Assembly: GCA_002898535.1 (NCBI GenBank)
Contig: BEHN01000002.1
Location: 124,001-188,000 of the forward strand
Origin: a bacterium HR11
GTDB taxonomy: Bacteria > Acidobacteriota > HRBIN11
Length of the DNA: 64,000 nt
Direction of reading: 5' to 3'
In this document: piece after piece, positions 1-64,000 of the stretch
How the letters are laid out: each line of letters opens with the position of its first letter
Numbering within the stretch: position 1 is the first letter of the stretch
Position numbers and translations under genes: made by a program
Notes under the pieces: model-generated
Databases searched by the model: none
The model's input: only the letters and a program-made list of their open reading frames with translations
What the model was told of the DNA's origin: nothing

Positions 1-758
1 ATGGGCGGTCGACGGCCTGCACGGACCACCAGTTCTGCAACTACTCCGTCGCCGAGACCAAGGGCAAGCTCAAGGATATCTTAGCGGCGCTGGAGGCCCG
101 GTTCGGCCGGGCTGTCGAGGAACTCCGGATTTACGTGGACGGATGCCCCCACGCCTGCGCCCACCACTGGGTCGGCGACATCGGCCTCCAGGGGACGACG
201 ACCCAGCACCCCACGAAGGGCGTCCGGGTCGAGGCCTACGACGTCTGCCTGCGGGGCGGCCTCGGGACGCGGGCCGCCATCGGCAAGCCCCTGCTCCGGC
301 GGATTCCCGAGGACCAGATCGTCGAAGTCCTCTGCCGCTTGGTCGGGGCGTGGCTCGAATGGCGGGCCGTCCAGGAGGAGGCCGACGGGACGTTCCGGGA
401 CTTCCTGGACGCCCATACGGACGACCAGCTCCGGGCCATCGCCCTGGGGACGTCGCCCGTGGACAAAGCCGAGGCCCCCACGCGCGGGCCGGTCGTCCAC
501 GTGCCCGGCATGTTCCTGACCTTCACGGACGGGGCCGACCGCATCGAGGTCCCGGCCCGGACGGTCCGGGAGGCCCTGGAATGGCTCCGCCAGCGGTATC
601 CGCGACTCGTTCAGCAGGTCCTGGCGCCCGACGGAAACGTGTCTCCCCTGGTGAATCTGTTCGTAGGCGAGGAGGACATCCGCAACCTCCAAGGTCTCGA
701 CACGCCCCTGGCGCCCGGCCAGGAACTCATCATCCTGCCGGCCCTATCGGGCGGATGA
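1..758 (+). CDS. Siroheme sulfite/nitrite reductase C-terminus fused to a MoaD/ThiS-like sulfur carrier (5' end outside window)
   Basis: The reading frame enters from the left edge (first full codon at 3) and ends with TGA at 756-758. The visible reductase part carries the siroheme-[4Fe-4S] signature C-x5-C (CTDHQFC, about codons 6-12) and C-x3-C (GCPHACAHH), as in ferredoxin-type sulfite/nitrite reductases, which reduce sulfite to sulfide or nitrite to ammonia. From about nt 510 an 80-residue beta-grasp domain follows with the MoaD/CysO-like stretch EDIRNLQGLDTPL and the tail ILPALSGG, a free C-terminal Gly-Gly typical of sulfur carriers that are adenylated and thiocarboxylated. There is no stop or ribosome-binding site between the two parts, so this is a true fusion. 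cysH and cysC follow on the same strand, which favours sulfite as substrate. The catalytic N-terminal half is not visible. Confidence 0.88.
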   Translation, partial: GRSTACTDHQFCNYSVAETKGKLKDILAALEARFGRAVEELRIYVDGCPHACAHHWVGDIGLQGTTTQHPTKGVRVEAYDVCLRGGLGTRAAIGKPLLRRIPEDQIVEVLCRLVGAWLEWRAVQEEADGTFRDFLDAHTDDQLRAIALGTSPVDKAEAPTRGPVVHVPGMFLTFTDGADRIEVPARTVREALEWLRQRYPRLVQQVLAPDGNVSPLVNLFVGEEDIRNLQGLDTPLAPGQELIILPALSGG

Positions 759-1129
759 CCAGTTATCAGAGCCGTTCGGTTGGTGGAAACCCGCATGGGT
801 TCGGCTTTGCCGACCCTTCGGGAAGGACGGTTTTTCAAGCAAAGGGCAGTTCGGCCGAGCGTCCAAGAAGCCCTGCCATCTAGGGCTCTATCGGCCCAAG
901 GCCGTGGCTCGTCACTCCGTCACTCCGTCACTTTGAAAAACCGTGCTTCCCGGGCGTTGGGAAAGGTTGTCCCGACGCCATTCTCACGAATCGAATGGCT
1001 CTGTTAACGTGACGACGTGACGGTGTGAGGGGGTAACGACCACCGTTCAACCTATAAACCATTCGCCATTCGCCATTCGCCGTTCGCCACTCGCCACTCG
1101 CCACTCGCCGTCAAAGCGGAGGTCATCGG
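759..1129. repeat. Spacer with two REP-A elements in inverted arrangement plus a W5 heptamer tract
   Basis: No gene is seen here. REP-A copy 1 (768-854, plus orientation) starts with GAGCCGTTCGGTT and contains AACCCGCATGGGTT (5 bp stem, 4 nt loop), CGGCTTTGCCG and then CCTTCGGGAAGG-ACGG followed by TTTTT, so it could also terminate the upstream operon. A decayed copy in the opposite orientation occupies about 931-1007 and ends in GGCTCTGTTA. At 911-929 there is a short GTCACTCC-type run. At 1059-1112 seven degenerate CCATTCG heptamers (word W5) end 17 bp before the cysH start. Confidence 0.7.
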
Positions 1130-1957
1130 ATGATGCGACGGGTCGTTTTCGACGACCTCGAGATCGGTGAGATCGCCGTCGAACTGGACGACCAGCCGCC
1201 CCCGGCCGTCATCGCCTGGGCCCTAGAGACCTTCGGCGACGGCGTCGCCGTCGTCACGGCCCTGCAGGCCGAGGGGATGGCCATCCTGGACATGGCCGTC
1301 CGGATTCGGCCCGACGTGCGGGTGATCACCGTCGACACGGGCCGCCTGCCCCAGGCGACCTACGAGTTTCTGGACCGCGTCCGAGAACGCTACCCGCAGG
1401 CCCGCTTCGAGGTCCTGTTCCCGGACTACCGGGAGGTCGAGGCGATGGTCCGCCGCCACGGCGTCAACCTGTTTTACCGCTCCGTCCCTCTGCGCCTCCT
1501 CTGCTGTCAGATTCGGAAAGTGCGGCCCCTGGTCCGGGCCCTCGAGGGACTCGACGCCTGGATCACGGGCCTGCGCCGGGAGCAGTGGGCCTCCCGGGCG
1601 AACATCCGGAAGGTCGAGCTGGACCACGACCACGGCGGCATCGTAAAGGTCAATCCCCTGGCCGACTGGACGAAGGAGGAGGTCTGGGAGTACCTGGAGA
1701 CGCACGGCGTGCCGGTCCATCCCCTGTACGCCCGGGGCTACACGAGCATCGGCTGTGAACCCTGCACCCGGCCGATTCAACCCGGCGAGGACGACCGGGC
1801 CGGCCGCTGGTGGTGGGAGCAGGGCGCACCCAAGGAATGCGGCATCCACTGCCCCATCGAGACGGGCGGGTTCGAACACGAGGCGCACGCCATCCTGAAG
1901 GAAGCCCACCCGGAGACCGAAGCGGTGCCGGTCGGCGGAGGGAGCCATGAGCGGTGA
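1130..1957 (+). CDS. cysH: Assimilatory APS reductase (CysH, [4Fe-4S] type)
   Basis: 275 residues. It reduces adenylylsulfate (or PAPS) to sulfite with thioredoxin or glutathione. A nucleotide-binding PP-loop-like region lies at the N-terminus. Cys125-Cys126 (CCQIRK) and Cys209-x2-Cys212 (CEPC) form the CC...CxxC iron-sulfur signature of APS-specific reductases. The catalytic E-C-G-I-H motif is at 236-240. The start ATG follows GGAGGTC with good spacing; a second ATG lies in frame directly after it. The gene overlaps cysC by 11 bp, so the two are probably translationally coupled. It supplies sulfite to the reductase encoded upstream. The iron-sulfur motif means APS, not PAPS, is the likely main substrate even though an APS kinase follows. 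Confidence 0.93.
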   Translation: MMRRVVFDDLEIGEIAVELDDQPPPAVIAWALETFGDGVAVVTALQAEGMAILDMAVRIRPDVRVITVDTGRLPQATYEFLDRVRERYPQARFEVLFPDYREVEAMVRRHGVNLFYRSVPLRLLCCQIRKVRPLVRALEGLDAWITGLRREQWASRANIRKVELDHDHGGIVKVNPLADWTKEEVWEYLETHGVPVHPLYARGYTSIGCEPCTRPIQPGEDDRAGRWWWEQGAPKECGIHCPIETGGFEHEAHAILKEAHPETEAVPVGGGSHER

Positions 1958-3008
1958 GCGGCCGTCCCCGACGGGCCTGGAACTCCACGAGGACGAAGCC
2001 AGCCTGGTCGCCGAAGAGGCCCTGGCCCTGGCCGAAGTCATGGCCGGCCCCCAACGGCCCCGCCTCCTGCGGCTGGCGCAGACGGCCCGGACAGGCTTTG
2101 TGCCCGAGGACCTCGTCGACGTCCTCGAGGGCCTCGCCGTCCTGGTCCTCCAGAGCGGCCGCGCCCGCCGGCACGCCCGAGCCGAGGGCGAACGCCTCTG
2201 GACTCAGGTGCTCCGACGGACCCCGCGCGGCCAAGAACTGCAAGAACAGGTCGAAGCCGTGAATCGAGCCCTGCAGGCCCTCGTCGGCCGACGGTTGGAC
2301 GCCCTCCGGGTCGAATGCCGCACGCTGGGCCATTTTACCTTCACATTGGCGACGGAGGGCGTCGCCCTGACCCTGGCCGTGCGGGCCGACGGCGTGCAGG
2401 TCGAGAGCGTCAGCGCCGAGGGCGCCCGCCGGCCCGAGCCGTCGACGGGGGCTGAACGACGCGGTGTGTGCGTGTGGCTCACGGGACTTCCCGGGGCTGG
2501 TAAGAGTACGGTCGCATCGCTGGTCGCCGAACGGCTCCGGGCCGAGGGCCGGCCCGTCGAAGTCCTCGACGGGGACGTCGTCCGTCAACACTTCTCCCGA
2601 GGCTTGGGCTTTTCCCGGGAGGACCGCCTGGAGAACATCCGGCGGGTCGCCTACGTCGCCCGCCTGCTGGTCCGGCACGGCGTATACGTGATCGTCGCCC
2701 TCGTCTCGCCCTACCGGGAAGCCCGGGCGGCGGCCCGGGCCCTGATCGGAGACGAAGCCTTCCTGGAAGTGTACGTCCGCTGTCCCCTGGAGGTCCTGGT
2801 CCGTCGAGACCCGAAGGGTCTGTATGCCCGAGCTCTGCGGGGAGAAATCCCCGCCTTCACGGGCGTCAGCGACCCCTACGAGCCCCCGGAGGCGCCCGAC
2901 CTCATCCTCGACACGGACCGGGAGCCGCCCGAGACGAGCGCCCGGCGGGTCCTGGACCTCCTAAGCCGCTGGCGGGACGGCGTGACGAAAGGAGCTCACG
3001 GCTCATAG
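1947..3008 (+). CDS. cysC: APS kinase (CysC) with an unrecognised N-terminal domain
   Basis: 353 residues. The C-terminal half (about 173-345) is a canonical adenylylsulfate kinase: Walker A GLPGAGKS at 180-187, LDGDVVR, GFSREDRLENIRR and the F-x-G-V-S-DPYE region near the end. It phosphorylates APS to PAPS. Residues 1-165 are not a PUA or ATP-sulfurylase domain that I recognise: a helical part (about 10-125, rich in Leu, Ala, Glu and Arg) is followed by a short beta-rich stretch (about 127-157). The ATG at 1947 overlaps the end of cysH and is preceded by GGAGGGAG. ATP sulfurylase is not in the window and may lie upstream. What the N-terminal domain does is unknown. Confidence 0.9.
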   Translation: MSGERPSPTGLELHEDEASLVAEEALALAEVMAGPQRPRLLRLAQTARTGFVPEDLVDVLEGLAVLVLQSGRARRHARAEGERLWTQVLRRTPRGQELQEQVEAVNRALQALVGRRLDALRVECRTLGHFTFTLATEGVALTLAVRADGVQVESVSAEGARRPEPSTGAERRGVCVWLTGLPGAGKSTVASLVAERLRAEGRPVEVLDGDVVRQHFSRGLGFSREDRLENIRRVAYVARLLVRHGVYVIVALVSPYREARAAARALIGDEAFLEVYVRCPLEVLVRRDPKGLYARALRGEIPAFTGVSDPYEPPEAPDLILDTDREPPETSARRVLDLLSRWRDGVTKGAHGS

Positions 3009-3060
3009 TTGGGGTCATGCCGATCCGCCTGTCTGCCCTCGACGACTGCTCATGACGCCG

Positions 3061-4734
3061 TCACGTCAACGTATAGTTCGGCCCGTCGCCGCCCTGGGGC
3101 GGACTCCAGCGAATGTTGTCGTAAGGGCAAGCAAATTCGCAGATCTTCGGATGCAGACAGTTTTCGTGGCTGATGACGATCCGCGCCTCGGACGGCTCCC
3201 ACCGGAATACGTCGCCGGGACAGAACTTCGTGCAGGGGCTGTCGTACAGGCGCTGGCACTCCAGGCAGAGGCCGCTGTCGACGATCCGCAGATGGGACGG
3301 CTGTTCATCGTACTTGGGAGCCCCGCGGGCGATGTCCGACCTTTTGTCCAGAATCAAGGCGTCGTCCCAACGGACCGGCGGCCGGGGCGCCTGGCTCCCG
3401 TGCCGGGCGAGTCGGTGGCCGACCCGAATGGGCAAGGGGTCTCGAAACAAGCGGCCCCCGGTCCATCGGTACAAACCGGCCCGGAGCAGACCCAGTAGGA
3501 AGCCGTCCTGAAAGGCCTGCCGGAAGTTGCGGACCCGGTAGAGCTCCTCCCAGGCCCAGCTCGCCCGAAGGCGACGCTCGTACTCGGCCAGCCGTTCTTC
3601 CGAAAAATCGCCGGCCTGCCACGCGTCCCAGGCGACTTCGGCGGCGACCATGCCTGAATAGACGGCCAGGTGGATGCCCTTATTGCGGGGCACGTTGACG
3701 AGGCCGGCCGAGTCGCCCGTCAGCAGACCGCCCGGCATGTAGAGGCGGGGGATGGCGTAGTAGCCGCCTTCCGGGATGATGCAGGCACTGTACTGAACGA
3801 CCCGGCCGCCCTGGAGATGCCGGTGGACGTACGGATGAAGCTTCCACCGCTGGAGCTCCTCGTGAAGGTCCAGGTCCGGGTCCGTCCAGTCCAGGCTGTA
3901 GACGAGCCCGACGGCGACGTAAGGCCCGCTCATGTCGTAAAAGAAGCCGCCTCCGAAGGTCCCGTACCGGGCCGGGTAGCCCAGGGTCGTAAAGATTTTG
4001 CCCGGGGGGTAGTCCTTGCGGGGAAGTTCGATGACCTCCTTGACGGCCCCGCTGTAAATCATCGGTTGCCGCCCCCCGGCCAGCCCAAAGGCCCGGATCA
4101 CGACCCGGGCGACCGTCCCGTGCGCGCCCTCGGCCAGGATCGTCACGGGGGCATAGATGTCGGTCCCGGGGTCGTAATTCGCCCGTGGCTGGCCGTTCCG
4201 GTCCAGGCCCTTGGGCCCCGTCCGGACCCCGACGAGGCGGCCGCCCTCGATGATGGGCTCGACGACGGACGTCTCCGTCAGGATCGTCACGCCGAGCCGT
4301 TCGGCCTCCTCGGCCATCCAGCGGGCGACCTTGCTGAGGGAAACGACGTAGTTGCCTTCATTCTTCAGCTCCGGCGGCAGGGCCCAAGCGGGAAATCGCA
4401 GGGCCCGCCGGGGCGTCAGGTACAGGACCGCCTCTTCCGTGACCCGTTGTTCGAGGGGCGCCCGCCGGTCAAAGTCCGGGATGAGTTCCCGGAAGGCGCG
4501 TGGGTCGATGACGGCCCCCGACCGCAAGTGAGCCCCGACGTACCGACCCTTCTCGACCAAGACGATGAAGGGCTCCCGACCGCCGGACCGGGCCGAGTCC
4601 CGGGCCCGTTGACCCAGGCGAATCGCCGCGCTCAGGCCGGCCGGACCGCCCCCGACGATGAGGATGTCGGCTTCGAGACGTTCGCGCGCCCGGGCCACCT
4701 CCGCCTCCTGGAAGGATATCGAGTGTCGAGGCAC
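3061..4734 (-). CDS. Electron-transfer-flavoprotein:quinone oxidoreductase (ETF-QO)
   Basis: About 557 residues from a GTG at 4734, the usual ETF-QO size. It passes electrons from ETF (acyl-CoA and other dehydrogenases) to the membrane quinone pool. The FAD dinucleotide motif GGGPAGLSAAIRL is near the N-terminus. The C-terminal Fe-S domain has CLECQRLYDSPCTKFCPGDV and ends in GGDGPNYTLT. The last cysteine cluster reads NCLHPKICEFACPYDN, whereas the family usually has CLHCKTC: the middle Cys is Pro, and an extra Cys appears four residues after the motif. The open frame extends further to 4932, but that extension runs through a degenerate W2 repeat tract and is probably not coding. No ETF genes are adjacent. 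Confidence 0.87.
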   Translation of the reverse strand: MPRHSISFQEAEVARARERLEADILIVGGGPAGLSAAIRLGQRARDSARSGGREPFIVLVEKGRYVGAHLRSGAVIDPRAFRELIPDFDRRAPLEQRVTEEAVLYLTPRRALRFPAWALPPELKNEGNYVVSLSKVARWMAEEAERLGVTILTETSVVEPIIEGGRLVGVRTGPKGLDRNGQPRANYDPGTDIYAPVTILAEGAHGTVARVVIRAFGLAGGRQPMIYSGAVKEVIELPRKDYPPGKIFTTLGYPARYGTFGGGFFYDMSGPYVAVGLVYSLDWTDPDLDLHEELQRWKLHPYVHRHLQGGRVVQYSACIIPEGGYYAIPRLYMPGGLLTGDSAGLVNVPRNKGIHLAVYSGMVAAEVAWDAWQAGDFSEERLAEYERRLRASWAWEELYRVRNFRQAFQDGFLLGLLRAGLYRWTGGRLFRDPLPIRVGHRLARHGSQAPRPPVRWDDALILDKRSDIARGAPKYDEQPSHLRIVDSGLCLECQRLYDSPCTKFCPGDVFRWEPSEARIVISHENCLHPKICEFACPYDNIRWSPPQGGDGPNYTLT

Positions 4735-5140
4735 TCCCCCATTTTTAATCCGCAATTCGCAATCCGCGGGTATGCAAGATACAGGATCGCTCCGGCAGGA
4801 TACAAGTTCAGGTGGATGTTCCGTTATAGAGGCTCGACCGTCGGGTGACCTGGGTGATGCAAGATGCAAACCCGATAGGGCGTTTTGGTCCCGACCCACC
4901 CTTATGATGCCTTTCCGAACACCCGCGGTCATTCGGGCGTTTTAAAACATGCCCACCGGGTGGCAAGAGCAGGATGTGGGGTCATAGAGAAAGACGGGGA
5001 CTCGGGACCCAGTTCCCACTTTCCCCGTTCCCTGGCCTATCTGCCCATCTGCCTACTGCCGAGTACCTGAAAAGTCGTCCTCCTCGGGGACCGGAGAAGC
5101 CGAACCCATCAGGGTCTTCACGGGCCGAACGGCTCGGCTG
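4735..5140. repeat. Intergenic region with W2 and W3 tracts and a REP-A copy
   Basis: A W2 heptamer tract (GATGCAA type) lies at 4771-4811 and again at 4857-4872, upstream of the ETF-QO gene. A short W3 run (CATCTGCC type) is at 5036-5060. A diverged REP-A copy in minus orientation occupies about 5068-5139: it keeps GAGAAGCCGAACCCATC and ends in GAACGGCTCGGCT. No protein-coding gene is convincing. Confidence 0.55.
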
Positions 5141-5197
5141 AAAAAAGAAGGGGGGAGGCGGGAGGCACGGATGGAGGGGCGTGATCCGTGCCCTCCC
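5141..5197 (-). terminator. Rho-independent terminator-like hairpin downstream of tgt
   Basis: On the minus strand GGGAGG(G)CACGGAT pairs with ATCCGTGCCTCCC (5160-5197, one bulged base). After a C-rich stretch of about 12 nt comes TTCTTTTTT. The spacing between stem and T-run is longer than in a classical terminator, so efficiency is uncertain. Confidence 0.5.
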
Positions 5198-5445
5198 TTT
5201 GGTTGGCCCGGGTGAGGCAGGTATGAAGTCCTGGGGCCTTCATGCAATTTTGGTGCCGCAATCAGCGGTTTTCGGGGCCTTTCCAATAAATCGGTCCGCA
5301 TTTCTCTTGGATGCGCATCCTTTCCGGGTCTCCTCCTTCTTTTTATGAGATGAATTCTATCTTGACCCCTCCAGGTCCCCCCTCGGGCGCCCCCTTCACA
5401 TCCAAATGGGGTCCTTTTATGTCCCAATGATGTGGATGTCGTGAA
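5141..5445 (-). ncRNA. Candidate structured RNA between tgt and the ETF-QO gene
   Basis: This interval is less GC-rich than its surroundings and has no credible reading frame. Read on the minus strand it holds five inverted repeats in series: ACATCCA/TGGATGT enclosing a second GGG/CCC-containing arm (5398-5439), the perfect palindrome GGATGCGCATCC (5309-5320), CCGC-TGATT-GCGG (5256-5268), TGAAG/CTTCA (5224-5242), and a 13 bp stem with one bulge (5160-5197) followed downstream by TTCTTTTTT. It could be an independent small RNA or the structured 3' end of the tgt transcript. It matches no RNA family I can name. The 5' boundary is a guess. Confidence 0.35.
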
Positions 5446-5557
5446 AAAATCATACATTCAGCGTGACGACCCCATCAGACCCGTGTCGGTCATCGGTCTG
5501 GGGCGGAGGGACGGGTCAGGATAAAGCGTGGAGTCGGTCGGGGGCCTCGAACGCCGG
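5446..5557. other. Short spacer downstream of tgt
   Basis: It covers the stretch between the tgt stop and the candidate RNA. I see no gene, repeat word or clear hairpin in it. Confidence 0.3.
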
Positions 5558-7119
<1,562 letters not shown>

Positions 7120-7131
7120 CGGCACCTCCCG

Positions 7132-7229
7132 GTATCGGGAATTCGGCAGTCCGAGAGTCCGGCAATTCGGGAGCTCGGCAGTTCGGGAGTTCGGGAATTC
7201 GGCAACTGCCGAACCCCCGAATTGCCCGA
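7132..7229. repeat. W1 octamer tract (CGGGAATT type), partly palindromic
   Basis: Degenerate 8 bp units such as GGAGTTCG, GGAATTCG and GGCAATTC run in one direction from 7132 to about 7208, then invert (CCCCCGAATTGCC), so the right end can fold on itself. The tract lies directly upstream of the membrane-protein gene at 7119 and just before the stop codon of the peptidase gene. Confidence 0.75.
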
Positions 7230-8426
7230 TCAGCGTTCGGTCGGCCGCCGCCACGGACGGCCCATCGAACGGCCCAGTTCGACCAGGCGGTCGATCGGCA
7301 GAGCCTCTCCCCGGCGGCCCCGGTAGCCGACCATCGTCTCGGCCTTCAGGAGGGCATTATAGACGGCCTCCTCGGTCGCCTCCACGACGCCCAGGAACAG
7401 GGGATTCAGGGCTTCGTGCAGGACGGGCGGGACCGACGGCGGCGTCCGCTCCGCCCCGGCCCGACGGCGGACGGCCGGATGTGTGCTGAAGGCGATGGCG
7501 TAGTCCCCGCTTCCGTGTTGCATGAAGCTCCCCGTCCGGGCGAGGCCGAGGAACGCCCGTCGAGCGAGCCGACGGAGCTCATGCGGCCGGAGGGGCGCAT
7601 CGGTGGCGATGACGACGATGGCCGACCCGCCCGGCGGCGTCCGAGCCTCCGGCCAGGGGAGGAGGCCCCAAGCCCGGCCGACGGGCACACCGTCGACCGT
7701 CAGGAGACCCCCGTAGTTGGCCAGGACGAGGACGCCGACCGTCCAGCCGCCCAGCTTTTCGGGGAGCCGCCGGGACGCCGTCCCGATGCCGCCCTTCCAG
7801 CCGAGGGCCATCATGCCCGTCCCGGCCCCCACGGCGCCCTCCTCGACGGGACCCGTCCGGGCCTGCTCGAGGGCCGCTCGCACGTGCTCCTTCCGGACGG
7901 CCCGCTTCCGGATGTCGTTGAGCCATCCGTCGTTGCATTCGGCCACGACGGGATTGATCGAGCGGACGTCCTCGTTGCCCGGCAGGCCCAACATGTAGTC
8001 CAGGAGGGCGTCGGCGGCCGTGAAGACGCTCAGCGTGTTGGTCAGGACGACGGGCGTCTCCAGCTCACCCAGCTCTTCGACCTGGCTCAAGCCCAGGAGC
8101 TTGCCGAAGCCGTTCCCGACGGCGATGGCCGCCGGGACCTTCTCCTGGAACAGGTTCCCCGGATGGGGTCGGACGACGGTCACGCCCGTCCGGACGTCGT
8201 CGCCCTCGATCAGGGTGACGTGGCCGACCTGCACGCCGGCGACGTCCGTGATGGCGTTCCAGGGACCCGGCGGCAAGACACCCGGCTCGATCCCCAGGTC
8301 CCGAGCACGGAAACGGCCTTCGGCCGCCATCGCCCCAGCCATCGTCGATAGGCTCAGCCCCACGACCCATCCGACCCAGATGGCCCGTCGGCCGCCGCAC
8401 CGTCCAAGACGAACCCCGCGGCCCAT
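7230..8426 (-). CDS. DmpA/P1-family aminopeptidase (Ntn-hydrolase fold, MEROPS S58), probably exported
   Basis: 398 residues. It is expected to autoprocess into two chains and to release N-terminal residues from peptides (D-aminopeptidase or beta-aminopeptidase activities are known in the family). The N-terminus has Arg-rich residues, then a hydrophobic run and AGAMAAEG, a plausible signal peptide. Family blocks: GPWNAITDVAGVQVGH, AIAVGNGFGK, GAGTGMMALGWKGGIGT. The presumed cleavage point is the Gly-Ser in PPGGSAIVVIATDAPL, with Ser as the new N-terminal nucleophile. The gene starts 3 bp after the regulator gene's stop, so the two are probably cotranscribed. The substrate cannot be told from sequence. 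Confidence 0.88.
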   Translation of the reverse strand: MGRGVRLGRCGGRRAIWVGWVVGLSLSTMAGAMAAEGRFRARDLGIEPGVLPPGPWNAITDVAGVQVGHVTLIEGDDVRTGVTVVRPHPGNLFQEKVPAAIAVGNGFGKLLGLSQVEELGELETPVVLTNTLSVFTAADALLDYMLGLPGNEDVRSINPVVAECNDGWLNDIRKRAVRKEHVRAALEQARTGPVEEGAVGAGTGMMALGWKGGIGTASRRLPEKLGGWTVGVLVLANYGGLLTVDGVPVGRAWGLLPWPEARTPPGGSAIVVIATDAPLRPHELRRLARRAFLGLARTGSFMQHGSGDYAIAFSTHPAVRRRAGAERTPPSVPPVLHEALNPLFLGVVEATEEAVYNALLKAETMVGYRGRRGEALPIDRLVELGRSMGRPWRRPTER

Positions 8427-8429
8427 CGT

Positions 8430-9164
8430 TTAGTCCCCCTCGCCGGGCGGTTCGGGCCGCCAGGCGTAGCCCATGCCCCGGACGGACACGAGCCACCGTC
8501 CGCAGGGGCCCAGCTTGCGGCGGATGTTCCAGACGTGGACATCGACCGTCCGAGGCTGGACATCCCGGGTCTCGCCGAGGGCGTCCAGGATTTCCTCCCG
8601 GGTGAAGACCCGGCCCCGGCCCTCGGCCAGGAGCTCAAAGATGCGGTACTCCGTCGCCGTCAGGGGGACGGGCTGGTCTCCTTGATACACGACCCGGTCT
8701 TGGGGCCGCCACGTCAGGGCGCCCCACCGGCGAAGGCCTTCTGAAAGGGTCGCCTCCGGGGACACGGACCGGACCCGACGCAGGAGGGCGACCAGGCGGG
8801 CCTGCAGTTCGGCCGGCCGGTAGGGCTTGACGACGTAGTCGTCGGCGCCGGAGCCCAAGCCCCGGACGACGTCTCGTTCGGCCCCCCGAGCCGTCAGGAC
8901 CAGGATGGGGAGGTGGGACCATTGAGGATGCCGCCGGATTTCCCGGACCAGGTCGAGTCCATCCCACAGGCCCGGCAGGAGGATGTCGATGACCGCCAGG
9001 TGGACGTCGGGGAGCGGCCGCTGATTCAAGAAGGTCCAGGCCTTTTCGGCGTCTTCGACGGCCGTCACCCGATAGCCCCAGCCGGTCAGTTGCAGGGCCA
9101 GGAGCTTCCGCAGGTCGGGGTCGTCTTCGACGAGCAGGACGTGATAAACGACTGTCCCGGGCAT
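8430..9164 (-). CDS. OmpR/PhoB-type response regulator
   Basis: 244 residues. The receiver domain (about 6-125) has the acidic pair EDD, the phospho-acceptor Asp in AVIDILLPG and the Lys in VVKPYRPAEL. The C-terminal winged-helix domain contains LTATEYRIFELLAEGRGRVF and TVDVHVWNIRRKLG. No histidine kinase is next to it, so this is an orphan regulator at this locus. ATG 9164 lies only about 10 bp from a W1 tract and has a weak ribosome-binding site; the longer open frame to 9269 would translate the repeat. It is followed closely by the DmpA-type peptidase gene. Confidence 0.9.
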   Translation of the reverse strand: MPGTVVYHVLLVEDDPDLRKLLALQLTGWGYRVTAVEDAEKAWTFLNQRPLPDVHLAVIDILLPGLWDGLDLVREIRRHPQWSHLPILVLTARGAERDVVRGLGSGADDYVVKPYRPAELQARLVALLRRVRSVSPEATLSEGLRRWGALTWRPQDRVVYQGDQPVPLTATEYRIFELLAEGRGRVFTREEILDALGETRDVQPRTVDVHVWNIRRKLGPCGRWLVSVRGMGYAWRPEPPGEGD

Positions 9165-9440
9165 GGTCTGGGTCGGCAATCCGGGGATCCGGGAGTTCGG
9201 CAGTTCGGGAGCTCGGGAGATGGGGCATGGGGATGGCCGAGGCGACCGTCTCTCAGAGGGTCCCCCCATGAATGCCCGATGGGCCTTCCATTCCCACCTA
9301 TCCGGAAGGGGGCCATGTCGAGGGCCCCAGAGGCGGGCTACCTCGGAACGCCGGACTTACGCCGTGAGCCCTTCCGGACCACTCGCTATTCGTCATGGCC
9401 CATCGGCCGAATTCCCGGACTGCCGAACTCCCGAACCGCC
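9165..9440. repeat. Spacer with two W1 tracts
   Basis: W1 octamers run at 9176-9220 (CGGGAGTTCGGCAGTT orientation) and in the opposite orientation at 9407-9441, next to the end of the TPR gene. The 180 bp between them contain no gene or structure I can name. Confidence 0.55.
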
Positions 9441-10289
9441 CTATCGAGGCGGCTTCTTTTCCGAAGCCTTCGGCGGCGTGACCAGGACCGGCTGGTCACA
9501 GGGGAGCGTACGGGCCTTGGCGGCGACCTGGTCGGCCTGCGGGCCGACGGGGTCCAGCTCCAGGATGCGGAAATATAGGCGCTTGGCTTCACAGAGCTCG
9601 CCGGTCTTCTCGTAGAGCTGGGCCAGGTGGTACACCGACTCCAGGTTCTGGGGCCACTTTTCGACGATCGTCCGGTACTGACCGATGGCGTCGGGGATCA
9701 TGTTCAGATGCTCCAGGATTTGGGCGAACAGCAGGCGGGGGCCCAGCTCGTCGGGGGCCAGGTCGACGGCTTTCCGGGCCGTAAAGAGGGCTTTCGTCCA
9801 TTTGTCCTGCCGGATGTACAGGCGCGTCAGGTTGAAGTAGACAGCCGCCTGCGGGTAGTCGGAGACCTTCAGGAGCTCCAGCCAGATGCGCTCTGCGTCG
9901 TCCAGCATGTTCTTTTCCATATAGGCGATGGCCAACGCATTGCGGGCCGGGTGATAGAGGGGCTCCAGGGCCAGGGCTCTCTGGAATTGGGTGACGGCTC
10001 CATCGATGTCCTTCTGGCAGAGGTAGGCCGTCCCGAGATAGTAGTACAGCTCGGCGACCTGATAGGGAGCGATGCCTTGCTGGCTCTCGATCCGGGGGAT
10101 GACCTCCCGGTAGAGGCTCACGGCCCGGTCGCACTGCCCCTTCGTCAGGTACTCATGCGCCTGGGCCAGCTTTGCCAGGGGTTCGTTGGGGACCGACGGC
10201 GGGATCGATGAGGATCGACTACCCGCGCAGGCGCTTCCCAGGCCCACGACCAGGAGGAGGCTCCCTACAAAGGGCCATGGACGTCTCAA
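9441..10289 (-). CDS. Tetratricopeptide-repeat lipoprotein
   Basis: About 282 residues from a TTG at 10289. The N-terminus is a lipoprotein signal (RRPWPFV, then GSLLLVVGL) with lipobox LGSAC. The mature part is a series of TPR-like helix pairs, for example AELYYYLGTAYLCQKDIDGA, AVYFNLTRLYIRQDKWTKAL and LESVYHLAQLYEKTGEL, suggesting a periplasmic or outer-membrane scaffold. The open frame continues upstream through a W1 tract, which I exclude. The neighbouring FHA-RDD gene is upstream on the same strand. The partner is unknown. Confidence 0.8.
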   Translation of the reverse strand: MRRPWPFVGSLLLVVGLGSACAGSRSSSIPPSVPNEPLAKLAQAHEYLTKGQCDRAVSLYREVIPRIESQQGIAPYQVAELYYYLGTAYLCQKDIDGAVTQFQRALALEPLYHPARNALAIAYMEKNMLDDAERIWLELLKVSDYPQAAVYFNLTRLYIRQDKWTKALFTARKAVDLAPDELGPRLLFAQILEHLNMIPDAIGQYRTIVEKWPQNLESVYHLAQLYEKTGELCEAKRLYFRILELDPVGPQADQVAAKARTLPCDQPVLVTPPKASEKKPPR

Positions 10290-10305
10290 GACCTTCGGCT
10301 CCAAG

Positions 10306-10411
10306 ACGGGAATTCGGGAGTTCGGCAGTTCGGGAATTCCCGGCCGACCTGCCCATCGGCCGAACTCCCGAACTGCCCAATTCCCGAACTCCCGGATTCC
10401 CGGACGGCCGT
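10306..10411. repeat. W1 octamer tract arranged as an inverted pair
   Basis: GGGAATTCGGGAGTTC-type units run rightwards at 10306-10339, then reversed units (CCGAACTCCCGAACTG) fill 10356-10411. The two halves can pair into a long imperfect hairpin. The tract fills the gap between the FHA-RDD and TPR genes. Confidence 0.75.
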
Positions 10412-10413
10412 CC

Positions 10414-11412
10414 TCATCGGACCCGCACGACGACGGTCCCGGCAAATTTATCGTGCCAGGTCTGGCGTCGCTCGTCGAATAGGGCCCATAGGTAGCCCAG
10501 GTACAGGCACATCCCGCTGGGGATGCGACCCAGGAATCGGACGACGGCCTTCCCCATCCCGATAGGCGACTGGCCGTCCACCGTGTAGATCCGGAGGCCC
10601 AGCATCTTCTTCCCGAGCGAGTATCCCCGGGTCGCCGGCAGGTACACGTCGTTCCACAGGGCCAGGATAAAGGCCAGAAGAGCGGCCAGGATGATGCCGA
10701 TGACGGCCAGGAATGCCATTTGCGAACTGGCCTGCATGAGGAAGAACGCGGAAATCCCGAGGACAATCCACGGGAGGCCGGCGATCAGGCCGTCGACGAT
10801 CAGGGCCAAGAACCGAGCGCCGACACCGGCGAGGGGAAATTCCACCGCCAGCGCCGGAGCGGCCGCTCGGTGGGGCTGGGTCGCCGCCCGAGGCGCGGGG
10901 GCCGGCGGGGGCGGCGGATGGGGCGCCGCGGCGGGACGGGGGGCCGGGCCCGGCGGTGGAGGCGGTGGGGGTGCCGGCCGGACGGGCGGAGGCTCCGACG
11001 GACGGGTCGCAGGCTTCGGCGGCGTCTCGAAGGCGATCGTCGCATCCGGCGGCGGGGGCGGCGCTTCCGGAGCCGGCGGCGCAGGCGCCGGGGCCGGTTG
11101 GTCCGTGATCATCATCGTCGGGGCTTCCGACGGGGGCGTCGGCAATTCGACCTCGATGAGGGCCTTCCCCAGGTGGAGGCGGTCCTTGTGGGCCAGGGGC
11201 GTGCGGCCCTGGATGGGCTTCCCGTTGATGAACGTACCGTTACTGCTTCCCAGGTCTTCGATGAAGGCCCGGTGTTCTTCCACATAGAGGCGGGCGTGCT
11301 GGCGGGATACGGTCTCGTGGTCAATCGTCACGTCGCACTGCTGGCTTCGGCCGACGGTATATTCCCCCGGGGCCAGCTCGACGACTCTGTCCTGAATTTT
11401 AAGTCGAATCAT
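10414..11412 (-). CDS. FHA domain - proline-rich linker - RDD membrane protein
   Basis: 332 residues. An N-terminal forkhead-associated domain (about 1-92: YTVGRSQQCDV, VSRQHARL, EDLGSSNGTFING) binds phospho-threonine peptides. A linker of about 90 residues is dominated by Pro and Ala. The C-terminal RDD domain (about 185-332) has hydrophobic segments, an early Arg (GARFLALIVDG), Asp near the end of the first and in a later segment (LWNDVYLP) and GYSLGKKMLGLRIY. ATG 11412 follows AAGGAGC. It lies downstream of parA-parB-bactofilin on the same strand, so a role in envelope or division signalling is possible, but this is inference. Confidence 0.88.
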   Translation of the reverse strand: MIRLKIQDRVVELAPGEYTVGRSQQCDVTIDHETVSRQHARLYVEEHRAFIEDLGSSNGTFINGKPIQGRTPLAHKDRLHLGKALIEVELPTPPSEAPTMMITDQPAPAPAPPAPEAPPPPPDATIAFETPPKPATRPSEPPPVRPAPPPPPPPGPAPRPAAAPHPPPPPAPAPRAATQPHRAAAPALAVEFPLAGVGARFLALIVDGLIAGLPWIVLGISAFFLMQASSQMAFLAVIGIILAALLAFILALWNDVYLPATRGYSLGKKMLGLRIYTVDGQSPIGMGKAVVRFLGRIPSGMCLYLGYLWALFDERRQTWHDKFAGTVVVRVR

Positions 11413-11470
11413 GCAGAGCTCCTTAGCCGAATGGGGCAGTAGGGCAGTAGGGTCGAAAGATTTTCCGCCC

Positions 11471-11848
11471 TTACGAATGGCGGGCGACGAGTCGGGGTTG
11501 GGCCGCTTCCTCCATGACGCACTCGGCCTGCAGGATGCCGCCCTCGTGGACGACCAGGCTCTGGACGACGATGCGGCCCTGGACCCGACCCTCGGGGAAG
11601 ATCTCCAGCCGCTGGGCCCGGACCTCCTCACAGCGAAGCGTGCCGTGGACGAAGATGCGGTCCGCCTGGACGGTCCCCTCGACCGTCGCCCGTTTGCCCA
11701 GGACGAGCTCCTGACCGCCTTCGATCTGACCCTTGAAGGTGCCCTCGATACGGAGGGAGCCCTGGAACCGGAGCTTCCCCTCCACGGAGATGTCCTCGGC
11801 CAGGAGGGCGGCCCCGCCGGTGGGCTCAGAATGGGAACTCGCCTTCAT
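11471..11848 (-). CDS. Bactofilin-family cytoskeletal protein
   Basis: 125 residues. A right-handed beta-helix of short hydrophobic repeats is visible: VEGKLRFQGSLRIEGTFKGQ, LVLGKRATVEGTVQADRIFV, RLEIFPEGRVQGRIVVQSLV. Bactofilins polymerise without nucleotide and anchor proteins, including ParAB-associated scaffolds in Myxococcus. The start lies 23 bp inside the end of parB, so it is coupled to parAB. The order parA-parB-bactofilin matches that functional association. Confidence 0.88.
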   Translation of the reverse strand: MKASSHSEPTGGAALLAEDISVEGKLRFQGSLRIEGTFKGQIEGGQELVLGKRATVEGTVQADRIFVHGTLRCEEVRAQRLEIFPEGRVQGRIVVQSLVVHEGGILQAECVMEEAAQPRLVARHS

Positions 11849-12725
11849 GCAGGCTCGACTCCACGGAAGACTCGACCTCTGCTATTGTAGAGGGAATGAC
11901 CTGCCGATAAAACCGGTCGACGGCCTCCCAGTCCGGGAAGTAAATCCGGAGTAGGACGCCACCCCGACGCTGGGGGACCGCCTCCACGCGAGCGCCCAGA
12001 TGTCGCTGGAGGCGCTGGACGGCCGCCTGCCAGTCCGGGTCCAGCAGAGCGGGCTGGCGCCCCCGGCGAGGCCGCGGCCGGCCCCCGACCCACTGCTCCA
12101 GACGCCGAACGGACCAGCCCTCGGCGACGACCCGTCGGGCCAGCCGCGTCTGCAGGGCCGGGTCGTCCAGGCTCAGCAGGACCTTGGCATGGCCCATCGT
12201 CAGGGCCCCCTCGGCCAGGAGTTGCAAGACCTCCGGGGGAAGCCGGAGCAAACGAAGGTAGTTGGCGACCGTCGCCCGGGGCTTGCCGACCCGCTCGGCG
12301 ACCTCCTCCTGCGTCAGGTGGAACTCCCGGATCATCGTCTGGTAGGCCTGGGCTTCCTCGACGGGGTTCAGGTCCTGGCGCTGGATGTTCTCGATCAGGG
12401 CCAGGACCAGGGAGGCCTCGTCGGAGACGTCCCGGACGATGGCCGGGACCCGCCGGTGGCCGGCCAGGATGGCCGCCCGCCAGCGACGCTCCCCGGCGAT
12501 CAGCTCGAACCGATCGCCCTTGCGGCGCACGATGACCGGCTGGAGGAGGCCCGTCCGGCGGATCGACTCGGCCAGCTCCTGCAGGCTCCCGTCCTCGACC
12601 TGCCGGCGGGGCTGGAGGGGATTCGGGTCGATCCGGTCGACTTCGATCTCCTGGACGACCTGGGCCGGGACGCCCGTCTCAGGCATCAAGGCGTCCAGCC
12701 CACGACCCAGCGCGATGCGCTTCAT
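11826..12725 (-). CDS. parB: Chromosome-partitioning protein ParB
   Basis: 299 residues. The N-terminal ParB/sulfiredoxin (CTPase) domain has NPLQPRR, SIRRTGLLQPVIVRR and ERRWRAAI. A central helix-turn-helix domain contains LTQEEVAERVGKPRATVANYL, and a C-terminal dimerisation part follows. It binds parS and spreads around the origin. It overlaps parA by 47 bp and the bactofilin gene by 23 bp. I could not find a clear parS palindrome in the window. Confidence 0.95.
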   Translation of the reverse strand: MKRIALGRGLDALMPETGVPAQVVQEIEVDRIDPNPLQPRRQVEDGSLQELAESIRRTGLLQPVIVRRKGDRFELIAGERRWRAAILAGHRRVPAIVRDVSDEASLVLALIENIQRQDLNPVEEAQAYQTMIREFHLTQEEVAERVGKPRATVANYLRLLRLPPEVLQLLAEGALTMGHAKVLLSLDDPALQTRLARRVVAEGWSVRRLEQWVGGRPRPRRGRQPALLDPDWQAAVQRLQRHLGARVEAVPQRRGGVLLRIYFPDWEAVDRFYRQVIPSTIAEVESSVESSLHEGEFPF

Positions 12726-13479
12726 GGTTCAACAGCTCCTTGGCGAGTTCCAAATAGGCCTGAGCGCCCCGGGACCGGACGTCGTACAGAAAGATGGGCC
12801 GGCCGAAACTGGGCGCCTCGGCCAATCGAACGTTGCGGGGAATGACGGTCTTCATGACCCGGTCCGGGAAGTGGGTCTCCAGCTCTCGGCGGACCTGATA
12901 GGCCAGGTTCGTGCGCTCGTCGTACATCGTGAGGACGATGGCGTGGAGTTCCAGCTCGGGATTGTAAGCCCGGTGGATCCGGTCCATGGCCCGCAGGAGG
13001 GTCGCCAGGCCCTCGAGGGCAAAGTACTCGCACTGGATCGGGACGACCAAGTAGCGGGCGGCGGCCATCGCATTGATCGTAAGGACACCCAGAGACGGCG
13101 GGGTATCGATCCAGATGAAGTCAAAGCGGGGGATGAGGCCCTGCAGGGCTCGCTGGAGGCGGTACGGCCAGTCCTCGACCTGGGGCAGTTCCAGGGTGAT
13201 GCCGTACAGGTCCGGATGGGCCGGCAGGAGCCAGAGGTTCTCGACCTCCGTCGGCACGCAGGACTCCACGGCCGACTGTTCGCCGATGAGGACCCGGTAT
13301 GCATTCCGGGGCAGGTCCTGCGGGATGCCCAGATGACTGGTGGCGTTCGCCTGCGGGTCCACGTCGACGACAAGGACCCGCCGGCCGGCGATGGCCATCG
13401 CCGTCGCCACGTTCACGACGGTCGTCGTCTTCCCGACGCCGCCCTTCTGATTGGCCACGACGTATCGAATGCACGGCAC
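12679..13479 (-). CDS. parA: ParA/Soj-family partition ATPase
   Basis: 266 residues starting at GTG 13479. The deviant Walker A KGGVGKTT sits at the very N-terminus (ANQKGGVGKTTTVVNVA), as in chromosomal ParA without a DNA-binding extension. Walker A' VVDVDPQANAT and the region DFIWIDTPPSLGVLTINA follow. It drives ParB-parS segregation. It overlaps parB by 47 bp. Confidence 0.95.
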   Translation of the reverse strand: MPCIRYVVANQKGGVGKTTTVVNVATAMAIAGRRVLVVDVDPQANATSHLGIPQDLPRNAYRVLIGEQSAVESCVPTEVENLWLLPAHPDLYGITLELPQVEDWPYRLQRALQGLIPRFDFIWIDTPPSLGVLTINAMAAARYLVVPIQCEYFALEGLATLLRAMDRIHRAYNPELELHAIVLTMYDERTNLAYQVRRELETHFPDRVMKTVIPRNVRLAEAPSFGRPIFLYDVRSRGAQAYLELAKELLNHEAHRAGSWAGRLDA

Positions 13480-13580
13480 CCGACCCCTCCCTCCCGCCGG
13501 TCCTGGGCGTTCGGTATCGAGTCGTGGGTATCAGGCTCGCCGAAAGGCCCTGACCCTTAGCACCCGACGCCGGGGACCCG

Positions 13581-14318
13581 TCACTCGGCGACCGTCACCG
13601 ACGAGGCCCACTCGGGGAGAAACAGGATGCGCTGACAGTTCTCACAAACGACGAGGTCCTCCATCGTCAGCAGGGACTGATACAACCGAGGGCGAAGTTG
13701 CACGTGGCACGCCCCGCAGACCTGGTCCCGGACCTCGGCCAGGGCCGTCCCGCCCCGGTTCTGGGCGATGCGCTCGTACGTCTGGAGGAGCGCCCGGGGG
13801 AGTCGCTGGGCAAAGGCATCCCGCTCGGTCCGAAGCCGCTGGACCTGCGCCTCCAGGTCACGCTGTTCCTGCTGGACCCGGGCGACCTGGCGGTCCAGGT
13901 CCTGGAGCTGGGCCTGGACCTCCTTTTCCAACGCCTTCCAGGCCTGCAGGGCCTTGTCCTCCTTCTCCATCCACTCGAGGAGCTCGTCCTCCATCTGGCG
14001 GATCCGATGGCGGACGTCCTCGATCTTCAGGAGCGTCTCAGCGTACTCCCGATTGCTCTTGGCCTGCCGGGCCGCACTCTGGAGGTGTTCGATCTGCTGT
14101 TCGAGCTTGGCGACTTGAAGCTCCTTCTCCTCCCGCTTCTGACGGGTCGCCCGCCACGCTTGATGGGCCGTCTCCAGGTCCTGCCGGATTTTCTGGCGGA
14201 GAGTCTGAAGTTCCTGAAGGCGCCGGGGATACGCCTGAAGGCGCTGAAGGTATTCGGCGAGCTGAGCGTCCAGCCGATGGAGTTGAATCAGCCACTGAAG
14301 CTGTTCAGCCGTCGTCAT
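13581..14318 (-). CDS. Coiled-coil protein with C4 zinc ribbon (zf-RING_7 type)
   Basis: 245 residues. Residues 1-170 are an almost unbroken coiled coil rich in Gln, Glu, Leu and Arg. The C-terminus has paired cysteines VCGACHVQLRP and VCENCQRILFL that form a zinc ribbon. The family is widespread, and nucleic-acid binding is suspected but its role is unsettled. It lies just upstream of parA on the same strand (about 100 bp gap) and downstream of the tRNA gene. Confidence 0.88.
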   Translation of the reverse strand: MTTAEQLQWLIQLHRLDAQLAEYLQRLQAYPRRLQELQTLRQKIRQDLETAHQAWRATRQKREEKELQVAKLEQQIEHLQSAARQAKSNREYAETLLKIEDVRHRIRQMEDELLEWMEKEDKALQAWKALEKEVQAQLQDLDRQVARVQQEQRDLEAQVQRLRTERDAFAQRLPRALLQTYERIAQNRGGTALAEVRDQVCGACHVQLRPRLYQSLLTMEDLVVCENCQRILFLPEWASSVTVAE

Positions 14319-14358
14319 CCCTCACCAGCTTCCGGGTGCGGGCCGGTCGGGTTTCGTC

Positions 14359-14434
14359 TGGTGCGCCCGCCAGGACTCGAACCCGGAACCTCCCGGTTAT
14401 GAGCCGGTGGCTCTACCTATTGAGCTACGGGCGC
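14359..14434 (-). tRNA. tRNA with CAU anticodon (elongator Met likely)
   Basis: The minus strand reads GCGCCCG at the 5' end, a D arm AGCTCAATAGGTAGAGC, the anticodon loop CTCATAA flanked by CCGG/CCGG, the T arm GGTTCGAGTCC and the 3' acceptor CGGGCGC-A with an encoded CCA (14359-14361). Total length is 76 nt. A CAU anticodon can also be lysidine-modified tRNA-Ile2; elongator Met is more likely from the loop context, but I cannot exclude Ile2. Confidence 0.93.
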
Positions 14435-14731
14435 ACGTCGCAGGGCCCGCCTCGTCGGCCGGGACACCGACTGTAAGATTACGATGAGGATACAAGATGC
14501 AGGATGCAGGATACAAGAGGCCTGCTCCGAGCACCCTCCATAGGGTAATTTAACGAGTGCGGGGAACTTTGCAAGGTCTCCGACGCCTCAGGACGGCCGG
14601 ACGGCAAGACAGGCAAAGCGATCGTCGGGGGCGACTCGATGAATGCCCGCCATCCGTCACGGCATCACCGCAGAAAGCCCTTCCGACGGCGGGCCTGCAG
14701 GGGGCGGAAATACTGCCCATGCGGCGAATGC
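14435..14731. repeat. Spacer with a W2 tract and a duplicate of the rpoD 3' end
   Basis: W2 heptamers (ACAAGATGCAGGATGC) fill 14474-14520, upstream of the tRNA. At 14661-14695 there is a 35 bp stretch matching the rpoD 3' end at 15209-15243 at 32 of 35 positions, including the stop codon and the bases after it. On the minus strand it would encode ARRRKGFLR-stop, compared with ARRLKSFLR-stop in rpoD. The two copies flank hicAB. No other gene is seen. Confidence 0.7.
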
Positions 14732-14941
14732 TCAAGCGACTGCAGACCTTCGGCGGGGTTTTGGGACTTCCCGGCCCAAGGCCTGGGCCGTCTCGATCCA
14801 CTCCTGGATAATGACCTGGGCATTGCGTACGGCCTCCTCGGGCGTCTCCCCGTCCGCCATGCAACCCGGCAGATCAGGCACCTCGACGATATACCGCTGA
14901 TCTTCGTCACTCCAATAAACAACCATTTCGTAGCGGTACAT
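14732..14941 (-). CDS. hicB: HicB-family antitoxin
   Basis: 69 residues. It has the HicB core: [36 protein letters not shown] and VIIQEWIETAQALGR. It neutralises HicA and usually represses the operon, although no separate DNA-binding domain is visible in this short form. The start at 14941 has GAGGAAGGG upstream; an ATG five codons earlier (14956) is possible. It overlaps the end of hicA by 35 bp, in the normal toxin-first order. Confidence 0.9.
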   Translation of the reverse strand: MYRYEMVVYWSDEDQRYIVEVPDLPGCMADGETPEEAVRNAQVIIQEWIETAQALGREVPKPRRRSAVA

Positions 14942-15194
14942 CCGGCCCTTCCTCATGGAGTCCATATCGAAGGATAATCGTCCGGACCTGCTTGACCTGA
15001 TAAGCCTTCGCCTTCCCGCCCTCCAAGGGCTGAAGGTTGATGATCTCTGGAATGCCGTCTCTCGTGAAAATGTAATGGTCTCCTCGAATCCTTTCTTGGA
15101 ATCCCAATGACAAGAGGAGACGTCGGAGGTCTGCAAAACGAATATTCTTGTCAGACCGTCCGCTGAGCACCCTCTCGAGCGTTCGCCGACCCAT
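14907..15194 (-). CDS. hicA: HicA-family mRNA interferase toxin
   Basis: 95 residues. The dsRBD-like HicA fold is shown by [15 protein letters not shown], the catalytic-His region [13 protein letters not shown] and [16 protein letters not shown]. It cleaves mRNA when not bound by HicB. It lies 18 bp downstream of the rpoD stop on the same strand, within an apparent insertion between two copies of the rpoD 3' end. Confidence 0.9.
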
Positions 15195-15212
15195 GCGACC
15201 CGGACCTCGGCA

Positions 15213-16913
15213 TCACCGCAGAAAGCTCTTCAGACGACGGGCCCGGGCCGGATGACGGAGTTTCCGGAGGGCCTTGGCCTCGATCTGGCGGATGCGCTCC
15301 CGGGTGACGGCGAAGCTCTGACCGACCTCCTCGAGGGTGCGTTCCAGGCCGTCGCCGAGGCCGAAGCGCATCTTGAGGACCATCTCCTCGCGAGGCGACA
15401 GCTGGCGGAGGACCCAATCCGTCTCCTGCTGGAGGCACTGCCGCAGGGCCGCCTCCTCGGGGAGGGGAATCAGGCGGTCTTCCAGGAAGTCCTCCAGCCG
15501 GGTATCGCCGTCGTCGCCGACGGGGGTCTCCAGGGAGACGGGCTCCTGGGTGATCTTCAGGATTTTCTGAATCTTCGAGACAGGCATGCCGAGCCGTTCG
15601 GCGATCTCCGCCTGGGTCGGGTCCCGGCCCAGTTCCTGAATCAGGTCCCGGGTCGTACGGGCGATCTTGTTGACCGTCTCGATCATGTGGACGGGAATCC
15701 GGATCGTGCGGGCCTGGTCGGCGATGGCCCGGGTGATGGACTGGCGGATCCACCACGTGGCGTACGTCGAGAACTTAAAGCCCCGCTTGTACTCGAACTT
15801 CTCGACGGCCTTCATGAGGCCGATATTGCCCTCCTGGATGAGGTCCAGGAAGTGGAGGCCCCGGTTGACGTACTTCTTGGCGATACTGACGACCAGCCGC
15901 AGGTTCGCCTCGACGAGCTCGCTCTTGGCCCGTTCCATCTCGTCTCGCTCGTGCAGGATGGTCTCGTAGTTCTTCCGCAGGGTCTCGTAGCTGATGCCCA
16001 TCTCCCGTTCCAGGGCCCGGATTTGCTGACGGATCCGGCGGATTTCGGTCTGAATCACACCCGTATTGCCGTTGGCGCTACTCTTGCGCATGGCCTGGAG
16101 CTTGTCCAGGCGCTCCCACATCTGCTCGAACTGCTGGACCGTCTGGCCGACCCGCTCGATGAACCGCTTCTGGGTCTCCTGGTTGAAGCCGATCTGGCGC
16201 ATCAGCCGGGCGATCCGGACCCGAATCTGGTGGATCTGATTTCGATATCGGCGGTTCTGGTCGGCGTCCCCGTTCGGCTGGACGTGACGGTAGACCTCCA
16301 ACATGTGATGGAACTGGCGCTCGATTTCTTCCAGGATGGGCATGACCTCGACGTAGCGTTTCTCCATATTGATAGGCTTGCCGAACTCGTCGTGGTGGTC
16401 GACCAGCTTGGCCAGGAATTTGGGGTTCTTCCGGAGCCGGGCCAGGTAGCCCAGGACTTCCCGGATCGTCACGGGGGAGGAGTACAGGGCTCGGAGCATG
16501 CGGTCGCGATGCTGTTCGATGCGGCGGGCGATGGCGATTTCCCCCTCCCGGGTCAGGAGGGGCACGACGCCCATCTCCCGGAGGTACATCTTGACGGGGT
16601 CGGCCATGCGGGCTTCCCGGGCCTCGGCGTCTTCCTCCAGGAGTTCCTCCGGGACGCTTTGACGAAGGGGGACATGCTCCAGCTCGTCCAGCTCGGCCGG
16701 AAGCCCCAGGTCGATGATGTCGTCCACGTCGAAGGTGTCCAGGGACGTCAACCAGTCCCCGACCTCTCCGACGCCGTCGTCGCCCTCCTCCATAGCCATG
16801 CCCAGGAGTTCCGAGGGCAAGGCCGTCTCCGAGGGACCCCGTTTCTTCTTCCGACGACGCTTCCGGTCCGGCTCGTTCCAGTCTGGCGCAGGTCCGATGA
16901 ACGACAAGACCAT
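15213..16913 (-). CDS. rpoD: Primary sigma factor (RpoD/SigA)
   Basis: 566 residues. A basic N-terminus and an acidic region 1.1-like part precede region 1.2 ([20 protein letters not shown]). A non-conserved region, RpoD regions 2.1-2.4 (EFKYKRG-type block [38 protein letters not shown]), region 3 and region 4.2 ([20 protein letters not shown]) follow. It directs housekeeping transcription. ATG 16913 directly abuts AGGAGG; a TTG six bases downstream (16907) has ideal spacing and may be the true start. The gene ends in ARRLKSFLR, a sequence repeated downstream beyond hicAB. Confidence 0.96.
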
Positions 16914-17085
16914 CCTCCTGGACGGAGAGTCCTATCGGCGCAGTGCGGGGTCAAGGAACGCCGGTTCCCGCCAGCAGGGGCCGGTCGAGGTGCCGAACTG
17001 ATTGACCTTCTGACGGCCTGGTACGTCGACCCGCCGCTTCATCACCCGGCCTTGGCAGGGGGTTCGAACTAAATATATAGGCCCC
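16914..17085. other. Spacer between rpoD and thiG
   Basis: The 170 bp presumably hold the rpoD promoter and leader. I find no clear -35/-10 pair, no repeat word and no gene. Confidence 0.3.
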
Positions 17086-17955
<870 letters not shown>

Positions 17956-18044
17956 TTAAATATAGGTGCGGCCCCCCGGGACGGCTACCCCTCAGCGGCG
18001 GACGGCGAATGGCGAACGGTCGGTAGGGGACCCCCGCCCCGCCG

Positions 18045-18863
18045 TCACGCCCCCCACGCCTGAAGCCAGGTCCGGAGGACGTCCCCGGGACGGTCCGACC
18101 GCATGAAGGCCGAACCGACCAGGAAGTGGCGAAGCCCCTCGGCCGTGTAACGACGCAGGACGTCCGGCGCCTCCAGGCCGCTCTCGACGACGACGACCGC
18201 GTCCTCGGGCCATTCGACCTGCCCGTAGACCCGCAGGGCATGCCAGGGGTCCACGGCCAGGGTCTCCAGGTCCCGATTGTTGATGCCGATACAACGGCAT
18301 CCCATGTCCAGGCCCCGGCGGGCCTCGTCGGCCGTGAAGACCTCGTACAGGACGTCCACACGCATGGCCCGGGCCATCTCCAAGACCCGCCGGAGCGTCG
18401 GGGCGTCCAGCAGGCGACCGATGACGAGGACGGCCGACGCCCCGGCACAGGCGGCCTCGACGACCTGAAGGGGGTCGACGAGAAAGTCCTTCCGCAAGAC
18501 CGGGATCGAGACGGCCCCGGCGACCCGCCGCAGGTCGTCCATCGTTCCCGAAAAGTACAGGGGCTCGGTGAGGACGGACACGGCCGACGCCCCGGCGGCC
18601 TGGTAACTTCGGGCGATGGCCTCGGCGTCGGCCTCGGCCTGAAGCGTCCCGGCCGAAGGGGCCCGACGTTTGACCTCGGCGATGACGTGAAGGGGCGCCG
18701 GCCGGCGCATCTGCGCCGTCCACGAGGGGGGCGTGGACCGCCGCTCGCTCCGGGCCCGCCAGTAAGCCAGACCGAGCTCCCGCAGGGCCTGGGCCCGAGC
18801 ATAGCTGTGGCGGAGGACCTCCGTCAGCCACGACGTCGAGGGGGATATCCGTTCGGTCGCCAT
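18045..18863 (-). CDS. trpC: Indole-3-glycerol-phosphate synthase
   Basis: 272 residues from ATG 18863. It closes the indole ring in tryptophan synthesis. Motifs: HVIAEVKRRAPSAG (substrate-binding Lys), AGASAVSVLTEPLYFSG, PVLRKDFLVDP (catalytic Lys), GINNRDLETLAVDP and VVVESGLEAPDV. The gene stands without other trp genes. A W2 tract begins 9 bp upstream of the start; the longer open frame to 18986 would translate that repeat and is rejected. Confidence 0.94.
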   Translation of the reverse strand: MATERISPSTSWLTEVLRHSYARAQALRELGLAYWRARSERRSTPPSWTAQMRRPAPLHVIAEVKRRAPSAGTLQAEADAEAIARSYQAAGASAVSVLTEPLYFSGTMDDLRRVAGAVSIPVLRKDFLVDPLQVVEAACAGASAVLVIGRLLDAPTLRRVLEMARAMRVDVLYEVFTADEARRGLDMGCRCIGINNRDLETLAVDPWHALRVYGQVEWPEDAVVVVESGLEAPDVLRRYTAEGLRHFLVGSAFMRSDRPGDVLRTWLQAWGA

Positions 18864-19331
18864 AGGAAAATAGGATGAGGATGCGAGATGCAAGATGCAA
18901 GAGCAGTTCGGCAGTTCGGGAATCCGGGAAGGCTGTTCGACGGCCGACGTAGAAGGCAGGGGGCGTCCATCGTTCCAAGTCCCCACGCCTCCCTGAAGCT
19001 TTCTTGACTCTTCGCCTTCTCCTGTCGCCGACCGCCGGCGCCGGCCTCAAGGACTTATCCCCCTCTCCCGCCGGCCTCCCAATGCCCGAGCTCCCGAATG
19101 GCCGGACTCCCGAATTCCCGAATGGCCGGATTCCCGAACTGCCGAACTCCCGGATTCCCGAACTGCCAAACTGCCGAACTGCCCTTTGCTTGAAAAACCG
19201 TCCTTCCCGAAGGGTCGGAAAAGCCGAACCCATGCGGGTTTTCACGAACCGAACGGCTCTGTTATATCTTGCATTCCGCATCCTGCATCTCATATCTTCA
19301 GGGATACCCCGCCGCCCCGGACGGAGAGGCC
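18864..19331. repeat. Divergent spacer packed with repeats (W2, REP-D, W1, REP-A, W2)
   Basis: From left to right: a W2 tract (18872-18902); REP-D (about 18915-19050), closely similar to 51887-52018; a W1 tract in CCGAACTCCCGAATT orientation (19088-19182); an almost perfect REP-A in minus orientation (19181-19264) with GAAAAACCGTCCTTCCCGA and ending GAACGGCTCTGTTA; and a second W2 tract (19264-19300) ending about 30 bp before the PHP gene. Each of the divergent genes thus has a W2 tract in its leader. No coding sequence is seen. Confidence 0.75.
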
Positions 19332-20195
19332 ATGAGTTGGGTCGACTTGCATGTGCATTCCTTTCACAGCAGTGACGGTGATTGGTCCCCGGCGGCGCTG
19401 GTCGAGACGTTGGCCCGCCGGGGTGCCGCCGGCCTGGCCTTGACGGACCACGAGACGACGGCTGGCGTCCCAGAAGCCTTGGCGGCCGGGGCCGACCTGT
19501 CCATCACGGTCGTCCCCGGCGTCGAGATCACGGCCCTGGCCCAGAGCCGGGAACTCCATGTCTTGGGCTACTGGGTCCCCCTCGGAGACCCCGCCTGGGA
19601 AGCCCTCTTGCGGAAGGCCCGGGCGTTTCGATGGGAGCGGGCCCTTCAGCGCATCGAGCGCATCCGTCGGTGGGGTTACGAGATCGAGCCCGAGGAGGTC
19701 GGCTACGGGACCGACGAGCCGCCGCCGACGGGGCCCCGTCTGGCGCAGGTCGTCCTGCGGAAGCCGCAGAACTACGAGCGGTACCTGCGTCAGCACCCCG
19801 AGCGGGCCCACGCTTCCATCCCCCTGGAGGTCGCCTTTTACCGGGACGTGATCCGCGGGGAACCGGAGTCGGCCATCGCGGCCCTGCCGGTCGAGGAAGT
19901 CCTGGCCAGCCTGCAGGCCGTCGGGGCCGTGCCGGTCCTGGCGCATCCGGGGGCCTTTCACTTCTATGCCCCGGACGACCTGATCCGCTCCCTGGTCCCC
20001 CTGGGGCTTCGGGGGATCGAGGTCTTCAGCACGTATCACGACGAGGTCGAACGAGACCGACTCCAGGCCCTGGCGACTCGGCTGGGCTTGGTCATGACCG
20101 GGGGCTCGGACTTCCATGGGGCGACCAAGCCCCATGTCCAGTTAGGCAGGACCTATGGGGTCCCGGTCCATGTGCTGGACCGGCTCCGGGGGTGA
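19332..20195 (+). CDS. PHP-domain phosphoesterase (YciV/RNase AM-like)
   Basis: 287 residues from ATG 19332, which follows GGAGAGG. The four PHP metal-binding motifs are visible: DLHVHSFHSSDGDW near the N-terminus, LTDHETTAG, PVLAHPGAF and GGSDFHGATK. Relatives hydrolyse 3',5'-bisphosphonucleosides or trim RNA 5' ends. An upstream continuation of the frame encodes REP/W2 sequence and is excluded. No neighbour explains the substrate. Confidence 0.9.
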   Translation: MSWVDLHVHSFHSSDGDWSPAALVETLARRGAAGLALTDHETTAGVPEALAAGADLSITVVPGVEITALAQSRELHVLGYWVPLGDPAWEALLRKARAFRWERALQRIERIRRWGYEIEPEEVGYGTDEPPPTGPRLAQVVLRKPQNYERYLRQHPERAHASIPLEVAFYRDVIRGEPESAIAALPVEEVLASLQAVGAVPVLAHPGAFHFYAPDDLIRSLVPLGLRGIEVFSTYHDEVERDRLQALATRLGLVMTGGSDFHGATKPHVQLGRTYGVPVHVLDRLRG

Positions 20196-20398
20196 GGGTC
20201 CGGGACCTCGGGAGTTCGGGAATTCGGCAATTCGGCAGATAGGCCGGTGGACCATTTTCATCCAAGCTCCGCTCGTCGGAGAGCGGGCTCCAGGGCCGTT
20301 CGGCCCTCCGGGCGTCCGGCAGTCCCTGAACTGCCGAATGCTCGGACGGCCGTATTTTCCCGACCGGCCTATTCTACCGGTCGGGCATTTCGTGCATA
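20196..20398. repeat. Spacer with W1 words and a degenerate REP-C hairpin
   Basis: W1 units (CGGGAGTTCGGGAATT) at 20204-20240 follow the PHP stop. A degenerate REP-C palindrome (AGCTCCGCTCGTCGGAGAGC) lies near 20266. Reversed W1 words are near 20329-20345. No gene is seen. Confidence 0.5.
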
Positions 20399-22003
20399 AT
20401 GATCGTCTCGACCGGGGTTATGGACATGCTGGTCGTCGTCTGGGAAGTCGGTGGGAAGTCGCAACGCTTTCAGCTCGAGCGGTCCCCCGTCCGGGTCGGT
20501 CGGGCCCTGGACAACGATATCGTCATCCCCGACATCAGCGTCTCCCGGTACCACGCCGTCATCGTGCACGAGGACGGGCAGTGGGTCATCCGGGACATGG
20601 GGAGCCGCAACGGCCTTCGGGTCCAGGACCGATTCGTGACCGAGCACGTCCTCCGAGACGGGGAACAGGTCTGGCTGGGCAACGTGAGCCTGAACTGCGT
20701 GGCCCTGGCCGACGAGCGCATCGAATTCCAGGAGGCGCCCAGCCCGGAAGAGCCCGTCGAGGGAACGATCATCCGACCGGCGGCCGACATCGCCCTGGGC
20801 CGGGTCGAGGTCACGCCCCAGCTCCGGGCCCCGGCCCCGGCGGCGGAAGTCGACCTGATTTCCTCCCTGTTGGACGTCATTCAAAAGCTCTTGAGCTTGC
20901 ACTCCCTGGAAGACCTCCTGAACGCCTTTATGGACTTAGTCTTTGCCCACATCCCGGCCGAGCGGGGCTTCTTACTCCTATACGACGAACATCTGGGCGA
21001 ACTGGTCCCCCGGGTCGTCCGGTTCCGGCATCCCGGGGCCGAGGGCCGGATCGCCATCAGTCGGCACATTGCCCGGAAGGTCTTTGACGAACGGGTCGCC
21101 GTCCTGACGCTGGACGCCCAGGCCGACCCCCGGTTTGCCGGGGAGGCCAGCGTCATCATGCACGGGATCCGGTCCGTCATGTGCGCCCCCTTGTGGGCCC
21201 AGGACCGGTCCGTCGGGGTCATCTTCGTCGATACCGTCACCCGTACGGTCGGGTTCACGCAACAGCATCTCCAGATGTTCACCCTCATGGCCAACATGGC
21301 GGGGGTCGCCATCGAGCAGGCCCGCCTCCGGGCCTCGATCCAGCGGGAACAGGCCATCCGGGCCCGACTCGAGCGGTACCACTCCCCGGCCGTCGTCGAG
21401 CAGATCCTGGCCGACCGGGGTCGCATCACGCTCCTGGAGCCGCAGGAACGGGAGGTCACCGTCCTGTTTGCCGACATGGTCGGCTTTTCGTCCCGGGCCG
21501 AGACGATGGAGCCCAAGCAGTTGACGGCCCTCTTGAACGACTTTCTGTCGGAGCTGGTCGAGGTCGTCTTCGAGTACGAAGGGACCTTGGACAAATTTAT
21601 AGGGGACGCCGTGATGGCCTTTTTCGGGGCCCCCCGGACGCACGAAGACCACGCCCTCCGGGCCGTCCGGGCGGCCCTGGCGATGCGTCAGCGGATCCAG
21701 ACCTTCAACGAGCGACGCCACTTGACGCCGCCCGTGCAAATCCGGGTCGGCATCAATACGGGCAAGGTCGTCGCCGGGGACATCGGTTCCCCTCGCCGGG
21801 TCGAGTACACCGTCCTGGGGAATACGGTCAATGTCGCCTCCCGATTGGAGAACTTTGTGGCCAAGCCCGACCAGATCGTCATTTCCGAAGCGACTTACGA
21901 GCAGGTCCAGACAGCCGTCGAGGTCGTCGACCTGGGCTGGCTGGACCTCAAGGGCCTTCAGCAGAAGGTCCACGCTTACGAGCTGGTCCGACTGAAGGAG
22001 TGA
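20399..22003 (+). CDS. Class III adenylate/guanylate cyclase with FHA and GAF sensor domains
   Basis: 534 residues. Domain order: FHA (about 15-105: VRVGRALDNDIVIPD, VSRYHAVI, MGSRNGL), GAF (about 165-320: FAHIPAERGFLLLYDEH, SVMCAPLWAQDRSVGVIFVD), then a cyclase domain (about 355-530). The cyclase core has VLFADMVGFSSRAE with the metal Asp, FIGDAVMAFFGAP with the second Asp, and the transition-state region LGNTVNVASRLE. The purine-specifying residues were not resolved, so cAMP is the default guess. The start may instead be ATG 20420. An FHA input suggests control by Ser/Thr phosphorylation, and the gene precedes an HD-GYP gene. Confidence 0.9.
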   Translation: MIVSTGVMDMLVVVWEVGGKSQRFQLERSPVRVGRALDNDIVIPDISVSRYHAVIVHEDGQWVIRDMGSRNGLRVQDRFVTEHVLRDGEQVWLGNVSLNCVALADERIEFQEAPSPEEPVEGTIIRPAADIALGRVEVTPQLRAPAPAAEVDLISSLLDVIQKLLSLHSLEDLLNAFMDLVFAHIPAERGFLLLYDEHLGELVPRVVRFRHPGAEGRIAISRHIARKVFDERVAVLTLDAQADPRFAGEASVIMHGIRSVMCAPLWAQDRSVGVIFVDTVTRTVGFTQQHLQMFTLMANMAGVAIEQARLRASIQREQAIRARLERYHSPAVVEQILADRGRITLLEPQEREVTVLFADMVGFSSRAETMEPKQLTALLNDFLSELVEVVFEYEGTLDKFIGDAVMAFFGAPRTHEDHALRAVRAALAMRQRIQTFNERRHLTPPVQIRVGINTGKVVAGDIGSPRRVEYTVLGNTVNVASRLENFVAKPDQIVISEATYEQVQTAVEVVDLGWLDLKGLQQKVHAYELVRLKE

Positions 22004-22009
22004 GAAAAG

Positions 22010-22118
22010 GCAAGTGGGCAGATAGGCAGGTCGGCAGATGGGCAGGTAGTTGCCGGGAAATGGCCGATTCTCACACCCGACTTGCCCATTTGCTTATCTG
22101 CCGACTGCCTGACTCTTG
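22010..22118. repeat. W3 octamer tract as an inverted pair (large hairpin)
   Basis: Units of GGCAGGTC/GGCAGATA run rightwards at 22014-22054 and in reverse (CTTGCCCATTTGCTTATCTG) at 22080-22112. The halves are complementary over about 30 bases with mismatches, so an imperfect stem between the cyclase and HD-GYP genes is likely. It may act as a transcription attenuator; this is inference. Confidence 0.6.
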
Positions 22119-22127
22119 GGGGACGCC

Positions 22128-23942
22128 ATGAAGCGGCCGACTCGACGTGCGACACCCGGGCCGGGCCTTTCCATCGCCGGCCTGCTCATCACCGTCCTGA
22201 TCGTCATGAGCACGATCCCCCTGATGGTCGGGGCCCTCAAGATGATCGACGTGGGTGAAGAATTCCTGCGGGTCAAGATCGAGGAGCAACAGATCCAAGA
22301 GGCCGACCTGCTGGCGGCCGAACTCATCCGCCAGCACCAGATGGCCCAGGCGAGCCTGAAGGAGCTGTCGTCCGGTCTTCACTTCTTGATGATGTCGACG
22401 CTGACCCCCGAGGAGCGCAAGGAGCGGATCACGGCGGCCATCGAGGACGTATTCCGGCGGGTCCCCTGGCAGGCCTTGGAACTGCGGACGACCTCCGACG
22501 AGGTCTACCGCGTCCGCCCCGAGTCCATCCAGCAGATGGGACTCGGCCGGGCCTGGGAGACGACCTTTCAGCAGGCGCTCCTGAACGGGGAGGCGGTGGC
22601 CATCCTGCCGGCGGGCACCCGCTCGGACCTGGTCGCTCTGTACGGATACCGCTACGGTGGCGACGGGACGGCGACCGTCGTCGCCTTAGGGGCTCTTGAT
22701 ACCCGTCCCTTCCAGCGGGTCATCCTGCAACGACCCTCGCCGGGACGATACGTCTTCGTCCTCCAGAATGCGCCACCTTATCCGGTCCTCATCAGCAATG
22801 ACCCCGACCGAATCCCCGTCGGCCAGCCCCTCCATCCACCCCACCCCCTGGCGGGCAGTACGGTGCCCCTGAATCGGAGTTACACGGTCGCCTATGCGGC
22901 CAAGCCCGTCCGGGTCCTCGGGGCGGCCCGGCCCCTGCCCGAGCTGAATGCCCTCCTGATCGTGGAGACCGACATTCAGAACGCCCTGGCCGTCGTCCGC
23001 CAGATGGCCCGGACGGGCATCCAGTGGGCCGCCGGCGTCACGCTGATCACGGTCCTGCTGGCCCTGGCGGCCGCCCGCTTCCTGTCCCGACCGATCCGGA
23101 GCCTGGCCCAGACGACGCATCAGATCGCCGAGACCCGCAACTTTCATCAGCGCCTGCGAGTCCAGGGCCTGCAGGAAATCCGTATCCTGAAGGTCGCCTT
23201 CAACCGACTCCTGGACGAGATTCAGGCCTATGTCCAAAAGCTGGAAGACAAGGCCGAAGAGAACCGCCGACTGTTCTATGATTCCATCAAGATGCTGGCG
23301 GCGGCCATCGACGCCAAGGACCCCTACACGCGGGGCCACTCCGAGCGGGTCAGCCGTTACGCCCGGGCGATCGCCCAGTTCATGGATCTTTCCGAAGAAG
23401 AAATCGAAAAGGTCTACCTGGCGGGCCTCCTCCATGACGTCGGCAAGATCGGCATCCAGGACCGCATCCTCCAAAAGCCGGCCGCCCTGACCGACGAGGA
23501 GTACGAAATCATGAAGACCCACCCCGAGCGGGGCTACAAGATCATGAAGGAGATCAAACAGCTTGCCGACGTCGTCCCCGGCATGCGGTACCACCACGAA
23601 AACTGGGACGGGACGGGCTATCCCTTTGGCCTGAAGGGCGAGCAGATCCCCCTGATCGCCCGGATCGTCGCCGTGGCCGACACCTTCGACGCCATGACGA
23701 CGGACCGGCCGTATCAGCGGCGGATGCCGACCGAAAAGGCCGTCGAGCGGATCGTCATGCTCTCCGGCCGCCGATTCGACCCGAAGGTCGTCCAGGCCTT
23801 CGTCCAGGCCTATGAGCACGGCGCCCTCCAGGTCATCTCGGAGGCGGAGGCCCCCGAGTGGCTGGAGGCCATCGAGGTCCCCCTGGGGTCCGCCAACCCC
23901 GGCGGGTCGGAAGATCCGGCGGGGCGGGGCGGAGTCCGATGA
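22128..23942 (+). CDS. Membrane-bound HD-GYP cyclic-di-GMP phosphodiesterase
   Basis: 604 residues from ATG 22128 (GGGGGAC upstream). A first transmembrane segment (about 16-38) is followed by an extracytoplasmic sensor region of about 270 residues, a second membrane segment (about 305-325), a HAMP domain (FLSRPIRSLAQTTHQIAETR) and an HD-GYP domain (about 400-570). The latter has HSERVSRYA, LLHDVGKIGIQD, HPERGYKIMK, YHHENWDGTGYPFGLKG and VADTFDAMTTDRPYQRRMP, so the metal and GYP residues are intact. It degrades c-di-GMP in response to an unknown periplasmic signal. Confidence 0.93.
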   Translation: MKRPTRRATPGPGLSIAGLLITVLIVMSTIPLMVGALKMIDVGEEFLRVKIEEQQIQEADLLAAELIRQHQMAQASLKELSSGLHFLMMSTLTPEERKERITAAIEDVFRRVPWQALELRTTSDEVYRVRPESIQQMGLGRAWETTFQQALLNGEAVAILPAGTRSDLVALYGYRYGGDGTATVVALGALDTRPFQRVILQRPSPGRYVFVLQNAPPYPVLISNDPDRIPVGQPLHPPHPLAGSTVPLNRSYTVAYAAKPVRVLGAARPLPELNALLIVETDIQNALAVVRQMARTGIQWAAGVTLITVLLALAAARFLSRPIRSLAQTTHQIAETRNFHQRLRVQGLQEIRILKVAFNRLLDEIQAYVQKLEDKAEENRRLFYDSIKMLAAAIDAKDPYTRGHSERVSRYARAIAQFMDLSEEEIEKVYLAGLLHDVGKIGIQDRILQKPAALTDEEYEIMKTHPERGYKIMKEIKQLADVVPGMRYHHENWDGTGYPFGLKGEQIPLIARIVAVADTFDAMTTDRPYQRRMPTEKAVERIVMLSGRRFDPKVVQAFVQAYEHGALQVISEAEAPEWLEAIEVPLGSANPGGSEDPAGRGGVR

Positions 23943-24265
23943 GAACCCCCGACTCCCGACGCCGGACCATTCGCCATGCGCCGATGGATCGGGGCGTCGC
24001 CGTCCCGACGTCACGGAGCTTGGAAAACCGTCCCTCTCGAAGACTCGGGGCGGGCCGAATCTACCGGGATTCTTACGGGCCGAACCGTTCTGCGGGGAGA
24101 TGCAGTCGGGGCCGCGGGGGGTCCCCTCCCCCGACACCGGGACGGACTGGACGGGACTCGGATGAGAATGTAAGCTTACCTGATATGGATACGTCCACCA
24201 TCGCCGGTGGTGGGGCGATTACCAAGTGCCACCGCTACCCTGCGGGGTAAACAGGAAGGGACCGG
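23943..24265. repeat. Spacer with a diverged REP-A copy and a hairpin-rich leader
   Basis: A REP-A copy in minus orientation occupies about 24020-24094 (GGAAAACCGTCCCTCTCGA, ending in CGAACCGTTCTGCGG). From about 24178 to 24262, ahead of the receiver gene, there are possible stems: CACCATCGCCGGTGGTG, GGTGG/CCACC around a 15 nt loop, and TACCC-TGC-GGGGTA. AGGAAGG then precedes the ATG. I cannot assign it to a riboswitch class. Confidence 0.4.
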
Positions 24266-25600
24266 ATGCAACGGATTAAAGTGCTCCTGGCCGACCGGAG
24301 CACGACCATCCAACGCATCGTCAAGCTGACCCTCGAGGGGGAGCCCATCGAGGTCATCGTGGCCAGCACCGGCCGGGAGGCCCTCGAAAAAATTCGGTCG
24401 GAGCATCCGGACGTGATCCTGGCCGACACCCGCCTGTCCGAGATCGATGGATTCCAGATCTGCGAGACCCTCCGGAAGAATCCCGACTGGATCCTGATGG
24501 CCGACACGCCGGTCCTCCTCATGACGGGCATCTACGACACGATGGAGGGCCGCCGGGAGGAAATCGAACAGCGTCTCCGGGCCGTCGGGGCCGACGGCCT
24601 GATCGTGAAGCCTTTCGACCCCAAGGAGCTCGTCCAGCGCATCATGGAGCTGGCCCGTCAGCGTCCCCGTCTGTTCGAAGAAGAGGAAGGTCTGCCTGAA
24701 ACGCCGGTCGCCGGGGCCGTCGAGGCGACCCTGGAAGAACTGGAACAGGTCATGGGGGGGCCCGAAGTACCGTCGCCCGCCCGGTCGGACCTGGAGGAAC
24801 GGACCGTCCTCCTATCGCCGGAAGAACGGGACCTGCTGTTGGGCCTGGAGGCTGAGAGTGTCGTCCAGCCGACCGAGGTACCGGCGTCGGAAATTTCCCC
24901 CGAGGAGTTAGAAGCCCCGAGTCCGGCCGAGGGCCCTTCGCCGTCTCGGTACGAGCCTCCGACCCAGCCGGGCGCGCCGGTCTTCGAGTCGGCAGTCGCC
25001 CCGGCGGGACCCGGCGTTCAGGTCTCCGAGGAGGCCATCTTCCTCATCGAGGAGGCGGCGCCGCCTCCGGTGCCGACGCCGCTTCCGAAAGAGGAAGAGG
25101 CCCCGTTCCTGGTCTGGGAGGAGACGCCGACGGAGGTCGCCGCGCCGGCGGCCGAATGGGGCGTCGGTGAGGCCGAAGGACTGCCCGCCGAGACCGCGAT
25201 CCTGCAGACGGCCGAGCCCCTGGGGGAACAGATCGCGACGGCCCTCGCGGCGGAGGTCCCCCTCGAAGAGGAAGTCGAAGAGCCGATCTTGCTGGAGGCC
25301 GCCAGCGAGGTCGTCGAACCCCTCGTCCCCCCGGCTTACGAAGAAGCCCCCGTGCCGCCGCCCGGACTCCCCGAGGCCCCCGGTGCCGGCTGGACACCGG
25401 AGCCGACCGCGCGACCCGTCGCCGTCGACCCGGCGGAGGTCGCCCGCCGGATCGTGCAGGACCCGGAATTCATCCAACGGGTCGCCGAACGGGTCGTTCA
25501 GCACCTGTCCCGGACGACGCTGGAGGACATCGCCTGGCAGGTCGTGCCCGAGCTGGCCGAGCAGTTGATCCAGAAGCGTCTGAAGGAAAAGGGCCTGTAA
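24266..25600 (+). CDS. Response-regulator receiver protein with long acidic/proline linker and conserved C-terminal helix motif
   Basis: 444 residues. Receiver domain 1-130: early acidic site in LLADRS, phospho-acceptor Asp in VILADTRLSEIDG and Lys in IVKPFDPKEL. Residues about 140-385 are low-complexity, rich in Glu, Pro, Ala and Val. The C-terminal 60 residues form helices (RIVQDPEFIQRVAERVVQHL, then DIAWQVVPELAEQLIQKRL), resembling the tail of acidobacterial/deltaproteobacterial receiver-linker proteins known to me only as hypothetical. It probably works as a protein-interaction output. It follows the HD-GYP gene on the same strand. Confidence 0.8.
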   Translation: MQRIKVLLADRSTTIQRIVKLTLEGEPIEVIVASTGREALEKIRSEHPDVILADTRLSEIDGFQICETLRKNPDWILMADTPVLLMTGIYDTMEGRREEIEQRLRAVGADGLIVKPFDPKELVQRIMELARQRPRLFEEEEGLPETPVAGAVEATLEELEQVMGGPEVPSPARSDLEERTVLLSPEERDLLLGLEAESVVQPTEVPASEISPEELEAPSPAEGPSPSRYEPPTQPGAPVFESAVAPAGPGVQVSEEAIFLIEEAAPPPVPTPLPKEEEAPFLVWEETPTEVAAPAAEWGVGEAEGLPAETAILQTAEPLGEQIATALAAEVPLEEEVEEPILLEAASEVVEPLVPPAYEEAPVPPPGLPEAPGAGWTPEPTARPVAVDPAEVARRIVQDPEFIQRVAERVVQHLSRTTLEDIAWQVVPELAEQLIQKRLKEKGL

Positions 25601-25654
25601 ACCCTCTCGGAGCGCAGGTTGACCGACCTGCGACGACCAAGGAGGGGTGTACCT

Positions 25655-28309
25655 GTGTCGCTTCCCAAGGCTTACGACCACCGCGCGTTGGAAACCCGGT
25701 GGCTGGAACGATGGGCGGACCACGACCTCTTCCGGGTCGAGACCCCGACGACGCCCGTCGAGCGATTCGTCATCGTGATCCCGCCGCCCAACGTGACGGG
25801 CACGCTTCACATCGGCCACGCCCTGAACAACATCCTGCAGGACATCTTCATCCGATGGGCCCGTATGCGAGGCCGTCGGGCCCTGTGGGTCCCCGGGATG
25901 GACCACGCCGGCATCGCCACGCAGAACGTCATCGAGCGTCAGCTCGCCCGGGAGGGCAAGACCCGTTTTGACATCGGGCGGGCGGCCTTCGTCGAGCAGG
26001 TCTGGCGGTGGAAAGAAGAGTACGCCCACCGGATTCGGACCCAGCTCCGGCGGCTGGGGGCCTCCTGCGACTGGTCCCGGGAGCGTTTCACGATGGACGA
26101 CGGCTTCAGCCGGGCCGTCCGATATGCCTTCGTGCGATTGTACCGGGAGGGCCTCATTTACCGGGACCACTACATCATCCACTGGTGCCCCCGGTGCCAG
26201 ACGGCCCTGGCCGACCTGGAGGTCGAGTACCACCCCGTCCAGGGCAAGCTCTACTGGCTCCGCTATCCCCTCGTCGACGGGACCGGCCATGTCGTCGTGG
26301 CCACGACCCGGCCCGAGACGTTCCTCGGCGATACGGCCGTCGCCGTCCACCCGGACGACGAGCGCTACCGGGGCCTCGTCGGCCGCGAGGTCGAGCTCCC
26401 CATCGTCCGCCGCCGGGTCCCTATCATCGCCGACGAGGCCGTCGACCCCGAATTCGGCTCCGGGGCCGTCAAGGTCACCCCGGCCCACGACCCGACGGAC
26501 TTCGAGATCGCCCGTCGGCATGGCCTCCCGGCCGTCGAGGTCATGGACGAGACGGCCCACATGAACGAAAATGCCGGTCCTTACCGGGGCCTGGACCGCT
26601 TCGAGGCCCGCCGGCGCATCGTCGAGGACCTGACCCGGCAGAACCTCATCGAGCGGGTCGAGGCCTACCAGTATGCCGTCGGCCACTGTTACCGGTGCGA
26701 CACGGTCGTCGAGCCCCGGCTCTCCTGGCAGTGGTTCGTCCGGATGAAGCCCCTGGCCGAGCCGGCCATCGAGGAAGGCCTTCGGGACCGGCCCCGGTTC
26801 ATCCCGCCCAACTGGAAGACGACTTACCTCGACTGGCTGTACCGCATCCGGGACTGGTGCATCTCCCGCCAGATCTGGTGGGGTCACTCGATCCCGGCCG
26901 CCTACTGCGACGCCTGCGGGACGACCCTCGTCGATGACCCCCTCCCGAAGACATGCCCCGGCTGTGGGCACGCCGAGCTTCGGCCGGACCCGGACGTCCT
27001 GGACACCTGGTTCAGCTCGGCCCTCTGGCCCTTTGGGGTCTTCGGATGGCCCGACGAGACGCCCGACCTGCGGGCCTTCTATCCGACGGACCTCCTCGTC
27101 ACGGGCTTCGACATCATCTTCTTCTGGGTCGCCCGGATGGTCATGATGGGCCTTCACTTCACGGGCCGGGTCCCCTTCCACGAGGTCTACATCCACGGCC
27201 TCGTCCGGGACGAGCGGGGCCAGAAGATGAGCAAGACCCGGGGCAACGTCATCGACCCGATGGACATCGTCCAGGACCTGGGAGCCGACGCCCTGCGCCT
27301 GACGATGGCCCGCCTGGTCGCCCCCGGGACGGACATGCCCTTCTCCCGCCAGCAGGCCCAGGGCTACCGCACGTTCATGAACAAGCTCTGGAACGCCACC
27401 CGCTTTGTCCTCCTCCAGTTCGAGGCCCGGGAGACGGCCCCGCCCTTGCCGCCGGCCGAGGAACTGGACGTCTTCGACCGCTGGATCCTGACCCGCCTCG
27501 ACGAGACCGTCCAGAGCGTGACGGCCCACATGGAGGCTTACGAGGTCAACGAGGCGACCCGAAAGGCCTACAACTTCTTCTGGAACGACTTCTGCGACTG
27601 GTACATCGAGGCCACCAAGCTCGACTTCCAGGAAGGCCCCCAGACGCCGGCCGCCCGCCGTCGCAAGGCCGTCCTCGTCCACGTCCTGGACACGAGCCTG
27701 CGGCTCTTCCATCCCTATATCCCCTTTGTCACCGAGGAGCTCTGGAGCCATCTCCCCCTGGCCGAACGGCCGACGGCCTTCCTGGCCTCCGCCCCCTACC
27801 CCGTCCCGAATCTGGCCCGCCGGTGGCCCGACGACGCCGCCTTCGTCGACCGCCTGTGGGCCATCGTCTCCAAGTTCCGTCAGATCCGGGCCGAGCTCAA
27901 CGTGCCGCCGGCGGCCGAGCTCCGGGGCCGCCTCACGCCGGCCGCCGACCCGGCCCTCACGGACCGCCTGGCCCGGCACGCCGGGATGGTCCGATTCCTG
28001 GCCCGGCTGAGCGACCTCGAGATCGGGCCCGTCCGGCGCCTCGCCGGCTGGGTCTATGACACCCTCGGGGACCACGAACTCGAACTGGAGGTCGCCCAGT
28101 ACATCGACTTGGAGCGGGAGCGCCAGCGGCTTCACCGGGAGATCCAGCGGCTCGACCAGCAGGTTCAACACCTGCGCCAGCGCCTCGAGAGTCCGGCCTT
28201 CGTCGAAAACGCCCCGCCGGCCATCGTGCAGGAGACGCGGGACAGGCTGGCTCAGTTGGAAGACCAGCGAAGCCGGATCCAGCGATACCTGGCGGACTTG
28301 GAACGGTAG
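25655..28309 (+). CDS. valS: Valyl-tRNA synthetase
   Basis: 884 residues from GTG 25655, which is preceded by AGGAGGGG; the frame is open to 25619 without a better start. Class I motifs: PPPNVTGTLHIGHALN (HIGH) and GQKMSKTRGNVIDP (KMSKS). The CP1 editing domain contains TTRPETFLGDTAVAVHP. The anticodon-binding domain and a C-terminal coiled-coil arm (YIDLERERQRLHREIQRLDQ) are complete. It charges tRNA-Val and edits Thr-tRNA. The zinc-like pairs WCPRCQ and CDACG are also present. Confidence 0.97.
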   Translation: MSLPKAYDHRALETRWLERWADHDLFRVETPTTPVERFVIVIPPPNVTGTLHIGHALNNILQDIFIRWARMRGRRALWVPGMDHAGIATQNVIERQLAREGKTRFDIGRAAFVEQVWRWKEEYAHRIRTQLRRLGASCDWSRERFTMDDGFSRAVRYAFVRLYREGLIYRDHYIIHWCPRCQTALADLEVEYHPVQGKLYWLRYPLVDGTGHVVVATTRPETFLGDTAVAVHPDDERYRGLVGREVELPIVRRRVPIIADEAVDPEFGSGAVKVTPAHDPTDFEIARRHGLPAVEVMDETAHMNENAGPYRGLDRFEARRRIVEDLTRQNLIERVEAYQYAVGHCYRCDTVVEPRLSWQWFVRMKPLAEPAIEEGLRDRPRFIPPNWKTTYLDWLYRIRDWCISRQIWWGHSIPAAYCDACGTTLVDDPLPKTCPGCGHAELRPDPDVLDTWFSSALWPFGVFGWPDETPDLRAFYPTDLLVTGFDIIFFWVARMVMMGLHFTGRVPFHEVYIHGLVRDERGQKMSKTRGNVIDPMDIVQDLGADALRLTMARLVAPGTDMPFSRQQAQGYRTFMNKLWNATRFVLLQFEARETAPPLPPAEELDVFDRWILTRLDETVQSVTAHMEAYEVNEATRKAYNFFWNDFCDWYIEATKLDFQEGPQTPAARRRKAVLVHVLDTSLRLFHPYIPFVTEELWSHLPLAERPTAFLASAPYPVPNLARRWPDDAAFVDRLWAIVSKFRQIRAELNVPPAAELRGRLTPAADPALTDRLARHAGMVRFLARLSDLEIGPVRRLAGWVYDTLGDHELELEVAQYIDLERERQRLHREIQRLDQQVQHLRQRLESPAFVENAPPAIVQETRDRLAQLEDQRSRIQRYLADLER

Positions 28310-28433
28310 AATTCGCTTCAAAATTCCTTTTTCCCGCAAGCCCGTCCTGCAATCCCGGCTTCTCGGTCTTCCGCCTCTCCCGGGACCTGGGACCGGACGG
28401 CCCGACTGCCCTATCGTCCCCCGGCCCCGAACC

Positions 28434-29303
28434 ATGTGGGACTACGCCGCCCTGTTTGGTAAGACCGTCGCCGAGATCGATGACCTCCTCCGGGCCGCCC
28501 TGGCCGAGGACGCCCCCTACGGGGACGTCACGACCCGGCGGCTCATCCCGCCCGACCGGCGGGCGCGCGGGGTCCTGCGGGCTCGACGGACCTTCGTCTT
28601 AGCGGGCCTCCCCCTCTTCGAGCGGGTCTTCTACCTCATCACGTCGGACGTGCAAGCCCGGTGGTTCTGTGAGGACGGGGCGACCGTCGTCCCGGAGCAG
28701 GAGATCGGGCATGTCGAGGGCCCGGCCCACGCCCTCTTGATGGGGGAGCGGACGGCCCTTAACCTCCTCCAACGTCTGTCGGGCATCGCCACGCTGACCC
28801 GCCGGATGGTCGAGGCCGTCCGGCCCTATCCGGTCGCCATCCTGGACACCCGGAAGACGACGCCCCTGTGGCGGTGGGCCGAAAAGTACGCCGTCCGCGT
28901 GGGCGGCGGGACCAACCACCGGATGAGCCTCTCGGACGGCCTCCTCATCAAGGACAACCACTTGGCTCTCATCGGTGGTATCGAGGGTCTGGCAGGGTTG
29001 CGGGATGCCCTTTTCCAGGAAGCGACCGGCCTGGAGCCGGAGGTCGAAGTCCGGTCCCTGGAGGAGCTTCAGAAAGTCCTGGCGCTCGGCTTCCGGCGCA
29101 TCTTGCTGGACAACATGTCGCCGGACCAGGTCCGACAGGCCGTTCAGATGACCCAGGGCCGGGCCTGGCTGGAGGTCAGCGGCGGCGTCACGATAGACAA
29201 CGTCCAGGATTACGCCGCCACGGGCGTCGACGCCATCAGCGTCGGGGCCCTGACCCACTCGGCCCCGGCCGCCGATGCCCACTTTAAGGTCTACCCGCTG
29301 TGA
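28434..29303 (+). CDS. nadC: Nicotinate-nucleotide pyrophosphorylase (quinolinate phosphoribosyltransferase)
   Basis: 289 residues from ATG 28434. It converts quinolinate plus PRPP to nicotinate mononucleotide in de novo NAD synthesis. Motifs: EDAPYGDVTTRRL, GERTALNLLQRLSGIATLT, AILDTRKTTPLWRWAEKYAV, GGGTNHRMSLSDGLLIKDNH and LEVSGGVTIDNV. The start is 124 bp after valS and lacks a strong ribosome-binding site. nadA and nadB are not nearby. Confidence 0.95.
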   Translation: MWDYAALFGKTVAEIDDLLRAALAEDAPYGDVTTRRLIPPDRRARGVLRARRTFVLAGLPLFERVFYLITSDVQARWFCEDGATVVPEQEIGHVEGPAHALLMGERTALNLLQRLSGIATLTRRMVEAVRPYPVAILDTRKTTPLWRWAEKYAVRVGGGTNHRMSLSDGLLIKDNHLALIGGIEGLAGLRDALFQEATGLEPEVEVRSLEELQKVLALGFRRILLDNMSPDQVRQAVQMTQGRAWLEVSGGVTIDNVQDYAATGVDAISVGALTHSAPAADAHFKVYPL

Positions 29304-29456
29304 CACGGGAGTTCGGGAACCCGGCCATTCGGGAGGCCCGGGCATGGGGTCCCAGGGGCCAGGCCCCGGACCTCCGGTCGAGGGTCTGGGAAAAGCCGGA
29401 CCCACCCGGCGCCGGGTTCCCGAAGACCCGACACCGGTCCTCCGGGGACCCCCGTA
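29304..29456. repeat. Convergent spacer with W1 words and a degenerate REP-A
   Basis: W1 words (CGGGAGTTCGGGAACC) follow the nadC stop at 29308-29335. A strongly decayed REP-A in minus orientation (GGGAAAAGCCGGACCCACC and onwards) lies around 29385-29445. No gene is seen. Confidence 0.4.
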
Positions 29457-30413
29457 TCAATCACCGGCGACCCGGAGGGCGATCTTCCCCCGGACGCCGC
29501 CGGCCTCGAGACGCTCGTGGGCCCGGGCGACCTCCTCGAGGGGGAAGACGGTGTCGATGGCCGGCTTCAGTTGACCCCGCTCGATCAGTGTCCGCAGGGC
29601 GTCCAGCTTGTAACGGGCCCGCTCGAGGAACAGGAAGTGGACCGTGATGTTCCGGACGTGGGCCGGTCCCAAGTCGCCCCGCACGCTCACGATGCTCACG
29701 ATGCGGCCGTGGGGCCGGACGACCTCCAGGGCCCGCACGACGGCGTCCCCGCCGACGCAGTCCAGGACCAGGTCGACCCCGACGCCGTCCGTCTCGCGAC
29801 GGAGGACCTCCACGAAGTCTTCCTTTCGATAGTCGATGACCCGGTCGGCACCCAAGCCCTGGACGAAGGCGAGGCTCTCCGTCCGACAGGTCGCCAAGAC
29901 CCGAGCCCCGGCGGCCTTGGCGATCTGCACGGCCAGATGGCCGACGCCCCCGGAAGCCCCGTGGATGAACACCGTCTCCCCGACCCGGAGGCCCCCACGG
30001 GTGATCAGGGCGTCCCAGGCCGTGCCGCCGGCCAGGGGTACGACGGCGGCCTCCAGATGGGAGAGGTTGCGCGGCTTCCGGGCCACGATAGACTCGGGCG
30101 CCACGTGATACTCGGCATAACTCCCGGGCCGGCCCCCGAAGATTTCCGGCGTGTAGTAGACCTCATCGCCGACCCGAAAGTCCCGGACGCCCGGTCCCAC
30201 GGCCTCGACGACGCCCGACACGTCGTAGCCGATGATGGCCGGCGGTTGCACGCCGGCCCACCGGCCCGACCGCCGGATCTTGTAGTCGACCGGATTCACC
30301 GAGGAAGCGACGACCCGGACGAGGACTTCCCCGGGTCCCGGCTCCGGTCGGGGGATATCCCGAAGCTCGAAGACTTCCGGTCCGCCAAAGTCCCGAATGA
30401 ACATCGCCCGCAT
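29457..30413 (-). CDS. Zinc-independent MDR-family oxidoreductase (NADPH:quinone reductase-like)
   Basis: 318 residues. GroES-like N-terminal domain (GEVLVRVVASSVNPVDYKIR, GYDVSGVVEAVGPGV) and Rossmann domain with VFIHGASGGVGHLAVQIAKA. The catalytic-zinc Cys/His ligands of alcohol dehydrogenases are absent. It probably reduces quinones or activated double bonds with NAD(P)H. ATG 30413 follows GGAGGTGAG. It is convergent with nadC. Confidence 0.9.
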   Translation of the reverse strand: MRAMFIRDFGGPEVFELRDIPRPEPGPGEVLVRVVASSVNPVDYKIRRSGRWAGVQPPAIIGYDVSGVVEAVGPGVRDFRVGDEVYYTPEIFGGRPGSYAEYHVAPESIVARKPRNLSHLEAAVVPLAGGTAWDALITRGGLRVGETVFIHGASGGVGHLAVQIAKAAGARVLATCRTESLAFVQGLGADRVIDYRKEDFVEVLRRETDGVGVDLVLDCVGGDAVVRALEVVRPHGRIVSIVSVRGDLGPAHVRNITVHFLFLERARYKLDALRTLIERGQLKPAIDTVFPLEEVARAHERLEAGGVRGKIALRVAGD

Positions 30414-30748
30414 GGCTCACCTCCGGGGAAAACGGGCTCAGGCCATCCCTTCGGCCCCGTGGAGGAGGCCGATGCAGGATATATCCAGGGGGTTTCCGCC
30501 AGCCCGCATCTGGAATCTGAAATAAAGTGCCTCTCTCAGAGGTGAACGTTCTGTCGGAGCCCGCAGTTCAGCCTCTCCACCCGACTCCGCCCCTGGCCCC
30601 CCGATACCAAACCCGCCCCACCCGAGACCCGATGCCCCTATCGAGTCGGGTCCGGGCTTCGGGGTTCGACTTCCGGTGTTCGGGGTTCAGCAAAGGGCGA
30701 CCGCGAACACCGGACCCGAGTCCCGGTACCGCAGAGTCCGATATCCCG
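30414..30748. other. Spacer left of the IS element
   Basis: About 335 bp without a convincing gene. Near 30640-30690 there is a short internally repetitive stretch (TCCGGGCTTCGGGGTTCG, then TTCCGGTGTTCGGGGTTC). Confidence 0.35.
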
Positions 30749-31948
30749 CCTGACCGCTTATCACTTTTGGGGTAGGCCAAGGGCACACGGGTCGCCTACG
30801 ATGGGAAGTAAGAACCCCATCCCAAACGGAGGTGAAACCCATGTGCCCCATGACACGATACCCCATGTGGAAGAGTTTGTTAAGCCCTTTTCGCCGCTCT
30901 CAGCAGAAGACCCTGGCCCTGGTGATTGCGGCCATCGCCGAAGCGGCCCAGGCCACGTCGTTGGCCGTGGCGGGCCATCTGGCCGTCCGGCTGGGGATTC
31001 AACTCGGCCGTGCCTGGAATCGGCTCGACCGGCTCTTGCGGAACCCTCGGATCGATGATCAGGTGCTCACGGCGCAACGCCTTCGGCTCCTGGGCGCGGG
31101 CCGACGGCTCCGGATCGCCCTCGACGGGACGGAAGGGCATCACGACCTCCAGATGCGGGTGGCCTCGGGCGATCCCGGTCCAGGTGGCGGCCTTTCGCAA
31201 GACGCAGATGTTCCGGTCGCAGAATACATGGGAGCACGCGTTCCTAAGGCTGCTCGTCCACACCCTGCGGGAGGTCGGCCCAGCGGCGGTCCTCCTGTGT
31301 GACCGCGGCTTCCACCGGGTCCAGTGGTTGCAGCTCCTCTTGGAGCTGAAGCCGTCGTTCGTCGTCCGCCTGGTCGCCGACCTCATGGTCTACCACGAAA
31401 TCCACGGGGGCCGTCTCCTGCGCGACTGGCCCCTGGCCCCGGGGCAGGCGGTGGACCTGAGGGCCGGGCCGTCCGGGTTCGGGTCGTGGGCGTCTGGGCC
31501 GTGGGGCAGGAGGCGCCCTGGTGGCTGGCCACCGACCTGCCCGACCCCCTGGCGGACATCGTGGCCCTGTATGACCGACGCATGGGCCTGGAGGAGCAAC
31601 TCCGCGATACCAAGGGTTGCCGCTTCGGCGTGAAGTTGGAATGGACCCAGTTCCGCACCCCCCAGGACCTGGCCCGCTTCACCCTCCGGGTCGGGGTCGC
31701 CCTCGTCCTGTGGACCGCCGTCGGGCAGGCCGTGACCCAGGCCACGCCCTCGGTCCGCCTCCCCTGCAAGAAGCCAAGGCCCCCGCCTCTCCCTGCTCCG
31801 GGTGGGCATCTACTACCTTCGACACCTGGCCCGCCGGGTCCGGCTGAGTGTCCGCTTCATCCGGCGACATCTCCCGTGGCCTCGACGCCGGGTCTTTGCA
31901 TGGGGACAGTCAGCCGAGGCCACCTCATGAAAGTGATAAGCGGTCAGG
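30749..31948 (+). mobile_element. IS4-family insertion sequence, about 1.2 kb, decayed
   Basis: Perfect 19 bp terminal inverted repeats CCTGACCGCTTATCACTTT lie at 30749-30767 and, inverted, at 31930-31948. They enclose one transposase gene with the IS4 YREK signature but with frameshifts. I see no target-site duplication. The right end directly abuts a W2 heptamer tract. It is the only insertion sequence recognised in the window. Confidence 0.9.
30841..31930 (+). pseudogene. IS4-family DDE transposase, frameshifted
   Basis: The gene starts at ATG 30841 after GGAGGTGAAACCC. The N-terminal frame gives MWKSLLSPFRRSQQKTLALV and the first catalytic Asp in IALDGTEGHHDL. Near 31160 the frame shifts to AFRKTQMFRSQNTWEHAFLR and the second Asp in LLCDRGFHRVQW. 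Near 31460 it shifts again to RVVGVWAVGQEAPWW and the Y-x2-R-x3-E-x6-K motif YDRRMGLEEQLRDTK. Near 31745 it shifts a third time to the C-terminus LRVGIYYLRHLARRVRL, ending at TGA 31928. All catalytic residues remain, so decay is recent, or some shifts are sequence errors. Confidence 0.9.
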
Positions 31949-32002
31949 CATCCTGCGTCTTGCATCCTGCATCCCGCATCTTGTATCCTGCATCACGCAT
32001 TC
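31949..32002. repeat. W2 heptamer tract upstream of hutH
   Basis: Eight degenerate units of CATCCTG/CATCTTG type are read along the plus strand. The tract begins exactly at the right end of the IS element and ends 74 bp before the hutH ATG. Confidence 0.8.
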
Positions 32003-32075
32003 CACGCCAGGCCCGAGCGCTGGATGGCGGACACCCCATCCCGAGCACCTAACCCCGGTCCATGGGGGACGCCTC

Positions 32076-33611
32076 ATGTTTCGTCTCGGTGAAGACCGGA
32101 TGACGCTGGCCCGCCTGATCGACCTCCTGGACGGTCGGGACCGGCCCGCCCTGTCCGACGAACGCCGCCGACTCCTGGCGCGCCGCCGTCAGGCCCTGCT
32201 CGAACGCATGGCCCGGGGCGAGGTCGTCTACGGCGTCAACACCGGCTTCGGAAGGCTGAAGGACCAGCGCATCCCCGAGGACCGGCTTCGGGAGCTTCAG
32301 GTCCGCCTCGTCCGAAGCCATGCGGCCGGGACCGGCGAGCCCCTGCCCCCGACGGTCGTCCGGGCCATGCTCCTTCTCCGGGCCCACACGTTGGCCCTCG
32401 GCCACTCGGCCGTCCGGCCCGAGCTGATCGAGCATCTGCTGGGATGCTTCGAGGTCGGCCTCGTCCCCTGGGTCCCGGCCCAGGGCTCCGTCGGCGCGAG
32501 CGGTGACTTGGCACCCCTGGCCCACATGGTCTTGGCCCTGATGGGCGAGGGCGCCTGCTGGGTCGACGGCCGGCCCCATCCGGCCCGAGAGGTCCTGTCG
32601 GCGCACGGTATCACGCCGCTCTCCCTGGAACCCCGGGAGGGGATTGCCCTCATCAACGGGACGACGGCCTCGACGGCCTTACTCGCCGTGGCCCTTCACC
32701 GGGCCTTCGAGAATCTCGCCCTGGCCGACCTGGCCGGGGCGATGACCCTGGACGCCGCCCAGGGTTCGGTCCACCCGATGGACCCGCCCGTCTATGAGAC
32801 CCGGCCCTACCCGGCCTTTCGGGTCGTCGCCCGTCAGGTCCGGGTCTGGCTCGAGGGCTCGGAAATCCTGGAACACCACCGGGCGTGCGGCAAAATCCAG
32901 GACAACTACAGCCTGCGCTGTATGCTCCAGGTCCATGGGACCGTCCTGGAGGCCCTCCGGTTCATTCAGGGGGTCCTGGAAACGGAAATGAACAGCGTCA
33001 CGGACAATCCCGTCTTCCTGGAGGACGGGACGCCCGTCTACAACGGCAACTTCCACGGGGCCCCCGTCGCCATGGCGGCCGACCTGCTGGCGACCGTCAT
33101 GACGACCCTGAGCGCCATCTCGGAACGTCGGGTCTTCCACTTGATGACGCCCGAGATGTCGGGCCTGCCGGCCTTTCTGACGCCCGAGCCGGGCCTGAAC
33201 TCGGGCTTCATGCTCCTTCAGGTTACGGCGGCCGCCCTCGTCAGCGAAAGCAAGACCCTCGCCCATCCGGCGTCGGTCGACACGATCCCGACCTCCGGGA
33301 ATCAGGAAGACCACGTCAGCATGAGCCTGTGGGCCGCCCGGAAGGCCCTCCAGGTCGTCGAGAACACCCGCCGCGTCCTGACCATCGAGCTGATGGCGGC
33401 CGCCCAGGGCATCGACCTCCGACGGCCCCTGCGCTCGGGTCCCCGCATCGAGGCCGTCCTGGCCCGTTTCCGGCAGGCCGTCCCCTTCCGGGCCGAGGAC
33501 GCCGTCGCCGCTGAGGACCTGGCCCGGGCCGAGGCGTGGGTCGAGGCTCAGCTCCGTCAGCCCCCCCTGCGAGATGAAGTCGAGGCGGTCATGGTACGGG
33601 ATGCAGGATAA
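32076..33611 (+). CDS. hutH: Histidine ammonia-lyase
   Basis: 511 residues from ATG 32076 (GGGGGACG upstream). It deaminates histidine to urocanate. The MIO prosthetic group forms from Ala-Ser-Gly in GSVGASGDLAPLAH. Other family blocks: YGVNTGFGRL, GKIQDNYSLRC, EMNSVTDNP, NGNFHGAPVAM and SGNQEDHVSMSLWAARK. The other hut genes are absent. It lies 0.7 kb from a histidine-using cluster (egtD, senB, senA), but there is no shared operon. Confidence 0.95.
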   Translation: MFRLGEDRMTLARLIDLLDGRDRPALSDERRRLLARRRQALLERMARGEVVYGVNTGFGRLKDQRIPEDRLRELQVRLVRSHAAGTGEPLPPTVVRAMLLLRAHTLALGHSAVRPELIEHLLGCFEVGLVPWVPAQGSVGASGDLAPLAHMVLALMGEGACWVDGRPHPAREVLSAHGITPLSLEPREGIALINGTTASTALLAVALHRAFENLALADLAGAMTLDAAQGSVHPMDPPVYETRPYPAFRVVARQVRVWLEGSEILEHHRACGKIQDNYSLRCMLQVHGTVLEALRFIQGVLETEMNSVTDNPVFLEDGTPVYNGNFHGAPVAMAADLLATVMTTLSAISERRVFHLMTPEMSGLPAFLTPEPGLNSGFMLLQVTAAALVSESKTLAHPASVDTIPTSGNQEDHVSMSLWAARKALQVVENTRRVLTIELMAAAQGIDLRRPLRSGPRIEAVLARFRQAVPFRAEDAVAAEDLARAEAWVEAQLRQPPLRDEVEAVMVRDAG

Positions 33612-33645
33612 AGCCCACTCCCGAATTCCCGAACTGCCGGTCCCC

Positions 33646-34206
33646 CTATCCCAGGACCGCATCGACGGGGATAGCCACGTCCGGAAAGGCCGCCGGCGCA
33701 AGCGTCTCGCCCCGCCCGAGGTACCGTATGTCCTGATACCCGCTCGCCGACGGTCCCCGGTACACCTCGACCGTTTCAGCGTTCAGGTCGACCAGCCACA
33801 CCTCGGGAACCCCGAACCGGGCATAGAGCGGGACCTTTAGGGAACGGTCGTAGGAGGCCGTCGTCTCGACGACCTCGACGACCAACAGGACGTCCCCCGG
33901 TCCCGGATGGCTGGAAGCATAAAAGTCATCCCGGGGCCGCAGGAGTGCCACGTCCGGCTGAGGCTCGTTGTACACGTCCAGACGAAGCGGGTTCTGGACC
34001 CCCACGATGGCCCGGCCTCCCAATCGAGAAGGTAGGATATGAGTCAGTCGGCCTACGCATGCGGCATGTCGACTTCCGATGGGCGACATCTGAAAGACTT
34101 CCCCCTCCAGGAGTTCCACACGGTCGTCTTCGGTCAGGATGCCCGCCTCGGCCATCCGATAGTATTCGTCGACCGTAAAACGCCGGCGCTCCGCGACGAC
34201 GGCCAT
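33646..34206 (-). CDS. Uma2-family (DUF820) putative endonuclease-fold protein
   Basis: 186 residues. PD-(D/E)XK-like Uma2 pattern: FTVDEYYRMAEAGILTEDD, RVELLEGEVFQMSPIG, PLRLDVYNEPQPDVALLRP, DVLLVVEVVETTASYDRSLK and VPEVWLVDLNAETVEVYR. The family is abundant in cyanobacteria and thermophiles, and its role is unknown. ATG 34206 is 25 bp from a W1 tract. Confidence 0.9.
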   Translation of the reverse strand: MAVVAERRRFTVDEYYRMAEAGILTEDDRVELLEGEVFQMSPIGSRHAACVGRLTHILPSRLGGRAIVGVQNPLRLDVYNEPQPDVALLRPRDDFYASSHPGPGDVLLVVEVVETTASYDRSLKVPLYARFGVPEVWLVDLNAETVEVYRGPSASGYQDIRYLGRGETLAPAAFPDVAIPVDAVLG

Positions 34207-34230
34207 CGTCCGACCTCCTCATGATGATGA

Positions 34231-34276
34231 TATCGGGAGTTCGGGAGTTCGGCAATTCGGGAGTTCGGCAGTCCGG
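34231..34276. repeat. W1 octamer tract between the Uma2 gene and egtD
   Basis: Five to six units (CGGGAGTTCGGGAGTT, CGGCAATT) fill the gap between the Uma2 start and the egtD stop. Confidence 0.75.
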
Positions 34277-34280
34277 GGGC

Positions 34281-35303
34281 TCACCCGGCCGGTCGGAGGA
34301 GATTCACGCTGAAGTACCGGCGTTCATCCAGCCACTGACCCGCCAAGCGAAACCCGGCGGCGCCCGTGATGGCGTCGATGTCTTCAAAGGTGTACTTGTA
34401 CGAATTTTCCGTATGGACGGCCTCGCCCGCCGTGAAGGCGACTTCCAGGCCCAGGGCCTCGACGGCGACCCGCTGGTCCCGCTCGCTGACGAGGTGCATC
34501 TCGATGCGCCGCCGGGCCTCGTTGTAAAAGGCCCGATGCCGAAAGGCCCTCACGTCGAAGCGGCCCCCGAGCTCCCGATTGATGCGGGCCAGCAGGTTGC
34601 GGTTGAAGCGGGCCGTGACCCCCTGGGCGTCGTCGTAAGCCGGCTCGAGGACCGCCCGGTCCTTGTGAAGGTCCATCCCGACGAGGAAGGCGTCCGCCGG
34701 CGTCATGATCGGGCGGACCCGGCGGAGGAAGGCGACGGCGTCCGGCGGGTCAAAGTTCCCGATGCTGGAGCCCAGCCAGAGGACGAGCAGGGGCGGACGG
34801 CCCGCCCCCGCACGGCCGCCGGCTATCTCGGCGATGTAGGGCAGGCCGTCGTCGTATTCGGCGGCGACGGCCGTGACCGTGAGGCCGGGATAGGCCCGCA
34901 GGAGGTCCCGGGCGCTCTCGACCAGGGCCGTCCGGGAGATGTCGACGGGCACATAGAGGAGCGACGCCTGCCGCTGGAGGAGGGCCTCGATGAGGACCCG
35001 GGTCTTTCGGGCGTCCCCACTGCCCAATTCGACCAGGACGACCGCCGGGGGAAGCTGTCGGAGGATCTCGCCGACCCGGGCCTTCAGGATGGCCAGTTCC
35101 GTCCGGGTCAGGTAGTACTCCGGGAGCTCGCAGATGGCCTGAAACAGGCGGCAACCCTCGTCGTCGTAGAAGTACCGGCAGGGAAGATACTTCGGCGTGG
35201 CCGTCAGGCCGGCCCGGACGTCTCGGGCAAAGCGGGCCCGGGCCTGCTCGGGCGAATCCGCCTCGATCAGGCGGAAGCGGTCCGACCCTTCGACCGTCGT
35301 CAT
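34281..35303 (-). CDS. egtD: L-histidine N-alpha-methyltransferase (EgtD)
   Basis: 340 residues from ATG 35303, which overlaps the senB stop (ATGA). It trimethylates histidine to hercynine, the precursor of ergothioneine and selenoneine. Family blocks: CRYFYDDEGCRLFQAICELP, EYYLTRTE, the SAM site LVELGSGDARKTRVL, PVDISRTALVESARDL, LWLGSSIGNFDP and FRHRAFYNEARRRIEMHL. The frame is open far upstream but overlaps senB there. It is the last gene of the senA-senB-egtD series. Confidence 0.95.
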   Translation of the reverse strand: MTTVEGSDRFRLIEADSPEQARARFARDVRAGLTATPKYLPCRYFYDDEGCRLFQAICELPEYYLTRTELAILKARVGEILRQLPPAVVLVELGSGDARKTRVLIEALLQRQASLLYVPVDISRTALVESARDLLRAYPGLTVTAVAAEYDDGLPYIAEIAGGRAGAGRPPLLVLWLGSSIGNFDPPDAVAFLRRVRPIMTPADAFLVGMDLHKDRAVLEPAYDDAQGVTARFNRNLLARINRELGGRFDVRAFRHRAFYNEARRRIEMHLVSERDQRVAVEALGLEVAFTAGEAVHTENSYKYTFEDIDAITGAAGFRLAGQWLDERRYFSVNLLRPAG

Positions 35304-36262
35304 CGGAGTCCTCCGAGGAGTTCCTCCAGGAGTTCGGCCCAGCTCTGCCGCTCCCGGGCTGGGTCGACCAGGGGTTTTTGCCGGGCCACGCCGGCTTGCA
35401 GGGCCTCGTAGAAGGCCGAGTCCGTCTCGGCCCGGTGCATGAGGGCCGCCAGGGCCTCGGTGTCGCCCACGGAGAAGTAGCCCGGATAGTCCGGTCCCAG
35501 CAGGCCGACGTTGCCCGGGATGAAGGACGCCAGGACCGGCGTGCCGCAGGCGATGGCCTCGGAGATGACGTTGGCCCCGCCCTCCATTTCTGAACTGTGG
35601 ACGAGGAGCCGGGCCCGGGCCAGGACCCGAAGCGTCCTCCACCGGGGCAGTTCTCCGAGCCATCGGTACCGGGGGTTGACGGCCATCTCGGCCCGGGCCT
35701 GGGCCGCCATATCGTCGCTCAGGGCCGCTCCCAGGTGGAGGACCCGGATGCGGGACGAGGCCGGCAGGCGCCGGGCCGCCCAGGCCGCCCGGAAGGGGTC
35801 TTTGACGGGCCGCAGGTGGCCGATGACGCAGACCTCGAAGACGTCCGTCCGGGGCGGCGGTACGTTCGGGGGCCGGACGGCCGACTGATAGACGACCCGG
35901 ACCTTCGCCCGCAGATGAGCCGGCAGTTCGTCCACGCCCAGGGGCTGGAGCACGACCAGGCGGGTCGCCCATGCCAGGACGGCCCGGGCCTGGGGGTCTC
36001 GATGAATGTCCCCGTACAGGTCCGTGCCCGTCAGGGTCAGGACGATGGGACGGTCCGGCCACCGGGCCCGGAAGCGCTCGACGGCCGCCTGACTGTGACG
36101 GGCATGAAGGGCCACGAGAAGGTCACAGCGCTGATTCCGATACGTCTGGTCCACGACGACCCGATGACTCAACGACCGCAAGATGCGGGCCCAGCGGAGC
36201 GCCGTGACCCGATTCCCCCGCCGCGAACCCGGCGGGGCCGGCGTGACGATTCATATCCGCAT
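35300..36262 (-). CDS. senB: Selenosugar synthase-like glycosyltransferase (SenB) with an in-frame UGA at codon 4
   Basis: About 320 residues if read from ATG 36262. The family-typical N-terminus VTPAPPGSRRGNRVTALRWA is intact, followed by CDLLVALHARHS, VLTLTGTDLYGDI, RLVVLQPLGVDELP, VCVIGHLRPVKDPF and SEMEGGANVISEAIACGTPV (GT-B fold). SenB joins selenophosphate to a UDP-sugar. However, the start region reads ATG CGG ATA TGA ATC, so codon 4 is a stop (36251-36253). The clean open frame begins only at TTG 36181, which would remove the first strand of the fold. Options: nonsense mutation, one-base indel (ATG 36254 then needs one base removed), rare start at ATC, or UGA read as selenocysteine. 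The identity is solid; the start is unresolved. Confidence 0.82.
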
Positions 36263-36482
36263 GGTCACCGGATGGAGGGGGCCGGGCATTCGGGAGTTTG
36301 GCAGTTCGGGCGTTCGGCCATTCGGCCGATAGGCCGATAGGTCCACGCTGGGCCCCGCTGGCCCAAGCGGGGCGTGAAGCAATGGGACGCCCGTCGTCCC
36401 GGGTCCCCGAAACCGATGGTGGGCTCTATGGTCCCGGGTCTGCGGTCCTTTCCGCCAGGACCTGGCGCCGGCACCCGGGACT
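36263..36482. repeat. Spacer between senA and senB with W1 words and a REP-C-like palindrome
   Basis: W1 words (CATTCGGGAGTTTGGCAG) lie at 36288-36340. A palindrome GCCCCGCTGGCCCAAGCGGGGC, REP-C-like, lies at 36352-36373. No gene is seen. The gap means senB may have its own promoter. Confidence 0.5.
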
Positions 36483-37826
36483 CTATCCCGCATCCCTCGC
36501 GCACGTCCGGAATCCCGCCCAGACGTCCCGCCGATGGGGCTCGTAGAAGTTCCGCCACGTGTTGCGGATCAGTCGGCGCCGAGTGGCCCAGCATCCGCCT
36601 CGCAGGACCTTATGGGTTCGGAACCACGGCAGGGAGTACTCCCGGTAGGGGTCCGGGACGAAGCCCGGGTACGGGAGAAAGTCGTCGGCCGTCCACTCCC
36701 AGACGTTGCCGATCATCTGGCGGCACCCAAAGGCGCTGTCCCCCGCCGGCAGGGCGCCCACGTCGATACAACCCATCGCCTGCCAGTCCATGTTGGCCCG
36801 GGTCGAGTCCGGCGGGTCATCGCCCCAGGGAAAGCGCCGCTTGCGGGTCGTGATGCCCCGGCCGTCGGACGTCGGCTCGGCCGAGGCCGCCAGCTCCCAT
36901 TCGGCCTCCGTGGGAAGACGCCGGCGGGCCCATCGGCAGTAAGCTTCCGCCTCGTACCAGTTCACGTGAAGGACGGGCCTGTGCGGCTCTAAGGGGACCC
37001 AGGCGTCGAAGTGCCGTCGGAGCCAGACGCCGTTCCGCTCCTTCCGCCAGTAGACCGGATGACGGGCGTCGGCCGCCTGCCGCCACCGCCAGCCGGCCTC
37101 GCTCCAGAATTCGGACCGCTCGTAGCCGCCGTCCTCGACGAAGGCCAGAAACTCGGCCTGCGTCACCGGCGCCCGGGCGATCTGGAAGGGCTCGACCCGC
37201 ACGGGATGCGCCCACTTCTCGTTGTCGAATACAAACGGCTCGTCCGGCGTGGCCCCGAGCCAGAACTCCCCGCCCGGGACCTCGACGTCGCCGGGGAGGG
37301 GGCCGCCGTCGGGGACCCGGGGGGCCGGGCCGACGACCGAAAGGCGGGGCGGCGGATAGCCCAGCGTCTGCCTCGTATAGGTGAAGGCCTCGTCGTGCAT
37401 GTCTTCGTGGAAGATCGTGTAGAGGACGAAGTACTTCAGGGTCTCGCTGGGCGTGCCCCGGTGGAGTTGCTCGACGACCCGGTCCCGGACGGCCTCGATG
37501 TACGCCAGGGTCTCGTCGAAAGACGGCAGGGGCAGGTCCCACCGGAGCTCGTGGGGGATGGCGATCGAGTCGTAAAGGTCGTCGGCATCGGGTCGGACGG
37601 GCTTTAAGCCGCACACGTGCCGGAGGACCCACCGCTCCTGGAACCAGGCGACATGCCCGATCTCCCACAGGAGGGGATTCACGATGTCGAGGCGGGGCCC
37701 GATGAGTTGCTCGTGCGTCAGGTCGGCGACCAGCTCGATGGTACACCGCCGGGCCTCGACGACCCATTCGGCCAGCCGTTCGGGAGATATCGGGATTTCT
37801 ACGGCAGGCCGCTCGACCGTCGCCAT
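36483..37826 (-). CDS. senA: Selenoneine synthase-type / EgtB-like nonheme iron enzyme (SenA)
   Basis: 447 residues. An N-terminal DinB-like four-helix domain carries the iron ligands His58 (WEIGHVAWFQERW) and H-x3-H-x-E at His140, His144 and Glu146 (FHEDMHDE). The C-terminal half is a formylglycine-generating-enzyme-like domain (VEVPGGEFWLGATP, RRLPTEAEWELAAS, GNVWEWTADDF, KVLRGGCW). EgtB and SenA share this architecture. Adjacent senB favours SenA, which couples a selenosugar to hercynine; egtD supplies hercynine. The ATG at 37826 has GGAGG at 6 nt spacing, whereas the upstream ATG at 37832 abuts it. Specificity (S or Se) cannot be read from the sequence alone. Confidence 0.85.
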   Translation of the reverse strand: MATVERPAVEIPISPERLAEWVVEARRCTIELVADLTHEQLIGPRLDIVNPLLWEIGHVAWFQERWVLRHVCGLKPVRPDADDLYDSIAIPHELRWDLPLPSFDETLAYIEAVRDRVVEQLHRGTPSETLKYFVLYTIFHEDMHDEAFTYTRQTLGYPPPRLSVVGPAPRVPDGGPLPGDVEVPGGEFWLGATPDEPFVFDNEKWAHPVRVEPFQIARAPVTQAEFLAFVEDGGYERSEFWSEAGWRWRQAADARHPVYWRKERNGVWLRRHFDAWVPLEPHRPVLHVNWYEAEAYCRWARRRLPTEAEWELAASAEPTSDGRGITTRKRRFPWGDDPPDSTRANMDWQAMGCIDVGALPAGDSAFGCRQMIGNVWEWTADDFLPYPGFVPDPYREYSLPWFRTHKVLRGGCWATRRRLIRNTWRNFYEPHRRDVWAGFRTCARDAG

Positions 37827-38146
37827 CGGCATCCTCCTTCGACAAGGACGCGCGATTGGGGATGGAGCATATCTTATCAGGTGGGATAGAGGAGACCAAG
37901 TGAGGTTCGGGTCCCATTCCATCGCTGAGACGCCGAGGACGCGGAGAAAGAATCGAAGAAAAACCCTCGTCCTCTGCGCCTCGGCGGTGAGTTTGGAAAC
38001 AGGCTCCGGTCTCCCGCCTCTCCCGGGACCCGAGGCCGAGTTTTAATGAGTCGGAAGGAATTTGGGAAAGACCTGAGGCGGCACATCGGTACCTTGCATC
38101 CTGGATCCTGCATCCTATATCTTGCATCCTGCGGTGTCGGGGGTCG
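37827..38146. repeat. Divergent spacer with a REP-B element and a W2 tract
   Basis: REP-B (about 37920-38005) reads CATCGCTGAGACGCCGAGGA, then GCGCCTCGGCGGTGAG. Its arms CGCCGAG and CTCGGCG are complementary, forming a large stem. Related copies are at 52038-52133 and 62335-62440. A W2 tract at 38091-38132 ends 14 bp before the next gene. No coding sequence is seen. Confidence 0.65.
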
Positions 38147-38572
38147 ATGGTGTATTCGTTTCTGGCGGGTATCGTAGACTTTCTTCATGCGGCGGCGATG
38201 GTCTTGTGGGTCGGGGGGGTCCCGTTGCTATTTTGGCGGCGCTGGCCCCGTCTGACCACGTTCTACATATACTATTCAATTATTTTTATCATCGCATCTC
38301 AGGCCTCGGACTACTGGCTCGGGGAGTGCTTCCTGACGACGGTCGCCCGGGCCCTGCGCCGTCTCGGGGGTACAGCCGAACCCGACCGGACGTGGTTCAC
38401 CATCCGCCTGGCCGAGCAGGTCTTCCGCCTCCGCCCGTCCGAGGCCGCCGTCCGGGTCGCCACCAAGGTCTTGATCTTGATCGTGTGTGTCGGTACGTTG
38501 GTCCACATGGGACGGACGCGTCGTATCGGCCGGACCCCACGGAGGTATGCCCATGGGGCAAACCGTGATTAG
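38147..38572 (+). CDS. Small membrane protein of unknown function
   Basis: 141 residues with about three hydrophobic segments: residues 5-28, 37-52 (TTFYIYYSIIFIIASQA) and a C-terminal one near 107-120 (VLILIVCVGTLVHMG). A Cys in DYWLGECFLTTVARALRR resembles a small DUF2784-like motif, but I would not assign the family. The next gene starts 20 bp before its stop with a good ribosome-binding site, so the two are coupled. Confidence 0.65.
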   Translation: MVYSFLAGIVDFLHAAAMVLWVGGVPLLFWRRWPRLTTFYIYYSIIFIIASQASDYWLGECFLTTVARALRRLGGTAEPDRTWFTIRLAEQVFRLRPSEAAVRVATKVLILIVCVGTLVHMGRTRRIGRTPRRYAHGANRD

Positions 38573-40601
38573 CGAACGGCGAATGGCGAAATGGCGAACG
38601 GCCCTATGCGCGATTCGCCGCTCGCGATTCGCCACCCGCTATTCGCTACTCGCCGTCTTCGTAGCGTGGGGGACCTTCAGTGGACCCCTGGGGAGCAGTC
38701 GGGTCCTCCGAGAGGTCCAGCTCCGGGTCTGGGTCCTCACCTGTCAGGCGGCCCTGTCGCCGTCGGAGCCCGTCTGGTGGGCGCCGTCGACTTCGGCCTA
38801 TCGGGGCATCGTCGAGCTCCTCCTCCTGCACGGCATCCCCTTTGACATCCGGTGGATCGACCTCCAGCCTCTGCGGCCCGAGGAGTTTACGTTCCGACGG
38901 GTCCCGGCGTCGGTCCTCTGGCTGGCCTGTCCGGCGGGGGCCGTCTCCGATGCCAACGTGCAGGCCCTTCGGCAGGCCGTCTGGGCGGGGGCGACCCTGT
39001 GGGGGCCCGTCGAGACCTGGGACGGGCGGCTGGCGGACCTCTTCGGCGTGACGGACGGCGGTTCGACGACCCTGCGGGGGCTTCAGACCCTGGACCCCTG
39101 GGAGGACTCGGCGGCCCGGGCCTATACGGTCGCGCCCCGGGCGATGCGGCGCCTGCGGCCCCAACCGGGCGTCCGGGTCCTGGCGACGGGAGCGGACGGG
39201 AGTCCGCTGTTGACGCTCCGGATTTACGGGGAAGGGGGGGCCGTCGCCGTCGCCGTGCCGACGGACCAGCTCTTCATGTTAAAGCCCAAGCTGGACTACT
39301 GGGTGACCCACACGGATGGCCTGAACGGGGTCGTCCGGGATTGGCTGGTGGCCAGTTCCCCCTATGGCCTCTGGATGGCGCCCCTCCGGCGGACGGCCGT
39401 CCTTCGCATGGACGACCCCCAGACGGGCTCGAAGATTTGGCTCCGGAACCAGCCCCCGCCGCCCCTGACGCGGTACCCCGAGATCACGCCCGCCGAGTGG
39501 GACCGGATCGCCGACATGCTCCGGGCCCGGCAGGCCGCCTTGAGCGTCATGTACGTACCGGGTTTCGTCGATGACGGCGACGCCGGGAACGGCGACCTTC
39601 TCGTTCAGGGCCAGGCCGTCTCACGGCGATGCGGGCAGGTCTTCGACAGTCGGGACGTCGTCTTCGTCGGCCGGGGCAGTTGGACGGACCCCTACTACGA
39701 CTTTCCCGCCGAGTTCCAGGCGCTGAAGCGGCTCTTTGACGCCGGCGTCCTGGACATCGAGTCCCACGGCTTTCTCCACACGACGATATTTCTGGACGAC
39801 TGGTGCCGGGACGCGGCCCGGGGTCAGAAGCCCCTCTGGATGTCGGAGTTCTACGACCTGCTCCGGGGCATTCCCCCGTCGTCGGCGGCCCAGGAGGCCC
39901 GTCTGCGGCAGAGCATCGAGAAAATCCGGGCCGCCTTCGGGCAGGCCCCGGTCGCCTTCGCGCCGCCCCTGCACCAGTACACGCGGGCGACGCCCGTCGT
40001 GGCGCAGTCCCTGGGCCTTCCCCTCATGCACGCCCTCACGATGTTTGCCCTGGACCGCCGGCCCATCGTTGAGGCGGCCGGCTTCGTGACCTATTGGGTC
40101 CACCTGCCGGACGTCCCCGAGGCGATGGCCCTCGACGGCGGATACCCGCTGGCCATCGGCATGCACGATTGGGACTTCCGGCGACTTCCGTTTACCTGGC
40201 TGGCCAGTTGGCTGGACATGTACCGGGGTCTGGGCATTCGACGGTTCATCGGCTATCGGGAACTGGTCGGATACACGAGCGCCCAACTGCGGCTCACGTA
40301 TGTGGAGACCTTGGACGGCTTGCAGGAGGTCATCGCCGAGGTCGATATCGGCCGGACGGGGGGGCCGGGCGGGGCCGAGAGCCGGTACTTTGCGGGTCGG
40401 CCGATGCCGTGGCTGGTGTACCTGCCCGACGACCGCCTGACGTCGGTCCGGACGGTGTCTTACGAGGCGATTCCCTTCGAGCGCTTGCAGAGATCCGTCT
40501 ATCGCATAGACGTCCCGGCCTTCGGCGATCGGGCCGTTCAACGTTTGGTGCTCGTCTTACAACCCGGCGTCGAGACCTTCCGTCGAGACATAGGGCAGTG
40601 A
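38553..40601 (+). CDS. Exported polysaccharide-deacetylase-like protein (NodB-fold suspected)
   Basis: 682 residues from ATG 38553, with GGAGG 7 nt upstream. The N-terminus (MGQTVISERRMAKWRTALCA, basic residues, then YSLLAVFVAWGTFSG) reads as a signal peptide or anchor and is encoded largely by a W5 heptamer tract (38567-38657). Deep in the protein, AVLRMDDPQTGSKIW and DIESHGFLHTTIF resemble the Asp and His metal motifs of CE4/DUF2334-type deacetylases, and FAPPLHQYTRAT the third block. The first 270 residues may form a carbohydrate-binding or glutamine-amidotransferase-like part. The substrate is unknown. Confidence 0.65.
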   Translation: MGQTVISERRMAKWRTALCAIRRSRFATRYSLLAVFVAWGTFSGPLGSSRVLREVQLRVWVLTCQAALSPSEPVWWAPSTSAYRGIVELLLLHGIPFDIRWIDLQPLRPEEFTFRRVPASVLWLACPAGAVSDANVQALRQAVWAGATLWGPVETWDGRLADLFGVTDGGSTTLRGLQTLDPWEDSAARAYTVAPRAMRRLRPQPGVRVLATGADGSPLLTLRIYGEGGAVAVAVPTDQLFMLKPKLDYWVTHTDGLNGVVRDWLVASSPYGLWMAPLRRTAVLRMDDPQTGSKIWLRNQPPPPLTRYPEITPAEWDRIADMLRARQAALSVMYVPGFVDDGDAGNGDLLVQGQAVSRRCGQVFDSRDVVFVGRGSWTDPYYDFPAEFQALKRLFDAGVLDIESHGFLHTTIFLDDWCRDAARGQKPLWMSEFYDLLRGIPPSSAAQEARLRQSIEKIRAAFGQAPVAFAPPLHQYTRATPVVAQSLGLPLMHALTMFALDRRPIVEAAGFVTYWVHLPDVPEAMALDGGYPLAIGMHDWDFRRLPFTWLASWLDMYRGLGIRRFIGYRELVGYTSAQLRLTYVETLDGLQEVIAEVDIGRTGGPGGAESRYFAGRPMPWLVYLPDDRLTSVRTVSYEAIPFERLQRSVYRIDVPAFGDRAVQRLVLVLQPGVETFRRDIGQ

Positions 40602-40639
40602 GGGCGAATGGCGAACGCCGGACAGGGCGCGTACGCGCC

Positions 40640-42067
40640 CTACTTGCCGATGCAGAACTGGGCGAAGATGCGACCCAGGATGTCCTCGACGTCCGTCTCG
40701 CCGGTGATCTCGTCGAGGGCCCGGAGGGCCGACCGCAGGTCTTCCAGGACGATGGGCTCGGGGGCCTGGGTCCGTATGCCGTACCGAGCCCGCTGAAGGG
40801 CCTGACGGGCCCGCCGCAGGCAGGCCTCGTGACGGGCGTTGGTCACGACGACGGCGTGGTCCCGCCAGGTCTGCTGAACGTCCCGCACGGCGGCCCGGAG
40901 GACGTCCATCACGTCGGCCACGCCCTCGCCGGTCTCGCAGGAGATGGACCCCTGGAGAGGCGTACCGTATCGGACGGTGAAGGCTTCGGGGGGCCAGGCC
41001 GCCGGCAGGTCGGTCTTGTTTCGGAAGGCCCGGAAGGGCTTGTCCCGAATGACGGCGTATACGGCGTCGTCTTCGGCGTCCAGGGGGACGGACCCGTCCA
41101 AGACCCACAGGACGAGGTCGGCCTCGGCGATCTGGCGGAGGGTCCGCTCGATCCCGAGCCGTTCGACGACCTCGAGCGTCGGGCGCACGCCGGCCGTGTC
41201 GACGAGCTCGACGGCCAGGCCGTCGACGATGAGGCGCTCCGTGATGAAGTCCCGCGTCGTGCCCGGCAGGGGCGTGACGATGGCCCGGGGCTCCCGCAGG
41301 AGGGCGTTGAAGAGGGACGACTTGCCGGCGTTCGGCTTGCCGACGATGACGACCCGGAGGCCCTCTCGCAGGGCCCGGCCCTGGCGGTAGGTCGCCAGCA
41401 GGTCGGCGACGCGTCCGATGAGGTCGTCCAGCCGGCGTTCGGCCTCGCCGGGCTCGAAGAACTGCATGTTTTCCGCCTCTCCGAAATCGACGGCCGCCTC
41501 GTAACGGGCGATCAGCTCGATGAGGTCTGCCTTCCAGGCCTGGAGCGTCCGGGACAGGTGGCCCTGGAGGTGATGAAGGGCCGAGCGGGCCTGCCAGAGG
41601 GCGTCGGCCTGGATGAGGTCGTTCAGGGCCTCCGCCTGGGCGAGGTCGACCTTCCCGTGGACGAAGGCCCGGTAGGTGAACTCGCCGGGTTGAGCCGGTC
41701 GAGCCCCGAGTCGGGTCAGGACGTCGACGACGGCCCGCAGGACGGGCGGGCTTCCGTGGAGGTGGAATTCGGCCAAGTCCTCGCCCGTGAAGCTCCGGGG
41801 CGCCTGAAAGAGGATGAGGAAGCCCGTGTCGATGGGCTCATCCCCGGCGGGGTCCACGAAGGTCCCCAGGAGGACCCGACGGACGGGCCAGGCGACGGGC
41901 ATCTCGGCCGTTCCGACGTCTCCCGCCGGCAGGGACCCCGCCTGGGGACGGAACACCCGAGAAGCCATCTCGAAGGCCCGCGGCCCCGAGAGCCGTACGA
42001 TGCCGATGGCGCCCCGGCCCGGCGGCGTGCTGACGGCCACGATCGTATCTTCCAAGGGATACATCAT
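40640..42067 (-). CDS. mnmE: tRNA modification GTPase MnmE
   Basis: 475 residues. With MnmG it makes the cmnm5 modification at U34. The N-terminal folate-binding domain (DTIVAVSTPPGRGAIGIVRL) is followed by a helical domain with an inserted G domain: VVIVGKPNAGKSSLFNALL (G1), the switch TPLPGTTRDF, VDTAGVR and NKTD. The C-terminal FCIGK motif carries the essential Cys. The start at 42067 lacks a clear ribosome-binding site; an upstream open extension to 42112 is W2 repeat. Confidence 0.96.
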   Translation of the reverse strand: MMYPLEDTIVAVSTPPGRGAIGIVRLSGPRAFEMASRVFRPQAGSLPAGDVGTAEMPVAWPVRRVLLGTFVDPAGDEPIDTGFLILFQAPRSFTGEDLAEFHLHGSPPVLRAVVDVLTRLGARPAQPGEFTYRAFVHGKVDLAQAEALNDLIQADALWQARSALHHLQGHLSRTLQAWKADLIELIARYEAAVDFGEAENMQFFEPGEAERRLDDLIGRVADLLATYRQGRALREGLRVVIVGKPNAGKSSLFNALLREPRAIVTPLPGTTRDFITERLIVDGLAVELVDTAGVRPTLEVVERLGIERTLRQIAEADLVLWVLDGSVPLDAEDDAVYAVIRDKPFRAFRNKTDLPAAWPPEAFTVRYGTPLQGSISCETGEGVADVMDVLRAAVRDVQQTWRDHAVVVTNARHEACLRRARQALQRARYGIRTQAPEPIVLEDLRSALRALDEITGETDVEDILGRIFAQFCIGK

Positions 42068-42464
42068 TTGGGGGTCAGGCAAGGGATGCAAGATGCAGGA
42101 TATAGGATACAAATCCGGTACGCACCCGACCCAGGATCACCCCTTGCGGCCGCCTCCGATAAAGGGCAAAGAGCATAGCGCATAGAGTATCAGCCCTTTG
42201 CCCTTTACCCCTATTGACTAGAACCGGTCTCCTAAATCCGACGGGACCGGGATCGGACCCTCGGTATCCGACCATGGACCACAGACCATGGACCATAGAC
42301 CATAACCCCCCTGGGCCCAAGCCGGTCTATGGTCTGGGGTCTATGGTCTATGGCCGGATCTATGAGATGTGGACCCGACCCGGGAAAGTGGCTATCATCG
42401 ATCCCCTTTCGACCGGCCCAGCGGTTGGGGACATACCCGACCGGCCTGCTCAGGAGGGGATTCG
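42068..42464. repeat. Spacer with W2 tract, CATAGAG words and a W4 (CTATGGT) inverted array
   Basis: W2 units lie at 42084-42114, upstream of mnmE. An AAGAGCATAGCGCATAGAG-type stretch is at 42168-42190. W4 heptamers run as ACCATGGACC/CATAGACC at 42270-42304 and inverted as TCTATGGTCTGGGGTCTATG at 42326-42354, so a hairpin with about 30 nt arms and a short loop can form. TCAGGAGGGG at 42451-42460 is the ribosome-binding site of the next gene. Confidence 0.7.
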
Positions 42465-43151
42465 ATGTCGTCGAAAGACCGGGACCTTCAAGATGGGTCT
42501 TTCCAACTGCCTCCCGACACACCCCTGGCGACTCATCGGTGGTACCAGCGTTGGTTAGACGGAGACCCCGAGGCCTGGGAGTGGCTCGTCCAAGCCTTCA
42601 CCCCCATGGTCTATCAGTTCTGCTATCACTTCACCCACAGTCCGACCCTGGCCGAGGAGTACACGCAGGAGATCTTCCTCCGACTGTTCCAGAACTTGGA
42701 AAAGCTGGGTCACCACACGAATCTGAAGTACTGGCTCATGCGGACGGCTTACAACTATTGTATCGACGCCTACCGGCGACGACGGTATGAACGTCGCCTC
42801 CTGCGCCGGCTTTGGCTCGAGGCTCGAGAGTGGTGGAACGCCAGCCTCCATGCCCAGGAGCGAACCCTCCTCTCCCGGGACGTCCGGCGGGCCCTGCGGC
42901 GGGCCTTCCAGGACATGCCCGACGAACTCCAGGCCGTCCTCGTCATGCGGGAGTTCATGGAACTCCCCTATGAAGAGATCGCCCAGACGCTGGGCATCCC
43001 CGTCGGGACCGTCAAGTCCCGCCTGAACCGGGCCCGCAACCTGCTGGCCCGTCGGCTCCAGGCCGAGTACCCGGCCCTGGTCTCGACGGAGATCCCGTCG
43101 AAGACGGCCGAAGCCGTGATCGGAATGCCGACGGCATTCGTTGAAGAATAG
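42465..43151 (+). CDS. ECF-type RNA polymerase sigma factor
   Basis: 228 residues from ATG 42465 after AGGAGGGG. Sigma region 2: VYQFCYHFTHSPTLAEEYTQ, EIFLRLFQNLEKLG, KYWLMRTAYNYCIDAYRRRR. Region 4: FQDMPDELQAVLVMREFMEL, PYEEIAQTLGIPVGTVKSRL. It has no regions 1 or 3. The following gene may be its membrane partner. Target promoters are unknown. Confidence 0.92.
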   Translation: MSSKDRDLQDGSFQLPPDTPLATHRWYQRWLDGDPEAWEWLVQAFTPMVYQFCYHFTHSPTLAEEYTQEIFLRLFQNLEKLGHHTNLKYWLMRTAYNYCIDAYRRRRYERRLLRRLWLEAREWWNASLHAQERTLLSRDVRRALRRAFQDMPDELQAVLVMREFMELPYEEIAQTLGIPVGTVKSRLNRARNLLARRLQAEYPALVSTEIPSKTAEAVIGMPTAFVEE

Positions 43152-43268
43152 ACCAACCGGGCGTCCGGTGAAGGTCGTACCCTGCCTGAGCCACGTTGCG
43201 GTGTCGGGTGACGGGGAGGCCGAACGGCCGACACCAGACGCCTGATTCCGGACCCCGACGGAGAGCCC

Positions 43269-43619
43269 ATGTGTGAAGAATGCCGTCAACATCCTCGCTG
43301 GAAGCAAGTCGACGCCTTTCTGCGACCCCTTCGGGGGACGGCGCGTCCGCCGGAGCGGCTCATCGAGCGACTCCGCCGCCTCCCTGCGGAGCGGAAGCGC
43401 CCGGTCCTGCCGGCGTGGAAACCTATCCTCTGGGTCGTCTTCCTGCTCTTATGGCTCCTCCTTCAACAGGTTCCCTTCATCACCCGCCGAGTGTCGGAGC
43501 CCGCCCTTGCCGGCCTCCCCCGCTCAGTCCACCGACCCATCGGACCCCGTCGGGAGCAAGGGCCCGAGTCCTTCGGCCTTTCTCGCCTGAACCGCCTCCC
43601 GGTCCTGCCAGACAGATAG
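43269..43619 (+). CDS. Small single-pass membrane protein with N-terminal Cys pair; possible anti-sigma partner
   Basis: 116 residues. It begins MCEECRQHPRW (Cys-x2-Cys), has a basic amphipathic stretch, one strong transmembrane segment (about 58-75: ILWVVFLLLWLLLQQVPF) and a Pro/Arg-rich tail. Its position 118 bp behind an ECF sigma gene and its topology fit an anti-sigma factor, but the zinc-binding ASD signature (H-x3-C-x2-C) is not complete. The function is therefore inferred only from context. Confidence 0.55.
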   Translation: MCEECRQHPRWKQVDAFLRPLRGTARPPERLIERLRRLPAERKRPVLPAWKPILWVVFLLLWLLLQQVPFITRRVSEPALAGLPRSVHRPIGPRREQGPESFGLSRLNRLPVLPDR

Positions 43620-43620
43620 C

Positions 43621-43720
43621 AGAACCGTTCGGTTCGGGAGAATGGTTCATAGCCGCTATGGGCCATGAGCCAATAAGGCTGAACCCATCCGGGGTTTCAC
43701 GAACCGAACGGCCCCGTTAT
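43621..43720. repeat. REP-A derivative with inverted ends
   Basis: The left end reads AGAACCGTTCGGTTCG in plus orientation and the right end GTTTCACGAACCGAACGGCC in minus orientation, so the element looks like two REP-A halves head to head. It overlaps the yggT stop codon by a few bases. Confidence 0.6.
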
Positions 43721-43974
43721 CCCAGAGACCGGAGCCACCGCCGGAGGAGGACTAACAGCAGGACGACGATCGCCGGGCTGAAGTCGATGGCCGTCGAGAC
43801 GGCCGAGCGGCCCAGGAGCCGACGGACGGGCGCCAGGACCGGCTCCGTGAGCCGGACCAGCCAGCGCCAGTACCGGATGGGGAGAAAGCCCCACGAGAGA
43901 AAGACCCGGAACACGATGAGCAGGATGTAGACCTGGATGGCCCAGTCCAAGACGGTCAGGATCACGCTCCTCAC
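43717..43974 (-). CDS. YggT-family membrane protein
   Basis: 85 residues from GTG 43974 (AAAGGAGGT upstream). Two hydrophobic segments bracket the family signature LIVFRVFLSWGFLP and LTEPVLAPVRRLLG. The family is often next to yggS, as here, and has been linked to osmotic tolerance or cell-division loci. It lies about 165 bp downstream of yggS on the same strand. Confidence 0.88.
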   Translation of the reverse strand: MRSVILTVLDWAIQVYILLIVFRVFLSWGFLPIRYWRWLVRLTEPVLAPVRRLLGRSAVSTAIDFSPAIVVLLLVLLRRWLRSLG

Positions 43975-44139
43975 GGCCGGTAGACCTCCTTTGGACGTCC
44001 GATCCTGGGTGCTGGGTCCAAAGAGACCACAGACCATAGACCGAACGGAGTTATTGGAATACCCCGTCTCGAGACGAAGCGAACCCGGCTTCGGAACCAG
44101 GTCTATGGTCGGCGGTCCGTAGTCTTTCATACCCGACAC
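43975..44139. repeat. Spacer with W4 words and a REP-E element
   Basis: W4 words (ACCACAGACCATAGACC) are at 44027-44043. REP-E (about 44056-44110) reads GGAATACCCCGTCTCGAGAC, then GCGAACCCGGCTTCGG, and ends in GGTCTATGGTC. A relative is at 60219-60272. Confidence 0.5.
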
Positions 44140-44859
44140 CTAATATCGACCTTCCGGCCTCGGCCCGAAGATGGCCTGACCGACGCGGACGATCGTGGCC
44201 CCCTCTTCGATGGCGACCTCAAAGTCGTGGCTCATCCCCATGGAAAGGTGGTCGAGCCGCCAGGGAAGCCCCCGGGCGGCCAGGTCGGCGTTGACCTGGT
44301 CCCGAAGCTGGCGGAGCCGCCGGAAGTACGGCCGGGCCGCCTCGGGGTCCGGGTCGTACGGCGGGATGGTCATCAGACCGACCAGGCGCAGACGCGTCGA
44401 GTCGGCGAGCCGTTCGACGAGCGCTGGCAGTTCGTCTTCCGTACAGCCGTGCTTGGTCGGCTCCGGCGACAGCCGGACCTCGATGAGGACCTGCAGGGTC
44501 CGGTCGTAGCGCTCGCACGCCCGCTCGAGAACGTCGATGAGGTCGGCCCGGTCGACCGAGTGGAGCCACTCGAACAGCCGCACGGCCCAGGCGGCCTTGT
44601 TCGTCTGCAAGGCCCCGACCAGGTGCCACGTCAGACCGGACGGACAGAGGGGGATCTTGGAACGGGCTTCCTGGACGCGGTTCTCGCCGAAGTGGCGAAG
44701 GCCCGCTTCATAGGCGGCCCGGACGGCCTCCGGTCCGAAGGCCTTGCTGACGGCGACGCACAGGACTTCGTCGGGCGAGCGGCCGGCCCGGGCGGCCGCC
44801 CGTCGGATGCGGTCCTGCACGCTTCGAACCCGTTCGGCGATGACTGCCCGCAGGCTCAC
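44140..44859 (-). CDS. YggS/PLPBP-family pyridoxal-phosphate homeostasis protein
   Basis: 239 residues from GTG 44859. Alanine-racemase-like barrel: the PLP Lys lies in [21 protein letters not shown], with [60 protein letters not shown] and [20 protein letters not shown]. It buffers PLP and has no known catalysis. The frame is open to 44973 through W3 and CTATGCTC words, which I leave out. Confidence 0.92.
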
Positions 44860-44962
44860 GGAGGGTTCCCAGCTCCTGCTCTGGACGCTTTGCTCTATGC
44901 TCTTTACCGTCTTTCCGACCCGGCCACCTGCCGACTGCCGACCTGCCCATCTGCCTAAGAAG

Positions 44963-45739
44963 TCAGCCGTCACCCTTTACGATCGCTTGGGCCGCCGACC
45001 ACACGCGCCGGAGGACCGGCACGAGGGGGTCCATGATCACGGCGTCCAGACCGGCGGCGACGGCCATCGCCAGGAAAGTCGCCTGACAGGCCGCCTTGGC
45101 CCGCTCGTCGGCCCCCCACCGGAACGTGAGGTTCGCCAGACCGACCAGGACATGACATCGGGGGAAATGGTCCCGTAATCGCCGGATGGTCTCCAGGGTG
45201 TCCATCGGGTCGGTCCCGGGCCGACGGTACACGAGGGGAAACAGGACGGCGTCGAAGTAGATGGCCTCCTCTTCTAAGCCACAGGCCCGAAGGGCCCGGT
45301 AGGCTTCGTAAGCCAGCTCGAGGCGCTCCGCCGGGGTCAGCCGCGTCGTCTCCTCTGTAGCACACAGGACGATGACCTCAGGCCGGAACCGGCCGATGAC
45401 GTCCAGGGCCGCCGGGTGGAGGGGATAGGCCGCCAGGGAGTTCACGACAGGCCGCACGGGACATCGGGGCAGAAGGCGGGCCCACGCCGTCGGGTCCGGC
45501 CAGTCGATCACGGGCCGGACGTCGGGGGCCGTCTCGTGAAGGCGCTGAATGAGGGTTTCGTAGAGAGCCGCCCGGTCCGCCTCCGGCCCGTCGACCTGGA
45601 CGTCGATGCCGTACACGCCCGCCCGGGCCAAGCGTCGAATGAGCCGGTCGACCCAGGCCCACCGGCTTTCGGCCAAGGCCCGCCGCACGGCGGGCCGCAC
45701 GCTGTTGAGATTCTGGGCGATCAGCCGATAGGTACGCAT
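44963..45739 (-). CDS. Pterin-binding-domain protein (dihydropteroate synthase / methyltetrahydrofolate methyltransferase-like)
   Basis: 258 residues from ATG 45739. TIM-barrel features: an N-terminal strand, VNSLAAYPLHPAALDVIGRF, EVIVLCATEET, and the C-terminal block VLVGLANLTFRWGADERAKA followed by TFLAMAVAAGLDAVIMDPLV. The last block resembles AcsE/MetH-type methyltetrahydrofolate domains, where GLSN...AGLDAAILDPL is conserved. A corrinoid partner is not nearby. Its exact role (methyl transfer or a degenerate relative) is open. It is divergent from the anti-sigma kinase gene. Confidence 0.7.
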   Translation of the reverse strand: MRTYRLIAQNLNSVRPAVRRALAESRWAWVDRLIRRLARAGVYGIDVQVDGPEADRAALYETLIQRLHETAPDVRPVIDWPDPTAWARLLPRCPVRPVVNSLAAYPLHPAALDVIGRFRPEVIVLCATEETTRLTPAERLELAYEAYRALRACGLEEEAIYFDAVLFPLVYRRPGTDPMDTLETIRRLRDHFPRCHVLVGLANLTFRWGADERAKAACQATFLAMAVAAGLDAVIMDPLVPVLRRVWSAAQAIVKGDG

Positions 45740-45822
45740 TGCGACTGTCCCGGCGATTCGATACAATGGGGCGGGTGCGGGGCGGAGACCTGGGCACCCG
45801 AGACCCTCGACGGAGGCGGCCC

Positions 45823-46251
45823 GTGGTCGAGTTAGTCATTCCAAGCCAGCTGTCCTTTCTGACGCTGGCCGAGGAAGTCGCCCGGGCCCTCATCTCGGGC
45901 TATGCGCTTTCGGAAGAGGACCGGGACTTTGCCCTCCTGGCCGTCCACGAGGCCGTCGCCAACGCCATCGTTCACGGCAACCGCCAGGACCCCCGCCGGG
46001 TCGTGTCCCTGCGGTTCATTTTAGAGCCGCACGGCTTCTACGTCGAGGTCCAGGACCAGGGCAACGGCTTCGAACCCGAGGCCGTCCCGGATCCTACGAA
46101 GCCGGAGAATCTGCTGAGCCCTCACGGGCGGGGCCTGCTGTTCATCCGGACCCTGATGACGGAGGTCGAGTTCGCGCGGACGCCCGAGGGCATGCGGGTC
46201 CGCATGTACAAGGCGGCTCCTTACCGGCCCGAGCGGGCGGAGGGCACGTAA
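45823..46251 (+). CDS. Anti-sigma regulatory factor / RsbW-like serine kinase
   Basis: 142 residues from GTG 45823 with GGAGG 7 nt upstream. GHKL ATPase motifs: N-box VHEAVANAIVHGNR, G1 box VQDQGNGFEP and G2 region SPHGRGLLFIRTLMTEV. Such kinases bind a sigma factor or phosphorylate an anti-anti-sigma protein. No STAS-domain partner is in the window. An ATG-led extension back to 45739 is unlikely. Confidence 0.88.
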   Translation: MVELVIPSQLSFLTLAEEVARALISGYALSEEDRDFALLAVHEAVANAIVHGNRQDPRRVVSLRFILEPHGFYVEVQDQGNGFEPEAVPDPTKPENLLSPHGRGLLFIRTLMTEVEFARTPEGMRVRMYKAAPYRPERAEGT

Positions 46252-46391
46252 AGGGGCATCCGGTCGTCCGGCCGTACGCCCTGCGTCCAAGCCCCGCTCG
46301 TGAGAGCGGGGTCGCGAGGGGATAGACTCCAGACCGCTGACCCGGAGGATGACCGTATTACCCGACGGCGGAACTCCCGAATGCCCGTTGG
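46252..46391. repeat. Spacer with a REP-C palindrome
   Basis: AGCCCCGCTCGTGAGAGCGG lies at 46290-46309 and continues GGGTC. A short reversed W1 (GGAACTCCCGAATGCC) at 46370-46386 ends 6 bp before the next start. Confidence 0.55.
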
Positions 46392-47144
46392 ATGTCAGCG
46401 ATGGGAGAGACCCGAGAAAGTCCGTTTCAGTATATCGGCTCCCTGACCGACATGCCCGTCCCGGTCGTATTAAAAAAGATTTATGACTACCGGGTACCGG
46501 GCGTACTGACCTTTCAGCGCGAGGCGGCTATCAAGAAGATTTACGTCAAGGATGGCCGCATTATCTTCGCCAGCTCGAATCAAAAAGACGACCGCCTCGG
46601 TGAGTTCCTGCTCCGGCGGGGCGTCATCGACGAGGCCACCTTTCAGGAAGCCTCCCGCCGCCTTCGGATGAATCCGGACAAGCGCCTCGGCCGCATCTTG
46701 GTCGAGATGGGCGTACTGACGCCTCACCAGCTCTTTCAAGCCGTCCAGGACCAGATCCTGGCCATCGTGAGTAGCGTCTTTGCCTGGGCGGAGGGCGTCG
46801 TCCACTTCGTCGTCGGCCCGTCCAAGGACGAGGAACTCATTCAACTCCACTTGCCCATCCCGCGGGCCATCGTCATGGGCGCCCGTTGGCTTCCGAATCC
46901 CCAGCGCTATATCGAGGCCCTGGGCGGGCCGGACGGGTACGTCGAGATGGTCCCTCAGCTTCGGCTGGAGGTCCACGTCCTGGGCCTCCTGCCTGACGAA
47001 CGGCGGCTCCTGCCCCTGCTGGACGGGACCCGGACGCTCCGCACGATCCTCGAACAAAGTCCCATCGAGCCCGACATGGCCGTCCGTCTGCTGTACGGCC
47101 TCCATGTCTTGGAACGCATTCGCATTATTCATTTGGCGGAGTGA
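46392..47144 (+). CDS. DUF4388-domain (PatA-like) regulatory protein
   Basis: 250 residues. N-terminal DUF4388 pattern: YIGSLTDMPVPVVLKKIYDY, PGVLTFQREAAIKKIYVKDG, RIIFASSNQKDDRLGEFLLR, GRILVEMGVLTPHQLFQAVQ and the aromatic FAWAEGVVHF. A C-terminal winged-helix-like part contains LDGTRTLRTILEQSPIEP. The family is frequent in Myxococcales and Acidobacteria signalling. ATG 46401 is an alternative start. Confidence 0.85.
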   Translation: MSAMGETRESPFQYIGSLTDMPVPVVLKKIYDYRVPGVLTFQREAAIKKIYVKDGRIIFASSNQKDDRLGEFLLRRGVIDEATFQEASRRLRMNPDKRLGRILVEMGVLTPHQLFQAVQDQILAIVSSVFAWAEGVVHFVVGPSKDEELIQLHLPIPRAIVMGARWLPNPQRYIEALGGPDGYVEMVPQLRLEVHVLGLLPDERRLLPLLDGTRTLRTILEQSPIEPDMAVRLLYGLHVLERIRIIHLAE

Positions 47145-47224
47145 CGGAGTGATGAAGTGACGATGGAAGGATGATCCCCACCGGCCCGTCGGCCTATCTG
47201 CCCATCTGCCGAATGGGGGCCCTC

Positions 47225-48340
47225 ATGACCTGGACCGACGAAGACGTCCTGGGAGCCGTCGCCGCGGCCCTCCTGCCCGAACTGCGGGGCCGGACCCACG
47301 AAGTCCTCCGGTGGGTCGGGCGCCCGGCCGAACTCATGCGGCCGAGCGCCGCCATTCCCCTGGGCCTCCAGGCCCGCCTCCGAGAGGCCTCCCTGTGGGC
47401 GTCGGCCGAGCGCTGTCTGCGGGACTCGGTCCGTCGGGGCTACCGGGTCGTTCCGGTCGCCGACCCCACGTACCCGCCCCTCCTGAAGGCCATCGAGTCA
47501 CCGCCCATCGTCTTGTGGACCCAGGGCCGGTGGCCCCTGCCGGAGGCACCTCTTCTGGCCGTCGTGGGGTCCCGGCGGGCGACCGTTTACGGGAAGAACG
47601 TCGTACGGTTCCTCCTGGAGCCCCTGATCGCGGCCGGCGTCGGGGTCGTCAGCGGGATGGCCGTCGGCGTCGACGCCGCCGCCCATCAGCTATGCATCGA
47701 GAAGGGCGGCTACACGGCCGCCGTCCTGGGCCACGGCCTGAACGTCACGTATCCCCGGGAGCACCGGACCCTGCGGGAGCGCCTCCTCCAGGCGGGCGGG
47801 ACGCTCCTCAGCGAGTACCCGCCCGACACGCCGCCCCGACCGGAGCTGTTCCCCATCCGGAATCGGGTCATCAGCGGCCTGACGCCCGGCGTCCTCGTCG
47901 TCGAGGCGCCGCCCCGGAGTGGGGCCCTGAACACGGCCCGGTGGGCCCTCGACCAGGGCCGCGAGGTCATGGCCGTGCCGGGGTCCGTCTTCCAGGAGAC
48001 CAGCCTGGGGACGAACTATCTTATTCAGCAGGGCCTGGCCCATATGGTCCTCCACTGGCGGGACGTCGTCCGTTCGCTCCCGGCCGCCTGGTCCCAGGGC
48101 CTCCGGTGGCCCGAGACGACGCCGGCCTTGACGGCGACTGAAGCCGGGCCCGCCGATGAAGTTCAACGGCGCCTCCTCGCCTGGCTTCCGGCCGACGGTG
48201 ACGTCGGCATCGAACAGCTTCTCGAACAGGCCCGGCAGGCCGGCATCGACCCGGAACGGCTGTACGAAGCCCTCTTTGAGCTTGAGCTCCGGGGCGCTAT
48301 CATCAGCCTGCCCGGCCGCCGCTACGCCCGGCGGGCGTGA
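47225..48340 (+). CDS. dprA: DNA-processing protein DprA
   Basis: 371 residues from ATG 47225. It binds incoming single-stranded DNA and loads RecA during transformation. The Rossmann-fold core has AVVGSRRATVYGKNVVRF, VVSGMAVGVDAAAH, AVLGHGLNVTYPREH, LLSEYPPDTPPRPELFPIRN, RVISGLTPGVLVVEAPPRSG and VMAVPGSVFQETSLGTNYLI. The C-terminal winged helix (DGDVGIEQLLEQARQAGIDP) is present. A W3 word run lies at 47193-47212 just upstream. Pseudopilin genes elsewhere in the window are consistent with competence, but no other com gene is seen. Confidence 0.95.
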   Translation: MTWTDEDVLGAVAAALLPELRGRTHEVLRWVGRPAELMRPSAAIPLGLQARLREASLWASAERCLRDSVRRGYRVVPVADPTYPPLLKAIESPPIVLWTQGRWPLPEAPLLAVVGSRRATVYGKNVVRFLLEPLIAAGVGVVSGMAVGVDAAAHQLCIEKGGYTAAVLGHGLNVTYPREHRTLRERLLQAGGTLLSEYPPDTPPRPELFPIRNRVISGLTPGVLVVEAPPRSGALNTARWALDQGREVMAVPGSVFQETSLGTNYLIQQGLAHMVLHWRDVVRSLPAAWSQGLRWPETTPALTATEAGPADEVQRRLLAWLPADGDVGIEQLLEQARQAGIDPERLYEALFELELRGAIISLPGRRYARRA

Positions 48341-48348
48341 CGCTACGG

Positions 48349-48394
48349 GATGCAAGATGTAAGATGCAGGATGCAAGATACAAGATGCAGGATG
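48349..48394. repeat. W2 heptamer tract between dprA and trmI
   Basis: Seven units (GATGCAA, GATGTAA, GATGCAG, GATGCAA, GATACAA, GATGCAG) are read along the plus strand. This orientation is opposite to that of most other W2 tracts upstream of genes. It runs into the start codon of trmI. Confidence 0.85.
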
Positions 48395-49579
48395 GGGATG
48401 TGGGATCAGGAACGCCTTGCGACGTCGGACCCGACCCAAGCGTCGTCCCCCGAGACGGCGGCCGACGAGGCGGTCGCCTGGAAGGAACTCCTGTACGAGG
48501 CCGGCCGACGGAGCCGGGCCGAGGTCGAAATCTTCCTGACGGCCTTTCTCGGCGCCTGCCGGGCCCAGGGCTGGTCCGACCTGACGGTCCTCCGGCGCTT
48601 GGTCGCCCTGGAGGACCCCGACCTCTATCGGGCCATCCTGACGGGCGGCCTGCCTGAGTCCTTCCCCGAGGCTCTCCGGACGGCGTGGGCGGATTTCGTC
48701 CGCCGGTGGCCCGCCCGACAGGACGATCGGACGCCGGCGGCGTCCGACCTGGCGACCCTTCAACGGACAGGCCCCCTCCAGGCCGGCGAGTGGGTCCTCC
48801 TGATCGATGCCAAGGGGCGGCACTACCTGACGCGCCTCGAGCCCGGCCAGAACTTTACGTTCCACCTGGGGTCGGTCCCGATGGACGCCATGATCGGGCA
48901 GACCGAGGGCACGGCCGTCCGGTCGAGCAAGGGCCACACCCTGCTGGTCTTTCGGCCGACCCTGCGGGACTACCTCCTCCAGATGCCCCGTCATGCGCAG
49001 GTCGTCTACCCGAAGGACTCGGCCATCATGGCGATGTGGGGGGACCTGTATCCGGGCGCCCGGGTCTTGGAATCGGGCCTCGGCTCGGGCGCCCTGGCGA
49101 TGGTCATCCTCCGGGCCATCGGACCGACGGGACGGCTCGTCTCCTATGAAATCCGAGCCGACTTCATCCGGCGGGCCGTCCGGAACATCGAACGCTGGCT
49201 GGGGTACATCCCGGAGAACCACGAGATCCACAACGAGGACATCGCTCGGGCGCAGGTCGAGCCGGGGTCGTTCGACCGGGCCTTCCTGGACCTGCCGACG
49301 CCGACGGACGGCCTCCCCGTGGCGACGGGCGCCCTCCGGCCCGGCGGGATCCTCGTCTCCATCAGCCCGACGGTCCCCCAGGTCCAGGAGACGGTCGAGT
49401 GGCTTCGGGCCTCGAACCTGTACGGCTCCATCGAGGTCCTGGAAGTCCTCGTCCGACCCTGGAACGTGAAGGGTCACAGCGTGCGGCCGGCCCACTTCAT
49501 GGTCGCCCACACGGCCTTCATCGTCGTCGCCCGCCGGCTTCGGCCGGGCCAGAGCTTCGTGGATGACGTGTATATTTGA
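48392..49579 (+). CDS. trmI: tRNA (adenine-58-N1)-methyltransferase TrmI with N-terminal extension
   Basis: 395 residues from ATG 48392. The last 270 residues are TrmI: GEWVLLIDAKGRHYLTRLEP, MDAMIGQTEGTAVRSSKGH, MPRHAQVVYPKDSAIMAMWG, the SAM loop VLESGLGSGALAMVIL, and FDRAFLDLPTP. It methylates A58 in the T loop. Residues 1-125 form an extra helical domain that I do not recognise (KELLYEAGRRSRAEVEIFLT, then a Trp-rich part). The start codon lies in the W2 tract and has no clear ribosome-binding site, so the N-terminus is uncertain. Confidence 0.88.
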   Translation: MGMWDQERLATSDPTQASSPETAADEAVAWKELLYEAGRRSRAEVEIFLTAFLGACRAQGWSDLTVLRRLVALEDPDLYRAILTGGLPESFPEALRTAWADFVRRWPARQDDRTPAASDLATLQRTGPLQAGEWVLLIDAKGRHYLTRLEPGQNFTFHLGSVPMDAMIGQTEGTAVRSSKGHTLLVFRPTLRDYLLQMPRHAQVVYPKDSAIMAMWGDLYPGARVLESGLGSGALAMVILRAIGPTGRLVSYEIRADFIRRAVRNIERWLGYIPENHEIHNEDIARAQVEPGSFDRAFLDLPTPTDGLPVATGALRPGGILVSISPTVPQVQETVEWLRASNLYGSIEVLEVLVRPWNVKGHSVRPAHFMVAHTAFIVVARRLRPGQSFVDDVYI

Positions 49580-49665
49580 TTCGGGAATTCGGGAATCCGG
49601 GAGTTCGGGAATTCGGGAATTCGGGAATTCGGCAATCCGGGAGTTCGGCCGTTCGACAGTCGGGT
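49579..49665. repeat. Longest regular W1 octamer tract (about ten units)
   Basis: CGGGAATT units, repeated ten times with few changes (CGGGAATC, CGGGAGTT, CGGCAATC), fill the convergent space between trmI and the acyl-AMP ligase gene. The tract begins at the trmI stop. Confidence 0.9.
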
Positions 49666-49724
49666 CCCCGAGGGGCAGGTTCGGGACACTCCAGGAGGCG
49701 CGCAGGACGAGGGGACCCGGAGAT

Positions 49725-51515
49725 TTACGAGGGACCCCGGCGGAGGAGGCGCAGGAGACGGCCGGCGGCTTGAAGCCACCGGAGCGGGCTCCGGCGGCGC
49801 ACGTCCTCGGGTCGGATGGGGCGGACCTCACCGGCCAGGTACGCCTGCCGACACTGCACCCGCTGAAGCTTCCCGCTGGTCGTCTTCGGGAGGGTCCCCG
49901 GCGGGACCAGCCGGATCTCCGAGACGGGGAGGCCGACCTCCCGGAGGACCCGCTCCCGGACCTCAGCCTCGATACGGGCCCACCGGTCGGGGTCTCGGAC
50001 CCTCGTCTCGGCGATGACGACGATCCGCTCGGTCCCCTCCCGCTCGTCGGGCACGCCGAAGACACAGACGTTACCCCGACGGATGCCCTCGACGTTTTGA
50101 ACGACCTGCTCGATGTCCTGGGGATAGTAATTCCGGCCCCCCCGGATGATGAGTTCCTTCCGACGCCCCGTCACGTAGAGATACCCGTCGGCCATGTAGC
50201 CCAGGTCCCCCGTGTCGAGCCAGCCATCCCGCAGGACCTCGGCCGTCGCCTGGGGGTTCCGGTAGTAGCCGGCCATGACCGAGGGGCTCCGGACGAGGAT
50301 CGTGCCCTCGTGCCGCTCCGGGAGCGGGCGGCCGGCTTCATCGACGATGCAGACGTCGGTCTCCGGGATCGGGACGCCGCAGGCGACCCACGTCATGACC
50401 GCCGTGTCCGATGCGTCCGTCGGCACGGCCCGTCGCTCGGCCTCGAAGATGCTCCGGTCGACCCGGTCCACGCGGAGGCCCTCGCCGATGGGCGCCATCG
50501 TGACGGCCAGGGTGTTCTCGGCCAGCCCGTATGCGGCCGTGAAGGCCTCGGGCCGGAAGCCGTAGGGCCGAAACCGCTGAATGAACGCCTCGATCGTAGA
50601 GGCCAGGATGGGCTCGGCCCCGCAGAGGGCGATGCGCCAGGACGTGAGGTCCAGGTCCTCCAGCTCGAAGTCCCGGAGCTTGGTCGCACAGACGCCGTAT
50701 GCAAAGTTCGGGGCCGCCGAGATCGTCGCCCGGTACCGGGCGATGGCCCGAAGCCAGTAGACGGGCCGGCGGACGAACTCGAGGGGCGAAAACACATACA
50801 GGGGCAGGCCCCAGAAGAGCGTCCCCAGGACCATCCCGATGAGGCCCATGTCGTGGTACAGGGGGAGCCAGCTGACGGCCGCGTCGGTGTCCAGCAAGCC
50901 CACGTGATGCCCCATCGCCAGGATGTTGGCGACCAGGTGCCGGTGGTAGAGCTGGACGCCCCGGGGCGCGGCCGTCGAGCCCGACGTGTACTGTAGCAGG
51001 GCCGTATCGTCCGGTCCGACCTCCAAGGGCCGGGCCAGGGCCGGCCCCGAGCGCAGGTCCTCGACGGTCACGAAGGTGTACCGGGCCGACTCGGCCCGGA
51101 GAAATCGCAGGAAGGCCGCCAGCGTCCGGTCCGTCACGATCAAACGGGCCTGGCAGTCCTCGAGGACGTGGCGCACGTAGACCCCGTAATCCTGCAGGCG
51201 GTGGAGCCGGACCGGCGGATAGACGGGGACCGGGATGCCCCGGCCGAGGAGAATCCCCCAAAAGGCCCAGAAGAAGGCGACGTCCGTCGGGAGGACGAGG
51301 ACGACCGGCTCGCCGTCTTGAAGCCCCCACCGGTGTCGCAAAAGCCCCGCATAGCGAAGGCCCCCCTCGTAGAGGTCCCGATACGACAGGGTCGCCTGCG
51401 GCCGCGTGCGGGACAGAAACGTCACGGCCGGACGGTCCGGCATGGACCGCGCCCGGTCGACCAGCGCCTCGACGAGAGTCGGCGCCTGCAAGGCCGGCGG
51501 TCGTAATGCACCCAT
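49725..51515 (-). CDS. Fatty-acyl-AMP ligase-like adenylate-forming enzyme
   Basis: 596 residues from ATG 51515. AMP-binding superfamily: P-loop LLQYTSGSTAAPRGV, SWLPLYHDMGLIGMVLGTLF, AAPNFAYGVCATKLRDFELE, AYGLAENTLA, the GWLDTGDLGY core and the C-terminal Lys in LPKTTSGKLQR. The pattern is closer to FAAL/long-chain acyl-AMP ligases than to acetyl-CoA synthetases. It would activate a fatty acid for transfer to a carrier protein. No PKS, NRPS or carrier gene is in the window, so its pathway is unknown. Confidence 0.88.
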   Translation of the reverse strand: MGALRPPALQAPTLVEALVDRARSMPDRPAVTFLSRTRPQATLSYRDLYEGGLRYAGLLRHRWGLQDGEPVVLVLPTDVAFFWAFWGILLGRGIPVPVYPPVRLHRLQDYGVYVRHVLEDCQARLIVTDRTLAAFLRFLRAESARYTFVTVEDLRSGPALARPLEVGPDDTALLQYTSGSTAAPRGVQLYHRHLVANILAMGHHVGLLDTDAAVSWLPLYHDMGLIGMVLGTLFWGLPLYVFSPLEFVRRPVYWLRAIARYRATISAAPNFAYGVCATKLRDFELEDLDLTSWRIALCGAEPILASTIEAFIQRFRPYGFRPEAFTAAYGLAENTLAVTMAPIGEGLRVDRVDRSIFEAERRAVPTDASDTAVMTWVACGVPIPETDVCIVDEAGRPLPERHEGTILVRSPSVMAGYYRNPQATAEVLRDGWLDTGDLGYMADGYLYVTGRRKELIIRGGRNYYPQDIEQVVQNVEGIRRGNVCVFGVPDEREGTERIVVIAETRVRDPDRWARIEAEVRERVLREVGLPVSEIRLVPPGTLPKTTSGKLQRVQCRQAYLAGEVRPIRPEDVRRRSPLRWLQAAGRLLRLLRRGPS

Positions 51516-51803
51516 CAGACCCCACCCGGGCGAAGGGTGATCCACTGGGTGTCGGGCTGTTGAAAAGGGCCTAACGCCTGACACCGAACACCTCACGCCC
51601 CGTACCCGACACCTACGTTTATTTTACCGGGACTGAACGACTCTGCGAACAGAGCCGTTCGGTTCGTGAAAAACCGCATGGATTCGGCTTTTCCGACCCT
51701 TCGGGAAGGACGGTTTTTCAAGCCAAGGGCCATTCGGGAGTTCGGGAGTTCGGCAGGTGGGCAGGTCGGCAGGTCGGCCGGGGGACCGGGCGACCCTTTT
51801 CAT

Positions 51804-51863
51804 CCCAGCCCCGCTCGCAAGAGCGGGGTCATTCTGTCCCAGCCCCGCTCGCAAGAGCGGGGT
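51804..51863. repeat. Tandem REP-C palindromes
   Basis: CAGCCCCGCTCGCAAGAGCG, continuing GGGTC, occurs twice with a 34 bp period. Each copy folds into a hairpin (CCCCGCTC/GAGCGGGG around GCAA). Confidence 0.85.
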
Positions 51864-51886
51864 CCGGGGCGATCCGGCCGTCCGGG

Positions 51887-52018
51887 AGTCCGGGAAGGCC
51901 GTTCGGCGGCCGACGTCGAAGGCAAGGGGGCATCCATCGCTCCAAGGCCCCACGTCTCCCTGAAGTTTTCCTGACCCTTCGCCGCCTCTTGTCGCCGACT
52001 GCCGGCACCGGCCTCCCA
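51887..52018. repeat. REP-D element (copy 2)
   Basis: About 130 bp closely similar to 18915-19050: shared blocks include GGCCGACGT, GAAGGCA, ATCCATCG, CTCCCTGAAG and TTGTCGCCGAC. By eye roughly four bases in five are identical. Its function is unknown. Confidence 0.7.
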
Positions 52019-52408
52019 ATAGCGTATTTCCAAACCTCCATTCCACCGCTGAGACGCCGAGAGCGCCGAGAAAAATCGAAGGAAACACCCTCGGCCCCTG
52101 CGGCCTCTGCGCCTCGGCGGTGCGTTTTGCAACAGGCCTGACCTGCCAAACTGCCGACCTGCCGACCTGCCCACCTGCCGAACTCCCGAGTTCCCGAATC
52201 GCCGAATTCCCGACCGGCCCATCGGCCCAAGGCCGTGGCTCGTCCCTTCGCCACTCCGTACCTTCACACCCGACGCCGGACACCGAATTCTCAAGGGCGG
52301 ACCGAACGGGACGGCCCGTCGGGACGTCTGACTCATGAAGCCACGGCGGGGACTCTCCGACCCCGGAGCCGGCCATTTGGGGGCCGGGTCCGGCGGACGT
52401 AACGCCGC

Positions 52409-52437
52409 TTGGCAAGGTCGAATAAATATGATAGAAT
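52409..52437 (+). promoter_or_regulatory. Sigma-70-type promoter candidate
   Basis: TTGGCA, a 17 bp spacer and TAGAAT lie in a locally AT-rich stretch. The transcript would start near 52444, about 385 bp before lon. Confidence 0.4.
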
Positions 52438-52569
52438 GGAGACGTTGGCCCTTTTCACCCGGACGGTCGGGGACCGGTGGCTCCCCGGGTCGGGCCGGCC
52501 CTCCGTGCCGATGCCGGTCCACGTTCTTTGACACTCGAGACGGGGCCCCCCTTCTCCTGCGGTCGATTC

Positions 52570-52586
52570 TTGGCACGGCCTTTGCA
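52570..52586 (+). promoter_or_regulatory. Sigma-54 promoter candidate upstream of lon
   Basis: TTGGCACGGCCTTTGCA matches the -24/-12 consensus TGGCACG-N4-TTGCA at every conserved base, with correct GG-to-GC spacing. It points at lon, 240 bp downstream. I see no enhancer-binding activator gene nearby. Confidence 0.55.
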
Positions 52587-52715
52587 TATTGGACCCGCTC
52601 CCTTCAGGACCCGCCGTTTCCAGGATGCGGTCTTCGAGATGGGGCGTTCGGCCGCCCCCGGCCGTGCGCCTCGGGTAGGCCCTTGGGAGGGGGCGCTACC
52701 GTCTGAGGTCATTAT

Positions 52716-52773
52716 TTGACAATAAGAGACTCAACTTTTTTGATTGGACTTTTGTCAACCTTTGGCCTATTAT
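52716..52773 (+). promoter_or_regulatory. Proximal lon promoter with TTGACAA/TTGTCAA inverted repeat
   Basis: TTGGAC (52744-52749), an 18 bp spacer and TATTAT (52768-52773) form a sigma-70-like promoter about 55 bp before the lon ATG. TTGACAA at 52716-52722 and TTGTCAA at 52752-52758 are an inverted pair that could bind a regulator. It is not a CIRCE element. Confidence 0.4.
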
Positions 52774-52828
52774 AAAAGGAACCGCCTCAAGACACGCCGG
52801 CCCCCACGGCCGGCAAGGAGATTGAACG

Positions 52829-55237
52829 ATGGCCACGACGGAACGCTACCGAGTCCCGGAGACCCTCCCCATCCTCCCCTTGCGAGATGCCGTCCTGTTC
52901 CCGGACCTGGTCATGCCCCTCGTCGTCGGACGGGAAAAGTCGATCCGCCTGATCGACGACGCCCTGAAAGGCGACCACATCATCGGCGTCGTCACCCAGA
53001 AGGACGCCCAGGTCGAGGACCCCACGCCGAGTGACCTCCACGAAATCGGCGTGGCCGCCCTCATCACGAAGATGATCCGCATGCAGGACGGAACCCTGCG
53101 GGTCATCGTCCAGGGCCTGACCCGCATCCGCATCCGGGAACTCGTCGCCCTGGACCCTTACTTCAAGGCTCGGGTCCGGGTCCTGTACGAGGATTACAGC
53201 CCGTCGGTCGAGTTGGATGCCCTGATGCAACAGGCCAAGGAACTCTTTGAAAAGCTGGCCGAGATGGTCCCTCACATCTCTTCGGACCTCGTCAACGTCG
53301 TCCGCAACATCGACCATCCCGGCCGGCTCGCCGACGTCATCGCCCACAGCCTCCGGTCGGTCACGACCGACGAGAAGCAAGAGATCCTCGAGTTGGTCGA
53401 AATCCGGGCCCGTCTCGAACGGATCATTTACATCCTCAAGAAGGAGATCAGCATCATCGAAGTCCGTCAAAAAATTCAATCCGAAGTGAAAAACGAAATC
53501 GACCGGACCCAACGGGAGTACTGGCTCCGGGAGCAGTTGAAGGCCATCCAGAAGGAGCTCGGCGAGTACGACGACCGTCAGACGGAGGTCGAGGAGTTCA
53601 AGGAAAAGATCGAGAACGCCAAGATGCCCGAAGAGGTCCGCAAGGTCGCCGAGAAGGAGCTCAAGCGGCTCCAGAAGATGCATCCGGCCTCGGCCGAGTA
53701 CATCGTCTCCCGGACGTATCTCGAGTGGCTGACGGAGCTCCCCTGGTCGGTCGAGACGGAGGACAACCTGGACGTCAAGCATGCCGCCCAGGTCCTGGAC
53801 GAGGACCACTACGACCTCGAGCAGGTCAAGAAGCGGATCCTCGAGTACCTGGCCGTCCGTCAGCTCAAGAAGGACATGAAGGGGCCCATCCTGTGCTTTG
53901 TCGGGCCGCCGGGCGTCGGGAAGACGTCGCTGGGCCGGTCCATCGCCCGGGCCCTGGGTCGGAAGTTCATCCGCATCTCCCTGGGCGGTGTCCACGACGA
54001 GGCCGAGATCCGGGGCCACCGGCGGACGTATGTCGGCGCCCTGCCGGGCCGGATCATCCAGGGCATCCGCCGGGCGGGCACCCGCAACCCCGTGTTCATG
54101 CTGGACGAAATCGACAAGCTGGGCGTCGACTTTCGGGGCGACCCGGCGGCGGCCCTCCTGGAGGTCCTGGACCCCGAGCAGAACTTCTCGTTCTCAGACC
54201 ACTACCTGGAGGTCCCCTTTGACCTCTCGAAGGTCATGTTCATCTGCACGGCCAACGTGACGCACACGATCCCGCCGCCCCTGCTGGACCGGATGGAGGT
54301 CATCGAGCTTCCCGGCTACACGGACGACGAGAAGCTTCACATCGCCCGGGGCTTCCTGATCCCCAAGCAGTTGGACAACCACGGGCTGAAGCCCGAACAG
54401 CTCGAGTTCACCGACGAGGCCCTCCTGACGATCATCAACTCGTACACGCGGGAGGCGGGCGTCCGGAACCTGGAGCGGCAGATCGCCAACATCGCCCGGG
54501 CCGTCGCCAAGCGGATCGTCGAGGGGGCCCTCGAGAAGGAGGTCATCACGCCCGACAACGTCGCGACGTATCTGGGGCCGCCCAAGTTCTTCCCCGAGTC
54601 GGCCGAGCGGACGGCCAAGCCCGGCGTGGCGACGGGCCTGGCCTGGACGCCGACGGGCGGGGACATCATCTTCATCGAGGCGACCCGGATGGCCGGCAAG
54701 GGGAACCTCCTGTTGACGGGCTCTCTGGGCGACGTCATGAAGGAGTCGGCGCAGGCGGCCCTCTCGTACATCCGGTCCAAGGCGAGCCAGTACGGCATCG
54801 ACCCCGACGTCTTCCTGAACAGCGACATCCACATCCACATCCCGTCGGGGGCCATCCCGAAGGACGGGCCGTCGGCGGGGATCACGATCTTCATCGCCCT
54901 GCTGTCGCTCCTGACGGGCAAGAACGTCCGGCCCGACGTGGCGATGACGGGCGAGATCACGCTCCGGGGCGTCGTCCTGCCCATCGGCGGCGTCAAGGAG
55001 AAGATCCTGGCCGCCAAGCGGGCCGGCATCCGGCACGTCATCCTGCCCGAGCGGAACAAGGCGGACCTGGACGAGATCCCGGCCCACATCAAAGAGGGCC
55101 TCGAGTTCCACTTCGTCAAGGAGGTCGACGAGGCCGTGGCCATCGCCATCGGGCCCCTGGAGGCGGCCGCCGGGTTCGTGATCCCGCCGAAGCCGGGCGA
55201 GATGCCGGCCCAGGAGTTTCCCAAAGAGGTTCATTGA
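52829..55237 (+). CDS. lon: ATP-dependent Lon protease
   Basis: 802 residues from ATG 52829 (AAGGAG upstream). The N-terminal LON substrate domain (VPETLPILPLRDAVLFPDLV) is followed by coiled coil, an AAA+ module with Walker A FVGPPGVGKTSLG and Walker B VFMLDEIDKLG, and a C-terminal protease domain with the catalytic Ser in PKDGPSAGITIF and the Lys in GGVKEKILAAKRAGI. It degrades misfolded and regulatory proteins. The promoter region suggests dual sigma-54 and sigma-70 control. clpB follows 120 bp downstream. Confidence 0.97.
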   Translation: MATTERYRVPETLPILPLRDAVLFPDLVMPLVVGREKSIRLIDDALKGDHIIGVVTQKDAQVEDPTPSDLHEIGVAALITKMIRMQDGTLRVIVQGLTRIRIRELVALDPYFKARVRVLYEDYSPSVELDALMQQAKELFEKLAEMVPHISSDLVNVVRNIDHPGRLADVIAHSLRSVTTDEKQEILELVEIRARLERIIYILKKEISIIEVRQKIQSEVKNEIDRTQREYWLREQLKAIQKELGEYDDRQTEVEEFKEKIENAKMPEEVRKVAEKELKRLQKMHPASAEYIVSRTYLEWLTELPWSVETEDNLDVKHAAQVLDEDHYDLEQVKKRILEYLAVRQLKKDMKGPILCFVGPPGVGKTSLGRSIARALGRKFIRISLGGVHDEAEIRGHRRTYVGALPGRIIQGIRRAGTRNPVFMLDEIDKLGVDFRGDPAAALLEVLDPEQNFSFSDHYLEVPFDLSKVMFICTANVTHTIPPPLLDRMEVIELPGYTDDEKLHIARGFLIPKQLDNHGLKPEQLEFTDEALLTIINSYTREAGVRNLERQIANIARAVAKRIVEGALEKEVITPDNVATYLGPPKFFPESAERTAKPGVATGLAWTPTGGDIIFIEATRMAGKGNLLLTGSLGDVMKESAQAALSYIRSKASQYGIDPDVFLNSDIHIHIPSGAIPKDGPSAGITIFIALLSLLTGKNVRPDVAMTGEITLRGVVLPIGGVKEKILAAKRAGIRHVILPERNKADLDEIPAHIKEGLEFHFVKEVDEAVAIAIGPLEAAAGFVIPPKPGEMPAQEFPKEVH

Positions 55238-55360
55238 TAGTGGGCAAATGGGCAGGTCGGCAGGTCGGCAGATAGGCAGTAAGGCGGTAGGCAGATAGGC
55301 CAGAGGGCGGGAAGACCGTCCTCCCGAACCGAACGGCTCTGTTTACCGAGGGTGCTTCCC
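55238..55360. repeat. Spacer with a W3 tract and a partial REP-A
   Basis: W3 units (GGCAGGTCGGCAGGTC, GGCAGATAGGCAGTAA) fill 55243-55300. The end of a REP-A in minus orientation (GACCGTCCTCCCGAACC, then GAACGGCTCTGTTTA) covers 55312-55345, immediately before the clpB start. Confidence 0.75.
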
Positions 55361-57973
55361 ATGCGGCTGGACAAATTTACCTATAAAGCGCAAGAGGCGC
55401 TTCAAGAAGCCCAGGAACGGGCGATCCGCTACGGGCATCCCCAGTTGGAGCCCGAGCACCTGGCCGAGGCCCTCGTCGAGCAGGACCACGGCGTCGTCCC
55501 GGCCGTCCTGCAGAAGCTGAACGTCTCGCCCCAGCAGGTCGCCCGGGAATTGAAGCGGGTCATGGAGACGTTCCCCAAGGTCCAGGGCGGGACGACGGGC
55601 GTCTACGTATCGCCCCGTCTGCGGGAGGTCCTGGAGGGGGCCGAGCGGGAGGCCCAGCAGATGGGCGATGCCTACGTCAGCACGGAGCACCTGTTTTTGG
55701 CCCTGCTGGCCCTCCGAGACGGGGCCCTCGGTCGGGTCTTCGACCAGTTCCGGCTCCGGCGGGACGCCGTCTTGCGGGCCCTCCAGGAGGTCCGGGGCCA
55801 CCAGCGGGCGACGGACCCCCACGCCGAGGAGAAGTACCAGGTCCTCGAGCGGTTCACCATCGACCTGACCGAGATGGCCCGTCAGGGCAAGCTTGACCCC
55901 GTCATCGGCCGGGACGAGGAGATCCGGCGGGTCATTCAGATCCTGAGCCGCCGGACGAAGAACAACCCCGTCCTGGTCGGCGAGCCGGGCGTCGGCAAGA
56001 CGGCCATCGTGGAGGGTTTGGCCCAACGGATCGTCAACGGCGACGTCCCCGAGACGCTGAAGGACCGCCGGATCCTTCAGCTCGACATGGGGGCCATCAT
56101 CGCCGGGACGAAGTACCGGGGCGAGTTCGAGGAGCGCTTCAAGGCCCTCATCCAGGAGGTCGTCGAGTCGGAGGGCCGTATCATCTTGTTCATCGACGAG
56201 CTCCACACGGTCGTCGGGGCCGGGGCCGCCGAGGGCGCCGTCGACGCTTCCAACATGCTGAAGCCCCCGCTGGCCCGGGGGCTTCTCCGGTGCATCGGGG
56301 CGACGACCCTGACCGAGTACCGGAAGTACATCGAGAAGGACCCGGCCCTCGAGCGTCGCTTCCAGCCCGTCTACGTGCGGGAGCCTTCCGTCGAGGAGAC
56401 GATCGCCATCCTCCGGGGCCTGAAGGAGCGCTACGAGATCCACCACGGCGTCCGCATCAAGGACGGGGCCCTCGTCGCCGCCGCCGTCCTGTCCCATCGG
56501 TACATCGCCGACCGCTTCCTGCCCGACAAGGCCATCGACCTCATCGACGAGGCGGCCGCTCAGCTTCGGATGCAGATCGACAGCCTGCCCCTCCCCATCG
56601 ACGGGGTCCGCCGCCGCATCACGCAACTCGAGATCGAGCGCCAGGCCCTGAAGAAGGAGACGGACCCCGATGCCCTCGAACGCCTCCGCAAGCTCGAGGC
56701 CGAGCTTGCCCAGCTCCAGGAGCGGATGGACCGGCTGAACGCCAAGTGGCAGGCCGAAAAGGCCCAGATCCAGAAGATCCGGGACCTCAAGGCCCGGCTC
56801 GACGAGCTCCGCTTCCTCGAACAGCAGGCCGAGCGCCGGGGCGACCTCGAACGGGCGGCCCAGATCCGCTACGGCCACATCCCGGAGGTCCAACGTCAGC
56901 TCGAGGCGGCCCAAAAGCGGCTGGCCGAAATCCAGGGCGACGACCCCCTCCTCCGGGAGGAGGTCGACGAGGAGCAGGTCGCCCTCGTCGTCTCCAAGTG
57001 GACGGGCATCCCCGTGGCGAAGCTCTTAGAGAGCGAACGGGAGAAGCTCCTCCACATGGAGGAACGCCTCCGTCGCCGGGTCGTCGGCCAGGACGAGGCC
57101 CTCGAAAAGGTCGCCAACGCCATCCGCCGCGCCCGGGCCGGCCTCCAGGACCCGCACCGGCCCATCGGGAGCTTCCTGTTCCTGGGTCCGACGGGCGTCG
57201 GCAAGACCGAGACGGCCCGGGCCCTGGCCGAGTTCCTGTTCGACGACGAAAAGGCCATGATCCGCATCGACATGTCCGAGTACATGGAGAAGCACTCGGT
57301 CGCCCGGCTCATCGGGGCCCCGCCCGGCTACGTCGGCTACGAAGAGGGCGGCCAGCTGACGGAGGCCGTCCGGCGTCGGCCCTACTCGGTCATCCTGTTG
57401 GACGAGGTCGAGAAGGCCCATCCCGACGTCTTCAACGTCCTCCTGCAAATCCTGGAAGACGGCCGGCTGACGGACGGCAAGGGCCGGACCGTCGACTTCA
57501 CGAACACCGTCATCATCATGACGTCCAACCTGGGGAGCCAGTGGATCCTGGAGATGGGCCCCGGCCGGGAAGAGGAGGTCCGGGAACGCATCCTGCAGGC
57601 CCTCCGGAGCTTCTTCCGGCCCGAGTTCCTGAACCGGATCGACGAGATCGTCATCTTCCGTTCCCTCGGCGAAGAACAGTTGTCCCAGATCGTGGACATC
57701 CAGGTCGCCCGACTCAACGAGTACCTGGCGCCGCGTAAGATCGAAGTCCGCCTGACGGAGGCGGCCCGACGGGCGCTGGTCGAGCTGGGCTACGACCCGG
57801 CCTTCGGGGCCCGGCCCTTGCGGCGGACGATCCAGCGGTACATCCAGGATGAGCTGGCCCGGCGGGTCTTGGCGGGCGAGGTCCACGAGGGCGACGTCGT
57901 CGAGGTCGACTACACGTCCGAGGCGGGCTTCACGTTCCGGGTCGTCGACCACCGGGCGGCGGCCGCCGCTTGA
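55361..57973 (+). CDS. clpB: ClpB disaggregase
   Basis: 870 residues from ATG 55361. N-domain repeats ([20 protein letters not shown]), NBD1 with Walker [16 protein letters not shown] and Walker [15 protein letters not shown], a middle coiled-coil domain (about 405-525, which identifies ClpB rather than ClpA/C), NBD2 with [16 protein letters not shown] and [20 protein letters not shown], and a C-terminal D2-small domain. It rescues aggregated proteins with DnaK. No CIRCE or HspR site is visible in front of it. Confidence 0.97.
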
Positions 57974-58009
57974 CGGACGCGGGCTCCCGGGCCGGGATAG
58001 GACTCGGCC

Positions 58010-58330
58010 GTGCGATACGACTGGCGTCAGGACCCGGCGATCCCCCGCATCATCGAGGCGCTCCGAGCATACGGGGCCGAGCGGATCATCCTGTTTGGCT
58101 CCCGGGCTCGCGGGGAGGCCGAGGAAGATAGCGACTACGACCTGGTCGTCGTCGCCCGGACCGACCGGTCTTTCATCGACCGACTGGGGGACGTCGTTCC
58201 TTTCATCCTGCGAGCGGGTGTCCGGATGGAAGTCATCGTCTATACACCCGAAGAATGGGCGTTGATGCGTCGACTCCCCTTTGGGGAAACGGTCGAGCGG
58301 GAGGGCATCGTCCTGTATGAAGCTGTATGA
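58010..58330 (+). CDS. MNT-type minimal nucleotidyltransferase (antitoxin-like)
   Basis: 106 residues from GTG 58010. The nucleotidyltransferase signature GSRARGEAEEDSDYDLVVVA contains G-S-x10-D-x-D. In HEPN/MNT pairs such a protein AMPylates and silences the HEPN RNase. It overlaps the next gene by 14 bp. Confidence 0.88.
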   Translation: MRYDWRQDPAIPRIIEALRAYGAERIILFGSRARGEAEEDSDYDLVVVARTDRSFIDRLGDVVPFILRAGVRMEVIVYTPEEWALMRRLPFGETVEREGIVLYEAV

Positions 58331-58730
58331 GGTCGAAGCTCGGCGGTGGTTGCAAGAAGCGGAGAACGACCTTCGGGTCGTCCGAACGCTCGTTCGGGGA
58401 CGCCATTACGCGGCGGCCTGCTTTTATTCTCAGCAAGCTGCCGAGAAAGCCCTCAAGGCCCTCCTCTATGACCGCCGAGTCCGTCCGCCTTTCACTCACT
58501 CGGTCGCCGAACTCCTGAGGCAATGTGCCGCCCTGGTCCCCAGCCTCGGGTCGATGGAAGCGGAAGCGTCCCTATTAGACCAGTATTACATCCCGACTCG
58601 CTATCCCGACGCCTTGCCGGCGCCCGCCGTGCCCAGCCAAAGGTACACGTCCCAGCAAGCCCGAGCCGCCCGTCGGTCGGCGGAACGGATCGTCGCCGCC
58701 GTCCGTTCAGCCCTGGGGGTCTCGGGATGA
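58317..58730 (+). CDS. HEPN-domain protein (toxin-like partner of the MNT protein)
   Basis: 137 residues from ATG 58317. HEPN helical pattern: ARRWLQEAENDLRVVRTLV, YAAACFYSQQAAEKALKALL. R-x4-H is present in RPPFTHSV, consistent with an RNase motif, then LLDQYYIPTRYPDALP. It pairs with the MNT gene. The 3' end overlaps the convergent symporter gene by 24 bp. Toxicity cannot be shown from sequence. Confidence 0.85.
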   Translation: MKLYEVEARRWLQEAENDLRVVRTLVRGRHYAAACFYSQQAAEKALKALLYDRRVRPPFTHSVAELLRQCAALVPSLGSMEAEASLLDQYYIPTRYPDALPAPAVPSQRYTSQQARAARRSAERIVAAVRSALGVSG

Positions 58731-60170
58731 GCGCCGATCCCCTCCCAAGGACCCCACCCAGGCGGCGGCCAGGCTCGCCGGGAGGGCGACCGTCAGCATG
58801 TGCACGCCCGTAAGGGCTTCCATCTCCAGGCCCCGCCACAGGAGGCCGGCCAGGCCGCCTGTGACCATCGAGGCAATGGCCCCCCGCCGGGTGGCCCGCC
58901 GCCAGTACACGCCCAATAGCATCGGCACGAAGAGGGCCACACAGTAGACGGCGGCGACCATCTCGAGGGTCCGGACGAGGCCCGGCAGGACCAAGGCGCA
59001 CCCGACGGCGATCCCACCCAGAACAGCCGTGAGGCCCCGGGACCGACGGAGCCCCTGGAGATCATTCCTCCCCCACCCGACGGCCAGGTCCCGGATGACG
59101 ACCGTGGCGGCCCCGAGGAGGACGCTGTCGCAGGTCGACATGACGGCCGCCGCCAGGGCGGCCAGGACGACGCCCCCTAAGACGGGGTCTAAGAGGCCCT
59201 CGACGAGGGCCGGGAGGGCCCGAATCTGCTCGACGGTCCCGGTCGGTGCAAGACCCGGATACAGCCGCCGGGCCACCATGCCCGCCAGGGCGACCAAGGC
59301 GCCCAAGGGCACCAAGACCAGGGCGGCGACTCCGCAGGCCCAGCGGGCCGTGGCGGGGTCCCGCGTCGCCAGGACCCGTTGGACGGTACTCTGCATCGTC
59401 ACGTGCCAGGTCGTCGACATAATGACCCAGGCGACGACCGTACTGCCTAAGGCGAAGACGTCCCACCCGGAGACGGGTCGCCGGGTCAGAGGATTCAGCC
59501 AAGCCGGGCCCAGTTCTTCGAACCCGCGCGCCGCCGGCGGCCCGTCAAGGGCCGTCAGGCCGCCGACCGACCGGAGTCCGACGACGACGAGCGTTAGGAA
59601 GCCGACGACGATCCAGACCAGTTGGACGTTGTCCGTCCAGTGAACGGCCCAGATGCCGCCCCGGACGGAATACACGATGACGACCAGGCCGGCCAGGACG
59701 ATACCCATCTGGACCGACCAGCCCGTCATCTGGGCCACGACCGCCCCCAGGGCAAGGAGCTGGACCCCCAGGAAGAGGACCAGACCGACCAGAGCGAGGA
59801 CAGTCGCCAGGCGGCCCGCCGCTGGACCGTACCGCCGGGCGATGAACTCGGGGACGGTATACACGGCCCGTCGTCGGAGGACCGGGCCGAGCGTGAGACC
59901 TAACAGGAGCAGGCCCACGCCGGCACTCCAGAGGTACCAGCCGGCTGACAGCCCCACGTAGTAAGCGACGCCGGCCGCCCCGAGGGTCGACCCGGCCCCG
60001 ATAGCCGTCGCCGCCAGGGACCCGGCCGTGATCCAGACGCCGTGCTGACGACCGGCCAGCAGATAGTCGTCCAGGGAACGGACTTTCCGTCGGGCCGCGA
60101 CCTCCCCGATGACCAGCATCAGCAGGAGATAGCCACCGAATACGACCCACCGGATGACGGTCGGCTCCAT
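58707..60170 (-). CDS. Sodium:solute symporter (SSS family)
   Basis: 487 residues with about 13 hydrophobic segments. LeuT-fold SSS features: VRSLDDYLLAGRQHGVWI, SLAATAIGAGSTLGAAGVAY, YTVPEFIARRYG, GGIWAVHWTDNVQLVWI and a late block MSTCDSVLLGAATVVIRDL. The substrate (sugar, amino acid or carboxylate) cannot be assigned. It is convergent with the HEPN gene. Confidence 0.9.
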   Translation of the reverse strand: MEPTVIRWVVFGGYLLLMLVIGEVAARRKVRSLDDYLLAGRQHGVWITAGSLAATAIGAGSTLGAAGVAYYVGLSAGWYLWSAGVGLLLLGLTLGPVLRRRAVYTVPEFIARRYGPAAGRLATVLALVGLVLFLGVQLLALGAVVAQMTGWSVQMGIVLAGLVVIVYSVRGGIWAVHWTDNVQLVWIVVGFLTLVVVGLRSVGGLTALDGPPAARGFEELGPAWLNPLTRRPVSGWDVFALGSTVVAWVIMSTTWHVTMQSTVQRVLATRDPATARWACGVAALVLVPLGALVALAGMVARRLYPGLAPTGTVEQIRALPALVEGLLDPVLGGVVLAALAAAVMSTCDSVLLGAATVVIRDLAVGWGRNDLQGLRRSRGLTAVLGGIAVGCALVLPGLVRTLEMVAAVYCVALFVPMLLGVYWRRATRRGAIASMVTGGLAGLLWRGLEMEALTGVHMLTVALPASLAAAWVGSLGGDRRSSRDPQG

Positions 60171-60272
60171 GGCCTGAGTAGAAGGGACCCCAGACTACAG
60201 ACCCGCCGAGTGGGTCATCGGAATCCCTCGCCCCGAGACGAGGCAACCCAGCTTTCGAAATAGGTCTATGGT
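60171..60272. repeat. Spacer with REP-E copy 2 and W4 words
   Basis: REP-E (60219-60272) reads GGAATCCCTCGCCCCGAGAC, then CAACCCAGCTTTCG, and ends in GGTCTATGGTC. W4 words continue as CTATGGTCCTTGGTC into the end of the next gene. Confidence 0.6.
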
Positions 60273-61145
60273 CTATGGTCCTTGGTCTTTTCTCCCCCCA
60301 GGGCCTGCATCGTAGCGCGGGGACGAGTCGGAAAGATAGGTCGGGACCGAGGACGCTGGTTCGACGGCGGGTCGGCGTCGCCGGATCGGGTAGGCCGCCC
60401 CGTCCCGGGCCAGGGCAAAGGGGGTCGAGAAGAGCCGGCGGCACTGCTGACGGAACGCCGGCGTCAGGGCGTCCGGATAGAAGTGCGTCAAGATGGTCTG
60501 CTCGGCCTCGGCCCACCGGGCCAGGGTAGCCGCCGATTCGGGCCACAGGTGGGGTCGGGACGGCTCCCGGTGGGCACACTCCAGGAGCAAGACCGTCGTC
60601 CGGTACGCGAGCTGAACGAGGGTCAGACACCAGGTCGTATCCCCACTGTAGGTCAGCGAGGCTCCATCGGGAAAATCGAGCCGGTAGGCCAGGCTCCCGG
60701 GGACGTGGGCGACGGCGCCGGTCGTCAGACCCACGCCGTCCCAGAGGGGGACCCGCTCGCCGGCCTCGAGGGGCCGTAGGGGGACGAGGTCCATCGACAG
60801 GCCCGGGGTCGCCCGGACCCACTGCTCGACCTGCCGGAGGGTCTCCCGGGAGGCTATCACCGTCGGACCGGGCCGCCGACGGGGGACGAGGGACATCGTG
60901 AAGAGGAGCGTCAGCGTGTCGAGGCAGTGGTCCAGATGGGGATGCGAGAGGAGGACATAGTCGATGCGTTGGAATCGGACGTACCGGCTGGCCGCATGCC
61001 AGACCCCCGGCCCCAGGTCCAGCAGGAGGCCCCGACCGGCGTACAGGACGAGATGGCCCGCCGGCCGACGGCCGCCGACCGGGACGCCGGTGCCCGAGCC
61101 TAAGACGACGAGGCGGGGATCTTGCCGACCTGCCGACCGGGCCAT
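60273..61145 (-). CDS. MBL-fold metal-dependent hydrolase (RNase Z-like)
   Basis: 290 residues. Metallo-beta-lactamase motifs: LVVLGSGTGVPVGGRRPAGH, LLLDLGPGVWH, LLSHPHLDHCLDTL (H-x-H-x-D-H), LTYSGDTTWCLTLVQLA, LLLECAHREP and TILTHFYPDAL. The layout resembles RNase Z/arylsulfatase-like proteins acting on phosphodiesters or small esters, but the tRNA-binding exosite is not evident. The last 40 residues are low-complexity, and the stop lies within W4 words. Confidence 0.88.
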   Translation of the reverse strand: MARSAGRQDPRLVVLGSGTGVPVGGRRPAGHLVLYAGRGLLLDLGPGVWHAASRYVRFQRIDYVLLSHPHLDHCLDTLTLLFTMSLVPRRRPGPTVIASRETLRQVEQWVRATPGLSMDLVPLRPLEAGERVPLWDGVGLTTGAVAHVPGSLAYRLDFPDGASLTYSGDTTWCLTLVQLAYRTTVLLLECAHREPSRPHLWPESAATLARWAEAEQTILTHFYPDALTPAFRQQCRRLFSTPFALARDGAAYPIRRRRPAVEPASSVPTYLSDSSPRYDAGPGGRKDQGP

Positions 61146-61163
61146 CCGGGTCCCTCCGACCGG

Positions 61164-61586
61164 TCAGTATTCGCTATAGGGGACCCCGTTGGAGTCCCGG
61201 CCGGACGCCAGGCTCCGGACGTCCCGGATACACATCCGACTCGGGTCGTCGGGGTCCGCCTCCCGGACCCAGTCCCAAGTGGCTTGTTGCGTGATCGGGT
61301 CCTTGGGGATCGCCCGAAGGTATCCCAGACGGACGAGGTCCTGCTCGTTTTGAAGGCACGCCCCCCGATGGTCGATGTAGTACTGATTGATGACGTCCCG
61401 CATGCGGTTCAAGTTTTCTTTGAGGACCGACTCCTTGGTCTTCTGGACGCTCCGTTGATAGGCCGGCAGGGCGATCCCGACCAGGAGGCCGATGATCGTC
61501 AGGACGACGATCAACTCCAGAAGCGTAAAGCCCCCCGCACCCACCCTGCATCCTGTAGTCCGTATCTTGTACTTGGCACTCCTCAT
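61164..61586 (-). CDS. Type IV pilin/pseudopilin-like protein
   Basis: 140 residues. The prepilin signature is GGFTLLELIVVLTIIGLLVG, with cleavage after Gly and Glu at +5, followed by a GspG-like body (AYQRSVQKTKESVLKENLNR, LVRLGYLRAIPKDPITQQ). The leader MRSAKYKIRTTGCRVGAG is encoded by a W2-like heptamer run (61543-61573); a GTG just before GAGGF would give a shorter leader. ATG 61586 has AAGGGACGGG upstream. It lies 9 bp after the second pilin gene. Confidence 0.85.
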   Translation of the reverse strand: MRSAKYKIRTTGCRVGAGGFTLLELIVVLTIIGLLVGIALPAYQRSVQKTKESVLKENLNRMRDVINQYYIDHRGACLQNEQDLVRLGYLRAIPKDPITQQATWDWVREADPDDPSRMCIRDVRSLASGRDSNGVPYSEY

Positions 61587-61595
61587 CCCGTCCCT

Positions 61596-62132
61596 TCACC
61601 ACTCGCAGTAGCGGCTCTTCCCGTCCAGGGCCGGCCGACAGGACTTCGTGTACACGTCGTAGACGTGACGGCCGCACCAGCCGGGCGGCGCTTCTCCCGC
61701 CTGGGGCGGCTTTTGGTCGATACAGAGCTGGCCCCATTCCGTGGAACCGGTCATAGGGTCCTCCGGGACCCGACGGAGGAAGCGATATTTTTGCTCCCGG
61801 GTCCCCTGACCGGGGACCGTGGTCTTCACCGTGACCCACTCGGTCAGGGCTTCGAGATTTTTAGGATACTTCGTCTCAGGGTCCATCACGGGCGGATCGA
61901 CCGTGACGGTACTGCCCGGCGGCAGGCCCGGGGGATCGACGGCCCGATGGAACTCGTCGATGGCCGTCCGTAAGACCCGGAGGGCCCGGCGCAGTTCGGC
62001 CTCCTTCTGACGTTGGACGACGACCTGGGCCAGGGGGATCGCCAGACCGGCCAAGATGGCCAGAATCGTCGCCGTGACGATCAGCTCCAGAAGGGTCATC
62101 CCGCGCGGGTCGGGTCGGTTCCGACAGGTCAT
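61596..62132 (-). CDS. Type II secretion / type IV pseudopilin-like protein
   Basis: 178 residues from ATG 62132 (GGAGGACG upstream). The prepilin leader MTCRNRPDPRG is followed by MTLLELIVTATILAILAGLA, a variant with Met at +1 and Glu at +5, then a GspG-like body (EAELRRALRVLRTAIDEFHR, FLRRVPEDPMTG). Four cysteines in the C-terminal third may form disulfides. No secretin, ATPase or peptidase gene is in the window, so the assembly machine must be elsewhere. Confidence 0.87.
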   Translation of the reverse strand: MTCRNRPDPRGMTLLELIVTATILAILAGLAIPLAQVVVQRQKEAELRRALRVLRTAIDEFHRAVDPPGLPPGSTVTVDPPVMDPETKYPKNLEALTEWVTVKTTVPGQGTREQKYRFLRRVPEDPMTGSTEWGQLCIDQKPPQAGEAPPGWCGRHVYDVYTKSCRPALDGKSRYCEW

Positions 62133-63941
<1,809 letters not shown>

Positions 63942-64000
63942 GCGGGCAGTAAGGCAGGGTGTTGGGAGGCCTTACCCGTGGGGACATTTCGGTATCCCAT
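63942..64000. repeat. Window end: start of another repeat-like spacer
   Basis: GGGCAGTAAGGCAGGGTG is a short W3-like run directly after the proS stop. Nothing else can be judged before the window ends. Confidence 0.35.

Follow-up and report, generated by a model that had tools for sequence, protein, structure and literature searches.

A probable sigma-54-dependent small RNA downstream of tgt in an uncultured Acidobacteriota bacterium

Results

Genomic setting

The stretch at positions 5141-5445 lies between two genes that are both on the minus strand. Positions refer to the window, the whole 64,000-nucleotide stretch of DNA that was analysed, which is on contig 2 of a genome (hereafter G000) assembled as 49 contigs totalling 2.99 Mb. 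On one side is tgt, encoding tRNA guanosine(34) transglycosylase (5558-6691, minus strand; TIGR00430, E = 1.3e-140, and PF01702; the start codon was picked by eye). The next downstream gene, in an open frame at 3061-4932 of the minus strand, encodes an ETF-QO-like FAD oxidoreductase (PF21162 and PF05187), the true start of which is probably around 4700. Two congeners, both Acidobacteriota bins, were used for comparison: JAUQPV010000139.1 (isolate JZ-1.bins.94, hereafter G001) and JANXAA010000263.1 (isolate SKYB104, hereafter G002).

An earlier sequence-only reading had proposed a structured RNA here, in a stretch lower in GC than its flanks. The GC content of the stretch (0.55-0.59) is lower than that of tgt (about 0.68-0.70); the left flank at 4651-5100, however, is equally low (0.57-0.58). 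The stretch had also been described as free of coding potential, and no convincing gene was found in it. A minus-strand frame of 134 codons (5053-5457) was excluded by indels among the three genomes, and a plus-strand frame from the ATG at 5223 was excluded by a one-base indel between G000 and the other two.

As had been noted, the repeat words of the surrounding intergenic DNA are missing from the stretch: it contains no dispersed-repeat DNA, and the neighbouring repeat copy stops at 5140. This decayed copy (5035-5140, plus strand; 54 matches in G000, 43 in G001 and 5 in G002) abuts the predicted RNA described below and is no part of it. The sole match of 5141-5557 in G000 was its own locus (the next best had an E value of 0.09), and this single-copy status rules out that the stretch belongs to the dispersed repeat. 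The repeat itself, about 80-100 bp long, occurs in the window at 5035-5140, 19163-19259, 51652-51720, 769-850 and 43678-43712 (loci L002-L047 in the whole set). There are at least 40 copies in G000, at least 40 in G001 and few in G002, and no match was found in 7 other genomes searched, with at most 40 candidates scored per genome. The copies often form head-to-head pairs, have the terminus CGAACCGAACGGCTCTGNTA and adjoin runs of short words such as CTGCCNATCTGCC. The repeat looks like a miniature inverted-repeat element; a TNA target duplication is our guess. About 170 bp of G000 (4953-5125) is missing from G001, where both sides are joined, and this difference is the decay or loss of the adjoining repeat copy. 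A plus-strand hairpin with a T run at 4915-4950 (GCGGTCATTCGGGCGTTTTAAAAC), with similar hairpins in G001 and G002, is a possible terminator.

Conservation of the block next to the repeat copy

In a DNA search of 40 genomes, strong matches to the stretch were obtained in the two congeners only (E = 3.1e-73 and 1.4e-51), and many other genomes matched weakly (E of 0.0019 or worse). Homologues beside tgt in relatives had been suggested as a check on the proposed RNA, and a lack of conservation as evidence against it. Both congener matches sit after tgt, and the stretch is conserved in both.

When the three genomes were compared in pairs, the 88 positions from 5231 to 5144 of the minus strand differed by 0, 4 and 4 substitutions; G002 also has one insertion. 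At the four-fold sites of tgt, the same pairs have identities of 0.80, 0.68 and 0.69, and the binomial P values of the block against these rates were 2.7e-9, 2.9e-10 and 8.7e-10, with coding DNA as the baseline. G000 and G001 share another stretch of 89% identity within the same intergenic gap (4747-4952). Because of this stretch and the coding baseline, it is the comparison with G002 that bears the weight. Over 5455-5258 (minus strand), the three genomes showed 68-70% identity with indels, and 5259-5456 is presumed to be activator-binding (enhancer) DNA. The first 100 nt or so past tgt were barely alignable.

The near-frozen block corresponds to a predicted small RNA of about 92 nt (5141-5232, minus strand; hereafter RNA A). 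Its start, around 5232, was predicted from the sigma-54 box described below, and its end was placed around 5141. The comparative case for RNA A consists of three genomes.

Family and homologue searches

A covariance search against Rfam, which had been proposed as a further check, gave no family near the gathering score for the stretch. No family of Rfam 15 exceeded its gathering cut-off in the target and its relatives, and the best sub-threshold rows were far below it (for example, mir-207 with 17.5 and 20.8 bits versus 88). Over the window, a distant tRNA was the only match near the gathering score. 6S RNA (RF00013) gave no match in G000 or the window, in a search of which the control was positive in 5 of 14 genomes; G000 may lack 6S RNA, have a diverged copy, or carry it where the assembly has a gap.

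A covariance model of RNA A (93 nt, with the promoter left out) was searched, with stricter filters at the scoring step, against 396 genomes that were sampled from a larger set for the phylum; the class was represented by five genomes. Strong matches were found in the genus only. Outside the genus, three genomes had matches with E values of 8.3e-4 to 4.6e-3 per genome, within long open frames. Three of 396 genomes at E of 0.01 or less per genome is the chance expectation, and thus no credible homologue beyond the genus was found in the genomes searched. Five weak matches (L111, L113, L114, L115 and L116) lie inside open frames of at least 275 codons and were taken as chance. A sixth (L112) overlaps a 218-codon open frame, yet is the second locus described below.

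Hairpin, tail and presumed 3' end

The sequence-only reading had listed five inverted repeats (H1 to H5). All five are present in the sequence; one of them, H5, is kept in all three genomes. The arms of three were computed (5398-5407/5430-5439, 5223-5231/5235-5243 and 5164-5172/5184-5192), and two more were found by eye on the minus strand (GGATGCGCATCC and CCGCTGATTGCGG). In G001 and G002, respectively, the pairs kept were 5/10 and 6/10 for H1 (9/10 in G000 itself), 0/5 and 1/5 for H2, 4/4 and 2/4 for H3, 4/6 and 4/6 for H4, and 9/9 and 9/9 for H5. The region 5135-5455 as a whole folded like its shuffles (z = -0.02 on the minus strand and -0.29 on the plus strand). A structured RNA of 305 nt was therefore rejected, on the grounds of the shuffle-like fold and the loss of four of the five hairpins.

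The conserved hairpin (5160-5197, minus strand) has an 11-nt C-rich loop (CACGCCCCTCC, 5183-5173), and 13 of its 13 pairs are found in all three sequences. When H5 was folded alone (5156-5200), its minus-strand fold (z = -3.37) surpassed every one of 200 shuffles, and its plus-strand fold (z = -2.86) surpassed 198 of 200. On the minus strand, the 93-nt block of G000, G001 and G002 folded only moderately better than shuffles (z = -2.21, -1.54 and -1.20, respectively); the corresponding plus-strand values were -0.63, 0.20 and -0.64.

The hairpin of G002 has one change in the loop, a C insertion that closes a bulge, and two stem pairs in which A-U has become G-U. With these changes, the minus-strand hairpin is stabilised from -21.0 to -27.9 kcal/mol, whereas the energy of the plus-strand hairpin stays the same (-23.0 and -23.2 kcal/mol). 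The changes from A-U to G-U are the pattern expected for a putative minus-strand RNA. No two-sided covariation was found in the hairpin among the three genomes. Since no pair is altered on both sides and shuffled 3' letters give equal counts, covariation is not demonstrated. In 331 columns there were two strict dyads of at least 5 pairs that occupy the same columns of the three sequences, and both lie within the frozen block (column shuffles gave a mean of 0.12 and a maximum of 2). They are the hairpin itself and AAGGG with the CCCTT of the tail.

The hairpin is followed by a C-rich tail (GCCTCCCCCCTTC, 5147-5159, minus strand), which is identical in the three genomes. Little of the tail is paired in the ensemble predicted for G000; both loop and tail of RNA A are mostly unpaired in the predicted ensembles, and would thus be exposed C-rich segments. 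A T-run had been reported after the last stem. It exists as six T residues at 5146-5141 of the minus strand, the presumed 3' end, and is found in G000 and G001, with TTTGGG in G002; it is, however, separated from the stem by the 13-nt C-rich sequence. The layout of an intrinsic terminator, with a U run directly after a GC-rich stem, is absent, given the 13-nt spacer in G000 and G001 and the altered run in G002. The terminator scan gave no minus-strand terminator at the stem and T run, and gave a plus-strand site at 5176-5194.

Probable sigma-54 promoter

A -24/-12 element (CGGCACCAAAATTGCA, 5243-5258, minus strand) that fits GGCAYN5TTGCA is found in the same place in all three genomes, with GG-N10-GC upstream of RNA A in each orthologue. 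It is known that sigma-54 polymerase contacts GG and TGC at -24 and -12 (PMC3844500). The GG and TGC of the element therefore predict a start around 5232, where the frozen block begins. The distance from the box to the start of the RNA A model is 9, 8 and 8 nt in G000, G001 and G002.

The window has two exact matches to the pattern, versus 0.07 expected. A longer sigma-54 pattern with one mismatch allowed also occurs twice, versus 3.06 expected by chance; the one-mismatch count is no higher than chance, and the support for the promoter thus comes from the exact matches. The sites were also scored with a matrix of 22 printed Salmonella sigma-54 sites, the weakest of which scores 15.1. The box of RNA A in G000 scored 11.9, which is third of 127,964 positions, yet is under the weakest training site. 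The boxes of RNA A scored 21.2 in G001 and 10.6 in G002, so that two of the three (G000 and G002) are weak relative to 15.1. The window's best sigma-54 site by this matrix (18.7) is TGGCACGGCCTTTGCA at 52571-52586 of the plus strand, about 240 nt before lon (TIGR00763). In G001, an exact box lies about 150 nt before lon, and an exact box precedes lon in two of the three genomes. Control of lon by sigma-54 would be unusual.

Genome-wide, the exact pattern was found 16, 12 and 15 times in the three genomes versus 5, 6 and 2 times for the reversed pattern, and is thus about 3-fold commoner. All 43 exact boxes were inspected with their downstream sequence; three belong to RNA A and two to the second locus. 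Exact boxes also precede, in all three genomes, the gene for a protein starting MPVVHSA, which we take to be YifB/ComM-like (L159, L169 and L176), and that for a small exported-looking protein starting MKTF(D/G)RRS (L163, L164 and L183; the G000 copy was read in DNA). These two genes are candidate regulon members. The remaining boxes within long open frames may be chance.

RpoN (PF04552) is encoded in all three genomes, and strong matches to PF00158 are found in each (20 matches in G000, 16 of them with E below 1e-30). Since the control search with PF00158 was positive in 14 of 14 genomes, weak matches to it are uninformative. A possible sigma-70 promoter upstream (TTTACA-17-CATAAA in G001, by eye) was rejected, as its spacing is between 17 and 19 depending on the genome, and a scan of 3001-7300 found none. 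After tgt in 27 loci outside the genus (L068-L094), no sigma-54-like box was found by the strict pattern. From its sequence and position, 5258-5243 is likely to be a sigma-54 promoter.

A second locus and the upstream region

The next-best match of the RNA A model in G002 (19 bits, E = 0.15; hereafter locus B) starts 9 nt past an exact box, of which that genome has 12. An orthologue with its own exact box is found in G001, with 89% identity to that of G002 over 75 aligned positions. The matrix scores of the boxes of locus B were 7.5 in G001 and 16.3 in G002. A model of locus B found it in these two genomes and gave no match in the 49-contig assembly of G000.

In both genomes, locus B consists of the box, 11-14 nt, GGACTTCCCTGAGACCCAGGCCC, a GC hairpin of 9 bp, a C-rich spacer of 12-13 nt and TTTTTT. 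RNA A and locus B have in common the box, the GACTTC start (GGACUUC in the RNA), the hairpin, the length of the spacer and the U run, the last of which is gone in RNA A of G002. In the 201 sequences searched, which were selected and include redundancy, the box followed by GACTTC was found only at A and B. Joint alignments of the two loci place the middle wrongly, and no counts were taken from them. The gene after locus B matched no family; it begins, as counted by eye, about 57 nt (G001) or 151 nt (G002) downstream, and this closeness makes a leader role possible for B.

The region upstream of RNA A was compared with 39 other upstream regions, two of which were those of locus B. For G000, the two B loci ranked first and second, and 1 of 1000 shuffles reached each score. 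For G001, one B ranked first, barely (36 versus 35), with its score reached by 27 of 1000 shuffles and that of the other B by 148 of 1000. For G002, a region other than B ranked first (49) and one B was tied second (33); shuffles reached the B scores 30 and 230 times in 1000. Because the similarity is uneven among the genomes, a shared activator of A and B is only suggested by these sequences. A candidate activator site at 5456-5411 (minus strand) contains TGTATG..GGGACATAAAAG. Its position, about -180 to -225, is rather distant for an activator site, since a location some 70-150 bp upstream is common (PMC3844500). The upstream 200 bp or so, including the four other hairpins, look like promoter and enhancer DNA.

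Discussion

The conservation in the congeners, the pairing-preserving changes in the last hairpin and the promoter element argue for a gene for a minus-strand RNA. The proposal of a structured RNA after tgt would therefore hold in part: a conserved minus-strand RNA very probably follows tgt, and it probably comprises the last 92 nt or so only (5232-5141). The promoter element, the frozen block of about 90 nt at its predicted start, the hairpin, the U run and the sister locus are most simply explained by a sigma-54-dependent small RNA. We therefore consider it probable, with somewhat less confidence than for the conserved RNA as such, that RNA A would be a separate small regulatory RNA of about 92 nt under sigma-54 control.

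The transcription of RNA A, the formation of its 3' end, its targets and its activator are what we infer from the DNA. An activator protein would bind upstream, perhaps at 5456-5411, and would remodel the RpoN polymerase at the box, so that the RNA would be produced in response to the activator's signal. The exposed C-rich loop CACGCCCCUCC and tail GCCUCCCCCCUUC, and perhaps ACCUGCCUCACCC near the 5' end, would then pair with G-rich Shine-Dalgarno regions, and pairing with target mRNAs would lower their translation. We put this pairing forward tentatively, by analogy with known RNAs; C-rich segments are less specific in a GC-rich genome. As for the 3' end, our guess is a pairing between the tail and the hairpin's 5' arm (AAGGG/CCCTT, invariant in all three genomes), which would bring the U run beside the stem. 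This alternative pairing is less stable in the computed fold.

There are other possible interpretations. The box may drive a messenger that carries the block as a leader or attenuator; the gene expressed would be the ETF-QO-like gene at A and, at B, the gene about 60-150 nt downstream. A gene on the same strand lies downstream at both loci, that of B is near (some 57 nt away in G001, 151 nt in G002), and U runs in leaders can attenuate. The leader at A, however, would be about 450-850 nt long, with a length that differs in each genome and little conservation past the block in G002, and in G000 it would contain the decayed repeat copy. We regard this interpretation as unlikely.

A gene for a peptide of 14 codons on the plus strand (5171-5215, MEGRDPCPPFGWPG), with its ribosome-binding site within the hairpin, is very unlikely. 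By eye, the frame is uninterrupted in each genome, two of its three internal substitutions are silent, and the insertion is outside the frame. The frame, however, spans only 45 of the 88 frozen positions and runs opposite to the promoter box; it has no counterpart at locus B by eye, and the G-U pattern suits the minus strand. It is similarly improbable that the block is the terminator of tgt, or a processed 3' untranslated region of it without a promoter of its own. Its position directly after tgt on the same strand in all three genomes, with a hairpin and a T run, would agree with this. The U run, however, is missing from G002 and is separated from the stem by 13 nt in the other two genomes, the scan found no minus-strand terminator, and a terminator would require neither 88 frozen positions nor a sigma-54 box. 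Least probable is a protein-binding DNA element without an RNA product: conservation by itself cannot separate DNA from RNA function, but the changes in G002 preserve the minus-strand hairpin, and a transcript is favoured by the box, the U run and the existence of locus B.

The reading of RNA A as a sigma-54-dependent small RNA may be extended to locus B. In both RNA A and B, the 3' arm of the hairpin is partly repeated in the tail. GlmZ and GlmY act as regulator and decoy. A and B might likewise be sibling small RNAs under one sigma-54 activator, in which the 5' arm would pair with either copy of the 3' arm: one fold would expose the C-rich tail for targets, and the other would hide the tail and set the end of the transcript. 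Such a pair of regulator and decoy, which would be the first described in Acidobacteriota, is quite unlikely.

Small RNAs driven by sigma-54 (Qrr, GlmY/GlmZ and Pxr) are already known, and RNA A probably adds a new RNA of the same class. Among the nearest is Pxr of myxobacteria. Pxr is an intergenic RNA of about 108 nt with a predicted sigma-54 promoter, an upstream enhancer region and paralogues within the family, and the printed probe implies a C-rich run (PMC5568312, PMC5684412). RNA A is alike in its size, probable sigma-54 promoter, presumed enhancer, intergenic position and second locus, as compared by description. Pxr has three stem-loops, whereas RNA A has one kept hairpin, and Pxr lies beside a gene for a sigma-54 response regulator, whereas RNA A lies between tgt and the ETF-QO-like gene. 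The nearest strong match to PF00158 in G000 lies on a contig other than contig 2.

GlmY and GlmZ of enterobacteria have sigma-54 promoters under activator proteins (PMC3844500), and Qrr1 of Vibrio is described as a small RNA transcribed with sigma-54 under an activator (PMC10162802). Targets and activators are known for these RNAs. RNA A has no Rfam match, and no sequence relation to them was detected. In IsrR and FsrA, single-stranded C-rich regions in the loop and beside the stems meet Shine-Dalgarno regions (PMC9410917). These are RNAs of Firmicutes, and IsrR acts in AT-rich genomes in which G-runs are rare, whereas the genome of RNA A is GC-rich and its pairing is predicted.

A search of the openly available literature gave, among the matches listed, no small RNA under the control of sigma-54 in Acidobacteriota. 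If the present reading is true, RNA A would be such an RNA, with a sister locus, and its exact 5' end, its promoter and its sigma factor would be predicted in a testable form. It would also show that a promoter motif combined with the conservation of an RNA can reveal small RNAs in lineages that are known from metagenome bins only.
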